From: Flavobacterium sp. N1736
GTDB lineage: Bacteria; Bacteroidota; Bacteroidia; Flavobacteriales; Flavobacteriaceae
NCBI RefSeq assembly: GCF_025947065.1
Contig: NZ_CP109994.1
Coordinates: 4,030,001 to 4,094,000, forward strand
DNA length: 64,000 nucleotides
Reading direction: 5' to 3'
Shown here: piece by piece, positions 1 to 64,000 of the stretch
Numbering within the stretch: position 1 is the stretch's first letter
Layout: every line of letters starts with the position of its first letter
Made by a program: the position numbers and the translations under genes
The notes under the pieces: generated by a model
Told to the model about the DNA's origin: nothing
Seen by the model: only the letters and a program-made list of their open reading frames with translations
Database searches by the model: none

Positions 1-9
1 AATTTCTTT

Positions 10-60
10 CACCCTTTTTGCCCCAAATCTACCATATACTTAACCTACTAATGTTATGGT
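10..60. repeat. 51-bp direct repeat, copy 1
   Basis: This segment matches 196-246 with one mismatch (position 36, t versus a). Both copies contain a pyrimidine-rich block followed by arms ACCATA and TTATGGT, which could form a short hairpin. The function is unknown. The copies are 186 bp apart and the left copy lies close to the window edge, so further copies could exist outside. Confidence 0.8.
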
Positions 61-174
61 ATAGTAAATGTATGATAGCTATATCGTTTTCACAAATATT
101 CTAGATAAAGTGCAAATAAATTCGACGAAATACGTAATTTCTTACTTTGGGTGGTTTTCTTGAGTTTATTCCAA

Positions 175-205
175 TAAAAAAGGTGGAATTGCTTCCACCC
201 TTTTT
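175..205 (-). terminator. Terminator-like hairpin downstream of purF
   Basis: The stem AAGGTGGA/TCCACCCTT encloses a 6-nt loop and has A and T runs on its flanks. Read on the minus strand it ends in a T run, about 140 nt after the purF stop. It could terminate purF or a plus-strand gene to the left of the window. Confidence 0.55.
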
Positions 206-246
206 GCCCCAAATCTACCATAAACTTAACCTACTAATGTTATGGT
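196..246. repeat. 51-bp direct repeat, copy 2
   Basis: This is the second copy of the repeat at 10-60. Its left edge forms one arm of the hairpin at 175-205, so this copy is joined to a terminator-like structure that copy 1 lacks as far as the window shows. Confidence 0.8.
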
Positions 247-346
247 TTCCCAAAAGTATCGTAGCTGTTCGATTTTGCCAAACATATAGGACGAACGGCA
301 AAAAAAACCGATAAACTGCACAATTTAACCTTTTGTTAGTATTTTT

Positions 347-2245
347 TTAATATGCTCTTGCATCTTTTCCTTCATAAAAATTCATGAATGCTCTATTTAC
401 AACACGATTTCCTCCCGGTGTAGGATAGTCTCCTGTAAAATACCAATCACCAAGATTTTTAGGACATGCTATATGTAAATCTTCTACTTTTTGGAAAATA
501 ATTTTTACCTCGGCATTAATTTCCGGAGAACTCAACATTTCGGCAATTTTGTCTGAAATTTCTTCAGGAGTAAATTGATCATAAATTGCGGTTACATAAT
601 TTACAACATCTGTATCAATATAATTTTCCTGAGCTTTACATTTAGCATAAACTTCATCTACGATATGGTATAGGTTTCTTTCTTTCAACAAAGCCAAAGC
701 TGCTCTAAAAGCAACAAGACCTTCCAGTTTTGCCATATCAATTCCGTAACAATCAGGGTAACGAATTTGTGGAGCCGAAGAAACGATAACGATACGTTTT
801 GGTTTTAAACGATCCATCATTTTAATGATGCTCATTTTTAAAGTAGTTCCACGAACAATACTGTCATCAATAATAACTAAATTATCAGTTGGTTTGATAA
901 CTCCATAAGTTACATCATAAACGTGAGCAACTAAATCATCACGACTACTGTCTTCTGTAATAAAGGTTCTTAGTTTAGCATCTTTTATTGCAACTTTTTC
1001 AGTACGAATTTTTACAGCTAATAATTCCTGTAAAGTTTCGGCTGTAAGTGTATTTCTGTTTTCCAGAATATAATTATTTTTTCTCTGATTTAAGAAATCC
1101 TGTGCAGCTTCGATTAGACCATAAAAGGAAGTTTCGGCAGTGTTAGGAATATAAGAGAAAACAGTATTGTCTGTATCGCTGTCAATTGATTTAAGAACGG
1201 CTGGTAAAATTAATTTTCCTAAATTTTTACGTTCCTGATAAATTTCAGCATCACTTCCTCTGGAGAAATAGATTCTTTCAAAAGAACACGCTTTTTTAAC
1301 GGTTGGTTCCAGAATTTGTTCCATCGAAACTTTTCCGCTTTTTTTGATGATCAAAGCATTTCCGGGTTCAATTTCCTGAACTTTTTCAAAAGGAACATTA
1401 AATACCGTTTGAATAACCGGACGCTCAGAGGCAACAACTACAACTTCATCATCCTGATAAAAATAAGCAGGACGAATTCCAGCGGGATCTCTAAATACAA
1501 AAGCATCACCGTGACCTAATAATCCGGCCATTGCATAACCTCCATCAAGATTTTTTGCTGAGCGGGATAATATTTTTGTGATATCCAATCGTTCTGCAAT
1601 TACCGGAGAAGCTTCTCTTTTAGAATAACCTTCCATTTTACAATCCTGGTAAAGCTGCATAACTTCCTTGTCAAGAAAATGCCCAATCTTTTCCATTACG
1701 GTAACAGTGTCGGCCATTTCTTTTGGATGCTGTCCAAGCTCTACTAAGTTTTCGAAAAGCTCTTTAACATTTGTCATATTAAAGTTTCCTGCCAAAATCA
1801 AATTACGGTGCATCCAGTTACTTTGACGTAAAAATGGGTGAACACTTTCGATGCTGTTTTTTCCGAAAGTTCCGTAACGAACGTGACCTAAAAATAATTC
1901 TCCTATATAAGGAATGTTTGCTTTTTGAGCTGCAACATCATCTGCATATTCCGGATGAGCACCTAACTCTTCATTAATACGATCATTAATTTGGGCAAAA
2001 ACATCTTGTATAGGCTGTGAATGATTCGAGCGAACTCTGCTAATGTAGCGTTGTCCCGGATCAACATCTAATTTAATGCTTGCAAAACCTGCTCCGTCTT
2101 GCCCACGGTTGTGTTGCTTTTCCATCATCAGATACATTTTTTGTATTCCGTAAAAAGCAGTTCCGTATTTTTCTTTGTAATATTCAAGCGGTTTAAGAAG
2201 TCTAACTAAGGCTATACCACATTCGTGTTTTAACGCGTCGCTCAT
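347..2245 (-). CDS. Amidophosphoribosyltransferase (PurF)
   Basis: This enzyme catalyses the first committed step of purine synthesis, transferring glutamine amide nitrogen to PRPP to give phosphoribosylamine in the cytoplasm. The sequence shows an N-terminal Ntn glutaminase domain with Cys9 (HECGIAL), normally exposed by removal of the short leader. The C-terminal phosphoribosyltransferase domain carries the PRPP motif VIIDDSIVRGTT near residues 455-466. At 632 aa it is longer than the roughly 500 aa of E. coli PurF, with extra sequence in both halves. I recall this as the usual length in Flavobacteriia. The PfkB kinase gene lies just upstream on the same strand, with a terminator between. 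Identification is secure. Confidence 0.96.
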   Translation of the reverse strand: MSDALKHECGIALVRLLKPLEYYKEKYGTAFYGIQKMYLMMEKQHNRGQDGAGFASIKLDVDPGQRYISRVRSNHSQPIQDVFAQINDRINEELGAHPEYADDVAAQKANIPYIGELFLGHVRYGTFGKNSIESVHPFLRQSNWMHRNLILAGNFNMTNVKELFENLVELGQHPKEMADTVTVMEKIGHFLDKEVMQLYQDCKMEGYSKREASPVIAERLDITKILSRSAKNLDGGYAMAGLLGHGDAFVFRDPAGIRPAYFYQDDEVVVVASERPVIQTVFNVPFEKVQEIEPGNALIIKKSGKVSMEQILEPTVKKACSFERIYFSRGSDAEIYQERKNLGKLILPAVLKSIDSDTDNTVFSYIPNTAETSFYGLIEAAQDFLNQRKNNYILENRNTLTAETLQELLAVKIRTEKVAIKDAKLRTFITEDSSRDDLVAHVYDVTYGVIKPTDNLVIIDDSIVRGTTLKMSIIKMMDRLKPKRIVIVSSAPQIRYPDCYGIDMAKLEGLVAFRAALALLKERNLYHIVDEVYAKCKAQENYIDTDVVNYVTAIYDQFTPEEISDKIAEMLSSPEINAEVKIIFQKVEDLHIACPKNLGDWYFTGDYPTPGGNRVVNRAFMNFYEGKDARAY

Positions 2246-2291
2246 TGTGTTTTGTATTTTTGTGTTGTTGTAAGTTGTGTGTATTAACGTA

Positions 2292-2324
2292 ATAAAAAAG
2301 CCCCGTGTTATCGAGGCTTTTGGG
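2292..2324 (-). terminator. Intrinsic terminator of the PfkB kinase gene
   Basis: On the minus strand an AAAAGCC...GGCTTTTTT hairpin with a T tail begins three bases after the stop codon at 2327. It separates the kinase gene from purF. Confidence 0.8.
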
Positions 2325-2326
2325 CA

Positions 2327-3250
2327 TTATATTTCTATGTCAAACTGCGTTAACGATTTAAATTGTTGTAATCGAATCGCTACTTCAGCTTTACTTAATG
2401 TTTCCATCCTTTCTGTTCCAAATTTCTCTACACAAAATGATGCTAAATTCGAACCGTAAATAATTGCATTTTTCATATTGCCAAACGATATGTTTTCGCT
2501 TTGTGCAATGAATCCTGAAAATCCACCTGCGAAAGTGTCTCCGGCTCCTGTTGGATCAAAAACATCTTCTAATGGTAAAGCCGGTGCAAAGAATACTTCT
2601 CTGTTGTGGAATAAAAGTGCACCGTGTTCTCCTTTTTTGATCACCACATATTTTGGTCCCAATTCCTGGATTTTAGCAGCAGCTTTTACTAACGAATATT
2701 CTCCCGAAAGTTGTCTTGCTTCTTCATCATTGATTGTGATAACGTCTACACGTTTAATAACATCTAATAATTCAGGTAAAGCGCAATCCATCCAGAAGTT
2801 CATAGTATCTAAAACCACTAATTTTGGTTTTTTCTCCATTTGATCTAAAACGCTGCTTTGTACTAAAGGATGTAAGTTTCCTAACATCACAACATCAGCA
2901 TCTTTATAATTTTGAGGAACTTTTGGTTGAAAATCAGCCAAAACGTTTAACTCAGTTACTAAAGTATCTCTTGAGTTTAGATCGTTGTGGTATAAACCGC
3001 TCCAGAAAAAGGTTTTTCCGCCTTTTACAATTTCGATACCAGAGATATCAATATTTCTTGAAGTTAAAAGATCTAAATGTTCTTGTGGAAAATCGTCGCC
3101 AACTACAGAAACAATGGCCGATTGTAATTTAAAAAATGATGCAGATAAACCAATGTACGTTGCAGCACCACCTAATATTTTATCTGTTTTTCCGAAAGGA
3201 GTTTCAATCGCGTCGAAAGCAACCGTTCCAACAATCAATAATTTATTCAT
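2327..3250 (-). CDS. PfkB-family sugar/nucleoside kinase
   Basis: This is a cytoplasmic ATP-dependent kinase of the ribokinase/PfkB family, 307 aa, the normal length. The N-terminal glycine-rich region (ILGGAATYIGL) and the C-terminal PfkB signature DPTGAGDTFAGGF near residues 230-242 are clear. The Asp of GAGD is the expected catalytic base. The substrate cannot be read from sequence. The position next to purF suggests a nucleoside or ribose-related substrate, but that is only context. The gene has its own promoter and terminator, so it is probably a single-gene unit. Confidence 0.9.
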   Translation of the reverse strand: MNKLLIVGTVAFDAIETPFGKTDKILGGAATYIGLSASFFKLQSAIVSVVGDDFPQEHLDLLTSRNIDISGIEIVKGGKTFFWSGLYHNDLNSRDTLVTELNVLADFQPKVPQNYKDADVVMLGNLHPLVQSSVLDQMEKKPKLVVLDTMNFWMDCALPELLDVIKRVDVITINDEEARQLSGEYSLVKAAAKIQELGPKYVVIKKGEHGALLFHNREVFFAPALPLEDVFDPTGAGDTFAGGFSGFIAQSENISFGNMKNAIIYGSNLASFCVEKFGTERMETLSKAEVAIRLQQFKSLTQFDIEI

Positions 3251-3273
3251 TTTATGAATTTCGAATTAGGGTG

Positions 3274-3304
3274 CAAAGATACTTTATAAGTTACAATATT
3301 GCAA
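3274..3304 (-). promoter_or_regulatory. Bacteroidota-type promoter of the PfkB kinase gene
   Basis: On the minus strand a TATCTTTG -7 box (3274-3281) is preceded by TTG at 3302-3304 with a 20-bp spacer. This matches the TTG-N(17-23)-TAnnTTTG pattern of Bacteroidota primary-sigma promoters. It lies 24 bp before the start codon. Confidence 0.75.
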
Positions 3305-3490
3305 CGGTTTAGGTTCTCAAAATTTTCATAAAAAAACAATATCGTTTGCGATGCTAAAACTATTGTAAATGAATGAATTATATTAGATTCTGTGCAGTGC
3401 TTAAAATATGTTTTTTGGATTTAAAATGCAATAATTATTTTTGAAAAAAGCAATGAATTTCTGTATCAGTAATTCTAAAAGACAATAATT

Positions 3491-3883
3491 CTATAACTCA
3501 TACTTCTTATCAAAATAATTTTTCAAAACTCCAATCTGAATTAAAAACATAACAGGTACTATTAAAAGCCCATATAATATATTTTTAGAAAAGTGAATTC
3601 CTGAAAATAGAGTAGAAGCTTTATCTGAATATATTTTTACAATTTCAAAATTAGAAATGTTGTTGCTTGAAAGAGAATAAAAAGTCAAAGCAATTAAAGA
3701 TATACCAATAAATATCCATGTTGTTTTAGAAATCAACGGTTTATAAGCTTTAATTTTACTTTTTTCAGCTACTAAAACCTGAGACATTATTTTTGAAGTA
3801 AAGTCAATTGATGGCGATTCCAAAGTGTTTTCAGCCATCATTTTATCAATAAGATTCTCTATATTTTTATCGCTCTCTTTCAT
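3491..3883 (-). CDS. Small membrane protein paired with the ECF sigma factor
   Basis: This is a 130-aa protein of no family I can name with certainty. The first 50 residues are soluble and charged and include MMAENTLESPSIDFT. Two hydrophobic segments follow near residues 52-70 and 102-121. The start overlaps the end of the sigma factor gene by 17 bp, so the two are translationally coupled. Position and topology suggest an anti-sigma-like membrane partner whose cytosolic N-terminus could hold the sigma factor. No zinc-binding HxxxCxxC motif of classical ZAS anti-sigma domains is present, so this role is inferred from context only. Confidence 0.7.
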   Translation of the reverse strand: MKESDKNIENLIDKMMAENTLESPSIDFTSKIMSQVLVAEKSKIKAYKPLISKTTWIFIGISLIALTFYSLSSNNISNFEIVKIYSDKASTLFSGIHFSKNILYGLLIVPVMFLIQIGVLKNYFDKKYEL

Positions 3884-4454
3884 AATATTCTACTATTTCT
3901 GGTTCTAATCGCTTTTTCAAAATTACAGCTAATTTTTGTCGGCTCCTAAATAATTTTACTTTTACATTATTAGCATTAATGCTCATAATTTTCCCAATTT
4001 CCTCTAAGCTCTGATCTTCAAAATAAAATAAAGTTAGCAAAAAATTCTCGTCGCTTGGTAACAAATTCAAACAATTCTGAATCGTTTGCTTTCGTTCTTT
4101 ATCTTCTAAAGCGCTTAAAGCATTGTCCATCGTCTTGATTAAATGTGACGAAAATTCATCTATCGAAATGTTATTTTCTTCCTTTTTGTTTTTCTTCAAA
4201 CGATCTAAACACGTGTTATAAGCAATCTTGTAAATCCATGTCGAAAATTTAGAATCACCTTTAAACTTATTTAAAGAATTATAAATTTTTATAAAAGTAT
4301 CCTGAGCAACTTCTTCGGCTTCTTCTCTGTTTTTAACCATTTTTAAAGCCAAAGTAAAAATCATATCCTTATAACGGTCAACCAGCACGGCAAACGAATT
4401 TGTTTCGCCCTGCAAAATTTTATCGATATAATGTTGATCACTTATTGTACTCAT
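3867..4454 (-). CDS. ECF-type sigma-70 family RNA polymerase sigma factor
   Basis: This 195-aa extracytoplasmic-function sigma factor has region 2 near residues 20-95 (YKDMIFTLALKMV, EEVAQDTFIKIY, FSTWIYKIAYN) and region 4 near residues 125-180 (LPSDENFLL... LEEIGKIM... VKLFRSRQKL). It would redirect RNA polymerase to a small regulon. The downstream overlapping gene encodes a membrane protein that may control it. Upstream lies a bipartite motif that also precedes the divergent DUF6249 gene at identical spacing, which suggests autoregulation. The ATG sits only nine bases after the proposed -10 box, so the transcript may be leaderless or nearly so. Confidence 0.93.
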   Translation of the reverse strand: MSTISDQHYIDKILQGETNSFAVLVDRYKDMIFTLALKMVKNREEAEEVAQDTFIKIYNSLNKFKGDSKFSTWIYKIAYNTCLDRLKKNKKEENNISIDEFSSHLIKTMDNALSALEDKERKQTIQNCLNLLPSDENFLLTLFYFEDQSLEEIGKIMSINANNVKVKLFRSRQKLAVILKKRLEPEIVEYYERER

Positions 4455-4463
4455 ATTATATAG

Positions 4464-4492
4464 GACGACAGTTTATTTATAAAGGTTACAAC
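4464..4492 (-). promoter_or_regulatory. Predicted ECF promoter of the sigma factor gene
   Basis: Minus-strand GTTGTAACC (4484-4492) is followed after exactly 13 bp by TGTCGTC (4464-4470) and then CTAT. ECF promoters typically have an AAC-containing -35 and a CGTC-containing -10, as here. The same two boxes with the same spacer lie before the divergent gene. Confidence 0.75.
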
Positions 4493-4545
4493 TTTTCTAA
4501 AATAAATTTCAAATTCCAATCTATATATAAGTATAGATTTTTGTA

Positions 4546-4647
4546 TTGTCATCTCGACGGAGGAGAGATCGCACGCGAAACTCCGTAAAGTAAATCGCCA
4601 ATCGTTGTCGAGCTTCTAGTGTGATCTCTCCTCCGTCGAGATGACAA
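4546..4647. repeat. About 100-bp palindromic intergenic element, copy A
   Basis: The ends are inverted repeats (GTCATCTCGACGGAGGAGAG against its complement), enclosing a centre that contains AATCGCCAATC followed by GTCGAG. A diverged element with the same plan lies at 33451-33552. It has no coding capacity and resembles a REP- or MITE-like unit that could fold into a long hairpin. Confidence 0.85.
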
Positions 4648-4762
4648 AATGAGGGTTGTTTAAAATTTGATTTTCATAAAAAACTCAAAATTACTGATAA
4701 TCAGTGTTTTTTCTTCCCAAGATTTCGGGATGAATTTAAAAATATTGAAATTTTTCACTTTT

Positions 4763-4791
4763 GTTGTAACCTCAATTCAAAAGGTGTCGTC
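4763..4791 (+). promoter_or_regulatory. Predicted ECF promoter of the DUF6249 gene
   Basis: Plus-strand GTTGTAACC (4763-4771), a 13-bp spacer, TGTCGTC (4785-4791), then ATAT. Box sequence and spacing equal those before the sigma gene at 4464-4492, while the spacers differ. The start codon is 35 bp further on. Confidence 0.75.
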
Positions 4792-4826
4792 ATATGGAGT
4801 ATCAATCAATTAAATAAAACAAAATT

Positions 4827-5177
4827 ATGGGAGCACAAATTTTAATACCAATTAGCATGTTTTTGATGATCTTCGGGATTATCTATCTTTTTTTCTCAAC
4901 TAGAAACAGAGAGCGTATGGCTCTTATAGAAAAAGGTGTTGATGCCAGTATCTTTTTCAAAGGAGTAGGAAAAAGAGGTTCAGCATGGAAAGTTTTCGTT
5001 GTAAATTTTGCATTCTTATTAATAGGTACAGGAGTCGGAATTTTTCTTGCCTTATTAATTACAACGTATACTTCTTTAGAAGATGATGCCGTTTATCCGT
5101 CGATTATCTTTATCATGGCCGGAGTCGGCTTATTAACCGGATTTAAAACGGCTAAAGATTTAGATAAAGAAGAATAA
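4827..5177 (+). CDS. DUF6249-type small membrane protein
   Basis: This 116-aa protein has three hydrophobic segments: residues 5-23 (ending in IIYLFFSTRNRERMAL), about 53-80 and about 90-106. A charged tail, DLDKEE, follows. The NRERMALIEKG stretch after the first helix is typical of DUF6249 proteins as I recall them, common in Bacteroidota near ECF sigma genes. No biochemical function is known to me. It is transcribed divergently from the ECF sigma gene and carries the same predicted ECF promoter, so it is the most likely direct target of that sigma factor. It may act in envelope or membrane stress, which is inference. Confidence 0.8.
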   Translation: MGAQILIPISMFLMIFGIIYLFFSTRNRERMALIEKGVDASIFFKGVGKRGSAWKVFVVNFAFLLIGTGVGIFLALLITTYTSLEDDAVYPSIIFIMAGVGLLTGFKTAKDLDKEE

Positions 5178-5200
5178 GATTTTTTTAAGTTAGTAGTTTG

Positions 5201-5244
5201 AATAACGTATCGGGAGTGGTGATTCCTGATACGTTATTTTTTTT
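5201..5244. terminator. Bidirectional terminator between the DUF6249 gene and rnhA
   Basis: The perfect stem AATAACGTATC / GATACGTTATT is followed by a T run. It lies between two convergent genes and overlaps the rnhA stop region. Confidence 0.85.
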
Positions 5245-5722
5245 ATTCCATTTTTGAACCAATGGTTTCGTAATATTCATCAACAGAAAGTTTGGGCTGC
5301 ATAGATGCCATAACGGCCAATTGATCGCAGCGTTCGTTTTGAGGATGATTATTGTGGCCTTTAATCCATTTAAAATCGACTTGGTGTTTGCGGTAAATGA
5401 TTAAAAATCGTTTCCATAAATCGGGATTTTTCCTTCCGGCAAATTTCTTTTTTTCCCAGCCCAAAACCCATTTTTTTTCGACAGAATCAACTACATATTT
5501 AGAATCTGAAATAACTAAAACCTTCATATTTGGGTTTTTTAGTTTTTCTAAACCCACAATTACAGCCAAAAGCTCCATTCTGTTATTAGTAGTAAGACGA
5601 AATCCTTCATAAAATTCTTTTTTATGCGGTGTTCCCACCAATTCCATTACTACACCATAACCGCCATTACCCGGATTTCCTTTTGCCGCGCCATCAGTAT
5701 ATATATGTACTTCGTGATTCAT
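5243..5722 (-). CDS. Ribonuclease HI
   Basis: This enzyme degrades the RNA strand of RNA-DNA hybrids. At 159 aa it is a single-domain type 1 RNase H. The catalytic carboxylates are all present: Asp10 in IYTDGAAKGNPG, Glu50 in NRMELL, Asp73 in ISDSKYV and Asp133 in ERCDQLA. His123 in the KGH loop is also kept. It lies on the minus strand upstream of a terminator and may share a transcript with purN, which ends 81 bp before the rnhA start. Identification is secure. Confidence 0.95.
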   Translation of the reverse strand: MNHEVHIYTDGAAKGNPGNGGYGVVMELVGTPHKKEFYEGFRLTTNNRMELLAVIVGLEKLKNPNMKVLVISDSKYVVDSVEKKWVLGWEKKKFAGRKNPDLWKRFLIIYRKHQVDFKWIKGHNNHPQNERCDQLAVMASMQPKLSVDEYYETIGSKME

Positions 5723-5802
5723 TATTTTAGATTGTAGAATTTAGATTTTAGATTGTTCAAACTGTATCTAAAAATTGGAATTTAGGATTTTTATATTGGA
5801 AT

Positions 5803-6366
5803 TTATTTCTCCAATATAGATTGAATTATTTCCGGAAAATACTTTTGTTCCAGTTCGTGAATCTTTTCGGCGACGGTTTCTGGAGTATCTTCGTCTGTGA
5901 GCGCTATATTTTTCTGGAAAATAATTCCGCCTTCATCATAATTTTCATTTACATAATGAATCGAAATTCCGGTTTCTTTTTCCTTATTATTGATTATGGC
6001 CCTGTGTATGTGCATTCCGTACATTCCTTTGCCTCCATAATTGGGTAAAAGTGCCGGATGAATGTTGATTATTTTATTAGGATATTTCTCGATTATGTTT
6101 TCCGGGAACTTCAATAAAAAACCAGCCAGAATTATTAGGTCCGGGTCGATTTCTTGTATTTTTTGTAATACGTTTCGCTCCAAAAGTTCGTTTTTTGAGA
6201 AGATTTCGACCGGAATTTGATGATTTTTTGCTCTTTCGATAACTTTTGCAGATGCATTATTTGTAAAAACAGAAACCACTTTTGCAATTTTGGTATTCGA
6301 AAAATATTTTATAATGTTTTCTGCATTAGTTCCTGATCCTGAGGCAAAAACAACAATTTTTTTCAT
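5803..6366 (-). CDS. Phosphoribosylglycinamide formyltransferase (PurN)
   Basis: This enzyme transfers a formyl group from 10-formyl-THF to GAR, the third step of purine synthesis. The 187-aa protein begins with the nucleotide loop VFASGSGTNAENII. It contains Asn101 and His103 in NIHPALLP and Asp144 in YDEGG, which together form the catalytic triad known from E. coli PurN. The loop GKGMYGMHIHRA, which contacts substrate, is also conserved. purF lies 3.5 kb away on the same strand but is not in the same operon. Confidence 0.95.
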   Translation of the reverse strand: MKKIVVFASGSGTNAENIIKYFSNTKIAKVVSVFTNNASAKVIERAKNHQIPVEIFSKNELLERNVLQKIQEIDPDLIILAGFLLKFPENIIEKYPNKIINIHPALLPNYGGKGMYGMHIHRAIINNKEKETGISIHYVNENYDEGGIIFQKNIALTDEDTPETVAEKIHELEQKYFPEIIQSILEK

Positions 6367-6482
6367 AATCTAGTTTATTTTGAGAATGCAAAAAACGGAA
6401 TAAAAATCGAAAATAAATAGTATTAAAAGGGCTTTCTTGAAATTAATTTTATAAATTAGTATCACATTTATAAACTAAATAG

Positions 6483-6511
6483 TTGTTTTAAAATAAAGTT
6501 TTTTATTTTTG
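6483..6511 (+). promoter_or_regulatory. Promoter of acpP
   Basis: TTG at 6483-6485, an 18-bp spacer and TATTTTTG at 6504-6511 match the Bacteroidota -33/-7 consensus. The start codon follows 30 bp later. Confidence 0.7.
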
Positions 6512-6541
6512 CCAACAAATTAAATTCTAAAATTAAAGATT

Positions 6542-6778
6542 ATGTCAGACATTGCATCAAGAGTAAAAGCGATTATCGTAGACAAATTAGGTGTTGACGA
6601 AAACGAAGTTGTAACAGAAGCAAGCTTCACTAATGATTTAGGAGCTGACTCATTAGACACTGTTGAGCTTATTATGGAATTCGAGAAAGAATTTGATATT
6701 CAAATTCCAGACGATCAAGCAGAAAACATTGCTACTGTTGGTCAAGCTATTTCTTATATCGAGGAAGCTAAAAAATAA
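6542..6778 (+). CDS. Acyl carrier protein (fatty acid synthesis)
   Basis: This 78-aa protein carries the growing acyl chain of type II fatty acid synthesis on a 4'-phosphopantetheine arm. The attachment Ser37 lies in the canonical [13 protein letters not shown] motif, and the acidic helix II and C-terminal helix are typical. fabF follows directly. It is the standard housekeeping carrier, and it is a useful comparison for the much more divergent carrier-like protein encoded at 32431-32721. Confidence 0.97.
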
Positions 6779-6786
6779 TAATACTG

Positions 6787-6831
6787 CACCCGATTTTTAT
6801 ATTCTATAAGTCGGGTGTTATTATTTTTTTA
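6787..6831 (+). terminator. Terminator or attenuator between acpP and fabF
   Basis: CACCCGA (6787-6793) pairs with TCGGGTG (6811-6817) and is followed by TTATTATTTTTTT. It would let acpP be transcribed more than fabF, which fits the high demand for ACP. Confidence 0.7.
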
Positions 6832-6959
6832 AAATTTTAAATTTCGATTGATTTTCAATCAAAAAGATATATTTATATTGTAATGCCCATGGCTCTTAAG
6901 TAAACAATACAGTTAAGAAAGCGTGGGTTTTATTTGTTTAAAGTACAAAACACATATTT

Positions 6960-8213
6960 ATGACGTTAAAGCGAGTTGTTGTAACAGGATTAGGTGCTCT
7001 TACTCCTATCGGGAATAATATCCAGGATTATTGGGAGGCACTTGTGAATGGGGTTAGCGGAGCCGCTCCTATCACGTATTATGATACAGAGAAGCATAAA
7101 ACGAAATTTGCTTGTGAGGTAAAAAACTTCAATATTGAAGATTACATGGATCGCAAGGAATCTCGAAGACTAGATAAATTCGCTCAATACGCTGTTGCTG
7201 CAAGTGACGAAGCTATTAAAGATGCCGGACTTACTGATGATAATATCGACAAAACAAGAGTTGGTGTTATTTGGGGAGCAGGAATTGGAGGTTTAGAGAC
7301 TTTTCAGGAAGAAGTAATTTATTACGCTAAAGGAGACGGAACGCCAAAATTCAATCCGTTTTTTATTCCAAAAATGATTGCCGATATTGCACCAGCGCAC
7401 ATTTCGATGCGTAACGGTTATATGGGTCCAAATTATACGACAGTTTCTGCATGTGCATCTTCTGCAAATGCATTAATTGATGCTTTCAATTACATTCGTT
7501 TAGGAATGTGTGATGTTATTGTATCCGGTGGTTCAGAAGCTGCCATTACGATTGCAGGTATGGGAGGTTTTAACTCTATGCACGCTTTATCAACACGAAA
7601 TGAGAGCCCTGAAACAGCTTCAAGACCTTTTGATGCAACCAGAGATGGTTTCGTTTTAGGAGAAGGCGCAGGAGCTTTGGTTCTTGAAGAATATGAGCAT
7701 GCAAAAGCAAGAGGCGCAAAAATTTATTGTGAAATTGGCGGAGGCGGAATGTCATCTGATGCTTACCATTTAACGGCACCACATCCGGAAGGAATTGGCG
7801 TTATTGCTGTAATGAAAAATACATTAAGAGATGCCGGAATGAATCCTGAAGATGTTGATCACATCAACACACATGGAACTTCTACTCCGTTAGGAGATGT
7901 TGCCGAACTAAAAGCGATTAGCGCTGTTTTTGGTGAACATGCAAAAAACATCAATATCAACTCTACAAAATCAATGACAGGACACTTACTTGGTGCTGCC
8001 GGAGCTATTGAAGCAATTGCTTCTATCTTGGCAATGCAACACAGTATTGTTCCTCCTACGATTAATCACACTGTTGTAGATGAAAACATTGATCCGTCAT
8101 TAAACCTTACTCTGAACAAACCTCAAAAAAGAGAGGTAAATGTTGCTATGAGTAATACTTTTGGTTTTGGTGGACACAATGCGTGTGTATTGTTTAAAAA
8201 ATTAGTTGACTAG
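6960..8213 (+). CDS. 3-oxoacyl-ACP synthase II (FabF)
   Basis: This condensing enzyme elongates acyl-ACP with malonyl-ACP. The 417-aa protein shows the thiolase-fold Cys-His-His triad: Cys165 in TVSACASSAN, a His near 304 in NTHGTSTPLGD and a His near 341 in MTGHLLGAAG. The GFGGHN C-terminal motif is present. The length is standard. It follows acpP and is followed 13 bp after its stop by rnc, an order common in bacteria. Confidence 0.96.
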   Translation: MTLKRVVVTGLGALTPIGNNIQDYWEALVNGVSGAAPITYYDTEKHKTKFACEVKNFNIEDYMDRKESRRLDKFAQYAVAASDEAIKDAGLTDDNIDKTRVGVIWGAGIGGLETFQEEVIYYAKGDGTPKFNPFFIPKMIADIAPAHISMRNGYMGPNYTTVSACASSANALIDAFNYIRLGMCDVIVSGGSEAAITIAGMGGFNSMHALSTRNESPETASRPFDATRDGFVLGEGAGALVLEEYEHAKARGAKIYCEIGGGGMSSDAYHLTAPHPEGIGVIAVMKNTLRDAGMNPEDVDHINTHGTSTPLGDVAELKAISAVFGEHAKNININSTKSMTGHLLGAAGAIEAIASILAMQHSIVPPTINHTVVDENIDPSLNLTLNKPQKREVNVAMSNTFGFGGHNACVLFKKLVD

Positions 8214-8226
8214 TTTAGTTTTGTCT

Positions 8227-8967
8227 ATGAATATTATCAAAAAAATATTTTCAAAATCCCGTTCTCAAGAAGACGGGATTTTTTTTGACACTATTCAGAA
8301 AATACTTGGTTTTGAGCCTGTTTCCGTAGACTTTTATAAGAAAGCATTTACGCACCGATCATCAAATAAATTGGATGAACACGGAAATCCAATTAATTAT
8401 GAAAGATTAGAATTTTTAGGCGATGCTATGTTAAGTGCCGTAATTGCTGCACATTTGTTTAACAAAGCACCAAATGGCGATGAAGGTTATTTAACCAAAA
8501 TGCGTTCTAAAATTGTAAGTCGTGAACATTTAAATGAATTAGGAAAAGATTTAAACCTGGTTCGTTTTGTAGAAAGTAAAGTACCGGTACAGCATTTTGG
8601 AGAAAATATTCATGGTAATATTTTCGAATCACTTGTTGGCGCTATTTATTTGGATAGAGGATATTCGTTTTGCGAAAAATTTATTCAAAAAAGAGTAATC
8701 ACGCCATATGTTGATATTGCAAGGCTTGAAGGAAAAGTAATTAGTTATAAAAGTTTGGTTATCGAATGGTGTCAAAAAGAAAAGAGAATCTTTCATTATG
8801 ATATTTTTGAAGATAACGGTATTGACGGCCAACGCTTGTTTGGTGTAAAATTAAGTATAGACGATAAAGTAATTGCTAGAGCAAGAGCTACTTCAAAAAA
8901 GAAAGCAGAAGAAAAGGCATCGCAACGTGCATATTTTGCCTTTCAGGAAAAGATAGATAAGAAATAA
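8227..8967 (+). CDS. Ribonuclease III
   Basis: This is a double-stranded RNA endonuclease for rRNA and mRNA processing. The catalytic domain carries the signature NYERLEFLGDAML with Glu62 and Asp66. A second metal-site region, HGNIFESLVGAIYLD, has Glu134. Its Asn131 stands where E. coli has Asp114, a change I recall as common in Bacteroidota. The double-stranded RNA-binding domain occupies about residues 168-240. I chose ATG 8227 rather than an in-frame start at 8206, which would overlap the fabF stop and add seven atypical residues. This gives 246 aa. Confidence 0.93.
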   Translation: MNIIKKIFSKSRSQEDGIFFDTIQKILGFEPVSVDFYKKAFTHRSSNKLDEHGNPINYERLEFLGDAMLSAVIAAHLFNKAPNGDEGYLTKMRSKIVSREHLNELGKDLNLVRFVESKVPVQHFGENIHGNIFESLVGAIYLDRGYSFCEKFIQKRVITPYVDIARLEGKVISYKSLVIEWCQKEKRIFHYDIFEDNGIDGQRLFGVKLSIDDKVIARARATSKKKAEEKASQRAYFAFQEKIDKK

Positions 8968-9044
8968 CGCCAGAATTGCCGTAACTTTATCAAAGCTATA
9001 ACGTTTTCGTTTATAAATTAACAAAAACAACCACATCTTAACTA

Positions 9045-9073
9045 TTGATGCTCCAATAGAAATAGTATATTTA
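9045..9073 (+). promoter_or_regulatory. Possible promoter before the IPExxxVDY-pyk pair
   Basis: TTG at 9045-9047 and TATATTTA at 9066-9073 are separated by 18 bp. The last base departs from the TAnnTTTG consensus. It lies 20 bp before the start at 9093. Confidence 0.45.
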
Positions 9074-9092
9074 CACCTAGATTTTTCATGAT

Positions 9093-9581
9093 ATGGCAAT
9101 TCATAGATTGGATTTAGACGAATTTGACGAAATTGATTATTATTTAATGGCAATTCATACTTCATTAGAAGATTATAGACTGGCCTATTTTATCAATAAA
9201 AAACTTCCTGTTAATTTAAGTAAGAGCAAAAACGAGATCCATGCTCAAACTAAGGAAGGACAGGCAAATTTTTCTAGGTTTTATTATTATGATTCTGAAA
9301 AAGCCGTTGCGTGGAATCTAATTCAGAATAAAAATGAAATCATTTCAGTGAGTACAAATGATTTCCAGAATTTGTTTTCTAATGAAACAAGTGAGGTTTC
9401 AACAACAATTCATTTACTTCCTGAATTTAAAAAGGTAGATTTTTTCCTGAAAATAGAGAATAGTGACGAGGCTATTGATTTTTCAGAAATTCAACAACAA
9501 TTAAATACCATCGAGAGCATCGCCGCTATTTATGTCGTTGATACCAATAAAATAAAATCAAAAAACAATTTAATTTTTTAA
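9093..9581 (+). CDS. IPExxxVDY family protein
   Basis: This 162-aa cytoplasmic protein belongs to a Bacteroidota family named after a C-terminal motif, here present as LPEFKKVDFFLKI near residues 109-121. No enzymatic motif is visible and no function is established to my knowledge. It lies 5 bp before pyk, so the two are certainly co-transcribed. I recall the same rnc-IPExxxVDY-pyk order in many Flavobacteriia. A link to glycolytic control or RNA metabolism is conceivable but unproven. Confidence 0.85.
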   Translation: MAIHRLDLDEFDEIDYYLMAIHTSLEDYRLAYFINKKLPVNLSKSKNEIHAQTKEGQANFSRFYYYDSEKAVAWNLIQNKNEIISVSTNDFQNLFSNETSEVSTTIHLLPEFKKVDFFLKIENSDEAIDFSEIQQQLNTIESIAAIYVVDTNKIKSKNNLIF

Positions 9582-9586
9582 AAAAA

Positions 9587-11017
9587 ATGCTAACAAACAA
9601 AAAAACTAAAATTGTAGCTACACTTGGACCTGCATGTAGTACGAGAGAGATTATCAAAGATATGATCGAAGCAGGTGTTAATGTGTTTAGAATCAATTTT
9701 TCGCATGCAGATTACGAAGGAGTAAAAGACAAAATTAATATCATTAGAGGTCTAAACGACGAGTTTGGTTACACAACTGCAATCCTTGGAGATTTACAGG
9801 GACCAAAACTTAGAGTTGGAGTAATGGAAGAAGGAACAGTTGTACATGATGGTGATTTAATTACTTTTACAACTGCCGAAGATATTTTAGGAACAGCTCA
9901 AAAAGTGTTCATGAAATATCAAAATTTTCCAAATGATGTTAATCCTGGAGAGCGTATTTTGCTTGATGACGGAAAACTTATTTTTGAAATTATTTCTACA
10001 GATAAAAAGACAGAAGTTGTTGCTAAAGTAATTCAGGGTGGAGAATTAAAATCTAAAAAAGGAGTTAATTTACCAAACACTAAAATTTCTTTACCGGCTT
10101 TAACTGAAAAAGATATTGCAGATGCTATTTTTGCTATCGAACAAAAAGTAGACTGGATCGCACTTTCGTTTGTAAAAACACCTCGCGATTTGCAAGATTT
10201 GCAAGAATTAATTGCGAAGCATTCTGAATACAAAATTCCAATTGTTGCTAAAATTGAAATGCCGGAAGCTTTAGAAAATATTGATAAAATTATAGCTTAT
10301 TGCGATGGTCTTATGGTAGCGCGTGGAGATTTAGGAGTTGAACTTCCTGCACACGAAGTACCATTGGTTCAAAAAGATTTGATTCGCAGAGCAAAAACTG
10401 CCAGAATTCCTGTTATCGTTGCCACACAAATGATGGAAACAATGATTACAAGTTTAACACCAACAAGAGCCGAAGTAAATGACGTTGCAAACTCTGTAAT
10501 GGACGGTGCAGATGCTGTAATGTTGTCTGGAGAAACTGCTACAGGAAACTATCCGGTACAAGTTATTCAAAAAATGACTCAAATTTGTGAGGCAGTTGAG
10601 GATTCTCCGCTTATTCAGGTTCCACAAAATACACCGCAAATTAAAACAAAACGTTTTGTTACAAAAACAGTTTGTCATCAGGCAGCTTTATTGGCAAACG
10701 AAATCAAAGCAAAAGCAATTTGTACGTTAACAAATAGCGGATATACAGCTTTCCAAATTTCGGCCTGGAGACCATCTTCACACATTTTGGTGTTTACTTC
10801 AAACAAAAGAATCTTAACACAATTGAATTTATTATGGGGAGTAAAATCATACTTCTACGATAAAGACGAAAGTACAGATGATACTGTTACTGATGTTAAC
10901 GAAATTGCAGTTCAAAAAGGTTATGCTGTAAAAGGTGATTATTTAATTAATCTTGCAGCAATGCCAATTAAAGATAAAGGAATGGTAAATACCATGAGAG
11001 TATCTGAAATAGAATAG
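9587..11017 (+). CDS. Pyruvate kinase
   Basis: This enzyme converts phosphoenolpyruvate and ADP to pyruvate and ATP in glycolysis. The 476-aa protein begins TKIVATLGPA and contains the active-site stretch VAKIEMPEALENID with its catalytic Lys, the metal-binding VARGDLGVEL loop and the MET...TPTRAEVNDVAN segment. The C-terminal regulatory domain is complete. It is co-transcribed with the IPExxxVDY gene and followed by a strong terminator. Confidence 0.97.
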   Translation: MLTNKKTKIVATLGPACSTREIIKDMIEAGVNVFRINFSHADYEGVKDKINIIRGLNDEFGYTTAILGDLQGPKLRVGVMEEGTVVHDGDLITFTTAEDILGTAQKVFMKYQNFPNDVNPGERILLDDGKLIFEIISTDKKTEVVAKVIQGGELKSKKGVNLPNTKISLPALTEKDIADAIFAIEQKVDWIALSFVKTPRDLQDLQELIAKHSEYKIPIVAKIEMPEALENIDKIIAYCDGLMVARGDLGVELPAHEVPLVQKDLIRRAKTARIPVIVATQMMETMITSLTPTRAEVNDVANSVMDGADAVMLSGETATGNYPVQVIQKMTQICEAVEDSPLIQVPQNTPQIKTKRFVTKTVCHQAALLANEIKAKAICTLTNSGYTAFQISAWRPSSHILVFTSNKRILTQLNLLWGVKSYFYDKDESTDDTVTDVNEIAVQKGYAVKGDYLINLAAMPIKDKGMVNTMRVSEIE

Positions 11018-11478
11018 TTTTCCATTAAGAAAAATTGTAATATAAAAAGCCATTCGATGCGTCGAATGGCTTTTTTGCGTTTTATAAATCTACTTTTTCA
11101 ATTACTTCATTTCTCCTCTTTCTGATTATAGAATTTACAAGAATGGAAGTTATTTCTGTGTAAGTGTTTTTTCAACGCTTCTCTGTTTTTATACTTTTCT
11201 ACTTTACAAATACTAAATGCATCAAAATAAAGCATTTATATCGTTTCATTTTATAAAATGAAACAACGTCATCCCCTATAAATACATTTTTTCGGTTTTA
11301 TATTAATTAATTTTGGATCAGTTAAATAAAAGCTAAGAAAATTCTTGTTTTAGAATAACCCTCAAAAAACTAGAAAACTGAAAACAAGCAATTTAACTTT
11401 TTTCACAGTTTCCAAAAGCATAATATTTTTCTTAATATTTTAAAGTAATTAGTGAAATTATTAATAAATTTTATTACC
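11018..11478. other. Intergenic region between pyk and the sulfatase cluster
   Basis: About 460 bp with the pyk terminator at its left end. A TAATTTTG at 11308-11315 fits a -7 box but I see no -33 TTG at the right distance. I see no gene and nothing else I can name. Confidence 0.5.
11044..11077 (+). terminator. Terminator of pyk
   Basis: AAAAAGCCATTCGA and TCGAATGGCTTTTTT form a perfect stem with a short loop and a T run, 27 nt after the pyk stop. Confidence 0.9.
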
Positions 11479-13128
11479 ATGAAACAAAGTAAACTTAAAA
11501 TTGAATTTAGAAATTCGATAATGCTTTTTGCATTAGTATGTTTTTCAGTAATACAGGCACAGAATACAAAAAAACCTAATATTCTTATAATTTGGGGCGA
11601 CGATATTGGTACTACAAATGTTAGCGCTTATAGTGATGGATTAATGGGCTATATGACCCCAAACATTGATCGTGTAGGTAATGAAGGAATACGTTTTTTA
11701 CATTATTATGCAGAACAAAGCTGTACCGCAGGACGTGCTGCCTTAATTACAGGGCAACATGGTATTCGTACCGGATTGACTAAAGTTGGTTTTCCCGGAG
11801 CACCAATGGGAATGAGCCAATTAGACCCAACAATTGCCGGAGTACTTAAACAGTTAGGATATGCAACCGGGCAGTTTGGTAAAAACCATTTGGGAGATCG
11901 AAATGAAAGTTTGCCGACTGTAAATGGATTTGATGAATTTTTTGGAAATCTGTATCACTTAAACGCAGAAGAAGAACCGGAATTACCTGATTATCCAAAA
12001 GATCCCGCTTATGTAAAATTATATGGACCGCGAGGTGTATTAAAATGTACGGCTACAAATGTTGATGATCCTACAATAACAGATGCCCGTTTTGGAAAAG
12101 TTGGAAAACAAAAAATCGAAGATACCGGAGCTCTTACTAAAAAAAGAATGGAAACAGTAGATGATGAAACCGTTGCTGCTGCTATTGATTTTATTAAAAG
12201 ACAAAATGCTGCGGGGAAACCTTTCTTTGTATGGTGGAATGGTACTCGTATGCACTTGAGAACACACGTAAGAGCAGAACATCGGGGCAAATACACACAC
12301 GGAGACAGTGAATATATGGATGGAATGATCGAACATGATCTAACTGTTGGAGAACTTTTAAAGGTTTTAGATGATTTAGGAATTGCAGACAATACATTAG
12401 TTGTTTATTCTACAGATAATGGCCCTCATATGAATACATGGCCTGATGGTGGGTACACATCTTTCCGTTCAGAAAAAAACACCAACTGGGAAGGTGCATT
12501 TAGAGTTCCTTGTATGGTACGCTGGCCAGGCGTAATCAAACCAGGTCAGGTAACTACCGAAATGATGAGCCACAACGATTGGTTTCCTACTTTGGTGTCA
12601 ATAGCCGGAGAACCGGATATCATAAATAAAATGTTGAAAGGCTATAAAGCAAACGGAAATACGTACAAAGTACATTTAGATGGCTATGACCAATCAGCAT
12701 TTTTAGAAGGAAAAACACCAAAAAGTGCCAGAAATGAATTTTTCTATTCTGATGATGATGGATTGCTTGTAGGGATGCGTCAGGGAGATTATAAATACGT
12801 TTTTGCAGAACAGCGTATGGCAGGAACAATGGGATTGTGGGCAGAACCTTTTGTGAAACTGCGTTTGCAAAAAATATTCAATTTATATCAGGATCCTTAT
12901 GAAAGAGCAGACTTTACTTCAAATACATATTGGGATTGGGTGATTAATCATATAGGTTCTGTGTATGGAATGAATGTCGAAGTAATGAAATTTGCCGCAA
13001 CTTTTAAACAATTTCCTCCACGTTCTATACCGCCAAGCTTTTCACCTGTAACAATTATGGAAGAAACACTTAATGAAATTAAACTGCAAAAAACAATACA
13101 ACAAGACGCAGCTTCAAAGAAAAAATAA
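11479..13128 (+). CDS. Exported sulfatase (arylsulfatase family), CTAGR type
   Basis: This is a sulfate-ester hydrolase of the alkaline-phosphatase superfamily, exported by an N-terminal signal peptide that ends near AQNTKK. Metal-binding aspartates lie in IIWGDDIG. The formylglycine site is CTAGR with Cys82, instead of the usual CxPxR. CxAxR is a tolerated variant. The YSTDNGPHMNTWPDGG block is typical of the family. I chose ATG 11479 rather than GTG 11452 because it places the signal peptide correctly and gives 549 aa. It heads a plus-strand cluster with a HAD protein and a second sulfatase. No sulfatase-maturing enzyme is in the window, so maturation must be encoded elsewhere. Confidence 0.88.
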   Translation: MKQSKLKIEFRNSIMLFALVCFSVIQAQNTKKPNILIIWGDDIGTTNVSAYSDGLMGYMTPNIDRVGNEGIRFLHYYAEQSCTAGRAALITGQHGIRTGLTKVGFPGAPMGMSQLDPTIAGVLKQLGYATGQFGKNHLGDRNESLPTVNGFDEFFGNLYHLNAEEEPELPDYPKDPAYVKLYGPRGVLKCTATNVDDPTITDARFGKVGKQKIEDTGALTKKRMETVDDETVAAAIDFIKRQNAAGKPFFVWWNGTRMHLRTHVRAEHRGKYTHGDSEYMDGMIEHDLTVGELLKVLDDLGIADNTLVVYSTDNGPHMNTWPDGGYTSFRSEKNTNWEGAFRVPCMVRWPGVIKPGQVTTEMMSHNDWFPTLVSIAGEPDIINKMLKGYKANGNTYKVHLDGYDQSAFLEGKTPKSARNEFFYSDDDGLLVGMRQGDYKYVFAEQRMAGTMGLWAEPFVKLRLQKIFNLYQDPYERADFTSNTYWDWVINHIGSVYGMNVEVMKFAATFKQFPPRSIPPSFSPVTIMEETLNEIKLQKTIQQDAASKKK

Positions 13129-13196
13129 AAATATTAGCATTACAATAGAGCTTGAGTTCCCCATAATTCGAGCTCTGTTGATTTAAAATCAATATC

Positions 13197-14213
13197 ATGT
13201 ATAGAAAAATATATCTATTGCCTCTCTTTTTGTTTTTACTGGTTTCATGTAAAAAAAATGAAGATGCAACAACCGTAAATCCTAAAGACAGTACAGCTGT
13301 AGTTGCAAATAGCGCAGATCCGCTGCCAAGCTGGAACGACGGAACCCTAAAAAATGATATCATTGCTTATGTTACTAAAGTCACAAAAAAAGGAAGCCCT
13401 GATTTTATTCCGGTAGAAAACAGAATTGCCACTTTTGATAATGACGGAACACTTTGGGCTGAAAAACCCTATGTTCAGGAATTATTTGCTTTTTACCGCG
13501 TTAAAAAAATGGTAGAAGCCAAACCTGAATTAGCAAAAAAACAACCTTTTAAAGCTGTTATAGAAAAAGACAAAACTTTTTTTGAAAAAGGTGGTGATAA
13601 AGCTCTTATTGAATTGGTTGCCGCAACACATACCGGAATGACCGAAGATGAATTTGAAGCTTCGGCAAAAGAGTTCTTTTCCGGTGCCAAATATCCGGGC
13701 AAAAATGTTCCTATAAAACAAATCAGATACCAGCCACAATTGGAATTATTAAATTATTTACGTGCAAACGGATTCAAAACTTTTATTGTAACCGGAGGAA
13801 CTATTGAGTTAGTACGTGCAATTTCAAATGATTTTTATGGCATCCCAAAAGAACAAGTGATAGGAACTTCTTTCAAATACAAATTTGATGATGCTAAAAA
13901 TATCGTGTTAAGAGAACCAGCTTTAAATCAATTTAATGATAAAGAAGGAAAACCGGTTGGCATACAATTACACATTGGTCAAAGACCTGTTTTTGCCTGC
14001 GGAAACGAAGGCGGTGCCGGAGATCTTGCCATGTTGAGATATTCTCAGGGAAGCAAATATCCCTCTTTTCAATTAATTGTAAATCACAATGATGCTAGCA
14101 GAGAATACAATTATCAGGAAAAAGATAATCTTTCATTAAATACTGCAGCAAAATACAAATATCATATAATCAGCATAAAAGATGATTGGAAAAAAGTATT
14201 TCCGGACAAATAG
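13197..14213 (+). CDS. HAD-superfamily phosphatase-like lipoprotein
   Basis: This 338-aa protein carries a lipobox (LVSC, Cys18), so it is probably membrane-anchored outside the cytoplasm. The HAD motif I is FDNDGTLW with Asp81 and Asp83, motif II is FIVTGGT, and a late GDLAML supplies motif IV. This resembles phosphoserine-phosphatase-like HAD hydrolases. The substrate is unknown. It lies 68 bp after one sulfatase gene and 76 bp before another, which suggests the three act on the same exogenous compound, for example by removing sulfate and phosphate groups. Confidence 0.85.
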   Translation: MYRKIYLLPLFLFLLVSCKKNEDATTVNPKDSTAVVANSADPLPSWNDGTLKNDIIAYVTKVTKKGSPDFIPVENRIATFDNDGTLWAEKPYVQELFAFYRVKKMVEAKPELAKKQPFKAVIEKDKTFFEKGGDKALIELVAATHTGMTEDEFEASAKEFFSGAKYPGKNVPIKQIRYQPQLELLNYLRANGFKTFIVTGGTIELVRAISNDFYGIPKEQVIGTSFKYKFDDAKNIVLREPALNQFNDKEGKPVGIQLHIGQRPVFACGNEGGAGDLAMLRYSQGSKYPSFQLIVNHNDASREYNYQEKDNLSLNTAAKYKYHIISIKDDWKKVFPDK

Positions 14214-14289
14214 TTTGTATCAAACAAACCAGATTTCTGTGAATAAAATTTAGAATTGAAATTATATAATTTATTCAGAACACCACCTT

Positions 14290-15912
14290 ATGAAAACAAA
14301 CTTTCTATCAATTAAATCAGCCAATCATGCTAAGATTTTTGGCTTGCTTTTTTGCTTCCTTATAGCCGGTATCGGATATGGACAGAAAAGCCCAAACATT
14401 ATTATTTTATTATCGGATGATACCGGATGGGGAGATTTGGGCCCTTATGGAGGTGGAGAAGGACGCGGTGCGGCAACTCCAAATTTTGATCGAATGGCAA
14501 AAGAAGGGATACAATTTTGGTCCTTTTACGGGCAGCCAAGCTGTACACCGGGAAGAGCAGCATTAATAACAGGAAGAATTCCAAATAGAAGCGGAATGAC
14601 CACTGTAGCTTTCCCAGGAGATGGTGGTGGTTTGCCTAAAGAAGAGTGGACACTTGCATCCTTACTAAAACGTAAAAACTACAACACCTTTTTTGCCGGA
14701 AAATGGCATCTTGGAGAAGAAGATTATTCCATGCCAATTGCACAAGGTTTTGATGTGATGAGAAATGTAACCTTGTATCACTTAAATGCTTATACGTATG
14801 CGGATCCGGATTGGAATCAGGATATGCCGGCTGATATTAGGGCAACATGGGCAAAAGGAACAAAAGGAGCATTGGATGGCGAAGCAGGAAAACCATATAG
14901 AGAAGTTAGAAAAATTGATGGAAAAGTAATTCCGTTTATTGATCAGTATACAGAAGAGGAATCTTTAAAATGGCTGAGAGAAAATGGTAAAAAAGACAAA
15001 CCATTTTTTATGGAAATAGCATTTGCAAAAAATCACCAGCCTAATTTACCGCATCCTGATTTTGTTGGTAAATCAGAAGGTCAAAATAAATACGCTGATT
15101 GTATCGTAGAATTAGACACCAGAATTGGTCGTATTATGGATGAGGTTCGTAAAATGGGAATTGCAGAAAACACCTTAATTATTTACACAGTAGATAATGG
15201 TACATGGCAAGATGTATATCCAGATTGCGGTTATACCCCTTTTAGAGGAACAAAAGGAACTGTTCGTGAAGGAGGAAGCCGAATTCCAACAATGGCTTGG
15301 TGGCCGGGGAAAATTAAACCCGGAACTCAAAATCATGATATTTTAGGAACACTTGACTTTATGGCAACATTTGCAGCTTTATCCGGTCAGGAATTACCAA
15401 CAGTTGACAGAGATGGTAAACCAACAATTTTTGATAGTTACGATATGTCGCCGGTTTTATTTGGCACCGGAAAATCAAAAAGAACAATGTGGTTTTATTT
15501 TACAGAAGACGAATTAACTCCTGGAGCAATTCGAGTAGGGAAATTTAAAGCAGTATTTAATTTACGTGGAGACGGCGGTATGCCAACCGGTGGTTTGGCA
15601 GTAGATTCAAATTTAGGATGGAAAGGCGCTAAAAGTTATGTAGCCCTGGCTCCGCAAATATTTGATTTATGGGCAGATCCGCAAGAACGATATGATTTGT
15701 TCATGAACAACTTTACAGAGAAAACCTGGTTCCTGCCTACGATTCAAAATATTATAGGAGACTTTGTTAAAACATACGAGAAATATCCGCCACATAAAGT
15801 ACAGAGTAACTTATATCCCGGCCCTACCACTATTCAGGATTTCCTGATGTTTAAACATGTACAAGAAGCTTTAAAAGCAAGTTCTACTGCGAAAAAAAGT
15901 AGTGGAGGCTGA
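14290..15912 (+). CDS. Exported sulfatase (arylsulfatase family), CTPGR type
   Basis: This second sulfatase of the cluster has 540 aa and a signal peptide ending near GYGQKS. It shows LLSDDTGWGD metal-binding aspartates, the canonical formylglycine motif CTPGR with Cys85, AGKWHLGE, and YTVDNGTW late in the domain. It is a distant paralogue of the enzyme at 11479. Unlike typical polysaccharide loci, no SusC/SusD pair accompanies it. The natural substrate cannot be deduced. Confidence 0.92.
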   Translation: MKTNFLSIKSANHAKIFGLLFCFLIAGIGYGQKSPNIIILLSDDTGWGDLGPYGGGEGRGAATPNFDRMAKEGIQFWSFYGQPSCTPGRAALITGRIPNRSGMTTVAFPGDGGGLPKEEWTLASLLKRKNYNTFFAGKWHLGEEDYSMPIAQGFDVMRNVTLYHLNAYTYADPDWNQDMPADIRATWAKGTKGALDGEAGKPYREVRKIDGKVIPFIDQYTEEESLKWLRENGKKDKPFFMEIAFAKNHQPNLPHPDFVGKSEGQNKYADCIVELDTRIGRIMDEVRKMGIAENTLIIYTVDNGTWQDVYPDCGYTPFRGTKGTVREGGSRIPTMAWWPGKIKPGTQNHDILGTLDFMATFAALSGQELPTVDRDGKPTIFDSYDMSPVLFGTGKSKRTMWFYFTEDELTPGAIRVGKFKAVFNLRGDGGMPTGGLAVDSNLGWKGAKSYVALAPQIFDLWADPQERYDLFMNNFTEKTWFLPTIQNIIGDFVKTYEKYPPHKVQSNLYPGPTTIQDFLMFKHVQEALKASSTAKKSSGG

Positions 15913-16027
15913 TAAATAACTTAGGGACAATAGAATAATTTGAATATAGCTAAGATCAAAATGAAACAACTTTTACAAGATAAAAGCGGCTTCATTTTGG
16001 TTTTAAGAATCATTAAAAGAAAGAATT

Positions 16028-16849
16028 ATGAAACTTCCAAACTTTTCTATTTCCATTAAATCTTTAGCACTGTTGTTGTTTCTAAATTTGACAGCATTTG
16101 CTCAGGAAGAACCAAAAGCAGGATCAAGCGCTCAGGAACTCGCAGATAAATTAGCCAATCCGGTTGCAAGCCTTATAAGCGTGCCATTGCAAAACAATCT
16201 TAATTATGGTATTGGTCCATATAACGGATCAAAATATACGATAAATGTACAGCCCGTAATTCCGTTTAAGTTAAGCGACAATCTTAATTTAATTACCCGT
16301 TACATACTTCCTGTTGTAGATCAAAGAGATATTACCGGCGAAAACACACATCAATTTGGTTTGAGTGATGCAACCGTAACCGCTTTTTTTGCACCAAAAA
16401 CAAAAGGAATAATCTTCGGGTTTGGACCTGCATTTTTGATTCCGACCGCTACAGATGATTTTCTGGGAACAGAAAAATTTGGAGTTGGACCAAGCGTATT
16501 GGTTATGCATCAGGGAAAAGGACTTTCTGTTGGTTTTATCGCCAATCAAATCTGGTCCGTTGCAGGAAATGAAGACCGCGCAGATGTTAATCAGTTTTAT
16601 ACCCAAATATTCCTTTCGCATAGTTATAAAAGCGGAGCAAGTTTAGGTTTAAGTTCAGAGATTACTCAAAATTGGCAAGGCAATACAACACTTATTACAA
16701 TCAGTCCCAATATTGGAGCCGTTACAAAATTAGGAGATCAGGTCGTTCAGTTTGCCATTATGCCATTGATTCCAATTGTTGGTCCACATGAAATTAAACC
16801 CGATTGGGGATTAAGAGCCGTTTTGGCTTTTGTGTTTCCGGGTTCTTAA
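16028..16849 (+). CDS. Outer-membrane beta-barrel transporter-like protein
   Basis: This 273-aa protein has a signal peptide ending at AFAQEE. Many alternating amphipathic segments rich in glycine and aromatic residues follow, as in small outer-membrane barrels. It ends in LAFVFPGS. I recall close relatives being listed as putative transporters or, wrongly, as neuromedin U. It lies between the second sulfatase and the DUF1254 gene. It may pass the compound handled by these enzymes across the outer membrane, which is inference from context. Confidence 0.7.
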   Translation: MKLPNFSISIKSLALLLFLNLTAFAQEEPKAGSSAQELADKLANPVASLISVPLQNNLNYGIGPYNGSKYTINVQPVIPFKLSDNLNLITRYILPVVDQRDITGENTHQFGLSDATVTAFFAPKTKGIIFGFGPAFLIPTATDDFLGTEKFGVGPSVLVMHQGKGLSVGFIANQIWSVAGNEDRADVNQFYTQIFLSHSYKSGASLGLSSEITQNWQGNTTLITISPNIGAVTKLGDQVVQFAIMPLIPIVGPHEIKPDWGLRAVLAFVFPGS

Positions 16850-16887
16850 AATTGCTTCAGAATTTCTTTCATCTTAAAAAACAAATT

Positions 16888-18339
16888 ATGAGATCAAAAA
16901 TTTTATCAATTGCTATAATCATTTTGTTAGTCGGATGCACAAGTTCAACGAAAAAAAACGAAACAACAACGGTTACAGATACCACACAAACCACAACATT
17001 TAAACCGGTAGATTTCGAAGAACAATTAGTATACAATCGTGCCGTTGAAGCTGTTATTTGGGGAATGCCTGCAGTTAATTCAGAATTAATGCACGAAAGT
17101 TTATTAAAAGCAAAAGGAGATTATAATCAAATAATTTATTGGTCAGGATTGATTAGTTCAAAAAATCAAACACTGACGCCAAATCCCGATGTGATTTATA
17201 TAAATCCGTTATATGATACAAGAAAAGGTCCGGTTGTTCTCGAAATTCCGCCCGTAGAAGGCATTTCATCCTTAACAGGCAGTTTAGATGATGGCTGGCA
17301 AACGGCCATTGAAGATATTGGTCCGGCAGGAGTTGACAAAGGAAAAGGAGGAAAATACCTTATTTTACCGCCCAATTATAAAGAGCCAATTCCACTGGGA
17401 TATATTCCGATGCCGTCCTCAACTTATACCGGATTTGCAATTCTGCGCTCCAATATTACAGACGGAAGTGCAAATGATATTAAGAGAGCTGTTGAATACG
17501 GAAAAAAAGTAAAAATATATCCGCTTTCTGAAGCCGATAATCCGCCGCCAACGACATTTATCGATTTAATTGATACACCGTTTAGCAATACCATTCCGTA
17601 TAACCTGCATTTTTTTGAAATACTAAACCAATTTGTACAAAGAGAAGACTGGTTAACGCGTGATATGGCAATGATTGATCAGTTAAAATCAATAGGTATA
17701 GAAAAAGGAAAAACTTTTCAGGCAGATACCAGAAGACAAGAAATTTTAAATGCGGCAATTAAAGATGCACAAAGATGGATTGATACAAAGTATGAAAAAA
17801 TTTTTACACCTCCTTTTTATGAAGGAACAAATTGGGCATTACCGGCATCAGCGGATGTTGTTAAAAGTCTTCCTACCAATTACACACTTCCAAATCTTTA
17901 TCCTGTAGACGAACGAGCCATAAGTTATTCGATTGCCTATTTTAGTGCGAAGCATTTAGGAACCGGACAATTTTATCTCATGACGACCAAAGATGATCAG
18001 AAGCAGTCTTTTGATGGTTCAAAACTATATAAACTTCATATTCCTGCCAAAGTTCCCGTAAAATTATATTGGTCTGTAACCGCTTATGATCGCGAAACAC
18101 ACGCTCTTATTCTTGGGATGAAATACTCCAGTCGTGCCTCAACATCGCCTGGGCTTCAAAAAAATACTGATGGTTCAGTAGATATTTATTTTGGAAAAAA
18201 AGCTCCTGAAGGAAAACAATCAAATTGGGTTCCGACCAATCCGAAAGGAAAATTTGAATTACTCGCACGCTTCTATGGTCCTGAAAAAGGATTTTTTGAA
18301 AAAAGCTGGAAGCTGGGAGATGTTGAAGAAGTAAAGTAA
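16888..18339 (+). CDS. DUF1254/DUF1214 lipoprotein
   Basis: This 483-aa protein has a lipobox at LLVGCTSS (Cys17). The N-terminal DUF1254 region includes AVIWGMPAVNSELM and NPDVIYINPLYD. The C-terminal DUF1214 region includes YFSAKHLGTGQFYLMTTKDD and LYWSVTAYD. No catalytic function is established for these domains as far as I know. I chose ATG 16888. A start at 16804 would overlap the preceding gene by 46 bp and hide the lipoprotein signal. I recall DUF1254 genes beside sulfatase and outer-membrane genes in several phyla, so it is probably part of the same pathway. Confidence 0.88.
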   Translation: MRSKILSIAIIILLVGCTSSTKKNETTTVTDTTQTTTFKPVDFEEQLVYNRAVEAVIWGMPAVNSELMHESLLKAKGDYNQIIYWSGLISSKNQTLTPNPDVIYINPLYDTRKGPVVLEIPPVEGISSLTGSLDDGWQTAIEDIGPAGVDKGKGGKYLILPPNYKEPIPLGYIPMPSSTYTGFAILRSNITDGSANDIKRAVEYGKKVKIYPLSEADNPPPTTFIDLIDTPFSNTIPYNLHFFEILNQFVQREDWLTRDMAMIDQLKSIGIEKGKTFQADTRRQEILNAAIKDAQRWIDTKYEKIFTPPFYEGTNWALPASADVVKSLPTNYTLPNLYPVDERAISYSIAYFSAKHLGTGQFYLMTTKDDQKQSFDGSKLYKLHIPAKVPVKLYWSVTAYDRETHALILGMKYSSRASTSPGLQKNTDGSVDIYFGKKAPEGKQSNWVPTNPKGKFELLARFYGPEKGFFEKSWKLGDVEEVK

Positions 18340-18387
18340 AAAAGGATTTTTTGACATGGATATAAAGGATATAAAACAAAAAACTTC

Positions 18388-19788
18388 ATGGACAAAAAAC
18401 ACACAGATATAATCGAAAACTTATTTGATCCGGAAGCATCAAAAGCAACACGTTTTGAAAATGGCGTTGCAATTAGAAAAGTTACGCCACGTTCTGTTCA
18501 TCAACAATGGAATCCATCTGAGAATAGAGAAGATCCGATTGAAATTTTGATTAAAACAAATATTGGCAGACTTGAAAATTTGTTACCCATACGATATAGC
18601 CGAATGATGGAATCGCCATTTGCTTTTTTTCGTGGAGCAGCGGCGATTATGGCAGCAGATTTGGCACAAACACCAAATACCGGAATTCATCTTCAGCTTT
18701 GCGGTGATTGTCATTTGATGAATTTTGGCGGATTTGCAACTCCGGAACGCAAACTGGTCTTTGATATAAATGATTTTGATGAAACATTTCCCGGACCGTG
18801 GGAATGGGATTTAAAAAGACTTGCAGCGAGTTTTGCCATTGCCGGAAGATGGAGAAAATTTTCGAATAAAAACTGTAAAGAATTTGCATGGAATGTGGCA
18901 GATAGTTACAAAAGACATATGCTGGAATACAGTAAATTATCGGCACTTCAAATTTGGTATGCCGATATTGATCTGGCAAAACTTATAGAATTAGGAGCAG
19001 ACGAAGAGATAAAAGAATTTCAGCAAAAGCGAATTAAAAAAGCATCAGAGTATACGGCTCATGAAAAAGAGTTTGCTAAAATGACCTATCAGGATGGATA
19101 TCGAGCCAGAATAAAAGACGATCCGCCATTGATTTTTCATCCCACAGGAGAAGAAGGAAAACGAATAATACGAGAGGCAGAAATTGCACACAAACATTAT
19201 ATCGAGTCATTGCCGGATGATAAAAAGGTTTTATTAAGCAGGTATAAACTGCATGACCTTGCAATGAAAGTGGTAGGTGTAGGAAGTGTGGGCACAATTT
19301 GCGGAATAAGTTTATTAATGTCAGCAACGGGAGAACCTATTTTTTTGCAGTTTAAAGAAGCCAGACAAAGTGTATTAGAATCAAATTTGAAAATAAAAAA
19401 CAAGTACAAACATGAGGGAGAACGAATTGTTATGGGGCAAAAGTTAATGCAATCAGCTTCGGATATGTTTTTAGGATGGACAAATGATGATCAGAATAAA
19501 TTTTTTTACATCCGTCAGCTTCGTGATGCCAAAGTAAAACCCGTTCTCGAAATCATGAAAGCCAGAAATATGGCAGATTATGCAAAAGCCTGCGGATGGG
19601 CATTGGCAAGAGCACACGCTCGCACAGGAGATCCTTCGCTATTATCAGGTTATCTGGGAAACAGTGACGAATTTGCAAACGCAATTGCAAAATTTTCTAT
19701 TTCATATGCAGATCAAAATGATAAAGATTATAATAAAATGTTGCAAGCAATAAAAGAAGGACGATTACCAATTTCGGCTGAAATATAA
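18388..19788 (+). CDS. DUF2252 family protein, kinase-like fold
   Basis: This 466-aa cytoplasmic protein has no signal peptide. DUF2252 proteins resemble aminoglycoside-phosphotransferase and HipA-like kinases in their core motifs. Here QLCGDCHLMNFGG (His109, Asn112) matches the catalytic loop, and FDINDFDE (Asp126, Asp129) follows it. The activity is uncharacterised to my knowledge. It lies 48 bp after the DUF1254 gene and is probably co-transcribed, which puts a possible intracellular phosphotransferase at the end of a chain of exported hydrolases. Confidence 0.85.
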   Translation: MDKKHTDIIENLFDPEASKATRFENGVAIRKVTPRSVHQQWNPSENREDPIEILIKTNIGRLENLLPIRYSRMMESPFAFFRGAAAIMAADLAQTPNTGIHLQLCGDCHLMNFGGFATPERKLVFDINDFDETFPGPWEWDLKRLAASFAIAGRWRKFSNKNCKEFAWNVADSYKRHMLEYSKLSALQIWYADIDLAKLIELGADEEIKEFQQKRIKKASEYTAHEKEFAKMTYQDGYRARIKDDPPLIFHPTGEEGKRIIREAEIAHKHYIESLPDDKKVLLSRYKLHDLAMKVVGVGSVGTICGISLLMSATGEPIFLQFKEARQSVLESNLKIKNKYKHEGERIVMGQKLMQSASDMFLGWTNDDQNKFFYIRQLRDAKVKPVLEIMKARNMADYAKACGWALARAHARTGDPSLLSGYLGNSDEFANAIAKFSISYADQNDKDYNKMLQAIKEGRLPISAEI

Positions 19789-20094
19789 ATTTTTTAATAA
19801 TAGTAAAAATGCTTAATGTGAGGAAAAATAAACTAATAAAAAAGAAATATTTTTATTACAAATTAAATTATTTTTTTTAAGTTTATACTTAGAAAAAATT
19901 ATTTAATTATGGGTTGCTAAATGCGTTAAAGAAAAATGATTTATCTTTGTCAGTCTGCAACTAATTGTTTAATAGATATTTAACATCTTATTAAGCTTTT
20001 TACAAGCCATTTCCTCAGTTCATTACAGTTTGAAGCATTTTTTTTTAATAATTAGCAGTTATACTCAATTAATCATTAATTTAAATATCACAAA
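19789..20094. other. Intergenic region before the DUF4136 gene
   Basis: A very AT-rich stretch of 306 bp. Apart from the predicted -7 box at 19942-19949 I see no gene, hairpin or repeat. Confidence 0.5.
19942..19949 (+). promoter_or_regulatory. -7 box upstream of the DUF4136 gene
   Basis: TATCTTTG is a strong match to the Bacteroidota -7 consensus. The nearest upstream TTG (19914-19916) is 25 bp away, slightly too far. If used, the transcript would have a leader of about 140 nt. Confidence 0.55.
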
Positions 20095-20673
20095 ATGAAC
20101 AAGAAAATCACATCTCTTAGAATAATCCCAATGTTTTTTTTGGGTTTAATTTACAGTTGCTCGCCAACCGTAAATGTTACATCAGATTATGACCATGCAG
20201 CTAATTTTAGCGAATATAAAACCTTTGCGGTTTATGATTTAAAAGCGCAGGAAGGTCAGGTAAACCAATTAAATGTAGATCGTGTTACCAATGCAATTCG
20301 TTCTGAAATGATAGCAAAAGGTTTTACAGAAAGCAGTACACCTGACTTAAAAGTAAATGCAGTTTCGATATTGAAAAACAAACAATCGGTTACGGCAAAT
20401 TCTGATTTTTATGGCTATGGCGGTATGTACCGTCCATACGGATATTGGGGTGGCGGAGCCATGATGGGCGGCGGAACCACAACATTTAATACGTACGATT
20501 ATGTAGATGGTTCTTTGGTAATTGATATTGTTTCTACTAAAACACAAAAATTGGTTTGGCAAGGTATAGGTAATGCACAAATTGATAGTAAACCAGACAA
20601 TCCTGAAGAATTCATTGCAAGCTCGATCAAAAAAATATTGGCAGGTTTTCCTCCTGGTTTAGCCAAAAAATAA
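20095..20673 (+). CDS. DUF4136 lipoprotein
   Basis: This 192-aa protein has a lipobox (IYSCS, Cys22). The DUF4136 fold is recognisable from VTSDYDHAANFSEYKTFAVYD at the start and LVIDIVSTKTQKLVWQG near residues 142-158. A glycine- and tyrosine-rich loop lies at about residues 102-122. DUF4136 lipoproteins are widespread and of unknown function. It has its own upstream promoter signal and a weak hairpin downstream, so it may be a separate unit within the cluster. Confidence 0.87.
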   Translation: MNKKITSLRIIPMFFLGLIYSCSPTVNVTSDYDHAANFSEYKTFAVYDLKAQEGQVNQLNVDRVTNAIRSEMIAKGFTESSTPDLKVNAVSILKNKQSVTANSDFYGYGGMYRPYGYWGGGAMMGGGTTTFNTYDYVDGSLVIDIVSTKTQKLVWQGIGNAQIDSKPDNPEEFIASSIKKILAGFPPGLAKK

Positions 20674-20713
20674 CATGTAAGTTGTTATCGTTAGTTATTA
20701 TAAATGAGATTAT

Positions 20714-20745
20714 GCTTGTCTTTTCAGGACAAGCTTAATCTTTCA
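20714..20745 (+). terminator. Weak hairpin after the DUF4136 gene
   Basis: GCTTGTC (20714-20720) pairs with GACAAGC (20728-20734), followed by TTAATCTTT. The T run is short, so termination may be partial. Confidence 0.45.
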
Positions 20746-20797
20746 AAAAGCAGATAGTCCCATATCGAAGAAATAGTAATAACTGAAATTTAACCGT

Positions 20798-21979
20798 ATG
20801 ATTGATATAATACTTTCTCTTTTCTTTTTTATAGCGACACTGGTTGGTTTTGCTACATCTTTCATGGTTCTTTTTTCACGAAAAAATTACTCAAAAAGTT
20901 TTTTTTTGGGATTATTTTTGTTCAGTCTCGCCGTTGTCAGCATTTATAATTTTTATTTGTCAGCCAACATATTTAAACATTTTCCGGATCTTTTTATGAT
21001 CACAAAATCGTTTATTTTTTTGGCGGCACCATCGGCATTTCTTTATGTGAGAACCATTTTGTTCTCCTGTAAAATATTTAAAAAATACGACTGGCTTCAT
21101 TTTTTACCATTTCTGCTTTATTTTGGGTTAACCATTTTTGTCTGGATCGGTAACTATATCAATCTTCGTGCAATTGATTATATCTCTCTCAAAGTAAAAA
21201 ACCCGTTTTCGATGTTAAGTCTCACAGTTTGGCTGTTATACGCTTTTTGTCAAACGATGATGATTTTAAATTATGATTTGAAAAAATTTAAAGAAAATCA
21301 TTTTCACAGAGTAAAAGTGTTAAGCTGGATACGGGTTTATAATTTGATGACCTTGTTTTTGTTCTCGACGCTTTTTGTGCATTATTTTTTGACCAGTCAG
21401 GTTAATAATCTTGATTTCTCCTGTTATATTTTAATTTCTACAGTGCTGGTTTTTACAGTTGGCTGGCTTTATTTTAAGCCTCAGGTTTTTTATGATTTTA
21501 ATAATGAACAAAATGATGATTTTAGGTTAGTAACCCATGATTCATCAGTATTAAAAACAAAAGAGATTAAAAATAACCTGCCATTAGTAAAAGAATTAAC
21601 ACCCGATAAAAAACAGGAATATCTGGAAAAACTGGATTATATTTTTTCTGCCAAAAAACTCTTTTTGAAAAAAGATTTTGTGATTCGCGATTTATCAGAT
21701 GAAACCGGAATATCCGTACATCATCTTTCTAATTTGATAAATTCAGAATTTAATCTTCATTTTCAGGATTATGTAAATTTAAAAAGAATCGAATATTTTA
21801 AAGATAAGATTAATGATCCTGAATGGAAAGATTTGTCGCTCGAAGGAATGGCCTGGGGATCTGGATTTAAATCAAGAACCACTTGTTTTAGAGCTTTTAT
21901 AAAGCATACCGGTAAATCTCCTTCAGAATATTTTAAAGTAATTAGAATTAATTCTGAAAAAGCAAGTGCATATATTTAA
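20798..21979 (+). CDS. Membrane-embedded AraC-family transcription regulator
   Basis: This 393-aa protein has about seven hydrophobic segments in the first 230 residues. A C-terminal AraC/XylS DNA-binding domain follows at about residues 285-385, with LFLKKDFVIRDLSDETG and the second helix-turn-helix FKSRTTCFRAFIKHTGKSP. This architecture senses something at or across the membrane and acts directly on DNA. It ends close to the start of the SphA-like barrel gene, so that gene and the following one are likely targets. Confidence 0.9.
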   Translation: MIDIILSLFFFIATLVGFATSFMVLFSRKNYSKSFFLGLFLFSLAVVSIYNFYLSANIFKHFPDLFMITKSFIFLAAPSAFLYVRTILFSCKIFKKYDWLHFLPFLLYFGLTIFVWIGNYINLRAIDYISLKVKNPFSMLSLTVWLLYAFCQTMMILNYDLKKFKENHFHRVKVLSWIRVYNLMTLFLFSTLFVHYFLTSQVNNLDFSCYILISTVLVFTVGWLYFKPQVFYDFNNEQNDDFRLVTHDSSVLKTKEIKNNLPLVKELTPDKKQEYLEKLDYIFSAKKLFLKKDFVIRDLSDETGISVHHLSNLINSEFNLHFQDYVNLKRIEYFKDKINDPEWKDLSLEGMAWGSGFKSRTTCFRAFIKHTGKSPSEYFKVIRINSEKASAYI

Positions 21980-22025
21980 AATAATAAAGCAATTGCCGGG
22001 TCTCATTAATTTAAAAAAATACACG

Positions 22026-23006
22026 ATGAAAACGAAATTTAACATAGAAAGACAAGCAGTAAAATCAATCTTAACGTTATTCCTTTTATTGATTTATTTT
22101 ACAGGAAATGCGCAGCTCAAAGGCGGACATATTCTGGGCGCAATGGGTTTACAATCCGGAACGCAGACTCCTGAAAACACTTTAAGTCTGTATGTTCCCG
22201 GATATTTTTATACCGCATCCTGTTTAAGAGATGCCAATGGCGACGAAGCTTTGGCAAATCCGGATTTAAATATGGCTATTACCGGAGTTGGCGCTTCATG
22301 GGTAAGCAATTTTAAAATATTGGGCGCTAATTATGGCGCAACCGCTTTGGTTGCTTTTGCATCAAATACCATTCAGGGAAATAATGTAAACGTCAATAAT
22401 TCTTTGGCATTTACAGATACTTATATTCAGCCGCTGCAATTAGGATGGCATCATAAAAGAGCCGATTTTGTTTTTAGTTATCAAATGTATCTGCCAACCG
22501 GTAAATTTACTGCGGGTGCTTCTGATAATGCAGGTTTAGGAATGTTTATGAATGAGTTTTCTGCCGGAACAACCTTATTCTTCAATGATAAAAAAACGTT
22601 TCATTTTTCTGCTTTAGCATCCTATGAAATTAACGGAAAAAAGAAAGATACCGATATTAAAACCGGAGATATTTTAAGTGTCGAAGGTGGTTTAGGAAAA
22701 ACATTTTACATGATGAATACTGAAAAAACAGCGCCAAAATCAATTATTAATGCAGGGCTAATTTATTATTTGCAATATAAAGTAACAAGCGATAAAATAC
22801 CTGTACCTGTAATTGGAATTGTTGAAGGCAAAAATGACAGGGTTGGAGGTTTGGGTGCCGAGATAAATTATTTACATATTGGTTGTATGACTTCAGCAGG
22901 ATTACGCTGGATTGCTGAGGTAAATGCTGTAAACAGATTTCAGGGAAACACTTTTTTTGTAACACTTGCACATGTTTTTAGTTTGAAAAAAGAACAGCCG
23001 CAATAG
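22026..23006 (+). CDS. SphA / MetA-type outer-membrane transporter
   Basis: This 326-aa protein has a signal peptide ending at GNAQLKGG. Its barrel-like pattern matches, as I recall, the SphA / phenol-MetA degradation transporter family: GGHILGAMGLQSGTQTPE at the mature N-terminus and LPTGKFTAGASDNAGLG mid-protein. These proteins are thought to take up hydrophobic compounds across the outer membrane. I chose ATG 22026. An upstream in-frame start at 21966 would overlap the regulator gene and precede the signal peptide by 20 residues. Confidence 0.75.
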   Translation: MKTKFNIERQAVKSILTLFLLLIYFTGNAQLKGGHILGAMGLQSGTQTPENTLSLYVPGYFYTASCLRDANGDEALANPDLNMAITGVGASWVSNFKILGANYGATALVAFASNTIQGNNVNVNNSLAFTDTYIQPLQLGWHHKRADFVFSYQMYLPTGKFTAGASDNAGLGMFMNEFSAGTTLFFNDKKTFHFSALASYEINGKKKDTDIKTGDILSVEGGLGKTFYMMNTEKTAPKSIINAGLIYYLQYKVTSDKIPVPVIGIVEGKNDRVGGLGAEINYLHIGCMTSAGLRWIAEVNAVNRFQGNTFFVTLAHVFSLKKEQPQ

Positions 23007-23085
23007 CGCTATTTTGAAGTATTGGAAATAGGTTTTATGATGCCATAAATTCTTAATTAGTTTAAAATGAAATTCGGACACTAAT

Positions 23086-24240
23086 ATGAAAAACACAAAA
23101 CTTTTCCTGAAAAATATAGGTATTAATGTTTTCTTTCTTTTGTCATTTAATCTAATGATGGGACAAAAGCCTCATATTAGTGTAAAAGATTCTCTTGACG
23201 GAGCATTCGATTTAAGCGATTATATTATTTATGCACACGGTTTTATTGTAATTCCAACGGTTATAACCGAGCCTGCTTTGGGTGGAATTGGAGGTGCGAT
23301 TGTTCCCGTTTTTCTAAAAAAACATGCGCCGGTAATTGATGATAACGGTAAAAAAAGATTTGTAAATCCTGATATTACGGGAGGAATTGGAATGTATACC
23401 GGAAATAAAAGCTGGATGGTGGGCGCGTTTCGTTCCAGCAGTTTAATAAAAGAAAGAATTTTATATCGAATAATGGGTGGTTATGGTGATATGAATTTAT
23501 CATTTTATGAAAATCTGCCTAACGGAAACGATAAAGAATTTAAACTCAATTTTAAATCATACGCCTTTTATACACAATGGTTAAAACAATTTCGAAACCC
23601 GAAATGGAGTGCTGGTCCGCAATATCTTTTTCTAAATTCAGATATTAATCTTCCTGAAGTTGATCTTCCTTCTTTCGCCACATTAAAAGACATAAAAAGT
23701 ACCGTGAGTCAGTTTGGTGGAGCGATCCAGTTTGACGGACGCGATAATATTTTTACACCAGATAAAGGTATCAGATTACAATCGGATTTCTTTTGGGCAG
23801 ATAATGCGATAGGAAGTGATTATGATGCCTGGCGTGTAAATTTGTCTGCAATTGGATATTATCCCGTAACTAAAAAATTAATTGGCGGACTCCGAATTGA
23901 AGGAGAACAAGCCTTTGGAAAACCGCCTTTTTATCTCTTGCCGGGAATTAATTTAAGAGGAATTCCAGCAGCAAGATATCAGGGAAAAACAAGTATAGTA
24001 ACCGAAGCCGAATTTAGATGGGATGTGTACCGAAGATGGAGTTTAATGGCTTACGGCGGTCTGGCAAGTGCTTTTAACGATTGGGATCAGGCATTTGCAA
24101 AACCAGTCGTATATAGTTACGGTTCAGGTTTCAGGTATTTACTGGCACGAAAATTCAAACTCAGAATGGGTGTTGACGTAGCAAAAGGTCCCGAAGATTG
24201 GGCTTATTATATTGTTTTTGGAAGTAATTGGATGCGATAA
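23086..24240 (+). CDS. BamA/TamA-family outer-membrane barrel protein
   Basis: This 384-aa protein has a signal peptide ending near MMGQKP. The C-terminal half has the surface-antigen (D15/BamA) barrel pattern: QFDGRDNIFTPDKGIRLQ around residue 220, LPGINLRGIPAARYQGK around residue 285 and a final strand ending FGSNWMR. No POTRA domains precede the barrel, so it is not a full BamA. It may be a small exporter or porin. It closes the plus-strand run and is followed by a bidirectional terminator. Confidence 0.82.
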   Translation: MKNTKLFLKNIGINVFFLLSFNLMMGQKPHISVKDSLDGAFDLSDYIIYAHGFIVIPTVITEPALGGIGGAIVPVFLKKHAPVIDDNGKKRFVNPDITGGIGMYTGNKSWMVGAFRSSSLIKERILYRIMGGYGDMNLSFYENLPNGNDKEFKLNFKSYAFYTQWLKQFRNPKWSAGPQYLFLNSDINLPEVDLPSFATLKDIKSTVSQFGGAIQFDGRDNIFTPDKGIRLQSDFFWADNAIGSDYDAWRVNLSAIGYYPVTKKLIGGLRIEGEQAFGKPPFYLLPGINLRGIPAARYQGKTSIVTEAEFRWDVYRRWSLMAYGGLASAFNDWDQAFAKPVVYSYGSGFRYLLARKFKLRMGVDVAKGPEDWAYYIVFGSNWMR

Positions 24241-24251
24241 AATCTCATAGC

Positions 24252-24284
24252 AAACCCGACAGGTTTTTAAAACCTATCGGGTTT
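24252..24284. terminator. Bidirectional terminator, AAACCCGACAGG family
   Basis: AAACCCGACAGGTTTT and its near-complement form a 14-bp stem between two convergent genes. An almost identical structure lies at 51922-51954, also between convergent genes. Confidence 0.85.
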
Positions 24285-24302
24285 ATCTTTAAAAGGTGGT
24301 TT

Positions 24303-25175
24303 TTATTTATTCTTCCAATAAGGTTTCACAATCTTGTTTCCTTTCTGACATAAAAAAAGTAATATCACTGAGGCTATAGAACAAAATATGATTGCCTGAA
24401 AACTGCCTTCAGGACCAAATTCTCCTCCGGTAATCCATACAGAACCTACGGTTTTGGTAACCAATAAACTCTCTGTTTTTTCATTTCCTGATGTTATCGC
24501 GCCAAAAACACCAGATTGCATAAAATTCCATGCAAAATGAATCGCGATAGGAAACCATAAATTTCGGCTGTACATAAAAGCGGCGCCGAGTAATATACCT
24601 GCTTCAATGGCAACACACAATGCAGAAACTAATGTTGCGCTTGGATTTGCCAAATGCAGAGCACCAAAAATAATAGCCGAAATAATCAAAGCATTATAAC
24701 TTCCTAGTTTTTCTTCTAAAACCCGGAAAAGAATACCGCGAATTAAAATTTCTTCGAGAATAGCAGCTGTAAAAGCTACCGTAAGCGGAATAATGATGAA
24801 TGAAACAGGATTTACAGCAACAATATTAAAACCGCCATTTATATAAATAACTAAAATAGTAAGCGATTGTAAAATAACGCCAATCAAAATTCCGACGATT
24901 AAATTTTTGGCAAGATTGTTTGTTGCTAATTCAGTTACCTTTCTTTTTTCGTAGTATTTAAAAAAAAGAATATATCCGGTAATCGCCAGAGCTGACACGA
25001 AAATCCCTTTAATAAGATTTCGGTAATTGCGATCAAGAGACGTTAAACCTAACAGTTTGCCTATAACTTGTTGTCCGATAATGACCAAAGCCATTGTGAC
25101 AATTAATGCAAGAATGATCTTGATTAACGGGAAATTAAATATTTTTTGTTTTGTAGTAAAAGGCTGAGCTTCCAT
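24303..25175 (-). CDS. CPBP-family intramembrane metalloprotease
   Basis: This 290-aa protein has about eight hydrophobic segments and the ABI/CAAX protease (CPBP) motifs. EEILIRGILFR near residues 140-150 holds the EExxxR signature. Metal-binding histidines are in FGALHLANP and HFAWNF. Family members process prenylated proteins, peptides or bacteriocins at the membrane. The substrate here is unknown. On the minus strand a TACATTTG box at 25199-25206 lies 24 bp upstream of the start. Confidence 0.9.
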   Translation of the reverse strand: MEAQPFTTKQKIFNFPLIKIILALIVTMALVIIGQQVIGKLLGLTSLDRNYRNLIKGIFVSALAITGYILFFKYYEKRKVTELATNNLAKNLIVGILIGVILQSLTILVIYINGGFNIVAVNPVSFIIIPLTVAFTAAILEEILIRGILFRVLEEKLGSYNALIISAIIFGALHLANPSATLVSALCVAIEAGILLGAAFMYSRNLWFPIAIHFAWNFMQSGVFGAITSGNEKTESLLVTKTVGSVWITGGEFGPEGSFQAIIFCSIASVILLFLCQKGNKIVKPYWKNK

Positions 25176-25247
25176 TTTGATTTGGTTTTAATTTGAAACA
25201 AATGTAGAAGGTATAAAAACCAAAAAATAGAATGAAATTTGCCTCTC

Positions 25248-26045
25248 TTATAATTTTTGAAACTGTTTGGGTAAAAATCCTGTTTGATTTTTAAATGTTC
25301 TTATAAAATGACTTTGGTCTGCAAAACCACATTGGAAACTAATTTCGGTCAGATTTATTTTATTGGATTCTATCAGCGAAAGCGAACGATTTATTTTAAT
25401 TCTTCGCATGTATTCGCCCAAAGTACAGCCAAAATATTTAGGAAAATGTTTCGATATCGTGATTGGATTTAGGTTTAAAACCTGCGCCAAATCCTGCAAA
25501 TTCGGATTCTCATTCCAGCAATCGTTCAATAATTCGTTTAAGCTTTTTACCCAAAAAGGACTTTTTTCAAAGCGTTCCAAGTGTGAACCGGAATGTGTTA
25601 ATTGTGCAAAAAGCATCGTGATCGTATCGCTCGAAAAAGCATCGGCAACGAGAGATTCCTTAAAAATTTTCAGAATTAAAAATTTAGTAAGCGTAGTATT
25701 TTGAACCGATTTTTCGAGTATACCTTCGCTTATCTGAAGTTCTTTTAAAAGATTTTCTTCAAGTTCGATATTGATGTTTTTAGACGGAAAAAGCGTGTCG
25801 TGATTTAAATGTAATTCGTCGCTGTGGTAAAATAATAACGAACCCGGACCCACAGTTTCACTAAAGCTTTTTCGTTTTTCTGAAGTTCCGCCTTTTAGAA
25901 AAAGTGTAATATGCGCATTATTATGCGAATGCCAGCCTTCATAAACCTTATCTTGATACTCCGTTTCTACAACAGCAATTCCTTGCGTATTGTTGAATAT
26001 TTTTTTGGTATTGCCTAAGTATTTTTCTTTTTGCAGTTCGTACAT
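25248..26045 (-). CDS. AraC-family transcription regulator with cupin-like sensor
   Basis: This 265-aa protein has an N-terminal cupin-like half containing EGWHSHNNAHITLFLKGG and a C-terminal AraC DNA-binding domain at about residues 160-265. That domain includes LAQVLNLNPITISKHFPKYF and FADQSHFIRTFKNQTGFLP. It resembles soluble, small-molecule-responsive AraC regulators. It lies 72 bp upstream of the CPBP protease gene on the same strand and could control it or an unlinked target. Confidence 0.9.
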   Translation of the reverse strand: MYELQKEKYLGNTKKIFNNTQGIAVVETEYQDKVYEGWHSHNNAHITLFLKGGTSEKRKSFSETVGPGSLLFYHSDELHLNHDTLFPSKNINIELEENLLKELQISEGILEKSVQNTTLTKFLILKIFKESLVADAFSSDTITMLFAQLTHSGSHLERFEKSPFWVKSLNELLNDCWNENPNLQDLAQVLNLNPITISKHFPKYFGCTLGEYMRRIKINRSLSLIESNKINLTEISFQCGFADQSHFIRTFKNQTGFLPKQFQKL

Positions 26046-26289
26046 TTTTGGATTTATGTGGCGCTGTTACGGCAGGCAAATTAATACTTTTTGGTGAACA
26101 AATAATGAGATTATATGTTGATTTTAAAGCACATACTATTTTTGCTAATTTTGTAAGGTTATATCGCTTAACAAAAACATTATGAAAAAATTAACGGTTA
26201 TACATCGCACAAATTATGTAATATTTAATTGATTTGTAACAAATATAGATTCCAGGCTACTAATTAGTCAACTATTTAAATCATTGATT

Positions 26290-27486
26290 ATGTATAAAAT
26301 TACGTTGAAATCAGTTTTCGTTGCATCGGCTTTTTTAGTTGGTGTAAGCAGCTCTTTTGCACAAGACGTTTTGGTTAACTCACTAAAGTTAAATGCAAGT
26401 GATAAAAGTAAAGAGAACTTTAAATTCACAGAACAAATTAATTTGGGAACAACTTCGGTAAAAACGCAAGGTTCATCAGGAACATGCTGGAGTTATTCTA
26501 CAAACTCATTTTTAGAGTCAGAAATGATTCGTTTAGGAAAACAGCCTGTAGAATTGTCTCAAATTTACTCTGCAAGAAACGTTTATGTAGAAAAAGGAAT
26601 TAATTATGTGCGTATGCATGGCGCAGTTACTTTGGGTGACGGAGGTGCATTGCATGACGTAATTAATATGTACAAAAAATACGGAACCGTACCAAGGGAA
26701 GTTTACACAGGATTAAACTACGGAACAGATAAAAATAAATTTGGCGAAATGGCCGCTATTATCGAAGGTGTTTTGACTGCTGTGGTGAAGAATCCAAATG
26801 GTGAATTAACACCAAACTGGCAAAAAGCTTATGCAGCCGTTATCGATTCTTATTTAGGAAAAGTGCCGGATAACTTCATCTATAAAGGAAAAAATTACAC
26901 GCCACAATCGTTTGCTAAAGAAGTAGTAGGAATTAATCCTGACGATTATATCGAAATGTCATCTTTTACAACGGCTCCATATTACCAAAAAACAACCATG
27001 ATGGTACCGGACAACTGGTCATTCGATCAGGTTTACAACGTAAAAGTAAACGACATGACAGATGTTATCGACAATGCTTTGAAAAAAGGATATACTGTAG
27101 CGTGGGCAACTGACGTAAGCGAGAAAAGCTTTAGCTGGAAAAATGGTGTAGCTTATGTTCCGCAAAAGAAATTCGATGACATGACCGTCGAAGAAAAAGC
27201 AGACATGTTTAACGGACCAAAACCAGAACCGGAAATTACTCCGGAAATGCGTCAGGCTGCGTTTGACAACTACACAACAACAGACGACCACGGAATGCAC
27301 ATTATTGGTCTTGCAAAAGATCAAACCGGAAGAGAATATTACATCGTAAAAAATTCTTGGGGAGAAACAAACGACTACAAAGGTTTCTTATTCGTAACCA
27401 AAAATTTCGTAAAATATAAAACGACTGCTTTAATGGTGAATAAGGGTGGAATTCCTACTGAGATTGCTAAGAAGTTGGGGGTTTAA
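26290..27486 (+). CDS. Exported C1-family (bleomycin hydrolase type) cysteine peptidase
   Basis: This 398-aa protein has a signal peptide ending near SSFAQDVL. It shows the papain-clan catalytic residues of the C1B family: Cys66 in SGTCWSYSTN, His334 in DDHGMHIIG and Asn355 in YYIVKNSWGE. Bleomycin-hydrolase-type aminopeptidases are often cytoplasmic, so export is notable, though common in Bacteroidota. I preferred ATG 26290 over a TTG two codons upstream. It stands alone with its own terminator. Confidence 0.92.
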   Translation: MYKITLKSVFVASAFLVGVSSSFAQDVLVNSLKLNASDKSKENFKFTEQINLGTTSVKTQGSSGTCWSYSTNSFLESEMIRLGKQPVELSQIYSARNVYVEKGINYVRMHGAVTLGDGGALHDVINMYKKYGTVPREVYTGLNYGTDKNKFGEMAAIIEGVLTAVVKNPNGELTPNWQKAYAAVIDSYLGKVPDNFIYKGKNYTPQSFAKEVVGINPDDYIEMSSFTTAPYYQKTTMMVPDNWSFDQVYNVKVNDMTDVIDNALKKGYTVAWATDVSEKSFSWKNGVAYVPQKKFDDMTVEEKADMFNGPKPEPEITPEMRQAAFDNYTTTDDHGMHIIGLAKDQTGREYYIVKNSWGETNDYKGFLFVTKNFVKYKTTALMVNKGGIPTEIAKKLGV

Positions 27487-27509
27487 TAAGAGGGTTTTTT
27501 AAGAGATAG

Positions 27510-27541
27510 AAAAGCGCTGCAAGTAATTGTGGCGCTTTTTA
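27510..27541 (+). terminator. Terminator of the C1 peptidase gene
   Basis: AAAAGCGC...GCGCTTTTT hairpin, 25 nt after the stop codon at 27486. Confidence 0.8.
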
Positions 27542-27603
27542 TGTTTATTCTTCAAACACATTGAGAAGCTTATTTGGCGTTTTTTTTGAATATTATTTTA
27601 CTT

Positions 27604-27984
27604 TCATTTGATTTTTTCGGCTATTACATATGCAATTGAATTTTTTTTGGTGTGGCTAATACTAACATGCCAAGAAGTTATTCCAAGATTGTCGGATCTT
27701 TTTTTCACCTCTCCAAATAATTCAATGAATGGTTGACCATTTTTTGATTGTAAAGTTTGAATATCTTTTAATGAAAGTCCATCTTCCATGCCTATTCCTA
27801 AACATTTTAATACTGCTTCTTTTACAGCGAATCTTCCAGGAATAAAATTTGATTTTTTGTGAGTATTGTATAAATCTATTTCTTTTTGAGAGAAACATCT
27901 TTTTTGTAATTGCGCATTCGAATTCCATTTCAGTTTTTTTATTAAGGAATGCTCAACAATATCACAGCCAATACTAATTATCAT
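27604..27984 (-). CDS. AcpS-type 4'-phosphopantetheinyl transferase (operon-dedicated)
   Basis: This enzyme transfers phosphopantetheine from CoA to a serine on a carrier protein. At 126 aa it has the AcpS length. It shows Asp8 in GCDIVE, GRFAVKEAVLKCLG with Glu56, and WHVSISHT at residues 105-112, all of which bind Mg and CoA. It is the last gene of the eight-gene minus-strand operon and starts 16 bp after the MazG-like gene. Its natural partner is most likely the carrier-like protein at the head of the same operon. It could instead be the organism's only AcpS, which the window cannot decide. Confidence 0.9.
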   Translation of the reverse strand: MIISIGCDIVEHSLIKKLKWNSNAQLQKRCFSQKEIDLYNTHKKSNFIPGRFAVKEAVLKCLGIGMEDGLSLKDIQTLQSKNGQPFIELFGEVKKRSDNLGITSWHVSISHTKKNSIAYVIAEKIK

Positions 27985-28000
27985 ATTGATATAATTAAGT

Positions 28001-28579
28001 TTATAAACTTAACTCATAAATAGCAGTCTTTTCTATCATGTTGAAATGTATATTTCCGCCATTGTTTTTTACTAAGTCATTGAATAATGAATATCCTTTT
28101 AATATTGCACATTCCCATTCTTTCTTACTTCGTTTAGCTACTTCGAAAGTAGATGTCAATTCCTTAATTTGTTTTAATAGAGAAGAACTGATTTTAGTTT
28201 GATTTTTGAAAAAATCTTTTTGTTTAGCTTTATTAAATATAAGTAGAGAAATTGCTTCTTCCGTAATTGTTGCTCTAGCTCCATCTTCAAATTCGTCAAC
28301 AGTAAATATGCTTTTCCTTTTTCTTTTCATCATTGCTCTTGTACATGGAGACCATCCTAACATAGTTGCAAACGTGTAATGAAAGACATCATGAAATCTA
28401 TACGAATCAGCTTCTTCAGAGTTGTCGTCAATAATATCACCAATTTGAGTTCCATTGATTGATACCTTAGTTTTAAATCTTGCATCAACTTTTAATGAAA
28501 CAAAATTCACAGTATATTCTCTTAGAAGCTGTTCATGCTCTTCAAAATTTGAATCGAAAAAAACTATATTCTTTTTCAT
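28001..28579 (-). CDS. MazG-like nucleotide pyrophosphohydrolase (tentative)
   Basis: This 192-aa protein has a conserved-looking core. The block DSYRFHDVFHYTFATMLGWS at residues 59-78 is followed by CTRAMMKRKRKS and EDGARATITEEAISLLIF (residues 98-115). I recall this pattern from MazG-type proteins placed beside modified-nucleotide genes. Paired acidic residues could bind Mg and cleave a (modified) nucleoside triphosphate. The classical EExxE...ExxD MazG signature is not clear, so the activity is uncertain. It lies one base after the dCTP-deaminase-fold gene and is co-translated with it. Confidence 0.6.
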   Translation of the reverse strand: MKKNIVFFDSNFEEHEQLLREYTVNFVSLKVDARFKTKVSINGTQIGDIIDDNSEEADSYRFHDVFHYTFATMLGWSPCTRAMMKRKRKSIFTVDEFEDGARATITEEAISLLIFNKAKQKDFFKNQTKISSSLLKQIKELTSTFEVAKRSKKEWECAILKGYSLFNDLVKNNGGNIHFNMIEKTAIYELSL

Positions 28580-28580
28580 T

Positions 28581-29369
28581 TTATGGATTTTTGAGACGTT
28601 TAATTGTTTTATTTAAACTATCAATTTTAACATTTAGATCGATAATCTTAGATTCCATTTTTTTATACATAGAATCAGAACTAATTTCAATTGCCTTATT
28701 ATTATAACCAAACTCAACTGCTTTTTCCATGTTGTTATGATCAGTCCAAAATTTGACATTAATACCAATTACAAGAGTTAAAATTGCAAGACCAACCCAT
28801 TCTATTTTTGTTAAATGATCTTTTAAGGTATCAATTCTAGAACTAAGTACATTTGGTGAAGCTAATTCATTTTGACTCAATGCTTCAACAGGTTCATTAG
28901 GTATTTTTTCTTGATGTTCATGCTTTCCTTTGTAATCATCTGTCTTACTAATATCCGCAAACCAAATAGGAAAATATTTTTCTCCACTACTTAAAATTAT
29001 AACAGCGGGTCCAGCATTATAAACAGAAAATAATAACTTACCTTCAAATCCAGGATCTACATGAAATCCCGAAACATTTACAAGACCTTTAAATTTAATT
29101 CCTGCCTTTATTGAAATGAAGGCAATTTTATCTTGGGGGACTTTTACTGTTTCTTCTGTAAGAAGCAAAGCAAATTGTCCAGGAGAAATATATATTTTTT
29201 CATCCTTACTCAGCGTTTTTACTGTCCTTGGTTTACTATCTGTCTGAAATACTTGATTACCTAATGATAATTCATAGGCAGCATTTTTTATATTTGCTTC
29301 CTTATAAGGTACAATTACATCTGTTGCCTCAAGAATTTTTATTAATTTTTTGTTACCTACAAATGCCAT
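28581..29369 (-). CDS. dCTP deaminase/dUTPase-fold protein with membrane anchor
   Basis: This 262-aa protein has an N-terminal domain (residues 1-140) with the trimeric dCTP deaminase fold: AAYELSLGNQVF, YISPGQFALLLTEETVKVP and SGFHVDPGFEGKLLFSVYNAG. A hydrophobic segment at about residues 189-207 follows, and then a coiled-coil-like tail at 234-260. Aligned by eye with E. coli Dcd, the catalytic Glu138 position is Ser115 and the RSS motif is lost. It is therefore probably not an ordinary deaminase; it could be a nucleotide sensor or have changed chemistry. The gap of 99 bp upstream holds a possible internal promoter. Confidence 0.72.
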   Translation of the reverse strand: MAFVGNKKLIKILEATDVIVPYKEANIKNAAYELSLGNQVFQTDSKPRTVKTLSKDEKIYISPGQFALLLTEETVKVPQDKIAFISIKAGIKFKGLVNVSGFHVDPGFEGKLLFSVYNAGPAVIILSSGEKYFPIWFADISKTDDYKGKHEHQEKIPNEPVEALSQNELASPNVLSSRIDTLKDHLTKIEWVGLAILTLVIGINVKFWTDHNNMEKAVEFGYNNKAIEISSDSMYKKMESKIIDLNVKIDSLNKTIKRLKNP

Positions 29370-29386
29370 TTACTACTAAGTTTTAA

Positions 29387-29394
29387 CAAAGTTA
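29387..29394 (-). promoter_or_regulatory. Possible internal promoter in the modification operon
   Basis: Minus-strand TAACTTTG fits the TAnnTTTG -7 box and lies 18 bp before the start of the dCTP-deaminase-fold gene, in the only sizeable gap of the operon. I see no clear -33 TTG at the right distance. Confidence 0.4.
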
Positions 29395-29468
29395 CAATAG
29401 TTATCTGTTATTTCATCTAAAAACCAGATAATTACAATCAATCTTTTCAATACTTTTGTTTAATAAAA

Positions 29469-30491
29469 CTAAATGTTTTTATTTATATCCCATTTAGGAG
29501 GGAACCAAAAATCAATAGGTTGTTGGTTCATTTTAAATGTTTGTTTTATTCTTAATCTATCGCTGTTTCCCATTATATCAGGATGTTTGACTCTAGCGTA
29601 TTTATCTACCTCACAAAAGATGTTTTGACAATCTATAAGTTGTAATCTACGACCCCACAATGTTCTGAAAGATAGTTCCAGCCTTTCGAATTCTTTTTCT
29701 TGTATATCGGTCATAAATTTTATGATTTCAACATTACTTAATCCACCTGTATCACTAAAACATTTACTTATGCCTCCTTTTGCTCCAGGTCCAGCTACAA
29801 CAAATTCAGACTCAGAAAAACTTAAAATAGGCGAGTAGTTAATATCAATAACAAGTTGATAAGCTAAAAAATCACCTAGCCCAGGAAAGCTCTTTAATAA
29901 TTCAAAACACTGTTGCATAGTTTTAAAAGACATTAAAAGATCATGGGTGTTTTTATTTATTATTAGTTCAATTAATTTAAGATGATTACTATGTTTTCTT
30001 AAATGTCCAAAATATGATTTACATGAAGACATAATATACGCAGCTGAATAAATTGTATTTTTTGAAATAGCATCTGACAAAACTCTATCGTATTCTTTAA
30101 AATTGTAATCTTCCCACGTCAAATTAAAATTAACAGAAAGTAACTCCCATGTTTCAATTTTGTTAAATAATTTAAATAATAATATTCTAAATAAAATTTC
30201 TTTTGGAGAATTTGGTAGATTCTCATTATAAATTACATGTTTTATTAAATATTGACTAACTCTATCACTGGCTCTATAAACATTAGTAAACTTATATTTA
30301 TTAATGATTGGATCTGAAGTAAACGGGAAATCCATACCTTGAAATCTATTGAAAAAGACTTCTTGTCTTAAAGAAGCAAATTTCCAATAGGAATCAAACA
30401 CTTCAGTTGTTTTTGCTGGTGCCAATGGCACATGAATAATAATTTTACTTTCTTTAGCTTTTAAAACTAATTTTTCCTTTAATTGCTCCAT
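29469..30491 (-). CDS. HMUDK_hel / aGPT-PPlase superfamily protein (hypermodified-base enzyme)
   Basis: This 340-aa protein carries the hallmark blocks of the family containing phage 5-hydroxymethyl-dU DNA kinases and alpha-glutamyl/putrescinyl-thymine pyrophosphorylases. These are FTSDPIINKYKFTNVYRASD (residues 57-76), FPGLGDFLAYQLVIDINY near 203-220 and GPGAKGGISKCFSDTG near 232-247. In phages such enzymes activate or replace the hydroxymethyl group on thymine-like bases, directly in DNA. Here the gene follows a thymidylate-synthase homologue, the enzyme type that makes such bases. The exact reaction is not readable from sequence. It lies 20 bp downstream of the TS-like gene. Confidence 0.78.
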   Translation of the reverse strand: MEQLKEKLVLKAKESKIIIHVPLAPAKTTEVFDSYWKFASLRQEVFFNRFQGMDFPFTSDPIINKYKFTNVYRASDRVSQYLIKHVIYNENLPNSPKEILFRILLFKLFNKIETWELLSVNFNLTWEDYNFKEYDRVLSDAISKNTIYSAAYIMSSCKSYFGHLRKHSNHLKLIELIINKNTHDLLMSFKTMQQCFELLKSFPGLGDFLAYQLVIDINYSPILSFSESEFVVAGPGAKGGISKCFSDTGGLSNVEIIKFMTDIQEKEFERLELSFRTLWGRRLQLIDCQNIFCEVDKYARVKHPDIMGNSDRLRIKQTFKMNQQPIDFWFPPKWDINKNI

Positions 30492-30511
30492 ATTGCAAAA
30501 ATAGCAGTTAA

Positions 30512-31249
30512 TTACTCACAGACTATATTTTCCTTAATATTTTGTAACAATTTTAGACCTTCCTTTTTCCCCAAATAATCAAGTTGCTCCACACCTACAA
30601 AACAATTGAATTTTTCAAATTCTAAATTCATTTCTTTCGCCATAAATTGTCCTAAATATATTAAACCTAGCCAATTCCCATATCCTCTTTCATACAAATA
30701 TTGTATCGCATAAAAACTGTTTAATATTAATCCTCCATTTTTATTCACATAAAATGTTACATGTTGTAAGCAAGGGAATCCTTGGTATGGTAAATCAGTA
30801 TGGTCATATCTTGGATCAAAAATAGATGCTTGTAATTTTGATCTCCTAACACCTTTGTCTTTTAGATAAGAAGATATAATAGTTTCTAATTGATTTTTAT
30901 GTCCATCATATGAAATTAACCTTTCAAAATATGTTCCATTTCTATTCTTTGAGCTTGCTTTTTTTATGCGTATTAAGTTAGTTTTGTATCTTTTGTATAA
31001 TTCAAAACGGTCATATTGCAAATATTGATATAATGATTGTGGAAATATCGTTTCAGCAACAGTTTGAATAGTTGCTTTTTGATTGTCTAAAAGACTTTTG
31101 TCTAATATTTCTCTAATTTTTATATCTTCTTCGAACCCTGTCAAGGTAATTAAAAATGGTGTAAGTTCTTTATGTTTGCTATTGACAGTTAACTCAAGCG
31201 TTTTATACCATGCTTTTGATAAATTTGTCTCCTCTACTTGTTCAATCAT
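30512..31249 (-). CDS. Divergent thymidylate synthase / hydroxymethylase homologue
   Basis: This 245-aa protein shows the thymidylate synthase core. VRRSKLQASIFDP (Arg135-Arg136) matches the arginine pair before the active site. GFPCLQHVTFYV supplies the nucleophile Cys160, and GGLILNSFYAIQYLYERGYGN follows as the next strand and helix. The His after the catalytic Cys is Leu. The phosphate-binding RSxD segment and the late DxHxY motif are absent. It therefore likely uses a substrate other than plain dUMP, perhaps making a 5-hydroxymethyl or 5-substituted pyrimidine. It lies between the ImmA gene and the HMUDK-like gene with gaps of 13 and 20 bp. Confidence 0.75.
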   Translation of the reverse strand: MIEQVEETNLSKAWYKTLELTVNSKHKELTPFLITLTGFEEDIKIREILDKSLLDNQKATIQTVAETIFPQSLYQYLQYDRFELYKRYKTNLIRIKKASSKNRNGTYFERLISYDGHKNQLETIISSYLKDKGVRRSKLQASIFDPRYDHTDLPYQGFPCLQHVTFYVNKNGGLILNSFYAIQYLYERGYGNWLGLIYLGQFMAKEMNLEFEKFNCFVGVEQLDYLGKKEGLKLLQNIKENIVCE

Positions 31250-31262
31250 CTTATTTGTTTTT

Positions 31263-32099
31263 TTAGTTCTCTAAATGGCGATATTCTGAAAGGCCAACAT
31301 ATCTTTCATTTTGTATTCTGATAAAACAGGAAATTTCGTCATTTGTAGCTCTCGATATTCCAGCTTTTATTGATTTATAAGCAATCCCTAAAGATGTAAC
31401 TTTAAATTCTTGTAAATGATCACTTTTAATTTTTATTGAGGGTGGTAAAATGATATAATTGTTGACTTCTAAATCAATGATTTTTGGATCTGATTTTCCA
31501 TCAAGAATTTTAAAATGAGTATTTTCAACTTGTTCTCCGAATATGCTTTTTAACAATTTTGCAGGTGTATATTTCAAAAGAGATTCAGCTTTTGATTTAC
31601 TAATAATTTTATTTGCACGACAATGTACTATTAGCGTTCCATAACCTGTCCCAAAGATTGAAGAAATCGTATAGAATTCGAAAGGACCAACCTCTTCTGG
31701 AATCCAGTTTCTCTTAACAAATTCAGCCTTTATAGCTATGATTGGCATTAGTAGCGCTCCGGCAAACATATCTACTAATTTTTCCTCTTCATTATTAGAT
31801 GAAAATCCATTACTATTTAATTCATCCACTTTTGTTCCATGGTTAAAAACATGATGTCCAAGTTCATGTGCGCAAGTATAAGCCCTTCTTGGCATGGGGC
31901 GAAGACTTGAAAGTAAGATAGTTGAGTAAGATGAAGTATTCTTTATATACATTCCTTCCATATTAATATCTGCAAATCTTACATCTAAACCTAATTTTGT
32001 GCATGAATCAAAGATATTAATTGGCTCATGCAAACTAAGTTTAAGTGTATTTCTAATTTCACCAGCCATCCTTACTGCTTGCATATAAAGAAAATCCAT
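31263..32099 (-). CDS. ImmA/IrrE-family metallo-endopeptidase
   Basis: This 278-aa protein has the zinc-protease motif HELGHHVFNH near residues 79-88 and a following EEEKLVDMFAGALLMP with the third ligand region. ImmA proteins cleave or inactivate partner repressors of the XRE type in mobile elements such as ICEBs1. The preceding gene, three bases upstream, encodes exactly such a repressor. I infer that a stress or phage signal triggers this protease to destroy the repressor and open the operon. The C-terminal half (about residues 130-278) may be the sensor. Confidence 0.9.
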   Translation of the reverse strand: MDFLYMQAVRMAGEIRNTLKLSLHEPINIFDSCTKLGLDVRFADINMEGMYIKNTSSYSTILLSSLRPMPRRAYTCAHELGHHVFNHGTKVDELNSNGFSSNNEEEKLVDMFAGALLMPIIAIKAEFVKRNWIPEEVGPFEFYTISSIFGTGYGTLIVHCRANKIISKSKAESLLKYTPAKLLKSIFGEQVENTHFKILDGKSDPKIIDLEVNNYIILPPSIKIKSDHLQEFKVTSLGIAYKSIKAGISRATNDEISCFIRIQNERYVGLSEYRHLEN

Positions 32100-32102
32100 A
32101 TT

Positions 32103-32441
32103 TTAACGTTTTTTAGGAAGAATTTTTAAAATATCCATTACCTTTTTTAAATCTTCTTCACTTAATTTTTCTAATTCTCTAGCGGCCAGTTTAAATTGTT
32201 CTGTTTCTTCTTGGGAATCTTGAAGCAGTAACCAATTACTATCAACCTTATATAAATTGGCAAATTGAATTACTTCTTCGGCACTTACTTTTCGATTACC
32301 TGCTTCAATTTCAGAGATTGCTGGCCGTTGAAGTTTTAGCTGGGTTGCTGCTTGGGCCTGTGACAAACCAGATGATATTCTAGCTTCTTTAAGTCTTTCA
32401 GCAATTTTTTCCCGACTTGAACTCGCATTATTATTTTCCAT
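32103..32441 (-). CDS. XRE-family repressor of the modification operon
   Basis: This 112-aa protein has an HTH_3 domain at about residues 10-66 (LKEARISSGLSQAQAATQLK, RPAISEIEAGNRKVSAEE) and a short helical tail (ELEKLSEEDLKKVMDILKIL). Its start overlaps the end of the carrier-like gene by 11 bp, and it is followed by the ImmA gene. It is the best candidate to bind the perfect inverted repeat in the operon promoter at 32746-32760. Pairing with ImmA suggests control by regulated proteolysis. Confidence 0.92.
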   Translation of the reverse strand: MENNNASSSREKIAERLKEARISSGLSQAQAATQLKLQRPAISEIEAGNRKVSAEEVIQFANLYKVDSNWLLLQDSQEETEQFKLAARELEKLSEEDLKKVMDILKILPKKR

Positions 32442-32721
32442 AGTCTTTTCCTTCTTTAATCAGTTTTTTAGCCGCTTCTATTATTGATAATTGTTTTTTA
32501 GATTTTTTATCATGAAATATATAACAATCGTGAGGGATTTCTACTTTTAATTTGATGGATAATTCGGATATTACATCAATGAGAATTATGCTAGATATGC
32601 CTGAAATATTTCCAGGACAACTATTACTGTTGATTTCACCTCGAATTCCTAAAAGTTTTTGTGTGTCAGTGATAACTTTTACAATCTCATTTTCTACTAT
32701 TTGTTGACTAAGTGTTACCAT
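32431..32721 (-). CDS. Acyl-carrier-like protein (phosphopantetheine carrier)
   Basis: This 96-aa protein aligns along its length with ACP. An N-terminal helix ENEIVKVITDTQKLLGI is followed by a loop, then GISSIILIDVISEL with Ser44 at the phosphopantetheine site (SSI in place of the usual DSL). Next come KLKVEIPHDCYIF and a last helix LSIIEAAKKLI. The operon also encodes an AcpS-type transferase, which strongly supports a true carrier. I start it at ATG 32721, immediately after a good promoter; an ORF start further upstream would lie inside that promoter. It probably tethers an acyl or aminoacyl group for the nucleotide-modifying enzymes. Confidence 0.78.
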   Translation of the reverse strand: MVTLSQQIVENEIVKVITDTQKLLGIRGEINSNSCPGNISGISSIILIDVISELSIKLKVEIPHDCYIFHDKKSKKQLSIIEAAKKLIKEGKDYGK

Positions 32722-32741
32722 TTGTATGATTTTTATACAAA
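32721..32741. promoter_or_regulatory. Second inverted repeat at the operon start site
   Basis: TTTGTAT, a 7-bp spacer and ATACAAA. It overlaps the end of the -7 box and the start codon. It could be a second repressor site or an mRNA hairpin. Confidence 0.5.
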
Positions 32742-32768
32742 TGTAGTAAGAAAATCTTACCAAGCAAA
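32738..32768 (-). promoter_or_regulatory. Promoter of the carrier-TS-HMUDK operon
   Basis: Minus-strand TTTG (32765-32768), a 19-bp spacer and TACATTTG (32738-32745) match the Bacteroidota -33/-7 pattern. The predicted transcription start lies only about 10 nt before ATG 32721. Confidence 0.75.
32746..32760. promoter_or_regulatory. Operator-like perfect inverted repeat inside the promoter
   Basis: GTAAGA-AAA-TCTTAC is a perfect 6+3+6 palindrome that fills the spacer, abutting the -7 box. A bound XRE dimer here would block RNA polymerase. A second inverted repeat, TTTGTAT...ATACAAA, spans 32721-32741 over the start site. Confidence 0.72.
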
Positions 32769-32841
32769 TTTTTTGTGAACTTTTTTGCTCTCATTGTTGT
32801 AAATAATCTACTGTAGTTGAATTTGTTAGTGATGTTTGCAA

Positions 32842-32870
32842 AAAAAAGAGGCTTTGTAAGAGCCTCTTTC
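32842..32870 (-). terminator. Terminator of the second XRE gene
   Basis: AAAGAGGCT/AGCCTCTTT hairpin followed on the minus strand by seven T residues, between the XRE gene ending at 32899 and the modification operon promoter. It insulates the operon from upstream transcription. Confidence 0.85.
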
Positions 32871-32898
32871 TTGATTATATATTTTATGAAAAGAAATC

Positions 32899-33294
32899 CT
32901 ACTTCCCTTTCAACAGCTTCTCTAAATATTCTACTTTTTCTTTTTCAGCCAAAACCAAACGCTCATAAAGTTCCACAACTTTATCAAGAGGATTAAATGA
33001 GCATTGATGATTTACCGTTGGTCCAGCATTAATAACAGATCCTTCATAGTTATTTTGGATATTGTTTAAAATAGCTTCTTCAGAGAAATTTTTAATAGCT
33101 TCAGCCGAAACACCTAATATTTTAGCAATTGCCTGAAGTTTTTCATCATCAATTGTTTCGCTGTTTTCCATAATCGAAATAGACTGTTGGCTCACGCCTA
33201 AAGCATACGCTAGTGCTTCTTGTTTCATATCTTGAAGTTCACGAATACGGCTAATTTTTCGCCCTATATGATTTGGTTTTGTTAGTGTGCTCAT
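32899..33294 (-). CDS. XRE-family transcription regulator
   Basis: This 131-aa protein has an HTH_3 domain at about residues 10-65 (RIRELQDMKQEALAYALGVS, QQSISIMENSE). A C-terminal coiled-coil-like tail (KVVELYERLVLAEKEKVEYLEKLLKGK) probably dimerises it. It is separated from the modification operon by a terminator. I recall very similar proteins as ordinary chromosomal regulators in Flavobacterium, so it may not belong to the island. The target is unknown. Confidence 0.88.
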   Translation of the reverse strand: MSTLTKPNHIGRKISRIRELQDMKQEALAYALGVSQQSISIMENSETIDDEKLQAIAKILGVSAEAIKNFSEEAILNNIQNNYEGSVINAGPTVNHQCSFNPLDKVVELYERLVLAEKEKVEYLEKLLKGK

Positions 33295-33450
33295 AATTCA
33301 AAGATATTTAAAATTCTTGAGAAAATTATTTGTGTTGTAAGATACTAGATTGTATTTGTGCGATACATTTTTTGTGTGTTTCTTTTTTTGTTTAATTACA
33401 GAGTTGTTAAACAAAAATACAATTTTTCGTACACGTAACAAGTGCCTTTT

Positions 33451-33552
33451 GTCATTTCGACCGAAGGGAGAAATCACACAAGAAGTTCCACAATCATAAT
33501 CGCCAATCTTCGTCGAGTTACGTGTGTGATTTCTCCTTTCGGTCGAAATGAC
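33451..33552. repeat. About 100-bp palindromic intergenic element, copy B
   Basis: The outer arms GTCATTTCGACC...GGTCGAAATGAC are perfect complements, and the interior again carries AATCGCCAATC then GTCGAG, as in the element at 4546-4647. The arms differ between copies but keep complementarity, which suggests that the fold is selected or copied as a unit. Confidence 0.85.
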
Positions 33553-33602
33553 AACATAATCAACTCAATGATTATTGTGGATTCTAATTTGCAGTTTTAT
33601 CA

Positions 33603-33637
33603 AAAAAAAATACCACTTACAATTTGTAAGTGGTATT
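33603..33637 (-). terminator. Terminator after the tRNA-Asn pair
   Basis: TACCACTTAC/GTAAGTGGTA stem with a 5-nt loop followed on the minus strand by a long T run. Confidence 0.88.
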
Positions 33638-33644
33638 TAATAAG

Positions 33645-33718
33645 CTCCCCCTCTTGGGCTCGAACCAAGGACCCTCTGATTAACAGTCAGATGCTCTAAC
33701 CAACTGAGCTAAGGAGGA
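33645..33718 (-). tRNA. tRNA-Asn (GTT), downstream copy
   Basis: On the minus strand a 74-nt cloverleaf runs from TCCTCCTTAGCTCAG to the 3' acceptor strand AGGGGGA plus G. The anticodon loop is CTGTTAA with anticodon GTT, and the T-loop is TTCGAGC. CCA is not encoded. It is identical in its body to the copy at 33757-33830. Confidence 0.95.
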
Positions 33719-33756
33719 ATCACCTTAAAGGTAAATATGTTTGCTAAAAAAAGTTG

Positions 33757-33830
33757 CTCCCCCTCTTGGGCTCGAACCAAGGACCCTCTGATTAACAGTC
33801 AGATGCTCTAACCAACTGAGCTAAGGAGGA
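33757..33830 (-). tRNA. tRNA-Asn (GTT), upstream copy
   Basis: Same 74-nt cloverleaf with anticodon GTT as the copy 38 bp downstream. The two are probably made from one transcript ended by the hairpin at 33603-33637. Confidence 0.95.
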
Positions 33831-33913
33831 AGTTGTTGCTCTTTTTAGCGAGTGCAAATATAGTCGAATTTTTAATTCTCCAAAAATATTTTAACTCTTT
33901 TTATTAAATATTT

Positions 33914-35257
33914 TTACTTGCCTACAATTGCCTTGTAAATATCGTTTCCGTTAGCAAACAAAAGCAGCGTGATAAGTAATACGAAACCAACCATTTGGGC
34001 GTTCTCAAGGAATTTATCGCTTGGTTTACGACCACTAATTATTTCGTATAATAAAAACATCACATGACCACCGTCAAGTGCCGGAATTGGCAATAAATTC
34101 ATAACTCCAAGCATAATCGACAATAAAGCGGTAATCGACCAGAACGTTTCCCAGCTCCAAGAAGTAGGGAAAATATTAAAAATCGCCGCAAAACCACCTA
34201 CTTGTTTATATGCTTTTGTTTCAGGATTAAAAATCATTTTCAATTGCTTGCCGTAACCTACTAATTGATCCTTACCTTTTGTAAGTCCAACCGGAATAGA
34301 TTCGAAAAAGCTGTATTCTTTTGTGCTTATTTTATAGTAACCAAGTTTTTCTAAAGATTCCATACCCAAACCACCGGTAATAACACCTAATTTTCCTGTT
34401 GCCGAAACCTTTACAGTAATTGGAGTTTCTTTTAAATCTCGTAATACAACTGCCGGAATAGTTTTTCCTTTATTAGCTTCTAAAACAACTTTTGCTTCAT
34501 CAAAATATTTTATTTTTTGACCATTCAGGCTTACAATTAAATCTTTTGGTTTTAGAGATGAATTTCCTGACTCTTCGGCAACTTTACCTACAACAAATGG
34601 CATTCTAATACCTACAAGTAATCCTTTTTCGTGTTTTGATAACTGATCTACAAAATCATTCGGGATATTGATCGTTTGCTGTTGTCCGTTTCTTTCAATC
34701 AATACATGTTTCGACATGATGACATTCATGTTCATATCATTGTCAAAATTCTCAACTTTTTTACCATCGATAGAAATAATTTTATCTCCGGTTCTAAATC
34801 CTGCTTTAATCATTGCGGGATTTTCAATGTAAACACCATCTTTCAAATCAGAATTTGCCACATAAGTATCGCCATAAGCAAACGCCATTCCGATATAAAT
34901 AATAAATGCCAGGATAAAGTTTACTGTAACACCGCCCAACATAATAATCAAACGCTGCCAAGCTGGTTTCGAACGAAATTCCCAAGGTTGAGGTGGCAAA
35001 GCCATTTGTTCCTTGTCCATACTTTCGTCGATCATTCCAGAAATTTTCACATAACCACCAAGCGGCAGCCATCCAATTCCGTATTCTGTTTCGCCAATTT
35101 TCTTTTTTAACAGCGAATATTTAACATCAAAAAATAAGTAAAATTTTTCAACTCTCGTTTTAAACAATTTTGCAGGAATAAAATGTCCTAATTCGTGAAG
35201 AATAATAAGTAAAGATAAACTCAATAGAAATTGAGAGAGTTTGATAACTATATCCAT
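33914..35257 (-). CDS. RIP metalloprotease RseP
   Basis: This site-2 intramembrane zinc protease cleaves membrane anti-sigma factors during envelope stress. The 447-aa protein has HELGHFIPAKLF with His21, Glu22 and His25 in the first membrane segment. It has two PDZ-like regions (about residues 125-300) and the late NLLPIPALDGGHV motif with the metal-binding Asp. A TACTTTTG box lies upstream at 35287-35294 on the minus strand. Bacteroidota RseP homologues can release ECF sigma factors, so the sigma/membrane-protein pair at 3491-4454 is a conceivable client. Confidence 0.94.
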   Translation of the reverse strand: MDIVIKLSQFLLSLSLLIILHELGHFIPAKLFKTRVEKFYLFFDVKYSLLKKKIGETEYGIGWLPLGGYVKISGMIDESMDKEQMALPPQPWEFRSKPAWQRLIIMLGGVTVNFILAFIIYIGMAFAYGDTYVANSDLKDGVYIENPAMIKAGFRTGDKIISIDGKKVENFDNDMNMNVIMSKHVLIERNGQQQTINIPNDFVDQLSKHEKGLLVGIRMPFVVGKVAEESGNSSLKPKDLIVSLNGQKIKYFDEAKVVLEANKGKTIPAVVLRDLKETPITVKVSATGKLGVITGGLGMESLEKLGYYKISTKEYSFFESIPVGLTKGKDQLVGYGKQLKMIFNPETKAYKQVGGFAAIFNIFPTSWSWETFWSITALLSIMLGVMNLLPIPALDGGHVMFLLYEIISGRKPSDKFLENAQMVGFVLLITLLLFANGNDIYKAIVGK

Positions 35258-35418
35258 TTTGTATTTTTAGTTCGTAATTTAACGCACAAAAGTAACGTTT
35301 CTATTTTAATTTAATAGTGCAAGATAATACATAAGGTTTTAAATGTTTGTTAATTAATAAACATTTAGATTTCTACTTTTAAGAAGAAGCTTTAACTTTA
35401 CTTTTTTATACACTACCA

Positions 35419-35430
35419 TACCAATTGGTA
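35419..35430. promoter_or_regulatory. Operator-like palindrome before the OYE gene
   Basis: TACCAATTGGTA is a perfect 12-bp palindrome 27 bp before the start codon at 35458. It has the size of a TetR- or HxlR/MarR-type operator half-site pair. No regulator gene lies beside it. Confidence 0.5.
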
Positions 35431-35457
35431 GCTCAAAACCATTAAAAGTTACAAATT

Positions 35458-36528
35458 ATGGCTTCATTGTTATTTTCTCCTCTTACTATAAAAAAAATTA
35501 CCTTAAAAAATAGAATCGTTATATCGCCTATGTGCCAGTATTCTGCAATTGACGGATTTGCAAACGATTGGCATTTGGTTCACTTAGGAAGCCGTGCCAG
35601 TAGCGGAGTTGGTTTAATTATTCAGGAAGCTACAGCGGTTTCTCCCGAAGCCCGAATTTCTCCTTCCGATTTAGGAATCTGGAAAGACGATCACATTCAA
35701 AAATTAAAAACAATCAACGAATTTATCGTTTCTCAAAATGCAATTCCCGGAATTCAGTTAGCACACGCAGGACGAAAAGCAAGTGTTTCAGCTCCCTGGC
35801 TGGGCAATAAAAAGTTAGATTTCGCTCAGGGCGGATGGCAAACCGTTGCGCCAAGTGCAATCGGGTATCATGAAGACGAACCGTTTCTTCCTGAAGCTTT
35901 AGATAAAAACGGAATTCAAAAAGTAATAACTGATTTTAAAGCAGCAACAAAAAGAGCTGTCGAAGCCGGATATCAGGTTTTAGAAATTCACGGCGCACAC
36001 GGTTATTTATTACACCAGTTTTTATCGCCTTTAACCAACACAAGAACCGATGAATATGGTGGAATTTTCGAAAACAGAATCCGTTTTACCTTAGAAATTG
36101 TAGAAGCAGTACAATCAGAATGGCGTTCAGATTTACCTTTGTTTGTTCGAATTTCAGCCACAGATTGGGCAGAAGGAGGATGGAATCCGGAAGAATCTGT
36201 GAGACTTTCGGCAATCTTAAAAGAAAAAGGAGTAGATTTAATTGACGTTTCATCCGGCGGATTAGTTTCACATCAGCAAATACCGCTGCATCCTAATTAT
36301 CAGGTACCGTTTGCAGAAAAAATCAAAAAGGAAGCGTCCATTTTAACCGGAGCCGTTGGTTTGATTACGCATGCCATACAAGCCGAAGAAATCTTGCAGA
36401 ACAATCAGGCCGATTTGGTTTTATTCGCCAGAGAATCTTTAAGAAATCCGAATTTACCTCTAGATTTCGCCAAAGATTTAAACGAAGATATTTTATGGCC
36501 AAAACAATACGCAAGAGCTAAAATTTAA
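35458..36528 (+). CDS. Old Yellow Enzyme family NADH:flavin oxidoreductase
   Basis: This 356-aa FMN-dependent ene-reductase of the YqjM type has SPMCQYSAIDGFANDWHLVH at residues 22-41, with the Cys of the thermophilic-like OYE class. HGAHGYLLHQFLSPLTNTRT near 179-198 is the FMN and substrate site with the His pair. GLITHAIQAEEIL lies near the end. Substrates are probably electrophilic enones or similar toxic carbonyl compounds. The palindrome upstream suggests induction by such compounds, which is inference. Confidence 0.93.
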   Translation: MASLLFSPLTIKKITLKNRIVISPMCQYSAIDGFANDWHLVHLGSRASSGVGLIIQEATAVSPEARISPSDLGIWKDDHIQKLKTINEFIVSQNAIPGIQLAHAGRKASVSAPWLGNKKLDFAQGGWQTVAPSAIGYHEDEPFLPEALDKNGIQKVITDFKAATKRAVEAGYQVLEIHGAHGYLLHQFLSPLTNTRTDEYGGIFENRIRFTLEIVEAVQSEWRSDLPLFVRISATDWAEGGWNPEESVRLSAILKEKGVDLIDVSSGGLVSHQQIPLHPNYQVPFAEKIKKEASILTGAVGLITHAIQAEEILQNNQADLVLFARESLRNPNLPLDFAKDLNEDILWPKQYARAKI

Positions 36529-36540
36529 TAAATTATTTAC

Positions 36541-36673
36541 CCACAGATTTTCATGATTAAAAGGATTTTTAAAAATAAAAGTTTGCCACGAATTTCACGA
36601 ATTGTATTGACTTCAAAATTAAATTAAAATTCGTGGCAGAAAAAAAATCCTTTTAATCTGTGAAATCTGTGGC
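36541..36673. repeat. Nested palindromic repeat (CCACAGATT / CCACGAATTT family), copy 1
   Basis: The outer arms carry CCACAGATT...GATTAAAAGGATTTTT and their complement. The inner arms carry GCCACGAATTTCACGAATT and AATTCGTGGC. The structure is two palindromes, one inside the other. Related copies lie at 37749-37862 and 46071-46149. Confidence 0.8.
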
Positions 36674-36697
36674 GAAAAAAACTAAATACCATACAAA

Positions 36698-37738
36698 ATG
36701 CAAAAAATAAAAACAGCACTATTATCATACGGAATGTCGGGAAAAGTTTTTCACGCTCCGTTTTTAGATATTCATCCCGGTTTTGAATTATTAGGATCTT
36801 GGGAAAGAAGCAAAAAACTCATTCAGGAAGATTATCCAACTGTAAAAAGTTATCCAACAATCGATGATGTATTAGCAGATAATGTCGATTTGGTAATTGT
36901 AAATACGCCCGTTGGAACCCATTATGAATATGCTAAAAAAGTGCTTTTGGCAGGAAAACATGCCGTTGTAGAAAAAGCATTTACAACAACTGTTGCCGAA
37001 GCTGAAGAATTAGCAAAAATCGCTAAAGAAAAAGGATTAAAATTAGCCGTTTTTCAAAACAGAAGATGGGACAGTGATTTTAAAACCATTCAAAAAATAA
37101 TCAAAGAAGGAACTTTGGGAGATTTGGTTGAAGCCGAATTTCATTTTGACAGATATAACCCATTATTGAGTCCAAAAGCGCACAAAGAAACCGTAAATGA
37201 TGGCGCGGGAATCCTGAAAGATTTAGGGCCGCACTTAATCGATCAGGCTGTTTGTTTGTTTGGTTCGCCAAAGTCGGTTTTTGGAGATATTCGTTATACG
37301 AGAGAAAACACTTTGGTTGATGACTGGATGGATTTATTGTTGATTTATGAAGATTTCAGAGTGCGTTTAAAAGCCAGTTTTTTTGTTAGAGAAGCAAATC
37401 CTGCTTATACCATTCACGGTAAAAAAGGATCTTTCTTAAAACCTCGCGGCGATGTTCAGGAAGACGAATTGAAACTCGGCAAAAAGCCAAATTTAGAAAG
37501 CTGGGGAACAGAATCGGAAATCTTTCAGGGACTTTTGCATGCAGATGTTGACGGAGAATTAGTTCGCGAAAAAGTACCAACGCTTCAGGGAAATTATTTT
37601 TCATTTTTTGATGGCGTCTACGATTCAATTGCAAATGATAAAACAGAACCTGTTACAGCACAAGACGGTGTAAAAGTAATGCAGATCATTGAAGCTGCGA
37701 TTGCAAGCAATACACAGAAAAAAGTAATTGACTTATAA
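36698..37738 (+). CDS. Gfo/Idh/MocA-family oxidoreductase
   Basis: This 346-aa NAD(P)-dependent oxidoreductase has an N-terminal Rossmann segment (LLSYGMSGKVFHAPFL), then NTPVGTHYEYAKKVLLAGKH and EKAFTTTVAEAEEL, which holds the conserved EK pair. The C-terminal domain contains NDGAGILKDLGPHLIDQ. The substrate is probably a sugar or polyol, not identifiable here. It follows the OYE gene with a palindromic repeat between. Confidence 0.93.
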   Translation: MQKIKTALLSYGMSGKVFHAPFLDIHPGFELLGSWERSKKLIQEDYPTVKSYPTIDDVLADNVDLVIVNTPVGTHYEYAKKVLLAGKHAVVEKAFTTTVAEAEELAKIAKEKGLKLAVFQNRRWDSDFKTIQKIIKEGTLGDLVEAEFHFDRYNPLLSPKAHKETVNDGAGILKDLGPHLIDQAVCLFGSPKSVFGDIRYTRENTLVDDWMDLLLIYEDFRVRLKASFFVREANPAYTIHGKKGSFLKPRGDVQEDELKLGKKPNLESWGTESEIFQGLLHADVDGELVREKVPTLQGNYFSFFDGVYDSIANDKTEPVTAQDGVKVMQIIEAAIASNTQKKVIDL

Positions 37739-37748
37739 CAACAGTTTT

Positions 37749-37862
37749 CGCCACGAATTGCACGAATTTCCACAAATTAAATGGATTTCAAACAGAATAA
37801 AATTAGAGAAAATTAGTGAAATTCGTGGCAAAAAAAATCCTTTTAATCTGGAAAATAAGGGG
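37749..37862. repeat. Palindromic repeat, copy 2
   Basis: GCCACGAATTGCACGAATTT pairs with AAATTCGTGGC, followed by AAAAATCCTTTTAATCTGG, one arm of the outer palindrome. The left outer arm seen in copy 1 is missing, so this is a partial copy. Confidence 0.75.
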
Positions 37863-38000
37863 CAAAACAATAAATTTCCTTCATTACAAAACCGTAATTT
37901 ATAAACAATAACGTTATAAATAGAGCAACTACACGAGATAAATAGTCTATAAAAAAGGTTTTTAGTATTTTTATAGTAACAAACCCAAAAAAAATACGCT

Positions 38001-39218
38001 TTGATAGATTTTAATCCGTTATCACTTTTCCAAACCAAAGGAAAAATCAAGAAAGTATATAGAGAAGCAAAAGTCTCTTACTTAAACCGAATTCGCGTTG
38101 CTGTCGGGATGTTTTATTTTGGTATGGGTTTAAGTTTTGCAACCTGGGCAAGTAGAATTCCGGATATTAAAACCGCCTTACATTTAACGGAAGGTGATTT
38201 AGGTTCCATACTTTTTGCGCTTCCAATGGGACAATTGATCATCATGCCTTTTTCAGGAAAAATGGTTACTAAATTCGGAAGTCATCGCATTTTGGTTTTC
38301 TCCTTAATTATGTATGTTTTGTGTCTGGCCAATTTAGGTTTGGCAACAACAGCATTACAATTATCATTAGGATTATTTTTGTTTGGTTTATTTGAAAATC
38401 TTGCTAATATAGCGGTAAATACACAGGGCGTTTATACCGAAGTTCTTTTCAAAAAAACAATCATGTCGTCTTTTCATGGTATGTGGAGTTTTGCAGGATT
38501 CACGGGCGCTTTAGTTGGTCTGGGAATGTTAGCTTTAAACCTTTCTCCACTACATCATTTTTTAATTGTTGGAGCCGTAGTTATACTTATGGTAGCGTTT
38601 AATTTTAAATTTTTGGTAAAAGCCAAAGAGAAAAAAATCAAACAAAAAACGGAAGAAAAAAAAATATTTACAAAACCGGACAGCGCTTTAATTTGGCTTG
38701 GTGTAATTGGTTTTTGCAGCATGGCCAGCGAAGGCGTAATGTTTGACTGGAGTGGTGTTTATTTTAAAGACATTGTAAAAGCACCGGGACCTTTAGTGGT
38801 TTTAGGATATACTTCATTTATGATTATGATGGCCGGAGGAAGATTTTTAGGCGACGGATTAATCAATAAATTTGGACGTGAGTGCGTAATGCAAATTAGC
38901 GGAGTCATGATCTCTGCGGGTCTTTTTACAGCCGTTTTTCTTCCTTATATCATTCCGTGTACACTTGCTTTTATGCTTGTAGGTTTAGGCGTTGCTACAA
39001 TTGTACCTACAGTTTATAGTATGGCAGGTAAAAACCCAACAGTTCCGCCGGGAGAAGCTTTAACAATAGTTTCCAGTGTAAGTTTTCTGGGTTTCCTTAT
39101 GGGACCTCCGGTAATTGGTCATATTGCCCAAAATTTCGGACTTCAATTCTCCTTTGCTTTTATCGGAATCTTTGGGGTTTTAATTGCCTTTATGGTTTCT
39201 AAGATTAGAACGACGTAG
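38001..39218 (+). CDS. MFS transporter
   Basis: This protein of about 405 aa has about 12 hydrophobic segments. The segment MFYFGMGLSFATWASRIPDI starts the membrane region, and a loop of charged residues (KAKEKKIKQKTEEKKIF) separates the two halves. It resembles sugar or drug MFS permeases of the FucP-like or YbjJ-like sort. The start is uncertain: the reading frame opens at TTG 38001, and the first ATG (38109) would cut into the first helix. Cargo unknown. Confidence 0.85.
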   Translation: MIDFNPLSLFQTKGKIKKVYREAKVSYLNRIRVAVGMFYFGMGLSFATWASRIPDIKTALHLTEGDLGSILFALPMGQLIIMPFSGKMVTKFGSHRILVFSLIMYVLCLANLGLATTALQLSLGLFLFGLFENLANIAVNTQGVYTEVLFKKTIMSSFHGMWSFAGFTGALVGLGMLALNLSPLHHFLIVGAVVILMVAFNFKFLVKAKEKKIKQKTEEKKIFTKPDSALIWLGVIGFCSMASEGVMFDWSGVYFKDIVKAPGPLVVLGYTSFMIMMAGGRFLGDGLINKFGRECVMQISGVMISAGLFTAVFLPYIIPCTLAFMLVGLGVATIVPTVYSMAGKNPTVPPGEALTIVSSVSFLGFLMGPPVIGHIAQNFGLQFSFAFIGIFGVLIAFMVSKIRTT

Positions 39219-39393
39219 TTTTTCTAAAAATAATTAATAAGAAATAACTTAGTTTATAATTTTTTTGTTCTACATTTGAATTTTAAGACTCAACCCAAAA
39301 ATCAATTTTATTCTTTGAATGAAGAATTGAAAATGTATTCTCACCAAATTCATTTTCATTCGAAAACTAGTATTCAAAGTAAATTGGTTTTTT

Positions 39394-42225
39394 ATGAGGA
39401 AGAAGTACTTGATGTTTTTTATTTTATTGTCTTTCAGTTTTGCTTTTGCGCAACAAACAACAATTATTTCAGGATTAGTGCTGGACTCTAAAACACAAAG
39501 TCCAATCCAGAATGTTGTTGTTAGCATCCAAAACTCTTCAATTACAGAACTTACAAAATCAAACGGAAAATTCGAATTACATGTTGCGCTTCAAGGACAA
39601 CAATTGCTGCTTTTGCGCAGTCAGGGATATAAAGATTTGCTTTTAAAAGTAAGTTCAAATCTTGGAATTGTTAATCTTGGAACATTGCAAATGGAAGAAA
39701 GTTTTTCAGATGAAATCCCCGGAACATTAATCACCTTATTAGAAAGCGATTTATCAGATGACAATAGTTCATCTGAAATGACTTCCGGACTTTTACAGTC
39801 TTCAAAAGATGCTTTTATGCAAGCTTCTGCTTTTAATTGGGGTCAGGCCCGATTTAGGATTCGGGGCTTAGATAGTGAAAACGGCACAATGATGCTTAAT
39901 GGCATGACCATGAATAAAATGTATGATGGAAGACCGCAATGGAGCAATTGGGGAGGCTTGAATGATGTACTTAGAAATCAGGAATTCTCAGTTGGCGCAG
40001 CAGCTTCAGATTATACTTTTGGCGGAATTTTAGGCACGCAGCAAATTTCTACACGAGCTTCATTATATAAAAAAGGCAGCCGACTTTCGTTTTCAGGAAG
40101 TAATACAAGTTATAATTGGCGTGCGATTGGTACTTATGCTTCGGGCATGAATTCAAAAGGCTGGGCGTTTGCTGTTTCTGCCGGAAAACGTATTGGCAAT
40201 GAAGGCTATTTTGACGGAACTAATTTTGATGCAGAATCTTTTTTTATAAGTGTTGAAAAGAAATTAAGCCGTAAACACGCTCTAAACTTCACTGGATTTT
40301 ACACACCAAGTTCCCGCGGAAAAAACTCAGCAAATACAACAGAAGTAACACAATTAACAAATGAAAAATACAATTCGTATTGGGGTTTTCAAAATGGCGA
40401 AAAACGCAATGCAAGAGTAAAAAAAGTCGAAGAGCCATTGCTGATGCTGAATCATTATTATAAAATAGATGAAAAAACAAATCTGAATTCAGCTATAATG
40501 TATCAATTTGGAAAAGTTGGCAACAGTACAATTGATTATCAAAATACAAACAGTCCGGATCCTGTTTATTATCGCAAATTACCAAGTTATTATGCTTCGC
40601 TTTATGCAAAAGACAGCGGTGAATTTTCGGGAGAATTTACTCCGGATTATGCAAATGCCGAAAAAAGTAAAACTATATTTCTTCAGAATTCCCAAATCAA
40701 TTGGGACGAAATGTATCGCGCCAATCAAAAAACTATAACAAATTCTAACGGAGAAATAACAGGTTATGAATCCGGCAAAAGCCATTATGTTTTATATGAT
40801 GACCGAACCGATGATAAAACATTTGCAGCAAACACAAACCTAAATATACAGCTTACAGAAAACAGTGCTTTTGATGGCGCAATTATATTTCGAAATTTAA
40901 AATCACATCAATTTCAATATCTTTTAGATTTATTGGGAGGAAAATATTTTGAAGATATTGATGCGTTTTATACCGGAAACGAAGCACAATCAGATTTGCA
41001 AAACCCAAATCGTCAAGTTAAAGAAGGAGATATTTACGGATATAATTATAATTTTTTAGCCCGTTCAATTGAAGCTTTTACGCAGTTTAAATTCAACTAC
41101 AAAAAGGTTGATTTTTACTTGTCTCAATCGTATTCCGTCTCAAATTATCAAAGAGAAGGATTGTACCAAAACGGAATTTATCCAACAACTTCATTGGGTA
41201 AAAGTGAGAAAGTGAATTTCGAAAATTTCGGTTTCAAAGGCGGATTTACATATAAAATATCAGGAAAACAATGGTTGTTTTTTAATGGAATGCATCTTAG
41301 CAGAGCGCCTTCAATTCGCAACACTTTTTCAAATTCACGCTTAAATAATTCAGTTGTAAACGGACTTGAAAATGAAAGCATAAGTAGTGCCGAGATAAAT
41401 TATGTTTTTCGCTCGCCTAAATTTAAAACCAGAATTACAGGTTATTGTACCTTGATAGAAAACACAACTAAAACCTCCTTTTTTTATGCAGAAGGAATTT
41501 TTGACCGCGGCGCAAGTTATAATAATACAGATGCTTTTGTGAGTCAGACATTGACTGGTTTAGACAAGAAAAATGTCGGACTCGAATTGAGTGTTGAATA
41601 TCAGGTTTCAGCAACATTAAAAACGACTTTATCTGCAGGTTATGGCAATTATACATACATAAGTAATCCAAATGTTTCGATCACAAACGATGCAAATGCC
41701 GCAAAAGGAGACGCATTAACTTTTGATTTTGGAGAATCATATCTTAAAAATTATAAGCAATCCGGAATGCCTCAACAAGCTTATTCATTAGGATTAGAAT
41801 ATAGAGATCCAAAATTTTGGTGGCTGGCAACAAACATGAACTATTTGAACGAGAGTTATATTGATGTATCGCCCATTGCAAGAACTGCTCGTTTTTATAA
41901 AAATCCGATAAGCGGACTTGTTTTTCCTGAAGCGACAGAAGAACGGGCGTCGCAATTATTAAAACAGGAGAAATTTGATCCTATTTCATTATTAAATATT
42001 TCAGGAGGAAAATCCTGGCGTATTAAAAGTAAATATATTGGACTTTTTGTGAGTGTAAATAATGTTCTTGGCCGGATTTATAAAACAGGAGGTTTTGAGC
42101 AGGCTCGAAATGCTAATTTCAGAGCACTTAATCAGGATGTTTCGAGTGGAGCGCCATCATTTGGACCCAAATATTATTACGGTTACGGAAGAACTTATTT
42201 TATAAACCTTGCCATTAATTTATAA
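39394..42225 (+). CDS. TonB-dependent outer-membrane receptor with carboxypeptidase-like domain
   Basis: This 943-aa protein has a signal peptide ending at FAFAQQ. A carboxypeptidase-regulatory-like beta-sandwich follows at about residues 24-100 (SGLVLDSKTQSPIQNVVVSI). The plug segment includes RFRIRGLDSENGTMMLNGM near 151-169. The rest is a large 22-strand type barrel ending YFINLAINL. It imports a ligand through the outer membrane using TonB energy. The adjacent lipoprotein gene starts 20 bp later and is probably its surface partner. No regulator or uptake enzymes nearby reveal the ligand. Confidence 0.93.
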   Translation: MRKKYLMFFILLSFSFAFAQQTTIISGLVLDSKTQSPIQNVVVSIQNSSITELTKSNGKFELHVALQGQQLLLLRSQGYKDLLLKVSSNLGIVNLGTLQMEESFSDEIPGTLITLLESDLSDDNSSSEMTSGLLQSSKDAFMQASAFNWGQARFRIRGLDSENGTMMLNGMTMNKMYDGRPQWSNWGGLNDVLRNQEFSVGAAASDYTFGGILGTQQISTRASLYKKGSRLSFSGSNTSYNWRAIGTYASGMNSKGWAFAVSAGKRIGNEGYFDGTNFDAESFFISVEKKLSRKHALNFTGFYTPSSRGKNSANTTEVTQLTNEKYNSYWGFQNGEKRNARVKKVEEPLLMLNHYYKIDEKTNLNSAIMYQFGKVGNSTIDYQNTNSPDPVYYRKLPSYYASLYAKDSGEFSGEFTPDYANAEKSKTIFLQNSQINWDEMYRANQKTITNSNGEITGYESGKSHYVLYDDRTDDKTFAANTNLNIQLTENSAFDGAIIFRNLKSHQFQYLLDLLGGKYFEDIDAFYTGNEAQSDLQNPNRQVKEGDIYGYNYNFLARSIEAFTQFKFNYKKVDFYLSQSYSVSNYQREGLYQNGIYPTTSLGKSEKVNFENFGFKGGFTYKISGKQWLFFNGMHLSRAPSIRNTFSNSRLNNSVVNGLENESISSAEINYVFRSPKFKTRITGYCTLIENTTKTSFFYAEGIFDRGASYNNTDAFVSQTLTGLDKKNVGLELSVEYQVSATLKTTLSAGYGNYTYISNPNVSITNDANAAKGDALTFDFGESYLKNYKQSGMPQQAYSLGLEYRDPKFWWLATNMNYLNESYIDVSPIARTARFYKNPISGLVFPEATEERASQLLKQEKFDPISLLNISGGKSWRIKSKYIGLFVSVNNVLGRIYKTGGFEQARNANFRALNQDVSSGAPSFGPKYYYGYGRTYFINLAINL

Positions 42226-42245
42226 ACTTTCAAAAAAGACTCTTT

Positions 42246-43610
42246 ATGAAAAATAGATTTTTAAATTCACTTTTTGCACTAACAATTTTTATTTTTTGCT
42301 CTTGCAGCAGTGAGGTCGAAATTCCTAAATTAGGATGTACACAACCAGATTTAACAATAAATCAAACGGTTGAAAAAGTTAAAAATATTTCTGGCACATC
42401 GCCCAAAGTATATAGTTACGACGATGTTATTGAAGCTTATGTGGTGTCAAGTGATGAAGGAGGAAATTTTTTTAAAACGATTTCTTTTCAAACTTTAAAA
42501 ACAGACAAAATGCCGGCAATAGGATTTAGTGCTCCGGTTGACGTTACAAATACGTATGTAGATTTTCGTATTGGGAATAAAGTGTATATAAAACTTAAAA
42601 ATCAATTTACTGATTTATATTTTGGTGCATTGCGCATTGGAAGCTTGTATGTAAGTAATGCAGGCGACCCAACTATAGGCAGAATTTCGCAAAATGACTA
42701 TAAAAATGTTCTAAATGCTTCGTGTATCATAATTGATGAACAGCAATTAGTGGAGCAGATTTCGATACAAGAAGCATTAAATGAAAGTAAACTGAACACT
42801 TTAATAGAATTAAAAGATGTTCAGTTTGCAGAAGCGGCAATTGGGCGACATTATTTTGAAGAATCTAACAATGTTGGCGGTGCTACAAATTGGAATTTAA
42901 GCGATAAAACCGGAAATCAAATCATTTTTAGAACTAGTAGTTATGCTGGCTTTGCGAGTAGTTTTGTACCGGAAGGAAGTGGTAAAGTTCGCGGAATTCT
43001 AACAAAATTCGGAACCGATTATCAGTTAATGATAAGAGATGAAAAAGATGTTGTTATGACGGGAAACAGAAGTGTTCCGTTTTTTTCAGAAGATTTTCAA
43101 TCGGTTAAAAACAATGTCAATTTTGCACGTCCGGGTTGGAGCAATATTGTAGAAAAAGCATCAAAATTATGGAAAAGTATGCTTTATGCAGGAAATGGTT
43201 ATGCGGAGTTTAATACCACAAGTACAACTGCTGCCGAAAATATTGCATGGCTGGTTTCACCAAAAATAAATATGACAGGTTATAAAAATGCAGTATTATC
43301 TTTTAGAAGTGCACAACATGATTTAAAAGTAGATTCTCCTTTAAACTCTTTAGAAGTATATGTGTCGACAAATTTTGACGGTTCAAGTATAAGCAAAGCA
43401 AAATGGACAAAACTAGAAGCAAAATTTCCGTCATTATTATCTCCTGCGCGCGAATTTATGAGTTCTGGCGGTATTGATTTATCATCGTATTCAGGAAATA
43501 TTCATATCGCATTTAAATACATTGGTTCTGGAAAAGATAAAACACTTAATGGCGCTTTTATGGTAGATGATGTTAAGATTTTTGGAGAAAAGCAGGTTTC
43601 AGTTTTTTAA
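42246..43610 (+). CDS. DUF5689 lipoprotein with choice-of-anchor J-like domain
   Basis: This 454-aa protein has a lipobox (FIFCSCSS). The DUF5689 domain covers about residues 45-270 and includes VIEAYVVSSDEGGNFFK. The C-terminal domain (about 278-450) has the jelly-roll pattern of the choice-of-anchor J family: FFSEDFQSV, FKYIGSG and FMVDDVKIF. It is paired with the TonB receptor 20 bp upstream, an arrangement I recall as frequent in Flavobacteriia. It probably captures ligand at the cell surface for that receptor. Confidence 0.88.
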   Translation: MKNRFLNSLFALTIFIFCSCSSEVEIPKLGCTQPDLTINQTVEKVKNISGTSPKVYSYDDVIEAYVVSSDEGGNFFKTISFQTLKTDKMPAIGFSAPVDVTNTYVDFRIGNKVYIKLKNQFTDLYFGALRIGSLYVSNAGDPTIGRISQNDYKNVLNASCIIIDEQQLVEQISIQEALNESKLNTLIELKDVQFAEAAIGRHYFEESNNVGGATNWNLSDKTGNQIIFRTSSYAGFASSFVPEGSGKVRGILTKFGTDYQLMIRDEKDVVMTGNRSVPFFSEDFQSVKNNVNFARPGWSNIVEKASKLWKSMLYAGNGYAEFNTTSTTAAENIAWLVSPKINMTGYKNAVLSFRSAQHDLKVDSPLNSLEVYVSTNFDGSSISKAKWTKLEAKFPSLLSPAREFMSSGGIDLSSYSGNIHIAFKYIGSGKDKTLNGAFMVDDVKIFGEKQVSVF

Positions 43611-43729
43611 AAGTAAAATTAATGTGCTGATTTTTAGATGATACTTTAATAATTTATAGTTTTTAAATTACAAACTGTTTAAAATTGATAGAATTTTGTA
43701 TTTTGGTCATCCCAAATTGATACAAAACT

Positions 43730-44593
43730 ATGAAAACCTATTTTATTGCCATCTTGATGATGGTCTTTCCATGCTTAGTGCACAGCCAGGATCAGGCACC
43801 TGTAAGATTAAAACAGATTAATATTGTAAAAACAAATTACCAGAATTTTAAAGATGGTGAAATTGTGAACAAAACTGTAGTATTTAAAGAGGGTAAAATT
43901 CAAACAATTACCACTTCTGATGTTATACAGCATTTCTTTTATAACCCAAAAGGATTATTAGACATGACTGTTAAAGACAAAGTAGGAAGCGACTGGAAAG
44001 AAGTTGTGAATTATACGTATGATGCGGATAACAATATTACAAAACTTGTTAAAAAGTATCAGGAAGGTAATGACTATATTACTAAAACGGTAACCTTTAC
44101 TTATGAAGGAGCAAGAATAAAAGTGATTACCAAAAAAAGTACAAATCACCAGAATGTTGTTGATGACATTGAATATATTGTTGAGAATGGCATTATTGTA
44201 AGACGTACATCTCGTGATAGAAACAAAGCAATTATTGGTAAAATAGAATATAGTTATACGAATGACAATGTGGTAAGACACAGAGGTTTGGTTGGAGATA
44301 AAATATCTAAAACATTTACTTTTGATGATAAAAAATCGGTTGATGCATTAATCGTTCAAAACTTGTTTGGTGATAATTATAAAATTATTGTGCCAATGAT
44401 TTCATATCACGAAGACGAATTTGCATTTGAATCAATTTCATATAACAATGAAACAAATTTTAGTCCTTCATCAACAGTTTTAGTTGGTGTAAGTAAAAAA
44501 TACAAATACAATAAATTAAATTTCCCAATCTCTTGTTCACAGCTTGAAGAAAACGGAATTGTAAAAACTGAAAAAACATTTATTTACGAATAA
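43730..44593 (+). CDS. Secreted protein with YD/Rhs-like strand repeats
   Basis: This 287-aa protein has a signal peptide ending near LVHSQDQA. The remainder contains repeated beta-strand units such as IQHFFYNPKGLLDMTVKD, VNYTYDADNNITKLVKKY and TFTYEGARIKVITKK, which resemble the YD-repeat pattern without a toxin domain. I do not recognise a named family. It stands alone between the TonB/DUF5689 pair and hflX. It is possibly a periplasmic or outer-membrane-associated structural protein. Confidence 0.7.
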   Translation: MKTYFIAILMMVFPCLVHSQDQAPVRLKQINIVKTNYQNFKDGEIVNKTVVFKEGKIQTITTSDVIQHFFYNPKGLLDMTVKDKVGSDWKEVVNYTYDADNNITKLVKKYQEGNDYITKTVTFTYEGARIKVITKKSTNHQNVVDDIEYIVENGIIVRRTSRDRNKAIIGKIEYSYTNDNVVRHRGLVGDKISKTFTFDDKKSVDALIVQNLFGDNYKIIVPMISYHEDEFAFESISYNNETNFSPSSTVLVGVSKKYKYNKLNFPISCSQLEENGIVKTEKTFIYE

Positions 44594-44758
44594 AGGCAGT
44601 TTACTAAACACTTTTCAACCATTTAAAAATTAAGTTTCATTGAGAAAAAATTCTGGATGATCTTAATTTCTAAATGGTTTTTATTTTTATCAGAAAGCGA
44701 AATTCTTAAATAGAACTTAAAAACCAAATTCTATAAGCGTTAGTAGCTTACAAATCAT

Positions 44759-44766
44759 TAAATTTG
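44759..44766 (+). promoter_or_regulatory. -7 box of hflX
   Basis: TAAATTTG fits the Bacteroidota -7 consensus and lies 16 bp before the start codon, giving a very short leader. No good -33 TTG is visible. Confidence 0.5.
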
Positions 44767-44782
44767 CACCTTATTCAAAGCT

Positions 44783-46027
44783 ATGTTAGAAAAAGAAGTT
44801 ATAAATTTTGAGAGAACAGCCATTGTTGGTATTGTAACTCAAAATCAAAGTGAAGAAAAACTACACGAATATCTTGACGAATTAGAGTTTTTGACTTTTA
44901 CCGCTGGAGGTGAAGTGATGAAGCGTTTTTCGCAAAAAATGGAACGCCCAAATCCGAAGACTTTTGTGGGGACGGGAAAAATAGAGGAAATCAATCTTTT
45001 TGTAAAAGAAAACGACATATCGACTTTAATTTTTGATGATGAATTATCACCATCACAACAAAAAAATATTTCGAAAATTATTGATTGTAAAATCTTAGAC
45101 AGAACCAATTTGATTCTGGATATTTTTGCGCAAAGAGCCGAAACTTCATACGCAAGAACTCAGGTTGAATTAGCACAATGTATTTATTTATTACCAAGAC
45201 TTTCCGGTTTATGGACGCACCTTGAACGTCAAAAAGGTGGTATTGGTATGCGTGGTCCCGGTGAAACTGAGATCGAAACGGATAGACGTATTGTGCGTGA
45301 CCGAATTTCGTTATTGAAAGATAAAATCAAGACGATCGATAAACAAATGGGTGTTCAGCGTAGTAATCGCGGTGCAATGGTACGTGTTGCTTTAGTTGGT
45401 TATACCAATGTTGGAAAATCGACTTTGATGAATGCCGTTGGTAAAAGTGATGTTTTTGTTGAGAATAAACTATTTGCAACTCTGGATACAACCGTTCGAA
45501 AAGTGGTGATTAAAAACCTGCCATTTTTACTTTCAGACACGGTAGGTTTTATTAGAAAATTGCCAACTCAATTGGTAGATTCTTTTAAAAGTACACTTGA
45601 TGAGGTTCGTGAAGCCGATTTGCTTTTGCATATTGTCGATATTTCACATCCTGATTTTGAAGATCATATTGAATCTGTAAACCAGACTTTGCAGGATATA
45701 AAAGCGCATGAAAAACCTGTAATTATGGTTTTCAATAAAATTGATGCTTATAAACATTTGACTATTGATGAAGATGATTTAATGACGGAGAAAACGCCGA
45801 GACATTATACACTTGATGAATGGAAAACAACATGGATGCATCGTTTAGGAGAAGATAATGCATTGTTTATTTCGGCTACGAACAAAGAAAATTTTGAGGA
45901 ATTCAGAGAACGTGTTTATGAAGCTGTTCGCCAGATTCATATCACGAGATTTCCGTATAATAAATTCTTGTATCCGGATTATAAAGATGCAATCGAGAAA
46001 GAAGAAGATCAGGAAGATCAGGAATAA
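44783..46027 (+). CDS. GTPase HflX
   Basis: This 414-aa ribosome-associated GTPase splits or rescues stalled ribosomes under stress. The N-terminal glycine-rich HflX domain includes RPNPKTFVGTGK. The coiled linker has LERQKGGIGMRGPGETEIE, the family signature. G domain: G1 GYTNVGKST near 207-215, G3 DTVGF and G4 NKID. The C-terminal tail is acidic. It is a single-gene unit with a strong terminator. Confidence 0.96.
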   Translation: MLEKEVINFERTAIVGIVTQNQSEEKLHEYLDELEFLTFTAGGEVMKRFSQKMERPNPKTFVGTGKIEEINLFVKENDISTLIFDDELSPSQQKNISKIIDCKILDRTNLILDIFAQRAETSYARTQVELAQCIYLLPRLSGLWTHLERQKGGIGMRGPGETEIETDRRIVRDRISLLKDKIKTIDKQMGVQRSNRGAMVRVALVGYTNVGKSTLMNAVGKSDVFVENKLFATLDTTVRKVVIKNLPFLLSDTVGFIRKLPTQLVDSFKSTLDEVREADLLLHIVDISHPDFEDHIESVNQTLQDIKAHEKPVIMVFNKIDAYKHLTIDEDDLMTEKTPRHYTLDEWKTTWMHRLGEDNALFISATNKENFEEFRERVYEAVRQIHITRFPYNKFLYPDYKDAIEKEEDQEDQE

Positions 46028-46029
46028 AG

Positions 46030-46070
46030 AAAAACGGCTTTTGAAAAATATTTCAAAAGCCGTTTTTTTT
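46030..46070 (+). terminator. Terminator of hflX
   Basis: AAAAACGGCTTTTGAAA pairs with TTTCAAAAGCCGTTTTT, followed by more T, immediately after the stop codon. Confidence 0.92.
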
Positions 46071-46149
46071 GTCACAGATTAAAAGATTTCAAATGATTTT
46101 TTAAATCAACTTGAACTGTTAATCGTTAAAATCCTTTAATCTGTGGCAG
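46071..46149. repeat. Palindromic repeat, copy 3
   Basis: TCACAGATTAAAAGATTTCAAATGATTTTT and a right arm AAAATCCTTTAATCTGTGGC form an imperfect palindrome of the CCACAGATT family seen at 36541-36673. The inner CCACGAATTT palindrome is absent. Confidence 0.7.
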
Positions 46150-46170
46150 TAAAAAGTTTATGCTCCTTAA

Positions 46171-47121
46171 TTAGAATCCAAAATTAACTCCTAAACCAAA
46201 TACTTCTCTGGTTTGGAGACCCTGAAATGCGTTGTCGTCGTAAATAGCCTGAAATGCTAAATTGGCAGATAAGAATTTATTTACTTTCATGACAATATTT
46301 AGAGAGTAATTAATATCTACATTTTGTGGATCTTCTAAATAATTTGAATAGAGATTTAAGGTGTTTTCGGCAGTTACGTTGGTCATAATAGCCAGTTTGT
46401 AATATACAGAAGCGTAAAATCCGAGTTCGTAACGCATGGTTTTATTAGCATCAACTCCAAAATAATCTCCATCAACATAAGGCAAACCAGTTCCTGGATC
46501 GATTCCTGATGTATAAGCGCCGTCTACAAAAGTGAATTTTGAAGTTAAAGGAGCGAAGTTTATTTTTAGATTGTCATCTTTTGTCCAATAAATACCCGGA
46601 CCTGTTGTAAGGTAGCCCGGAGACATAAATTTGGTGCTTTCCGTTCTGATTTCTTTGCCGTTTTCATCCTGACCATAAATATAGCCTGTTGTAAATTGCG
46701 TTCTGAAATTCAGAAAATAAGAGTAATACCATTCACCAAAAGCTCTTTTACCCAAAATAGAGTTAAATTCTAAACGGTCATCTGTCTTCTTTTCGAAATC
46801 GGCATTTTTAGTTTGTAAAAGTCCGTAGTAGGCTAAAACTTTATTATCCCAGGTAACATCGTCTTTTTTATAATTGAAATCGTAGTTTATTCCTAAAGTT
46901 CCGGAAAAACTATCTTCACCTCCGGCAATCCAGTTATTAAAACTCGACTGATTTAATAAAAGAGAAACTGTTCCTTTTGCTTTCCAGCCTTCGCCCTCGA
47001 TTGTGTCATTAATTTTCTTTACCGCTTTTTCGGTATTTTGGATCAATTCCTTTTCTGAATTTTGTGCTTGTACAAAAGTAAAGTTCGCTAAAATAAAAAG
47101 TAATAAAGCTATCTTTCTCAT
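46171..47121 (-). CDS. DUF3078 outer-membrane-type protein
   Basis: This 316-aa protein has a signal peptide ending at VQAQNSE. A barrel-like sequence with GWKAKGTVSLLLNQSSFNNW follows, the opening of DUF3078 as I recall it, ending FGLGVNFGF as barrel proteins do. The function is unknown. It lies downstream of the SUF accessory genes on the same strand, 78 bp after the DUF2480 gene. Confidence 0.83.
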   Translation of the reverse strand: MRKIALLLFILANFTFVQAQNSEKELIQNTEKAVKKINDTIEGEGWKAKGTVSLLLNQSSFNNWIAGGEDSFSGTLGINYDFNYKKDDVTWDNKVLAYYGLLQTKNADFEKKTDDRLEFNSILGKRAFGEWYYSYFLNFRTQFTTGYIYGQDENGKEIRTESTKFMSPGYLTTGPGIYWTKDDNLKINFAPLTSKFTFVDGAYTSGIDPGTGLPYVDGDYFGVDANKTMRYELGFYASVYYKLAIMTNVTAENTLNLYSNYLEDPQNVDINYSLNIVMKVNKFLSANLAFQAIYDDNAFQGLQTREVFGLGVNFGF

Positions 47122-47199
47122 GGTGTCTAGTTTAAGTGTATGTTAACAAATATACTAAAAACCGTGAAAAGGTAAGAGTTTATTGATAAGAATTGACGG

Positions 47200-47709
47200 T
47201 TATTTCTTCGTTTCCTTGTATAAAGGTACTGCAGAACATGCCTCGCCATACATAATACTTCGGGCAAAAGGCTGTAAATAGGTAGTTGCCAAAATATACG
47301 CGCGCATAGGAACGGGTTTTCTTGAACAGCCTTTTACAATAACAGGTTTGTTTTTGTATGCAGCATAATCTAGTTTGGTTAAGATTTCTTCGTATAAACT
47401 TCCGTCTAAATCTTCGATTGTTCCATTAACCGTTTTTTTGGCATAAGGCGCCAATTGAACAGCTACTAAAATTAATGCCCAAGCCGGCACTATAGCGTCT
47501 GTACTGCAATTAACGGCCACATATTGATCTTGATATTGCGACCAATCGTGATTTTTTAAATGTTCCCGAAAGTCTTTTTCTTTCAATAAAAATCCTTCCA
47601 AAAGCCATTGCGAAATGTCAATTTGTGTTCGTATTCCTTTTGGATAATAATCCTCAAGATCAAAAACTTCTAAAGTACTATTGGCAACTTTATTGATGAT
47701 TTCTTCCAT
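47200..47709 (-). CDS. DUF2480 family protein
   Basis: This 169-aa cytoplasmic protein contains RTQIDISQWLLEGFLLKEKD, YVAVNCSTDAIVPAWALILV and VIVKGCSRKPVPMRAYI. It is a Bacteroidota family with no function known to me. Several conserved cysteines (CSTDAI, GCSRK, EACSAVP) and its place in the SUF run suggest a link to sulfur or iron-sulfur metabolism, though that is inference. Confidence 0.85.
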   Translation of the reverse strand: MEEIINKVANSTLEVFDLEDYYPKGIRTQIDISQWLLEGFLLKEKDFREHLKNHDWSQYQDQYVAVNCSTDAIVPAWALILVAVQLAPYAKKTVNGTIEDLDGSLYEEILTKLDYAAYKNKPVIVKGCSRKPVPMRAYILATTYLQPFARSIMYGEACSAVPLYKETKK

Positions 47710-47715
47710 AAATGA

Positions 47716-47786
47716 AGTCTTAAAGTCGAATGTCGAAAGTCATAAAGTTTGTTCATTAAGACTTTATGACTTTCGACTTTATGACT
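47716..47786. repeat. GACTTT-type palindromic repeat, copy 1
   Basis: AGTCTTAAAGTCGAATGTCGAAAGTCATAAAGT faces its approximate complement across a short loop. Related sequences lie at 53307-53427 and 53788-53818 around the four-helix-bundle gene. Confidence 0.75.
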
Positions 47787-47791
47787 AATTT

Positions 47792-48115
47792 TTAAAGCAT
47801 TCCTAATTCTAATTTTGCTTCTTCGCTCATTAAATCTTTACTCCAAGGCGGATCAAAAGTAATTTCAACATCAACATCTTTTATGTGTTCAATTGTTTTT
47901 ACTTTTTCTTCTACTTCTCTTGGTAAACTTTCCGCAACCGGACAGTTTGGAGATGTTAATGTCATCAGGATTTTTACTTCATAATCAGTATTTACCATTA
48001 CGTCGTAAATTAATCCTAACTCATAAATATCTACAGGAATCTCAGGATCGTAAATGCCTTTTAAAACCTTTACAATTGATTCTCCTAATTCGTTTGTGTC
48101 TATTTCTTGTTCCAT
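47792..48115 (-). CDS. DUF59 / SufT-like iron-sulfur assembly protein
   Basis: This 107-aa protein has the DUF59 (MIP18/PaaD) core: IYDPEIPVDIYELGLIYDV, TLTSPNCPVAESLP with the conserved Cys, and VEITFDPPWSKDLMSEEAK. Such proteins help mature or insert iron-sulfur clusters. I start it at ATG 48115. An in-frame start 14 codons upstream adds low-complexity residues from the AT-rich leader. It sits in the SUF cluster after sufE. Confidence 0.9.
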   Translation of the reverse strand: MEQEIDTNELGESIVKVLKGIYDPEIPVDIYELGLIYDVMVNTDYEVKILMTLTSPNCPVAESLPREVEEKVKTIEHIKDVDVEITFDPPWSKDLMSEEAKLELGML

Positions 48116-48257
48116 TTTTGTTTTTTGTTTTTCACTATATAAGTGATATAAGTTCATTTAAACAGCAAATGTTTTTTTCTAACCATTAAGATATTAAGAA
48201 AAATTAAGCTTTACTTCTTTGTAGATTAATGTCTTAACGTGAAAAATTCGACTTTAC

Positions 48258-48683
48258 TTAATTTTTATTTTTTGAATCAAAAGCCAAAGCGTACATTTTG
48301 ATGTTTTTTATCATCGAAACCAAACCATTGGCACGAGTGGCAGATAAATGTTCTTTTAAACCAATTTCGTCAATAAATTGAGTATCAGCATTAATAATAT
48401 CTTCTGCTTTTTGATTGGAGAAAGCACGAATTAAAATGGCGATAATTCCTTTGGTTAAAATCGCATCACTATCCGCAGTAAAAACAATTTTATCGTCTTT
48501 TTGTTCTCCCTGCAGCCAAACTTTCGATTGACAGCCTTTGATTAAATTCTCGTCAATTTTGTACTCTTCTTTTATTATTGGAAGACTTTTTCCTAATTCG
48601 ATGATGTACTCATAACGTTGCATCCAGTCATCAAACATCGAAAATTCGTCTATTATTTCGTTTTGTATTTCTTTTATTGTCAT
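48258..48683 (-). CDS. SufE, sulfur acceptor for SufS
   Basis: This 141-aa protein accepts persulfide sulfur from SufS and passes it to the SufBCD scaffold. The acceptor Cys51 lies in IKGCQSKVWLQGE. The late ATRANGLVSMIKNI helix is also typical. It starts two bases after the preceding lipoprotein gene and is co-translated with it. Confidence 0.95.
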   Translation of the reverse strand: MTIKEIQNEIIDEFSMFDDWMQRYEYIIELGKSLPIIKEEYKIDENLIKGCQSKVWLQGEQKDDKIVFTADSDAILTKGIIAILIRAFSNQKAEDIINADTQFIDEIGLKEHLSATRANGLVSMIKNIKMYALAFDSKNKN

Positions 48684-48685
48684 AA

Positions 48686-49111
48686 TTATTCTTTCGTAAA
48701 ATCAGTCAGCAAATTTACCAATTTTTCAATTTCCTTTGGAGGAAAACCGTTATCAAAACCTTTAGTTTCATATGTTTTCTGATTTTGAGTTATTTTTAGA
48801 TTTCCAATTGCAGCGCCATCATAAAAACGTTTTTCGGTTGGTGCTTTTAAATTTGGAATACTATCTAAATTTACTTTTCCAAACTCGGCTACAATTTTGT
48901 TCCATTTTGCAGTATCTATTTTGCTTTCAGTTGCTTCTCCGCCGCGACTGTTAACCACAGAAACGGTTTGGTTTTGAACTATAATCTGTTTGTATAAACC
49001 TCTTGAAACCGCCGAATACTCAATTTGGGTAGCTGTCATATCTGCTTTTTTTTGGCTTGAACAACCAGTTGCAATAAAAATCGTTAACAGCAATAAAGAT
49101 AATAGTCTCAT
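48686..49111 (-). CDS. Lipoprotein of unknown function within the SUF run
   Basis: This 141-aa protein has a lipobox (IATGCSSQ). The mature part is a small beta-rich domain with VSVVNSRGGEATESKIDTAKW and NLKITQNQKTYETKGFDNGF. I do not recognise a function. It is placed between sufS (11 bp upstream) and sufE (2 bp downstream). Why a lipoprotein sits in this cytosolic pathway operon is unclear. Confidence 0.8.
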   Translation of the reverse strand: MRLLSLLLLTIFIATGCSSQKKADMTATQIEYSAVSRGLYKQIIVQNQTVSVVNSRGGEATESKIDTAKWNKIVAEFGKVNLDSIPNLKAPTEKRFYDGAAIGNLKITQNQKTYETKGFDNGFPPKEIEKLVNLLTDFTKE

Positions 49112-49122
49112 AAAAATTTGTT

Positions 49123-50337
49123 TTAGCTTAACATTGTTTTTGCTTTTTTAACCGCTTCTACCATCGAATCAATTTCTTCTTTTGTGTTATAGAAAGAAAA
49201 CGAAGCACGAATAGTTCCCGGAATGCAGAAGAAATTCATAATAGGTTGTGCGCAATGGTGACCGGTTCTCACGGCGATTCCTAATTTATCGATAATTGAA
49301 CCAACATCGTAAGGATGAATTCCGTCAATATTAAACGAAACTACGGAAGCTTTATTTTTTCCGGTTCCGTAAATTTTCAAACCTTCAATTTCTAATAATT
49401 GTTTTGTTGCGTATTCTAATAATTCATTTTCATATTGCTGAATATTCTCAAAACCAATGTTATTTAAATAATCAATTGCGGTTCCTAAAACAATTCCTCC
49501 GGCAATATTTGGAGTTCCGGCTTCAAATTTATGAGGAAGATCTGCATAAGTCGTTTTTTCGAAAGTAACTTCCTTGATCATTTCACCGCCACCTTGATAT
49601 GGAGGTAATTTATTTAACCACGCTTCTTTTCCGTATAAAATTCCGGTTCCTGTTGGACCGCACATTTTATGTCCGGAAAAGGCATAAAAATCACAATCTA
49701 AATCCTGAACATTCGGTTTTAAATGCGGAACAGCCTGCGCACCGTCAATTAAAACGGCTGCACCAACAGCATGAGCTTTTTCAATAATATATTTAATAGG
49801 ATTGATGATTCCCAATGCATTCGAAATATGGTTTACCGTTACAACTTTAGTGTTTTCTGAAAGTAAAGCATCAAAAGCCTCTAAAATTAATTCGCCATCC
49901 TCATTCATCGGAATAACTTTTAAAGTTGCTCCTGTTTTTTCGCATAACATTTGCCACGGCACAATATTACTATGATGCTCTAAAGACGAAACAATTATTT
50001 CGTCGCCAGGTTTTAAAATAGAAGCAAAACCATTGGTTACTAAATTGATTCCGTGCGTTGTTCCTGAAGTAAAAAGTACTTCATGCGCAAATTTTGCATT
50101 TATATGCTCTTTTACTTTACCACGGGAAGCCTCGTAAGCATCAGTAGCTAATTGGCTTAAAGTGTGAACGCCACGGTGAATATTGGCGTTTATTTCCTGA
50201 TAATATCTGACTTCGGCATCAATCACAATTTGTGGTTTTTGCGAAGTTGCTCCGTTATCGAAATATACTAAAGGTTTTCCGTTTACTTTTTGGGTAAGAA
50301 TTGGAAAATCAGCTCTTATTTTTTGGATATCTAACAT
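49123..50337 (-). CDS. Cysteine desulfurase SufS
   Basis: This PLP enzyme extracts sulfur from cysteine for iron-sulfur cluster assembly. The 404-aa group II desulfurase has YFDNGATSQKP early and the PLP lysine in FSGHKMCGPTG near residue 225. The catalytic Cys lies in RTGHHCAQPIM near residue 362, in the short loop typical of SufS. A TACTTTTG box at 50363-50370 on the minus strand may start a transcript separate from sufABCD, since the opposing serine hydrolase gene splits the cluster. Confidence 0.96.
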   Translation of the reverse strand: MLDIQKIRADFPILTQKVNGKPLVYFDNGATSQKPQIVIDAEVRYYQEINANIHRGVHTLSQLATDAYEASRGKVKEHINAKFAHEVLFTSGTTHGINLVTNGFASILKPGDEIIVSSLEHHSNIVPWQMLCEKTGATLKVIPMNEDGELILEAFDALLSENTKVVTVNHISNALGIINPIKYIIEKAHAVGAAVLIDGAQAVPHLKPNVQDLDCDFYAFSGHKMCGPTGTGILYGKEAWLNKLPPYQGGGEMIKEVTFEKTTYADLPHKFEAGTPNIAGGIVLGTAIDYLNNIGFENIQQYENELLEYATKQLLEIEGLKIYGTGKNKASVVSFNIDGIHPYDVGSIIDKLGIAVRTGHHCAQPIMNFFCIPGTIRASFSFYNTKEEIDSMVEAVKKAKTMLS

Positions 50338-50559
50338 GTCTTATTTAGAAAAATTCTATTTACAAAAGTACTAAAACTAAATTGGTTTATCCATCAAAAC
50401 TATAATTTCCTTTTATGATGCCATCAATGAAAGGCTTTAATAGTGATTCACTAAAAATTAATTCCCTTTTCTGAATTTTATGAATCGTAATTCTAAATTG
50501 AGTCATAAAATCGTGCACATAAATTAATTATATTGCAATAAAAAATAGCTGTAATCATT

Positions 50560-51909
50560 ATGAAAAAATTTCTCAAATTACTTGTTTTAGTTTTAGTTCT
50601 TGCATTTTTATACTTCGGATTTACAACATATCCAAAACTTGATTTAATATCCGGTTTTTCGGCTAAAAGCATTGCGTCCGGACATTTTATCGATAATCGT
50701 TCAAAAGAGTTAATCGAAAAAACCGACAATGATATTGATATGATTGATTTGGCGACCAATACGATTAATGATTCCGGAAAGTTTGCCACTTCGGCAGTCT
50801 ATGGTTTAAAAGAAAGAAAAGCGATTTACAGAGAAGGTTTAGGTGCAACTTTGATTAATGATGATTATGATATTTCTAAGCCTTATTTATTACCAAAGAG
50901 AACGAAATTAGTTAATAATCTTCCTTTTCCTTACGGGAATAACGAACCAAAAGATACGCTTTTTGCTAATGTCGATTATTCTAAATTGAAGAATGCGGTC
51001 GAAAATGCTTTTGATAAAAACGAAGGAAAAACAAAAAGAACCCGTGCCGTTGTGGTTTTATATAAAGATAAATTGATTGCCGAGAAATATGATAAAAATT
51101 TTAATAAAGACAGTAAAATTTTAGGTTGGTCAATGACAAAAAGTATTACGAGTTCTGCTTTTGGAGTTTTAGCCAAACAAGGAAAAATTGATATTTATAA
51201 ACCAGCTCCAATTGCTGAATGGCAGAAAGACGATCGTAAAATTATCACGATAAACGATTTGCTTCACATGAATTCCGGTTTAGAATGGGAGGAGAATTAC
51301 AGCACCATTTGTGACGCCACAAAAATGCTTTTTCAGGCCGAAGATATGGGGAAAGTGCAAATGGATAAACCTGCTCAATTTAAACCAGACACGCATTGGA
51401 ATTATTCGTCCGGAACTACAAATTTATTGTCCCGAATTTTAAGAAATCAGTTTAAAACACAACAAGAATATCTTGATTTTTGGTACAGCGCCGTAATCGA
51501 TAAAATCGGAATGAACTCGATGATTGTTGAGCAGGATATGTCGGGAACATTTGTAGGTTCGTCTTACGCATGGGCAACGCCAAGAGATTGGTCAAAATTT
51601 GGATTATTATATCTGCATAAAGGAAATTGGAACGGAGAACAAATTCTGGATGAAAGCTGGGTAAAATATACAGCAACGCCAACCAATACTTCTGAAGGAA
51701 AATACGGTGCACAATTTTGGCTAAATGCCGGAGGAAAATTTCCTGATGTGCCTCGCGATATGTTTTATTGCAGCGGATACCAAGGACAAATGGTAGCGAT
51801 TATTCCGTCTCTGGATATGGTAGTTGTGAGAATGGGAGTGAGAGAAGGAGATAAAAGGTTTGACTTTAATGGCTTTTTGAAAGGCGTAATTGAAAGTGTG
51901 AAGAAATAG
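50560..51909 (+). CDS. Serine hydrolase of the beta-lactamase/PBP-like family
   Basis: This 449-aa protein has an N-terminal hydrophobic segment (residues 4-21) as signal or anchor. The SxxK motif is SMTKS with Ser191 and Lys194. The YSSGTTNLLSRIL block carries the Tyr of the second motif and WLNAGG lies late. Relatives include esterases, 6-aminohexanoate-dimer hydrolases and D-aminopeptidases. The substrate is unknown. It stands on the opposite strand between sufD and sufS and is unrelated to that pathway. Confidence 0.88.
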   Translation: MKKFLKLLVLVLVLAFLYFGFTTYPKLDLISGFSAKSIASGHFIDNRSKELIEKTDNDIDMIDLATNTINDSGKFATSAVYGLKERKAIYREGLGATLINDDYDISKPYLLPKRTKLVNNLPFPYGNNEPKDTLFANVDYSKLKNAVENAFDKNEGKTKRTRAVVVLYKDKLIAEKYDKNFNKDSKILGWSMTKSITSSAFGVLAKQGKIDIYKPAPIAEWQKDDRKIITINDLLHMNSGLEWEENYSTICDATKMLFQAEDMGKVQMDKPAQFKPDTHWNYSSGTTNLLSRILRNQFKTQQEYLDFWYSAVIDKIGMNSMIVEQDMSGTFVGSSYAWATPRDWSKFGLLYLHKGNWNGEQILDESWVKYTATPTNTSEGKYGAQFWLNAGGKFPDVPRDMFYCSGYQGQMVAIIPSLDMVVVRMGVREGDKRFDFNGFLKGVIESVKK

Positions 51910-51921
51910 TCTAGATGCACA

Positions 51922-51954
51922 AAACCCGACAGGTTTTAAAAACCTGTCGGGTTT
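51922..51954. terminator. Bidirectional terminator, AAACCCGACAGG family
   Basis: AAACCCGACAGGTTTT and its complement form a 15-bp stem between the convergent serine hydrolase and sufD genes. It is almost identical to the structure at 24252-24284. Confidence 0.87.
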
Positions 51955-51978
51955 GAATATAATGTCAAATAGAATTAT

Positions 51979-53295
51979 TTACAAATCAAATCCTAAATTC
52001 ACGCCTAATTTCATGGCAATGATTTTAGTAATTCTTTGTTTTAATTCCGGTATTTTAATGCTTTCGATAACGGCATTTGAGAATGCGTACATCAATAAAG
52101 CTTTAGCTTCTTTTTTCGGGATTCCACGAGATTGCATGTAGAACATGGCTGTTTCGTCAAGTTGTCCAACGGTACAACCGTGAGAACATTTTACGTCATC
52201 AGCAAAAATCTCTAATTGTGGTTTTGCATTGATTGTAGCTTTGTCACTCAATAAAATATTGTTGCTTTTTTGGAAAGCATTTGTTTTTTGAGCTTCTTTA
52301 TCAACCAAGATTTTTCCGTTGAAAACACCTGTTGAGCGATCAGAAAAAATTCCTTTATAATCCTGGAAACTTTCGCAATTTGGCGTTGCGTGGTTTACCA
52401 AAGTATAATGATCAACATGTTGCTTATCATTTAAAATAGAAATTCCGTTAAGCGTACTTGTCAATCTTTCACCAAAGTGATAAAAGTTTAAATTATTACG
52501 CGTAAGATTTCCACCAAACGAAAATGTATGAACCGAAGCGTGACTTTCTTGTTGTTGAGAAACATAAGTGTTGTCAACTAAGTTCGCTTCGCTATTGTCA
52601 TTTTGAATTTTGTAATAGTCAACAATGGCACGTTTTTGAGCAAAAATCTCTGTAACCGAATTCGTTAAAACCGGATTTTCGTTCAAACTTTGGTGACGCT
52701 CGATAATTTGAACATGTGAATTTTCACCCACAATAACCAAATTTCTAGGCTGAACCATTAAAGCAGCTTCGTTTCCTGTTGAGAAATACATGATTTCGAT
52801 AGGTTTATCTGCTACTTTCTTTTGCGGAATATTGATAAAGGCTCCTTCACTTGCAAAAGCAGTATTCAACGAAGTCAAACTGTCGTCTTTGCTTGCGATT
52901 TGATTGAAGTATGTATCAATAACCATTTTGTATTTTGGTTTGGTTAATGCCGATGACATTAAACAAACATCGATTCCGTCATGTGTTGTAGAAGACAAAT
53001 GCGAACTAAAAACACCATCTATAAACACTAATTTATATGTGTCGATTTCGTGTAAAAAGTATTTTTTTACATGATTAAATTCGATTGCATTTTCCTGCTT
53101 AGGAAAAACCGTAAAGTCATTTTTTAAGATGGCATTTAGCGATGTATATTTCCAAGCTTCTTCTTTTTTGGTTGGGAAACCTTTATTTTCAAAGTTTTTT
53201 AAGGCATTTGTGCGAATGTCATGTAAATCTGAATGTACATCGACACGCTCTTCAAAAGCCATAAAAGACGATACTAATTTTTCTTTTAAATCCAT
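51979..53295 (-). CDS. SufD, Fe-S scaffold component
   Basis: This 438-aa protein forms the SufBC2D scaffold with SufB and SufC. It shows KEEAWKYTSLNAIL at the N-terminus, a beta-helix middle, and the C-terminal FADDVKCSHGCTVGQLDE with the conserved Cys and His that contribute to the cluster site. It follows sufC after the inserted four-helix-bundle gene. Confidence 0.95.
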   Translation of the reverse strand: MDLKEKLVSSFMAFEERVDVHSDLHDIRTNALKNFENKGFPTKKEEAWKYTSLNAILKNDFTVFPKQENAIEFNHVKKYFLHEIDTYKLVFIDGVFSSHLSSTTHDGIDVCLMSSALTKPKYKMVIDTYFNQIASKDDSLTSLNTAFASEGAFINIPQKKVADKPIEIMYFSTGNEAALMVQPRNLVIVGENSHVQIIERHQSLNENPVLTNSVTEIFAQKRAIVDYYKIQNDNSEANLVDNTYVSQQQESHASVHTFSFGGNLTRNNLNFYHFGERLTSTLNGISILNDKQHVDHYTLVNHATPNCESFQDYKGIFSDRSTGVFNGKILVDKEAQKTNAFQKSNNILLSDKATINAKPQLEIFADDVKCSHGCTVGQLDETAMFYMQSRGIPKKEAKALLMYAFSNAVIESIKIPELKQRITKIIAMKLGVNLGFDL

Positions 53296-53306
53296 TGTTC
53301 TTTTTT

Positions 53307-53427
53307 AGTCTTAAAGTCGAAAGTCGAAAGTCGAAAGACTCAGGATTGTCGACTGTTTGCCCAAAAGGTCAAAAAATTAAAGTATAAAGTTTGTACTTAT
53401 GACTTTCTGTTTTATGACTTTTGACTC
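53307..53427. repeat. GACTTT-type repeat, right flank of the four-helix-bundle gene
   Basis: Repeated AAAGTCGAAAGTCGAAAGTC units at 53307-53340 and a complementary GACTTTCTGTTTTATGACTTT at 53401-53421. The latter part lies inside the coding end of the four-helix-bundle gene and encodes its last residues (SQKS and stop). Confidence 0.75.
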
Positions 53428-53780
53428 AAATATTTAATGAAACCACTTAATAATTTCGATATTTCTGTTACCGATTCTAAAAGTATTTCAAATTCTTCCT
53501 TAATAATGTATTCCAGATCAAATGCTAAATATAATTGAGATCGAACTTCTCCTGCTGATGCTTTTGCTACATATAAAAAGTAAATAAACTCTTTGTCTGT
53601 ATTTCTCTCAAAGCCTTCAGCTATATTTGATGATATAGAGATTGATGCTCGTCTAATTTGTCTAACAAAATCGAAGTCTTTTTTAAAATTAGAGTTTTCA
53701 GTAATCAGATAAATTCTTTTATTAAAAATTCTTGATTTTTTCCAAGAATTAATTTCTTCGAAAGAATTAAATTTACTCAT
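53412..53780 (-). CDS. Four-helix-bundle protein (23S rRNA IVS-protein family)
   Basis: This 122-aa protein matches the family first seen as open reading frames in 23S rRNA intervening sequences: FEEINSWKKSRIFNKRIYLI, RQIRRASISISSNIAEGFER near 41-60 and FLYVAKASAGEVRSQLYLA. It forms a four-helix, pentameric bundle in known structures; its role is unknown. It lies between sufC and sufD, where no such gene belongs, and is flanked by GACTTT-type repeats on both sides. This suggests it moved there as a unit with them. Confidence 0.88.
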   Translation of the reverse strand: MSKFNSFEEINSWKKSRIFNKRIYLITENSNFKKDFDFVRQIRRASISISSNIAEGFERNTDKEFIYFLYVAKASAGEVRSQLYLAFDLEYIIKEEFEILLESVTEISKLLSGFIKYLSQKS

Positions 53781-53787
53781 AATTTCT

Positions 53788-53818
53788 TTTGACTTTAAGA
53801 CTTGCGACTTTGGACTGT
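53788..53818. repeat. GACTTT-type repeat, left flank of the four-helix-bundle gene
   Basis: GACTTTAAGACTTGCGACTTTGGACT lies between the sufC stop and the start of the four-helix-bundle gene. It shares the unit of the repeats at 53307-53427. Confidence 0.65.
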
Positions 53819-54565
53819 TTAGTTCTCCGCTTTAATCCAGTCGTATCCTTTTTCTTCCAGTTCGTAAGCTAATTCTTTTCCTCCTGATTTTACGATTTTA
53901 CCGTTGTAAAGAACGTGAACGAAATCCGGAACGATATAATCTAACAAACGTTGGTAGTGCGTGATAACGATAATTGCGTTTTTCTCGCTTTTTAGTTTGT
54001 TAACTCCGTTAGCAACAATTCTTAGGGCATCGATATCAAGACCAGAATCGGTTTCGTCAAGGATTGCTAATTTTGGCTCTAACATTGCCATTTGAAAAAT
54101 TTCATTTCTTTTTTTCTCACCACCAGAAAAACCTTCGTTTAATGAACGAGATAAAAATTTACGATCGATTTCTAATAATTCAGATTTCTCACGAATTACT
54201 TTTAGCATTTCGTTAGCCGGCATTTCTTCCTGTCCGTTTGCTTTACGAGTTTCGTTAATTGCAGTTTTCATGAAGTTTGTTACACTTACTCCGGGAATTT
54301 CTACAGGATATTGAAAAGAAAGGAAAACTCCTTTGTGTGCTCTTTCTTCCGGAGCTAAGTCAGCAAGATCTTCTCCATCAAGGAAAACAGCTCCATCTGT
54401 AACTTCATAATTTTCGTTTCCGGCAATTACAGCCGAAAGTGTACTTTTTCCTGAACCGTTTGGTCCCATGATAGCGTGTACTTCGCCAGCATTAACTTCT
54501 ATATTAATTCCTTTAAGGATTTCTTTATCACCAATTGAGGCGTGAAGGTTTTTTATTGATAACAT
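53819..54565 (-). CDS. SufC, ATPase of the SUF scaffold
   Basis: This 248-aa ABC-type ATPase drives SufBCD. Walker A is GPNGSGKST near residues 34-42, the signature motif is FSGGEKKRNEI and Walker B ends in LAILDETDSGLD. The length is standard. It lies downstream of an inserted oxidoreductase and toxin-antitoxin pair that separate it from sufB. Confidence 0.97.
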   Translation of the reverse strand: MLSIKNLHASIGDKEILKGINIEVNAGEVHAIMGPNGSGKSTLSAVIAGNENYEVTDGAVFLDGEDLADLAPEERAHKGVFLSFQYPVEIPGVSVTNFMKTAINETRKANGQEEMPANEMLKVIREKSELLEIDRKFLSRSLNEGFSGGEKKRNEIFQMAMLEPKLAILDETDSGLDIDALRIVANGVNKLKSEKNAIIVITHYQRLLDYIVPDFVHVLYNGKIVKSGGKELAYELEEKGYDWIKAEN

Positions 54566-54579
54566 TGTTTGCTTTTATT

Positions 54580-55068
54580 TTATATAAATGTCAATTCTAT
54601 TTTTGTTTTTTGGTCAAGGATATTTGCATTAAAATGCGCGTGTCCTAAATATTCCATGCCTAAATAATCGGCTGTTTTTTTGAAGGGAATGTAAAAACTT
54701 TCTTCAATTTCATTATCGTGTGAATTTGATATCACACCAATTTTCTTTCCTCTAAGTTTTCGTCCGGTTTCTTTTTCAATTCGGATCAAATCCGAAAAAC
54801 GATCAAAGAAAACCTTCATAATTCCACTCATATTATACCAATATATTGGCGTTGCAAAAATTAAAGTTTCGTACTCTTCAAGTATTCTTCTTATTAAAGG
54901 AAGAAAATCGTCTTCTCTGTTTTTGCTTTCGTAATCATAATGAGAAATGTTATAATCACTTAAATCAATTACGTCTATTCCATGTTCTTTAGAAATCTCA
55001 TCCACAATTTTTGTTGTGTTTCCGTTTTTTCTGGCTGAACCTAAAATGATTACTTTTTTGTTTTCCAT
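54580..55068 (-). CDS. Flavodoxin-fold NAD(P)H-dependent oxidoreductase
   Basis: This 162-aa protein begins IILGSARKNGNTTKIVDEI, the FMN phosphate loop of the NADPH-dependent FMN reductase family. FATPIYWYNMSGIMKVFFDR near residues 74-93 contacts the flavin ring. The substrate is unknown. It lies between the YoeB gene (6 bp upstream) and sufC (14 bp downstream). It may reduce flavin or quinone, or protect iron-sulfur assembly, but it may simply have come with the toxin-antitoxin pair. Confidence 0.87.
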   Translation of the reverse strand: MENKKVIILGSARKNGNTTKIVDEISKEHGIDVIDLSDYNISHYDYESKNREDDFLPLIRRILEEYETLIFATPIYWYNMSGIMKVFFDRFSDLIRIEKETGRKLRGKKIGVISNSHDNEIEESFYIPFKKTADYLGMEYLGHAHFNANILDQKTKIELTFI

Positions 55069-55074
55069 TAATGC

Positions 55075-55347
55075 TTATTCGTAATGTCCTCTTAAAGAAA
55101 GAATATCTAATATATCGATTGTGTCTTCTTCGGTAATCTTGTAAATTATTCGATGTTCTTGATTTATTCTCCTAGACCATTTTCCAGACAATTCATATTT
55201 TAGAGGTTCAGGTTTTCCGATACCTTCAAAAGGATGAAGCTGTATATCTTCAATCAAGGCAGTAATCTTATTCATAATTGCTTTATTCCCAGATTTTTTC
55301 CAATACTCTCTGTCTTTTTGAGCTTTTTCAGAATAAATTACTTCCAC
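55075..55347 (-). CDS. YoeB-type ribosome-dependent mRNA interferase toxin
   Basis: This 90-aa toxin aligns end to end with E. coli YoeB. It keeps GKPEPLK with Glu47, LSGKWSRRINQEHRIIYK with Arg66, and the terminal RGHYE with His88 and Tyr89, so all catalytic positions are present. It would cleave mRNA in the ribosomal A site when free. Its start overlaps the end of the antitoxin gene by 10 bp, the usual order of antitoxin first. It lies inside the SUF operon, so its expression is tied to Fe-S assembly genes. Confidence 0.93.
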   Translation of the reverse strand: MEVIYSEKAQKDREYWKKSGNKAIMNKITALIEDIQLHPFEGIGKPEPLKYELSGKWSRRINQEHRIIYKITEEDTIDILDILSLRGHYE

Positions 55348-55535
55348 AAATCTTCTAATTTTATTTTAACTCCTTTTCCGTCCTTTATACTTTGCTCAGC
55401 ATCTAAAATCTCTTTTACAAATTCTGGATTATATGGTTTTTCATTTTCTTCAACAATTTCAAAACCAAGAGATTTTGCCAGTGATTGAAAAACTGGAAAA
55501 TCTTTTTTCTTTACATTTTTTAAGATGATATCCAT
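55338..55535 (-). CDS. Antitoxin partner of the YoeB toxin
   Basis: This 65-aa protein (FQSLAKSLGFEIVEENEKPY then PEFVKEILDAEQSIKDGKG) resembles the DUF2683-like short antitoxins rather than classical YefM. The N-terminal part could be a small DNA- or dimer-forming domain, and the acidic C-terminal half is the likely toxin-binding segment. It lies 15 bp downstream of sufB and overlaps the toxin gene, so the pair is co-transcribed with suf genes unless a promoter is hidden in the end of sufB. Confidence 0.82.
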   Translation of the reverse strand: MDIILKNVKKKDFPVFQSLAKSLGFEIVEENEKPYNPEFVKEILDAEQSIKDGKGVKIKLEDLWK

Positions 55536-55550
55536 ATCGCTTTATTTTTA

Positions 55551-56999
55551 TTAACCTACAGATCCTTCTAAAGAAATCTCTAATAATTTTTGAGCTTCAA
55601 CAGCAAATTCCATTGGAAGTTTGTTTAATACATCTTTACTGAAACCGTTTACAATTAAGGCAATCGCTTTTTCAGTCGGAATACCTCTTTGGTTGCAATA
55701 AAAAACCTGATCTTCTCCAATTTTACTTGTAGTTGCTTCGTGCTCTATTTTTGCCGATGGATTTTTACTTTCGATATAAGGGAAAGTATGCGCTCCACAA
55801 TTGTTCCCCATTAATAGAGAATCACATTGCGAAAAGTTTCTTGCATTTTCAGCTCTTGGGCTAATTTGCACTAATCCACGGTAACTGTTTTGTGATTTAC
55901 CAGCCGAGATACCTTTAGAAATAATAGTCGATTTAGTGTTTTTTCCTAAATGGATCATTTTAGTTCCCGTATCTGCTTGTTGGTGATTATTGGTAACGGC
56001 AATTGAATAAAATTCTCCTACCGAATTATCTCCTTTTAATATACAAGAAGGGTATTTCCAGGTTACAGCAGAACCAGTTTCTACTTGTGTCCATGAAATT
56101 TTAGCGTTTGTTTCGCATAAACCTCTTTTGGTTACGAAGTTATAAACTCCACCTTTTCCTTCTTTGTTTCCGGGAAACCAGTTTTGAACTGTAGAATATT
56201 TAATTTCGGCGTCGTCTAAAGCGATTAATTCAACTACAGCAGCGTGCAATTGATTTTCGTCACGACTTGGTGCAGTGCAACCTTCAAGGTATGATACGTA
56301 ACTTCCAGCATCAGCAATAACAAGAGTTCTTTCGAATTGCCCTGTTCCTGCCTGATTGATTCTGAAATAAGTTGAAAGTTCCATTGGGCAACGAACGCCT
56401 TTTGGAATATAACAGAAACTTCCATCAGAGAAAACCGCTGAGTTTAATGCTGCATAAAAGTTGTCTTTTTGAGGTACAACAGTTCCTAAATATTTACGAA
56501 CTAATTCAGGATGTTCTTTAATGGCTTCTGAAATTGGACAGAAAATAATTCCCTTTTCTCCCAATGTTTTTTTGAAAGTAGTGGCAACAGAGACAGAATC
56601 GACAACAATATCCATAGCGACATTGTTCATCATTTTTTGTTCGTCGACAGAGATACCTAACTTTTTGTACATTTCTAAAAGTTCCGGATCTACATCATCC
56701 AAAGTTTTATTTGGATCTACTTGTTTCGGAGCAGAATAGTATGAAATTGCCTGAAAATCAGGTTTTACATAATGAACGTTTGCCCATTCCGGCTCGATCA
56801 TTTCTTTCCATGCACGAAAAGCTTCGATACGCCATTCGGTCATCCATTCCGGCTCTTCTTTTTTAAGAGAAATAGCTCTTACAATATCTTCGTTTAAGCC
56901 AATAGGAAACGTTTCCGATTCAATATCGGTGTAAAATCCGTATTCGTATTCTTTGGTTTCGAGTTCGATTTTTAAATCGTCTTCAGTGTATTTGCTCAT
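55551..56999 (-). CDS. SufB, Fe-S scaffold component
   Basis: This 482-aa protein builds nascent clusters. It contains [54 protein letters not shown] and the late [19 protein letters not shown]. The cysteine of EGCTAP is the conserved sulfur-accepting and transfer site known for SufB. It follows sufA with a 94-bp gap. Confidence 0.97.
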
Positions 57000-57093
57000 T
57001 GTTTTTTTATTGAAAGATTTAAAAATTGAAGGATTTAAATTAAATCACTTCCGTAATTTTTAAATCTTTAAATTTTGCAATCATTTAATTATT

Positions 57094-57423
57094 TTAAAGA
57101 GAGAATGATTCTCCACAACCACAAGTTCTGCTTGCATTTGGATTATTGAATACAAATCCTTTTCCGTTTAATCCTCCTGAAAATTCAAGAATTGTTCCGG
57201 CTAAATACAGGAATGATTTTTTTTCAACTGCAATTGTTATGTCGTTGTCTACAAATATTTTATCGTCGTCGCCTTTGGTTTTGTCAAATTTTAAATCATA
57301 AGACAAACCAGAGCATCCGCCACTTTTCACTCCTACGCGTACGTAATCATGTGCGGCATCAAAACCATCATCATTCATTAAGTCGATGATTTTCTTTTTG
57401 GCTGTATCAGAAACTTTTATCAT
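57094..57423 (-). CDS. A-type Fe-S carrier (SufA/HesB/IscA family)
   Basis: This 109-aa carrier takes clusters from the scaffold to apoproteins. The three ligands are present: Cys37 in SGGCSGLSYD and Cys101/Cys103 in RTCGCGESF. It is the first gene of the SUF operon, 94 bp upstream of sufB. Confidence 0.95.
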   Translation of the reverse strand: MIKVSDTAKKKIIDLMNDDGFDAAHDYVRVGVKSGGCSGLSYDLKFDKTKGDDDKIFVDNDITIAVEKKSFLYLAGTILEFSGGLNGKGFVFNNPNASRTCGCGESFSL

Positions 57424-57526
57424 TTTTATGGTATTTGTTTTTCTTCATTTTAATGTACAGCTAAAAACAGTAATGAATTTATTACAATTAAAGCGCTGTA
57501 TGTCAATGTTGAAATGAAATTATCCG

Positions 57527-57534
57527 CAAAGATA
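57527..57534 (-). promoter_or_regulatory. -7 box of the SUF operon
   Basis: TATCTTTG on the minus strand is a strong match to the consensus. No TTG lies at a good -33 distance. Confidence 0.6.
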
Positions 57535-57756
57535 CGACTTAAAAACCTTTTTCCATAACGCTTCACATTATTATAACAAATGTTAAAATAGATAATAGTT
57601 ATTTAAGGAAATCAAATAGTTCCAGAATTGATTTTTATTAAGGTTTTTATAATTTATTAAACAAATAAGAAATTATAAAAAGCGCTTCGATTGCTTTAGA
57701 ATAATAGCGTTTTGAGTTTTTTAATAGAATATTTAGCATAACGAAATTGTATTGCC

Positions 57757-57764
57757 TAGCTTTG
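57757..57764 (+). promoter_or_regulatory. -7 box of the MBL hydrolase gene
   Basis: TAGCTTTG, consensus TAnnTTTG, is 26 bp before ATG 57790. No convincing -33 element. Confidence 0.5.
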
Positions 57765-57789
57765 TTTTTCATATTAGAAATTTATACTC

Positions 57790-58647
57790 ATGAAACTTTA
57801 TCCAATAGAATCCGGAAATTTTAAATTAGACGGAGGCGCTATGTTTGGTGTTGTTCCTAAAACAATTTGGAATAAAACCAATCCGGCCGATGCAAATAAT
57901 TTGATTGATATTGCAGCGCGTTGTTTACTTATTGAAGATGGAAATCGCCTGATTTTGATTGACACCGGAATGGGAAATAAGCAATCTGAAAAGTTTTTTG
58001 GATATTACTCGCTTTGGGGATCACATTCTATAGATAAATCACTGGCTAAATATGGTTTTCACCGAGATGATATTACCGATGTTTTTATGACACATCTTCA
58101 TTTTGATCATTGTGGAGGAAGTGTTCAGTGGAATTCAGACAAAACCGGATATGAACCTGCTTTTAAAAATGCAAAATATTGGACTAATGAAAATCATTGG
58201 GATTGGGCAACAAAACCAAATCCTCGTGAAAAAGCATCTTTTCTTTCAGAGAATATTTTGCCAATGCAGGAAAGCGGACAATTGAATTTTATAAAACGCC
58301 CTGAAAGTGATTTTGGCTTTTCTGAAGAAATGAATTTCGGGATTTATTATGTTGATGGACATACCGAAAAACAAATGATTCCGCATATTCAATATAAGGA
58401 TAAAACAATAGTTTTTTGTGCTGATTTATTGGCGACAGCCGGACATATTCCGTTACCTTATGTTATGGGTTATGATACCCGACCTTTGTTGACAATGCCG
58501 GAGAAATCAAAATTTTTAAACGCAGCGGCAGATAATAATCACTATTTGTTTTTGGAACATGATGCTCATAATCAAATTATAACGGTAGAACATACTGAAA
58601 AAGGGGTTCGACTGAAAGAAGTATTTACTTGCGAGGCTATTTTGTAA
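57790..58647 (+). CDS. MBL-fold metallo-hydrolase
   Basis: This 285-aa metallo-beta-lactamase-fold enzyme has the metal motif THLHFDHCGG (HxHxDH) near residues 100-109, a further His in VDGHTEKQM, Asp in FCADLLA and His in EHDAHN. It resembles lactonase and quorum-quenching-like MBL hydrolases of the AttM/YtnP type, but the substrate is not certain. It is a single-gene unit ended by a shared bidirectional terminator. Confidence 0.92.
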   Translation: MKLYPIESGNFKLDGGAMFGVVPKTIWNKTNPADANNLIDIAARCLLIEDGNRLILIDTGMGNKQSEKFFGYYSLWGSHSIDKSLAKYGFHRDDITDVFMTHLHFDHCGGSVQWNSDKTGYEPAFKNAKYWTNENHWDWATKPNPREKASFLSENILPMQESGQLNFIKRPESDFGFSEEMNFGIYYVDGHTEKQMIPHIQYKDKTIVFCADLLATAGHIPLPYVMGYDTRPLLTMPEKSKFLNAAADNNHYLFLEHDAHNQIITVEHTEKGVRLKEVFTCEAIL

Positions 58648-58664
58648 AGAGATTTAAAACATAA

Positions 58665-58700
58665 AAAAAATCCCATTCGCCGCAGCAAATGGGATTTTTT
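58665..58700. terminator. Bidirectional terminator between the MBL and LRR genes
   Basis: AAAATCCCATT...AATGGGATTTTTT stem between convergent genes. The same stem sequence recurs at 62882-62913 behind the second LRR gene. Confidence 0.87.
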
Positions 58701-58718
58701 AGTTTAAAGAATAAAAAA

Positions 58719-61700
58719 TTATTCGACTATAATTTTCTTAGCCGAAGCCGCATCCTGATTGATTAAATAGATGTAATAAACACCTTTTGACAAACCGGAT
58801 AAATTGATTGTATTATTTGTATTATTTGAATCTAAAGTAAAAGTTTTTACCAGCTGCCCCAATTCATTATAAACATTTGCTTTGTCTAAAATGATATTAC
58901 CAATGTTTACTTCTCCGTTAGTTGGATTTGGGTAAATCGTAGCTTTTGCAAAAACAGAATCATCAACACCTAATGTTTTACAAGTGTTAGAATAAATTGT
59001 AGTTGCTTCTTTAATTTGTGACCAATTTGCATTCGAATAATCTGCATCATCAACCTGAATACAGCCTAGAGTTGTAAGTCCTAAAAAGGTGGTGTATAAA
59101 CCAGAAGCCGATTGTTTGGCAGTTTGTGTTGGCAAAATAAAGTTTTTATTATTGCCGTTTCGAAGGTTTAATGAAATCAAAGGATTATTTGTTATATAAA
59201 CAATAGTCAGTTTAGTATTTTTAGACAAATCTAAAGTTGTAAGTTGGTTTGAAGAAACATCTAATATTTCTAAAAGTGCATTTTTGCTTACATCTAATGA
59301 TTTTAATTGATTATTTCTAAGGTTTAAATAAGTTAGTGACGTGAAATTTTCAATACCTGATAAATCAGAGATATTACTGTTTGAAAGATCCAAAGAAGTA
59401 ATAGAACTTATATTCGAAGCCGTTATTTTTCCGTTCAATCCATCTGTATCAATTCCTAAATCAATTAGTTTTTGCTCGAAATTCTGATCAGGAATTGCAA
59501 CATAAAAAATGGAGCAATCTGTGCTAAAGTTTGCTGTTGCATCTTTTGCAGCAGACCAATTTGTGTTTGAATAAGATGCATTATCAACTTCAATACAGCT
59601 TAAATTTGGATTAATTGTAAATTTAGTAGAATACTGGCTAACTACAAAATTGGTATTGTTACCGTTTTTTACATTCAAATATGTAAGTTCATTCGAAAAG
59701 CAAACCAAATCAGACAAAACAATATTTTTAGAAATATCCAGGCTTTTTAATTTATTTCTATAGCAATGCAGTTGTTTCAAGCCTGTATTAGTAGAAACAT
59801 CCAGGTTTGTTAATTGATTATCCGGACAATCCAGAGATTCTAATTTTTTTAGACTGGAAACATTTAAATTAGTCAATAAATTATCATAACAATATACAGT
59901 TTCCAATAGTTTATTTTGAGATAAATCTAAAGTAGTCAGTTTATTTGAGAAACAATCTAAATACCATAAATCAGGATTTGAATTTAAATTTAAGCTGGTT
60001 AATTTATTTTGATAGCATTCCAGTTGTTTCAGCTTTGTGTTTTTAGAAAAATCAAGAGTTGTTATTTGGTTATCTCCACAATATAAAGTCTCTAAAGCAG
60101 TAAATCCTTCTATACCGGTCAAATCACTAATAGAAGATTTATACAAATCTAAATCTGTAACAGAGGCAATATTTGCCGTCAATACCTTTCCATCAGGAAT
60201 ACCTAAATCCAGACCTCTGCTAATTAATTTTTTTTCAAAATTTATGTCGGGAATTAAAGTATAACTGCCATCACATAAAACGGTATAATTGGCAGTTGCA
60301 TCTTTTTTGTCTGACCAGTTTAAGTTTGAATATGCGACATCATCAACCAATATACAAGTTAGATTTGGATTGTTTGTAAAATCTATAAAACGAGGTATTA
60401 AACTCGGATTGTTTCCATTTTTTAAATTCAGTTCAACTAAATTATTATTCTTTAAAATCAATTCCTTTAGTGCTGTATGCTTTGAAAGATCTAAACGGCT
60501 AAGTTGATTATTAGCGGCATGCAATGCGAGCAGTTTTGTGTTTTTTGAGATATCTAAATTAGTGATATAGTTGTTGTCAAAAACAAGAGCAAGCAGTAAA
60601 GGATTTTGTGATAAATCAATAGTTGTTAATTTGTTTTCAGCAAAATAAAAATCATCCAAAAGAATGTTTTTTGTTACATTTAATGAAGTCAAAAGATTTT
60701 GGGCACAATACAAATATGTTATTTCTACATTTAGAGAAACATCCAAAGCAGTCAGATTATTTGAAATACAATTAAGCATTGAAAGATGAATGTTCTTAGA
60801 AATATCCAGAGTAGTCAATTTATTATTCGGGCATTGGAGGAATGTTAGTGCCGTATTTTTAGTAACATCAAGGTTAGTAAGGTTATTACCAGAGCAATCT
60901 AAAGTTTTCAGACTTTTAAAATCCTGAATTCCGGTTAAGTCAGATATTGAACTTGCCTGAATTTGCAAGGTCTCAATATTCGCTATATTAGCAGTAAGAA
61001 CCTTTCCGTCCGGAGTTCCGGAATCAAAGCCAAGAGAGATTAATTTATTTTCAAAATTTATATCAGGAATTAAAGTAAATAGAGACACACAAGTTTCATT
61101 ATATGCTGCAGTTGCATCTTTTTTAGTTGACCAGTTTGCGTTTGAATAAGCTGCATTATCAACCTGTATACAAGTTAAATTTGGATTTGTTTTAAAATTC
61201 AGTGATGAATTTAAAATCGTGTTATTACCATTTTTTAAATTTAACTCAACCAACTTATTATTAAGAACACTCAGGTTTGTTAAAGCCGGGTTTTTAGAAA
61301 CATCTAAACTTAATAACTGATTATTTACAGCATATAAAATAATTAATTTAGGATTTTTAGAAACATCAAGATTCGTTAGAAGGTTGTTGTGACAATATAA
61401 AGAAATCAATAAAGGATTTTTAGATAAATCTATGGTTGTTAGTTTATTATCAGAAAAATATAAATCGTCTAAAAGTATATTTTTTGTCACGATTAATGAC
61501 GTTAATTTATTATTATAACAATATAACCAGGTTAATGCGGTGTTTTTTGAAACATCTAAAGATGTCAGTAAATTTACATTACAATCTAACTTTTTAAGAT
61601 TGATATTTTTAGATAAATTAAGACTTGTTAGTTTGTTGCTGTCACAATTTAGAGTTGTCAGACTTATGTTTTTTGAAAGATCAAGACTCGTTAAATTATT

Positions 61701-62696
61701 ATTGCTGCAATCTAAAGCAGTTAAATTTTCGAATGCCTGAATCCCCGTTAAGTTAGAAATCGAACTAAATTGCATGCTCAATTCTGTTACAGGAGTAATA
61801 TTCGAGGTTAATACTTTTCCGTTTATACCATCAGTATCAATTCCTAAAGCAGCTAATTTTTCTTCAAATTTAATGTCTGGAATTACCGTGTACGGATAAG
61901 CGCAATCTGTACTAAAAACAGCAGTTGCATCTTTTTGTGACCAAAAGGTATTTGAATATGCGATATTATCAACCTGAATACAAGTTAAATTTGGATTGTT
62001 TGTAAAGTTGATAATATTATCTAATAAAGTGTTTTTCCCATTTTTAAGATTCACGGATGTCAGATTATTGTCATTGCATAAAAAATAGATCAAAGCTGTG
62101 TTTTTAGAAAGATCTAAATTTTTCATGAGGTTGTTATTACAAATAAAATACGTTAACAATGTGTTCTTTGATACATCAATTGTTTGTAGTTGATTTGCTT
62201 CAAATGTCAGTTTTATTAAAGCCGTATTTTTGGATACATTCAAACTCGTTAATTTGTTGAATCCTGTGTGAAATGTTTCGAGAGCTATGTTTTTCGAAAC
62301 ATCAATAGTTGTTAATTGATTGTTGTGAGACAATAATTCTTTTAATAATACATTACTCGAAATATTAAGGGCTGTCAATTTATTAATGCTGCAGTCTAAA
62401 GATGTTAAAGCAACATTTTTAGAAAGATCCACATTTGAAATTAAATTATGTGAAAAATTCAACGTTTTTAAAGATGTAAAATCCTGAATACCGGTTAAGT
62501 TAGAAATATTACCGTAAGAAATGTCCAAAGTAGTCAGTGATGTAACATTTGCGGTTAAAACCTTACCATCTGCAACTCCCGAATCAATGCCAAGAGCTAT
62601 TAATTTGTTCTCAAAATTAATATCCGGTATTGAAGTATATTGAGCGTAAATAGAAAAATTTGCTAATAAAAGCAACAAAAGTAGTTTTGTTCTCAT
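58719..62696 (-). CDS. Leucine-rich-repeat surface protein with T9SS sorting domain
   Basis: This 1325-aa exported protein has a signal peptide (ending NFSIYAQYT) and five tandem modules. They open at about residues 23, 273, 543, 815 and 1064 with IPDxxFExKLixLGID-like sequence. Each then has LRRs of the form LTSLDVSKNTALxxLxC and closes with CIQVDxxxYSNxNWS. The last about 80 residues (YPNPTNGEVNIGN ... KKIIVE) form a type A T9SS C-terminal domain, so it is secreted and probably attached to the surface. Ligand unknown. It may bind host, prey or polymer surfaces. A paralogue lies directly upstream on the same strand. Confidence 0.93.
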   Translation of the reverse strand: MRTKLLLLLLLANFSIYAQYTSIPDINFENKLIALGIDSGVADGKVLTANVTSLTTLDISYGNISNLTGIQDFTSLKTLNFSHNLISNVDLSKNVALTSLDCSINKLTALNISSNVLLKELLSHNNQLTTIDVSKNIALETFHTGFNKLTSLNVSKNTALIKLTFEANQLQTIDVSKNTLLTYFICNNNLMKNLDLSKNTALIYFLCNDNNLTSVNLKNGKNTLLDNIINFTNNPNLTCIQVDNIAYSNTFWSQKDATAVFSTDCAYPYTVIPDIKFEEKLAALGIDTDGINGKVLTSNITPVTELSMQFSSISNLTGIQAFENLTALDCSNNNLTSLDLSKNISLTTLNCDSNKLTSLNLSKNINLKKLDCNVNLLTSLDVSKNTALTWLYCYNNKLTSLIVTKNILLDDLYFSDNKLTTIDLSKNPLLISLYCHNNLLTNLDVSKNPKLIILYAVNNQLLSLDVSKNPALTNLSVLNNKLVELNLKNGNNTILNSSLNFKTNPNLTCIQVDNAAYSNANWSTKKDATAAYNETCVSLFTLIPDINFENKLISLGFDSGTPDGKVLTANIANIETLQIQASSISDLTGIQDFKSLKTLDCSGNNLTNLDVTKNTALTFLQCPNNKLTTLDISKNIHLSMLNCISNNLTALDVSLNVEITYLYCAQNLLTSLNVTKNILLDDFYFAENKLTTIDLSQNPLLLALVFDNNYITNLDISKNTKLLALHAANNQLSRLDLSKHTALKELILKNNNLVELNLKNGNNPSLIPRFIDFTNNPNLTCILVDDVAYSNLNWSDKKDATANYTVLCDGSYTLIPDINFEKKLISRGLDLGIPDGKVLTANIASVTDLDLYKSSISDLTGIEGFTALETLYCGDNQITTLDFSKNTKLKQLECYQNKLTSLNLNSNPDLWYLDCFSNKLTTLDLSQNKLLETVYCYDNLLTNLNVSSLKKLESLDCPDNQLTNLDVSTNTGLKQLHCYRNKLKSLDISKNIVLSDLVCFSNELTYLNVKNGNNTNFVVSQYSTKFTINPNLSCIEVDNASYSNTNWSAAKDATANFSTDCSIFYVAIPDQNFEQKLIDLGIDTDGLNGKITASNISSITSLDLSNSNISDLSGIENFTSLTYLNLRNNQLKSLDVSKNALLEILDVSSNQLTTLDLSKNTKLTIVYITNNPLISLNLRNGNNKNFILPTQTAKQSASGLYTTFLGLTTLGCIQVDDADYSNANWSQIKEATTIYSNTCKTLGVDDSVFAKATIYPNPTNGEVNIGNIILDKANVYNELGQLVKTFTLDSNNTNNTINLSGLSKGVYYIYLINQDAASAKKIIVE

Positions 62697-62881
62697 AGAT
62701 TACATTTATGGTTTTGGAAGTACAAGAATACGAATTACAATTGGAATTTTATTACGGAAAGACGTATTAAAAATGTAAATATTAATAATGCCGTTGTAGT
62801 ACGCCAAATTAGATAAGCTACTTAAATTTAGCGCTATAAAGTTTTTCCTGCAAAGAGATTCCAAAGAAAAAATGCATAAAA

Positions 62882-62913
62882 AAAATCCCATTCGCCGCGA
62901 CGAATGGGATTTT
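62882..62913 (-). terminator. Terminator of the second LRR gene
   Basis: AATCCCATTCG pairs with CGAATGGGATT, with a T run on the minus strand, 20 bp after the stop at 62933. Its core matches the terminator at 58665-58700. Confidence 0.85.
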
Positions 62914-62932
62914 ACTGTTTACAATTTAATTG

Positions 62933-64000
62933 TTATTTTATGATAATTTTTTTAGCCGAAGCTGCATCCTGATTGATTAAATAGATGTAATAAACACCTT
63001 TTGACAAACCGGATAAATTGATGGTATTATTTGTATTATTTGAGTCTAAAGTAAATGTTTTTACCAGTTGCCCCAATTCATTGTAAACATTTGCTTTGTC
63101 TAAAATAATATTGTCAATGTTTACCTCTCCGTTAGTTGGATTTGGGTAAATTGTAGCTTTTGCAAAAACAGAATCATCTACACCTAATGTTTTACATGTA
63201 TTAGAATAAGTTGTCGTCGATTCCTTGATTTGTGACCAATTCGCATTCGAATAAGCTACATTATCAACCTGAATACAACTTAGAGAAGTAAGTCCTAAAA
63301 AGGTTGTGTATAAACCAGAGTCAGCTTTTTTTCCGGTATTTGATGCTACAACAAAGTTTTCATTATTTCCGTTTTGGATATTTAAATATGTTAACGGATT
63401 AAAAATAACATGAGCCAGTGTAAGTTTTTTGTTATTCGACAAATCTAATGAAGTCAACTGATTTGATGAAGCGCTTAAATGCAGCAATTCCGGATTATTT
63501 TTTAGATCCAGCGCTTTTATTTGATTATTATAGCAATAAAGATCTTCCAGTTTGCTGTTATTAGAAACATTTAGCTCAGCTATATTATTTAATGAACATT
63601 CCAGCGCTATTAAATTTGGAAGGTTTGAAACATCAATTGTTGTTAAATTGTTACTTCCGCAAAAAAGTATTTCAATAGCAGGATTTGCCGAAAGATTAAT
63701 ACTGCTAAGTAAATTTCTGTCTGCGGCTATTATATGCAGGTTTTTATTTTGAGATAAATCGATTGTTTTAATCTGATTTAAACTAAAAGTTAGATTATAT
63801 AAGTCCTTATTCGAACTAACGTCTAAACTTGTTAATTGATTATCATGTAGCGACAATTTAGTCAGTAACTTGTTTTTACTAACATCAATGGTACTTATTT
63901 TATTAAAATTACAGTCTAAATACGTTAAGGCAGTAAATTTTTCAATACCGGTTAAGTTTGTAATATTACTATTAGAGAGATCAAGATAAGTAACTTTGCT
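62933..64000 (-). CDS. LRR surface protein with T9SS sorting domain (partial, start beyond window)
   Basis: The reading frame stays open to the right edge at 64000. The edge sequence translates to SKVTYLDLSNSNITNLTGI, an LRR unit, so the true start lies outside the window. The visible 355 residues contain LRRs, one closing CIQVDNVAYSNANWS segment and the T9SS domain. The final 83 residues differ from those of the protein at 58719 at three positions only. The two genes are therefore recent duplicates or undergo gene conversion at this end. Confidence 0.92.
   Translation of the reverse strand, partial: SKVTYLDLSNSNITNLTGIEKFTALTYLDCNFNKISTIDVSKNKLLTKLSLHDNQLTSLDVSSNKDLYNLTFSLNQIKTIDLSQNKNLHIIAADRNLLSSINLSANPAIEILFCGSNNLTTIDVSNLPNLIALECSLNNIAELNVSNNSKLEDLYCYNNQIKALDLKNNPELLHLSASSNQLTSLDLSNNKKLTLAHVIFNPLTYLNIQNGNNENFVVASNTGKKADSGLYTTFLGLTSLSCIQVDNVAYSNANWSQIKESTTTYSNTCKTLGVDDSVFAKATIYPNPTNGEVNIDNIILDKANVYNELGQLVKTFTLDSNNTNNTINLSGLSKGVYYIYLINQDAASAKKIIIK

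Follow-up and report, generated by a model that had tools for sequence, protein, structure and literature searches.

An eight-gene operon in the window, the whole 64-kb stretch of DNA that was analysed, belongs to a cross-phylum family of loci whose core comprises an acyl-carrier-protein-like protein (ACP), an XRE repressor, an ImmA protease, a thymidylate-synthase-like (TS-like) enzyme and a DNA-glycosylase-type protein, with an operator at most of the promoters. It is tentatively suggested that the operon confers inducible immunity: it would produce a 5-substituted deoxyuridine and then target that base within invading DNA, a reading that is possible although still short of probable.

Operon organisation

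The eight minus-strand open reading frames span positions 32721 to 27604; the operon is real and its gene calls hold, and from 5' to 3' the genes encode the ACP-like protein, XRE, ImmA, the TS-like enzyme, HMUDK_hel, a dCTP-deaminase-like (DCD) protein, MazG_C and AcpS. The coordinates give an 11 bp overlap between the ACP and XRE genes and gaps of 3 bp (XRE-ImmA), 13 bp (ImmA-TS), 20 bp (TS-HMUDK_hel), 99 bp (HMUDK_hel-DCD), 1 bp (DCD-MazG_C) and 16 bp (MazG_C-AcpS). The spacing of 1-20 bp or overlaps given in the original prediction thus describes six of the seven junctions, the exception being the 99 bp gap, and its single promoter is borne out: the pattern TTG-N17..24-TAnnTTTG matches once on the operon strand between 27500 and 33400, against a background of 12 matches per strand over the 64-kb window. 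This putative Bacteroidota-type promoter (32738..32767, minus strand) lies upstream of the ACP gene and consists of TTG (-33), N19 and TACATTTG (-7), in keeping with the Bacteroidota consensus.

Conservation across genomes

The neighbourhood set holds 89 loci (L002-L090), with 8 from plasmids, 1 viral and 80 from genome contigs, the last being the best 80 of 226 relatives fetched with the TS-like profile. The order of the operon core is the same across nine bacterial phyla, as labelled in the record titles, several of the records being MAGs. Among the 78 loci with sufficient upstream sequence the ACP was found in 74, XRE in 75 and ImmA in 76, and among the 76 with sufficient downstream sequence HMUDK_hel or a uracil-DNA glycosylase (UDG) was found in all and AcpS in 56; because many of the alphaproteobacterial loci are close kin, these counts do not represent independent events. 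Front genes are missing from three loci (L018, L043 and L054), and in one more (L006) an annotated ACP was missed by the ACP profile. The front gene order is identical in all five hold-out loci, whose contigs are of other lengths than those of the first 80, and, given that the co-conservation extends to these, a chance gene order was rejected. The co-conservation check named in advance therefore came out in favour of a unit, with the carrier, TS-like and HMUDK-like genes travelling together and AcpS joining them in most loci. The operon is sporadic, occurring in 2 of 150 relatives and in 5 of 395 genomes of a phylum sample (own genome counted) at E <= 1e-20, a threshold that divergent forms may escape.

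The TS-like enzyme and the carrier protein

The TS-like enzyme (30512..31249, minus strand) matches TIGR03283 with an E of 1e-13, under the curated cut-off, and aligns to TS by hhalign with a probability of 96.2 and an E of 2.2e-9. The catalytic residues Cys160 and Asn192 are each invariant in 90 of 90 sequences, and the phosphate-binding Arg is missing from 85 of the 90, with Ala or Pro in its place. Among solved structures, the TS relative closest to it is a CMP 5-hydroxymethylase (5b6d, E 0.017), presumably MilA of a nucleoside antibiotic pathway. In a set of 72,556 plasmid records, 18 carry relatives, and 13 of the 18 are predicted to be conjugative; relatives are also present on two viral contigs. 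A tblastn search of 50,697 phage records gave no match, and the idea of a common phage gene was rejected on this result and on the count of two viral contigs.

The carrier protein (32431..32721, minus strand) has its best start at the ATG at 32721, giving 96 residues with a predicted phosphopantetheine-site serine at Ser44. No Pfam family matches it above cut-off, and it is the family profile (A6) that places it: searched against the PDB, its best matches are ACPs, at an E of about 1e-3, aligned over the DSL site. ACPs carry a characteristic motif around the phosphopantetheine-site serine, and 81 of 82 sequences retain this residue, the remaining one having a gap there. The carrier protein of the original prediction is thus retained as ACP-like, with its start corrected. 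The last gene encodes an AcpS-type phosphopantetheinyl transferase (27604..27984, minus strand; TIGR00516 8.6e-29, above cut-off; PF01648 (ACPS) 1e-15). Because relatives carry both genes within the operon, it was judged unlikely that they are the housekeeping ACP and AcpS. No carrier-loading enzyme was seen in the operon.

HMUDK_hel and the nucleotide-pool proteins

The HMUDK_hel protein (29469..30491, minus strand; PF18723, E=5.9e-106) corresponds to the helical part of the phage 5-hmdU DNA kinase and has a predicted HhH DNA-glycosylase-like fold. The best structural match of its predicted model is the PaMx11 5-PmdU glycinyltransferase, followed mostly by HhH DNA glycosylases, and the model is similar both to DNA glycosylases of the base-flipping kind and to a phage enzyme that decorates thymine; a sequence search of the PDB returned only unrelated proteins. 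HMUDK_hel is replaced by UDG in three loci and is fused to a dTMP-kinase-like domain in four (L048 and L071 by Pfam, L044 and L055 by eye). One HMUDK_hel gene was searched by distant blastn against 20,395 E. coli records and gave no match at this, the DNA, level. The TS-like and HMUDK-like proteins are thus both placed in the families predicted for them, the former below cut-off. The operon proteins include no P-loop HMUDK (PF18748), no other P-loop kinase family and no amino-acid:DNA transferase (ADDT)/aGPT-PPlase family of Pfam.

The DCD protein (28581..29369, minus strand) is of the dCTP-deaminase/dUTPase fold (PF22769 4.2e-14; TIGR02274 8.5e-20, below cut-off) and has, by eye, a C-terminal hydrophobic stretch. 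The MazG gene (28001..28579, minus strand; alignment A3) was assigned correctly as to family, with a MazG_C domain (PF18722 3.5e-67), but encodes the C-terminal domain only; its AF2 model has a pLDDT of 94.6 and no convincing PDB match. Counting the window, MazG_C occurs in 69 loci; the N-terminal MazG domain accompanies it in 53 of these but not in the other 16, to which the window belongs. MazG_C was not found in 14 of 76 loci, nine of which have a second TS or a metallophosphoesterase that matches the TS profile and five of which have neither. A second TS was itself scored in 14 of 76 loci, three of these scores being the metallophosphoesterase match only and one a fragment.

The operator and its regulators

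An inverted-repeat search identified a candidate operator, GTAAGATTTTCTTAC (32746..32760, minus strand), which lies between the -33 and -7 elements and is presumed to be the XRE site. The 15-bp operator GTAAGAnnnTCTTAC has an exact match in 60 of the 81 ACP promoters of relatives and a match with at most one mismatch in 70 of them (three and four, respectively, of the five hold-out loci). It is absent within one mismatch from 11 of the 81 upstream regions, including those of all four C1-peptidase variants (L007-L010). The window operator is the sole AT-spaced copy in its own genome; a second genomic copy, with a GCT spacer and within an ORF that is SusC-like by eye, was taken as chance.

The XRE-family HTH repressor (32103..32441, minus strand) matches HTH_3 (6.2e-12), and the ImmA/IrrE-type zinc protease (31263..32099, minus strand), which has the motif HELGH, matches Peptidase_M78 (9.2e-12); the best PADLOC models for the two are capH (2.8e-17) and capP (5.3e-15). 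HExxH is kept in 83 of 84 ImmA-family proteins of the locus set, window counted. That the pair forms part of the system, as had been proposed, is upheld by its place in the core and by the conserved operator that accompanies it.

Genomic context

The window copy is chromosomal and lies in a variable site at tRNA-Asn, bordered, outside the operon, by two tRNA-Asn genes (33644..33830, minus strand; ARAGORN, Rfam tRNA). In three of four same-genus genomes examined this site holds defence or toxin-antitoxin-type cargo, namely an anti-phage dCTP deaminase, a Panacea antitoxin or a zeta-toxin-like gene. The flanks of other loci include AbiE, SoFic, Gabija, Shedu, Kiwa and Hachiman proteins among 25 listed of 105 matched families, in a scan that took in 148 of the 245 proteins selected from 686 ORFs on the flanks and gives raw counts without a matched control; patatins are 3 of the 148. 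At 4 of the 89 loci a TIR and Nmad2 pair is found no more than 3 kb away (checked by Pfam in L021 for TIR and L086 for Nmad2), such a pair also lies near HMUDK_hel genes on three plasmids, and one plasmid locus with HMUDK_hel and MazG carries a CBASS-type phospholipase. Genes of dnaX/holA type adjoin the operon in four related cyanobacterial loci, and dnaE adjoins HMUDK_hel on two plasmids.

Proposed function and alternatives

On the immune reading, ImmA would be activated by phage attack or DNA damage and would cleave the XRE repressor bound to GTAAGAnnnTCTTAC (-33 to -7). AcpS would place the phosphopantetheine thiol on the ACP; through its cysteine the TS-like enzyme would attach a one-carbon unit to C5 of a deoxyuridine nucleotide, and that carbon would be linked to the thiol of the ACP or to a group carried on it. 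The modified base could then enter DNA by way of a polymerase and a dNMP kinase (the host's own in this case, fused or adjacent in certain relatives), and in DNA it would be further modified or excised by base-flipping HMUDK_hel, with phage replication blocked; MazG, DCD, or the metallophosphoesterase and second TS may shift the dNTP pool towards the substrate. Counted in favour of the immune reading are the conserved unit and its catalytic residues, the operator with the capH/capP-like regulators, the likeness to the PaMx11 enzymes, the defence-type surroundings and the sporadic distribution. Against the simplest modification idea stand the lack of a P-loop HMUDK or transferase, the lack of any carrier-loading enzyme seen and the loss of the phosphate-binding Arg in most TS-like sequences. 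A more specific form, which is unlikely as it stands, is that this is the first immune system run by a carrier protein, in which the TS-like enzyme captures a C5 methylene with the phosphopantetheine thiol of a dedicated ACP (or the group carried), a base-flipping glycosylase-type enzyme converts this thiol-borne pyrimidine to a mark or lesion in the phage's DNA, and one operator, retained across phyla, switches the whole.

The enzyme classes also match phage thymine hypermodification, which raises the possibility that the operon modifies the pyrimidines of the mobile element that carries it and hides that element from restriction, as in thymine-hypermodified phages. The plasmid and viral relatives of the TS-like enzyme and the dnaX/holA-type and dnaE neighbours would suit such a role; however, XRE/ImmA-type repression speaks against constitutive marking, the window copy is chromosomal and at a site where relatives have defence and TA-type cargo, and there is no ADDT/aGPT-PPlase gene; this explanation is considered doubtful. 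No more probable is a modified nucleotide messenger that triggers a killing effector, for example a TIR or patatin protein. The TIR and Nmad2 pair, the CBASS-type phospholipase and the flanking patatins point in this direction, but the TIR search found the pair in so few loci, none of the eight window proteins is such an effector and the operon has no cyclase or known messenger synthase.

A simpler role for HMUDK_hel or UDG would be to bind and excise 5-hydroxymethyldeoxyuridine or uracil in phage DNA in the manner of Brig1/Brig3, with the other genes tuning pools and regulation. The predicted glycosylase-like fold, the exchange of HMUDK_hel for UDG and the precedent of Brig3 (PMC13160076) are in its favour, yet it leaves the TS-like enzyme with its invariant cysteine, the carrier protein and AcpS unexplained and builds on a putative glycosylase activity; it is rather improbable. 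Least likely is ordinary metabolism, in which the genes would form a cluster for nucleotide salvage or for an antibiotic-type nucleoside and play no part in conflict: the CMP 5-hydroxymethylase as nearest solved relative would fit, but the sporadic distribution, the variable defence-type site, the repressor and protease genes in the core and a set of eight proteins without any exporter or ligase family do not.

Should the immune reading be true, a chemistry based on carrier proteins and familiar from the synthesis of fatty acids and polyketides would extend to nucleotide and DNA modification and to bacterial immunity, and viral thymine hypermodification would have a cellular counterpart. The operator is a DNA signature by which more copies can be located. 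Being short and common to different phyla it also helps, along with the conserved core and the dedicated pair of regulators, to make the system directly testable.

Comparison with known systems

As had been predicted, no described system with this gene set was found in the literature searched, older key work not covered, and the same search gave no carrier-protein version of the related defence domains. The systems described with DefensePredictor have domains that overlap those of the operon (TS, dNMP kinase, 5-hmdU DNA kinase, NMAD, aGPT-PPlase, MazG, MazG-C and UDG), some validated against phage in E. coli and others predicted only; the main text of that paper does not contain 'acyl carrier', 'carrier protein' or 'ImmA' and the legends are silent on which domains share an operon (PMC13092281). 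Brig1/Brig3 restriction glycosylases are likewise glycosylase-type base-flipping proteins used in defence, but no TS or carrier protein is named for them in the abstract (PMC13160076). The anti-phage dCTP deaminase is also a dNTP-pool enzyme, and a bona fide copy (PADLOC dCTPase 4.9e-162) occupies the operon's site in a genome of the same genus; it has the CDA fold (PF00383), whereas the window protein has the DCD/dUTPase fold (PF22769) and no PADLOC match.

The closest likeness in enzymes is to the phage thymidine hypermodification of the PaMx11, M6 and ViI types, which also combines a TS-family enzyme with HMUDK_hel. In line with the predicted part of both in phage modification, HMUDK_hel relatives occur in 472 of 50,697 phage records, and in PaMx11 the HMUDK_hel gene gp50 (its protein 26% identical to that of the window across 302 aligned positions) sits between the TS gp51 and a P-loop protein that matches HMUDK weakly (PF18748, E 0.002, below cut-off). 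The operon, in contrast, adds ACP, AcpS, XRE and ImmA, and its TS-like enzyme is without a tblastn match in the 50,697 phage records. It would work like phage thymine hypermodification and yet, because the kinase and transferase families are absent, is not a member of it. In regulation the comparison is with CBASS: the operon is without a CD-NTase cyclase and effector and carries other cargo, but its XRE and ImmA pair, by its best PADLOC models, is like CapH/CapP.

Results

The operon occupies the minus strand of the window from an ATG at 32721 to 27604 and comprises eight genes, which run from the promoter in the order ACP-like carrier protein, XRE, ImmA, thymidylate synthase (TS)-like enzyme, HMUDK_hel (the helical part of phage 5-hmdU DNA kinase), DCD-like protein, MazG_C and AcpS. 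Between 27500 and 33400, a single match to the Bacteroidota-type promoter pattern was found on the minus strand, at 32767-32738, and the inverted repeat GTAAGATTTTCTTAC, a putative operator, is located between its -33 and -7 boxes (32746-32760). The GC content of the operon segment is 29.1% compared with 33.5% for the rest of the window; among 118 overlapping stretches of equal length, some containing the segment itself, no lower value was seen.

Across 84,980 species genomes, 226 relatives of the TS-like gene were identified. The best 80 of these, plus eight plasmid loci and a viral contig, make up the 89 neighbourhoods compared here. Within this set the TS-like gene is accompanied by ACP in 74/78, XRE in 75/78 and ImmA in 76/78 neighbourhoods, while HMUDK_hel lies nearby in 73/76, a uracil-DNA glycosylase taking its place in the remaining three. 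The ACP, XRE, ImmA, TS-like and HMUDK_hel operon is a unit. MazG_C (62/76), AcpS (56/76) and DCD (29/76) are also found, and 14/76 have either a second TS or a metallophosphoesterase that the TS profile matches. According to record titles, several of them those of MAGs, the ACP-XRE-ImmA-TS front is present in Bacteroidota, Cyanobacteriota, Pseudomonadota, Planctomycetota, Armatimonadota, Chloroflexota, Acidobacteriota, Binatota and Actinomycetota, and all five hold-out loci (L127-L131), independent of pattern discovery, have the identical front order.

The GTAAGAnnnTCTTAC operator is common to several phyla. Between -250 and +60 of the ACP start it is exact at 60 of 81 loci and present with at most one mismatch at 70, leaving 11 without it at that threshold. 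These loci amount to 1.37 Mb and contain 63 exact copies, of which the ACP promoter accounts for 61. In the hold-out loci the corresponding figures are 3/5 exact and 4/5 with at most one mismatch. The one other copy in the 5.1 Mb Flavobacterium genome is inside a coding sequence, SusC-like by eye. It is probable that the XRE protein binds this putative operator.

Several loci depart from this layout. A papain-like C1 peptidase is inserted between ImmA and TS in L007-L010, and in L009 (5321-7023) a chagasin-type I42 inhibitor domain is found at the C-terminus of ImmA, placing protease and inhibitor in one operon. A metallophosphoesterase of ~720 aa occurs in eight loci (L069, 12481-14643; L007, L063, L075, L080, L086, L087, L090), five of which lack MazG_C; the C-terminal region of the L069 protein weakly resembles TS (PF00303, slightly below cut-off). 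In Rhizobium ruizarguesonis (L095:4681-5515) the TS-like gene reads as two ORFs, each matching the TS-like family.

The operon is flanked by a C1-peptidase gene (26284-27486) and, on the other side, two tRNA-Asn genes. It is rare (2/150 relatives; 5/395 genomes of a phylum sample, its own included), and the same interval in four same-genus genomes holds different cargo: an anti-phage dCTP deaminase (PADLOC dCTPase, 4.9e-162) in one, and SocA/Panacea antitoxin, a zeta-toxin-like kinase and an SDH-type protease in others. Given that three of these four relatives keep a related gene, the second XRE gene upstream (32899-33294) appears to be part of the site and not of the system. An RseP-like protease (33914-35257) has a second, 74% identical copy in the same genome (G000:C1:3999638-4000939).

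Flanks of other loci contain AbiE, SoFic, Gabija, Shedu, Kiwa and Hachiman proteins, in a scan without matched control. A TIR gene with Nmad2 lies within 3 kb of 4/89 ACP loci, and this pair is also near HMUDK_hel genes on three plasmids. HMUDK_hel genes outside an ACP operon are found on plasmids L094, L099, L100 and L101, one archaeal, where genes for TIR (accompanied by Nmad2 in three), patatin, radical-SAM, O-methyltransferase or DUF4231 proteins are nearby; on two sphingomonad plasmids (L096, L098) HMUDK_hel is flanked by dnaE and an exonuclease-type gene, which in L096 is dnaQ. Cyanobacterial copies in L002, L033, L035 and L039 adjoin dnaX- and holA-type genes, with dnaN nearby in L002, and in six others (L030, L031, L034, L036, L037, L038) the system is followed by related genes, assigned to DUF1643 by Pfam in L030.

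Discussion

It is tentatively suggested that the operon encodes an inducible form of immunity in which a 5-substituted deoxyuridine is made and that base is then acted on in DNA. CapP/CapH and ImmA/ImmR are precedents for ImmA-type cleavage of a repressor and, by analogy, phage attack would lead ImmA to cleave the XRE repressor. A dTMP-kinase-like P-loop domain is fused N-terminally to HMUDK_hel in four relatives (L044, L048, L055, L071), identified by Pfam in two and by eye in the other two. Such a fusion fits charging of a modified dNMP. BLASTP found no similarity between the L071 fusion and PaMx11 gp49. Replacement of HMUDK_hel by uracil-DNA glycosylase fits a base-flipping role on DNA. The ACP may be a thiol nucleophile or a group donor, the least certain step. 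Two other readings, that the system would modify the mobile DNA itself or would make a nucleotide messenger, are each unlikely, and it is more doubtful still that it would read phage bases. Making and acting on a substituted deoxyuridine is the reading we prefer.

Several of the domains concerned reportedly originate with Iyer 2013 and Burroughs 2015. No identifiable description of the ACP version was found in the open-licence literature searched. In the DefensePredictor paper (PMC13092281), TS, dNMP kinase, 5-hmdU kinase and NMAD are among the domains in the figure that shows the E. coli-validated systems, and predicted systems include aGPT-PPlase, MazG, MazG-C, dUTPase, NMAD and UDG; its main text does not contain 'acyl carrier', 'carrier protein' or 'ImmA'. 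The enzymes are similar to those of the initial steps by which viruses hypermodify thymine, as in phage PaMx11, where the genes for a P-loop protein that weakly matches HMUDK, for HMUDK_hel and for TS are adjacent. However, by family search of its eight proteins the operon is without the P-loop kinase and amino-acid transferase of the viral pathway, and it adds a carrier protein together with a dedicated enzyme to activate it.
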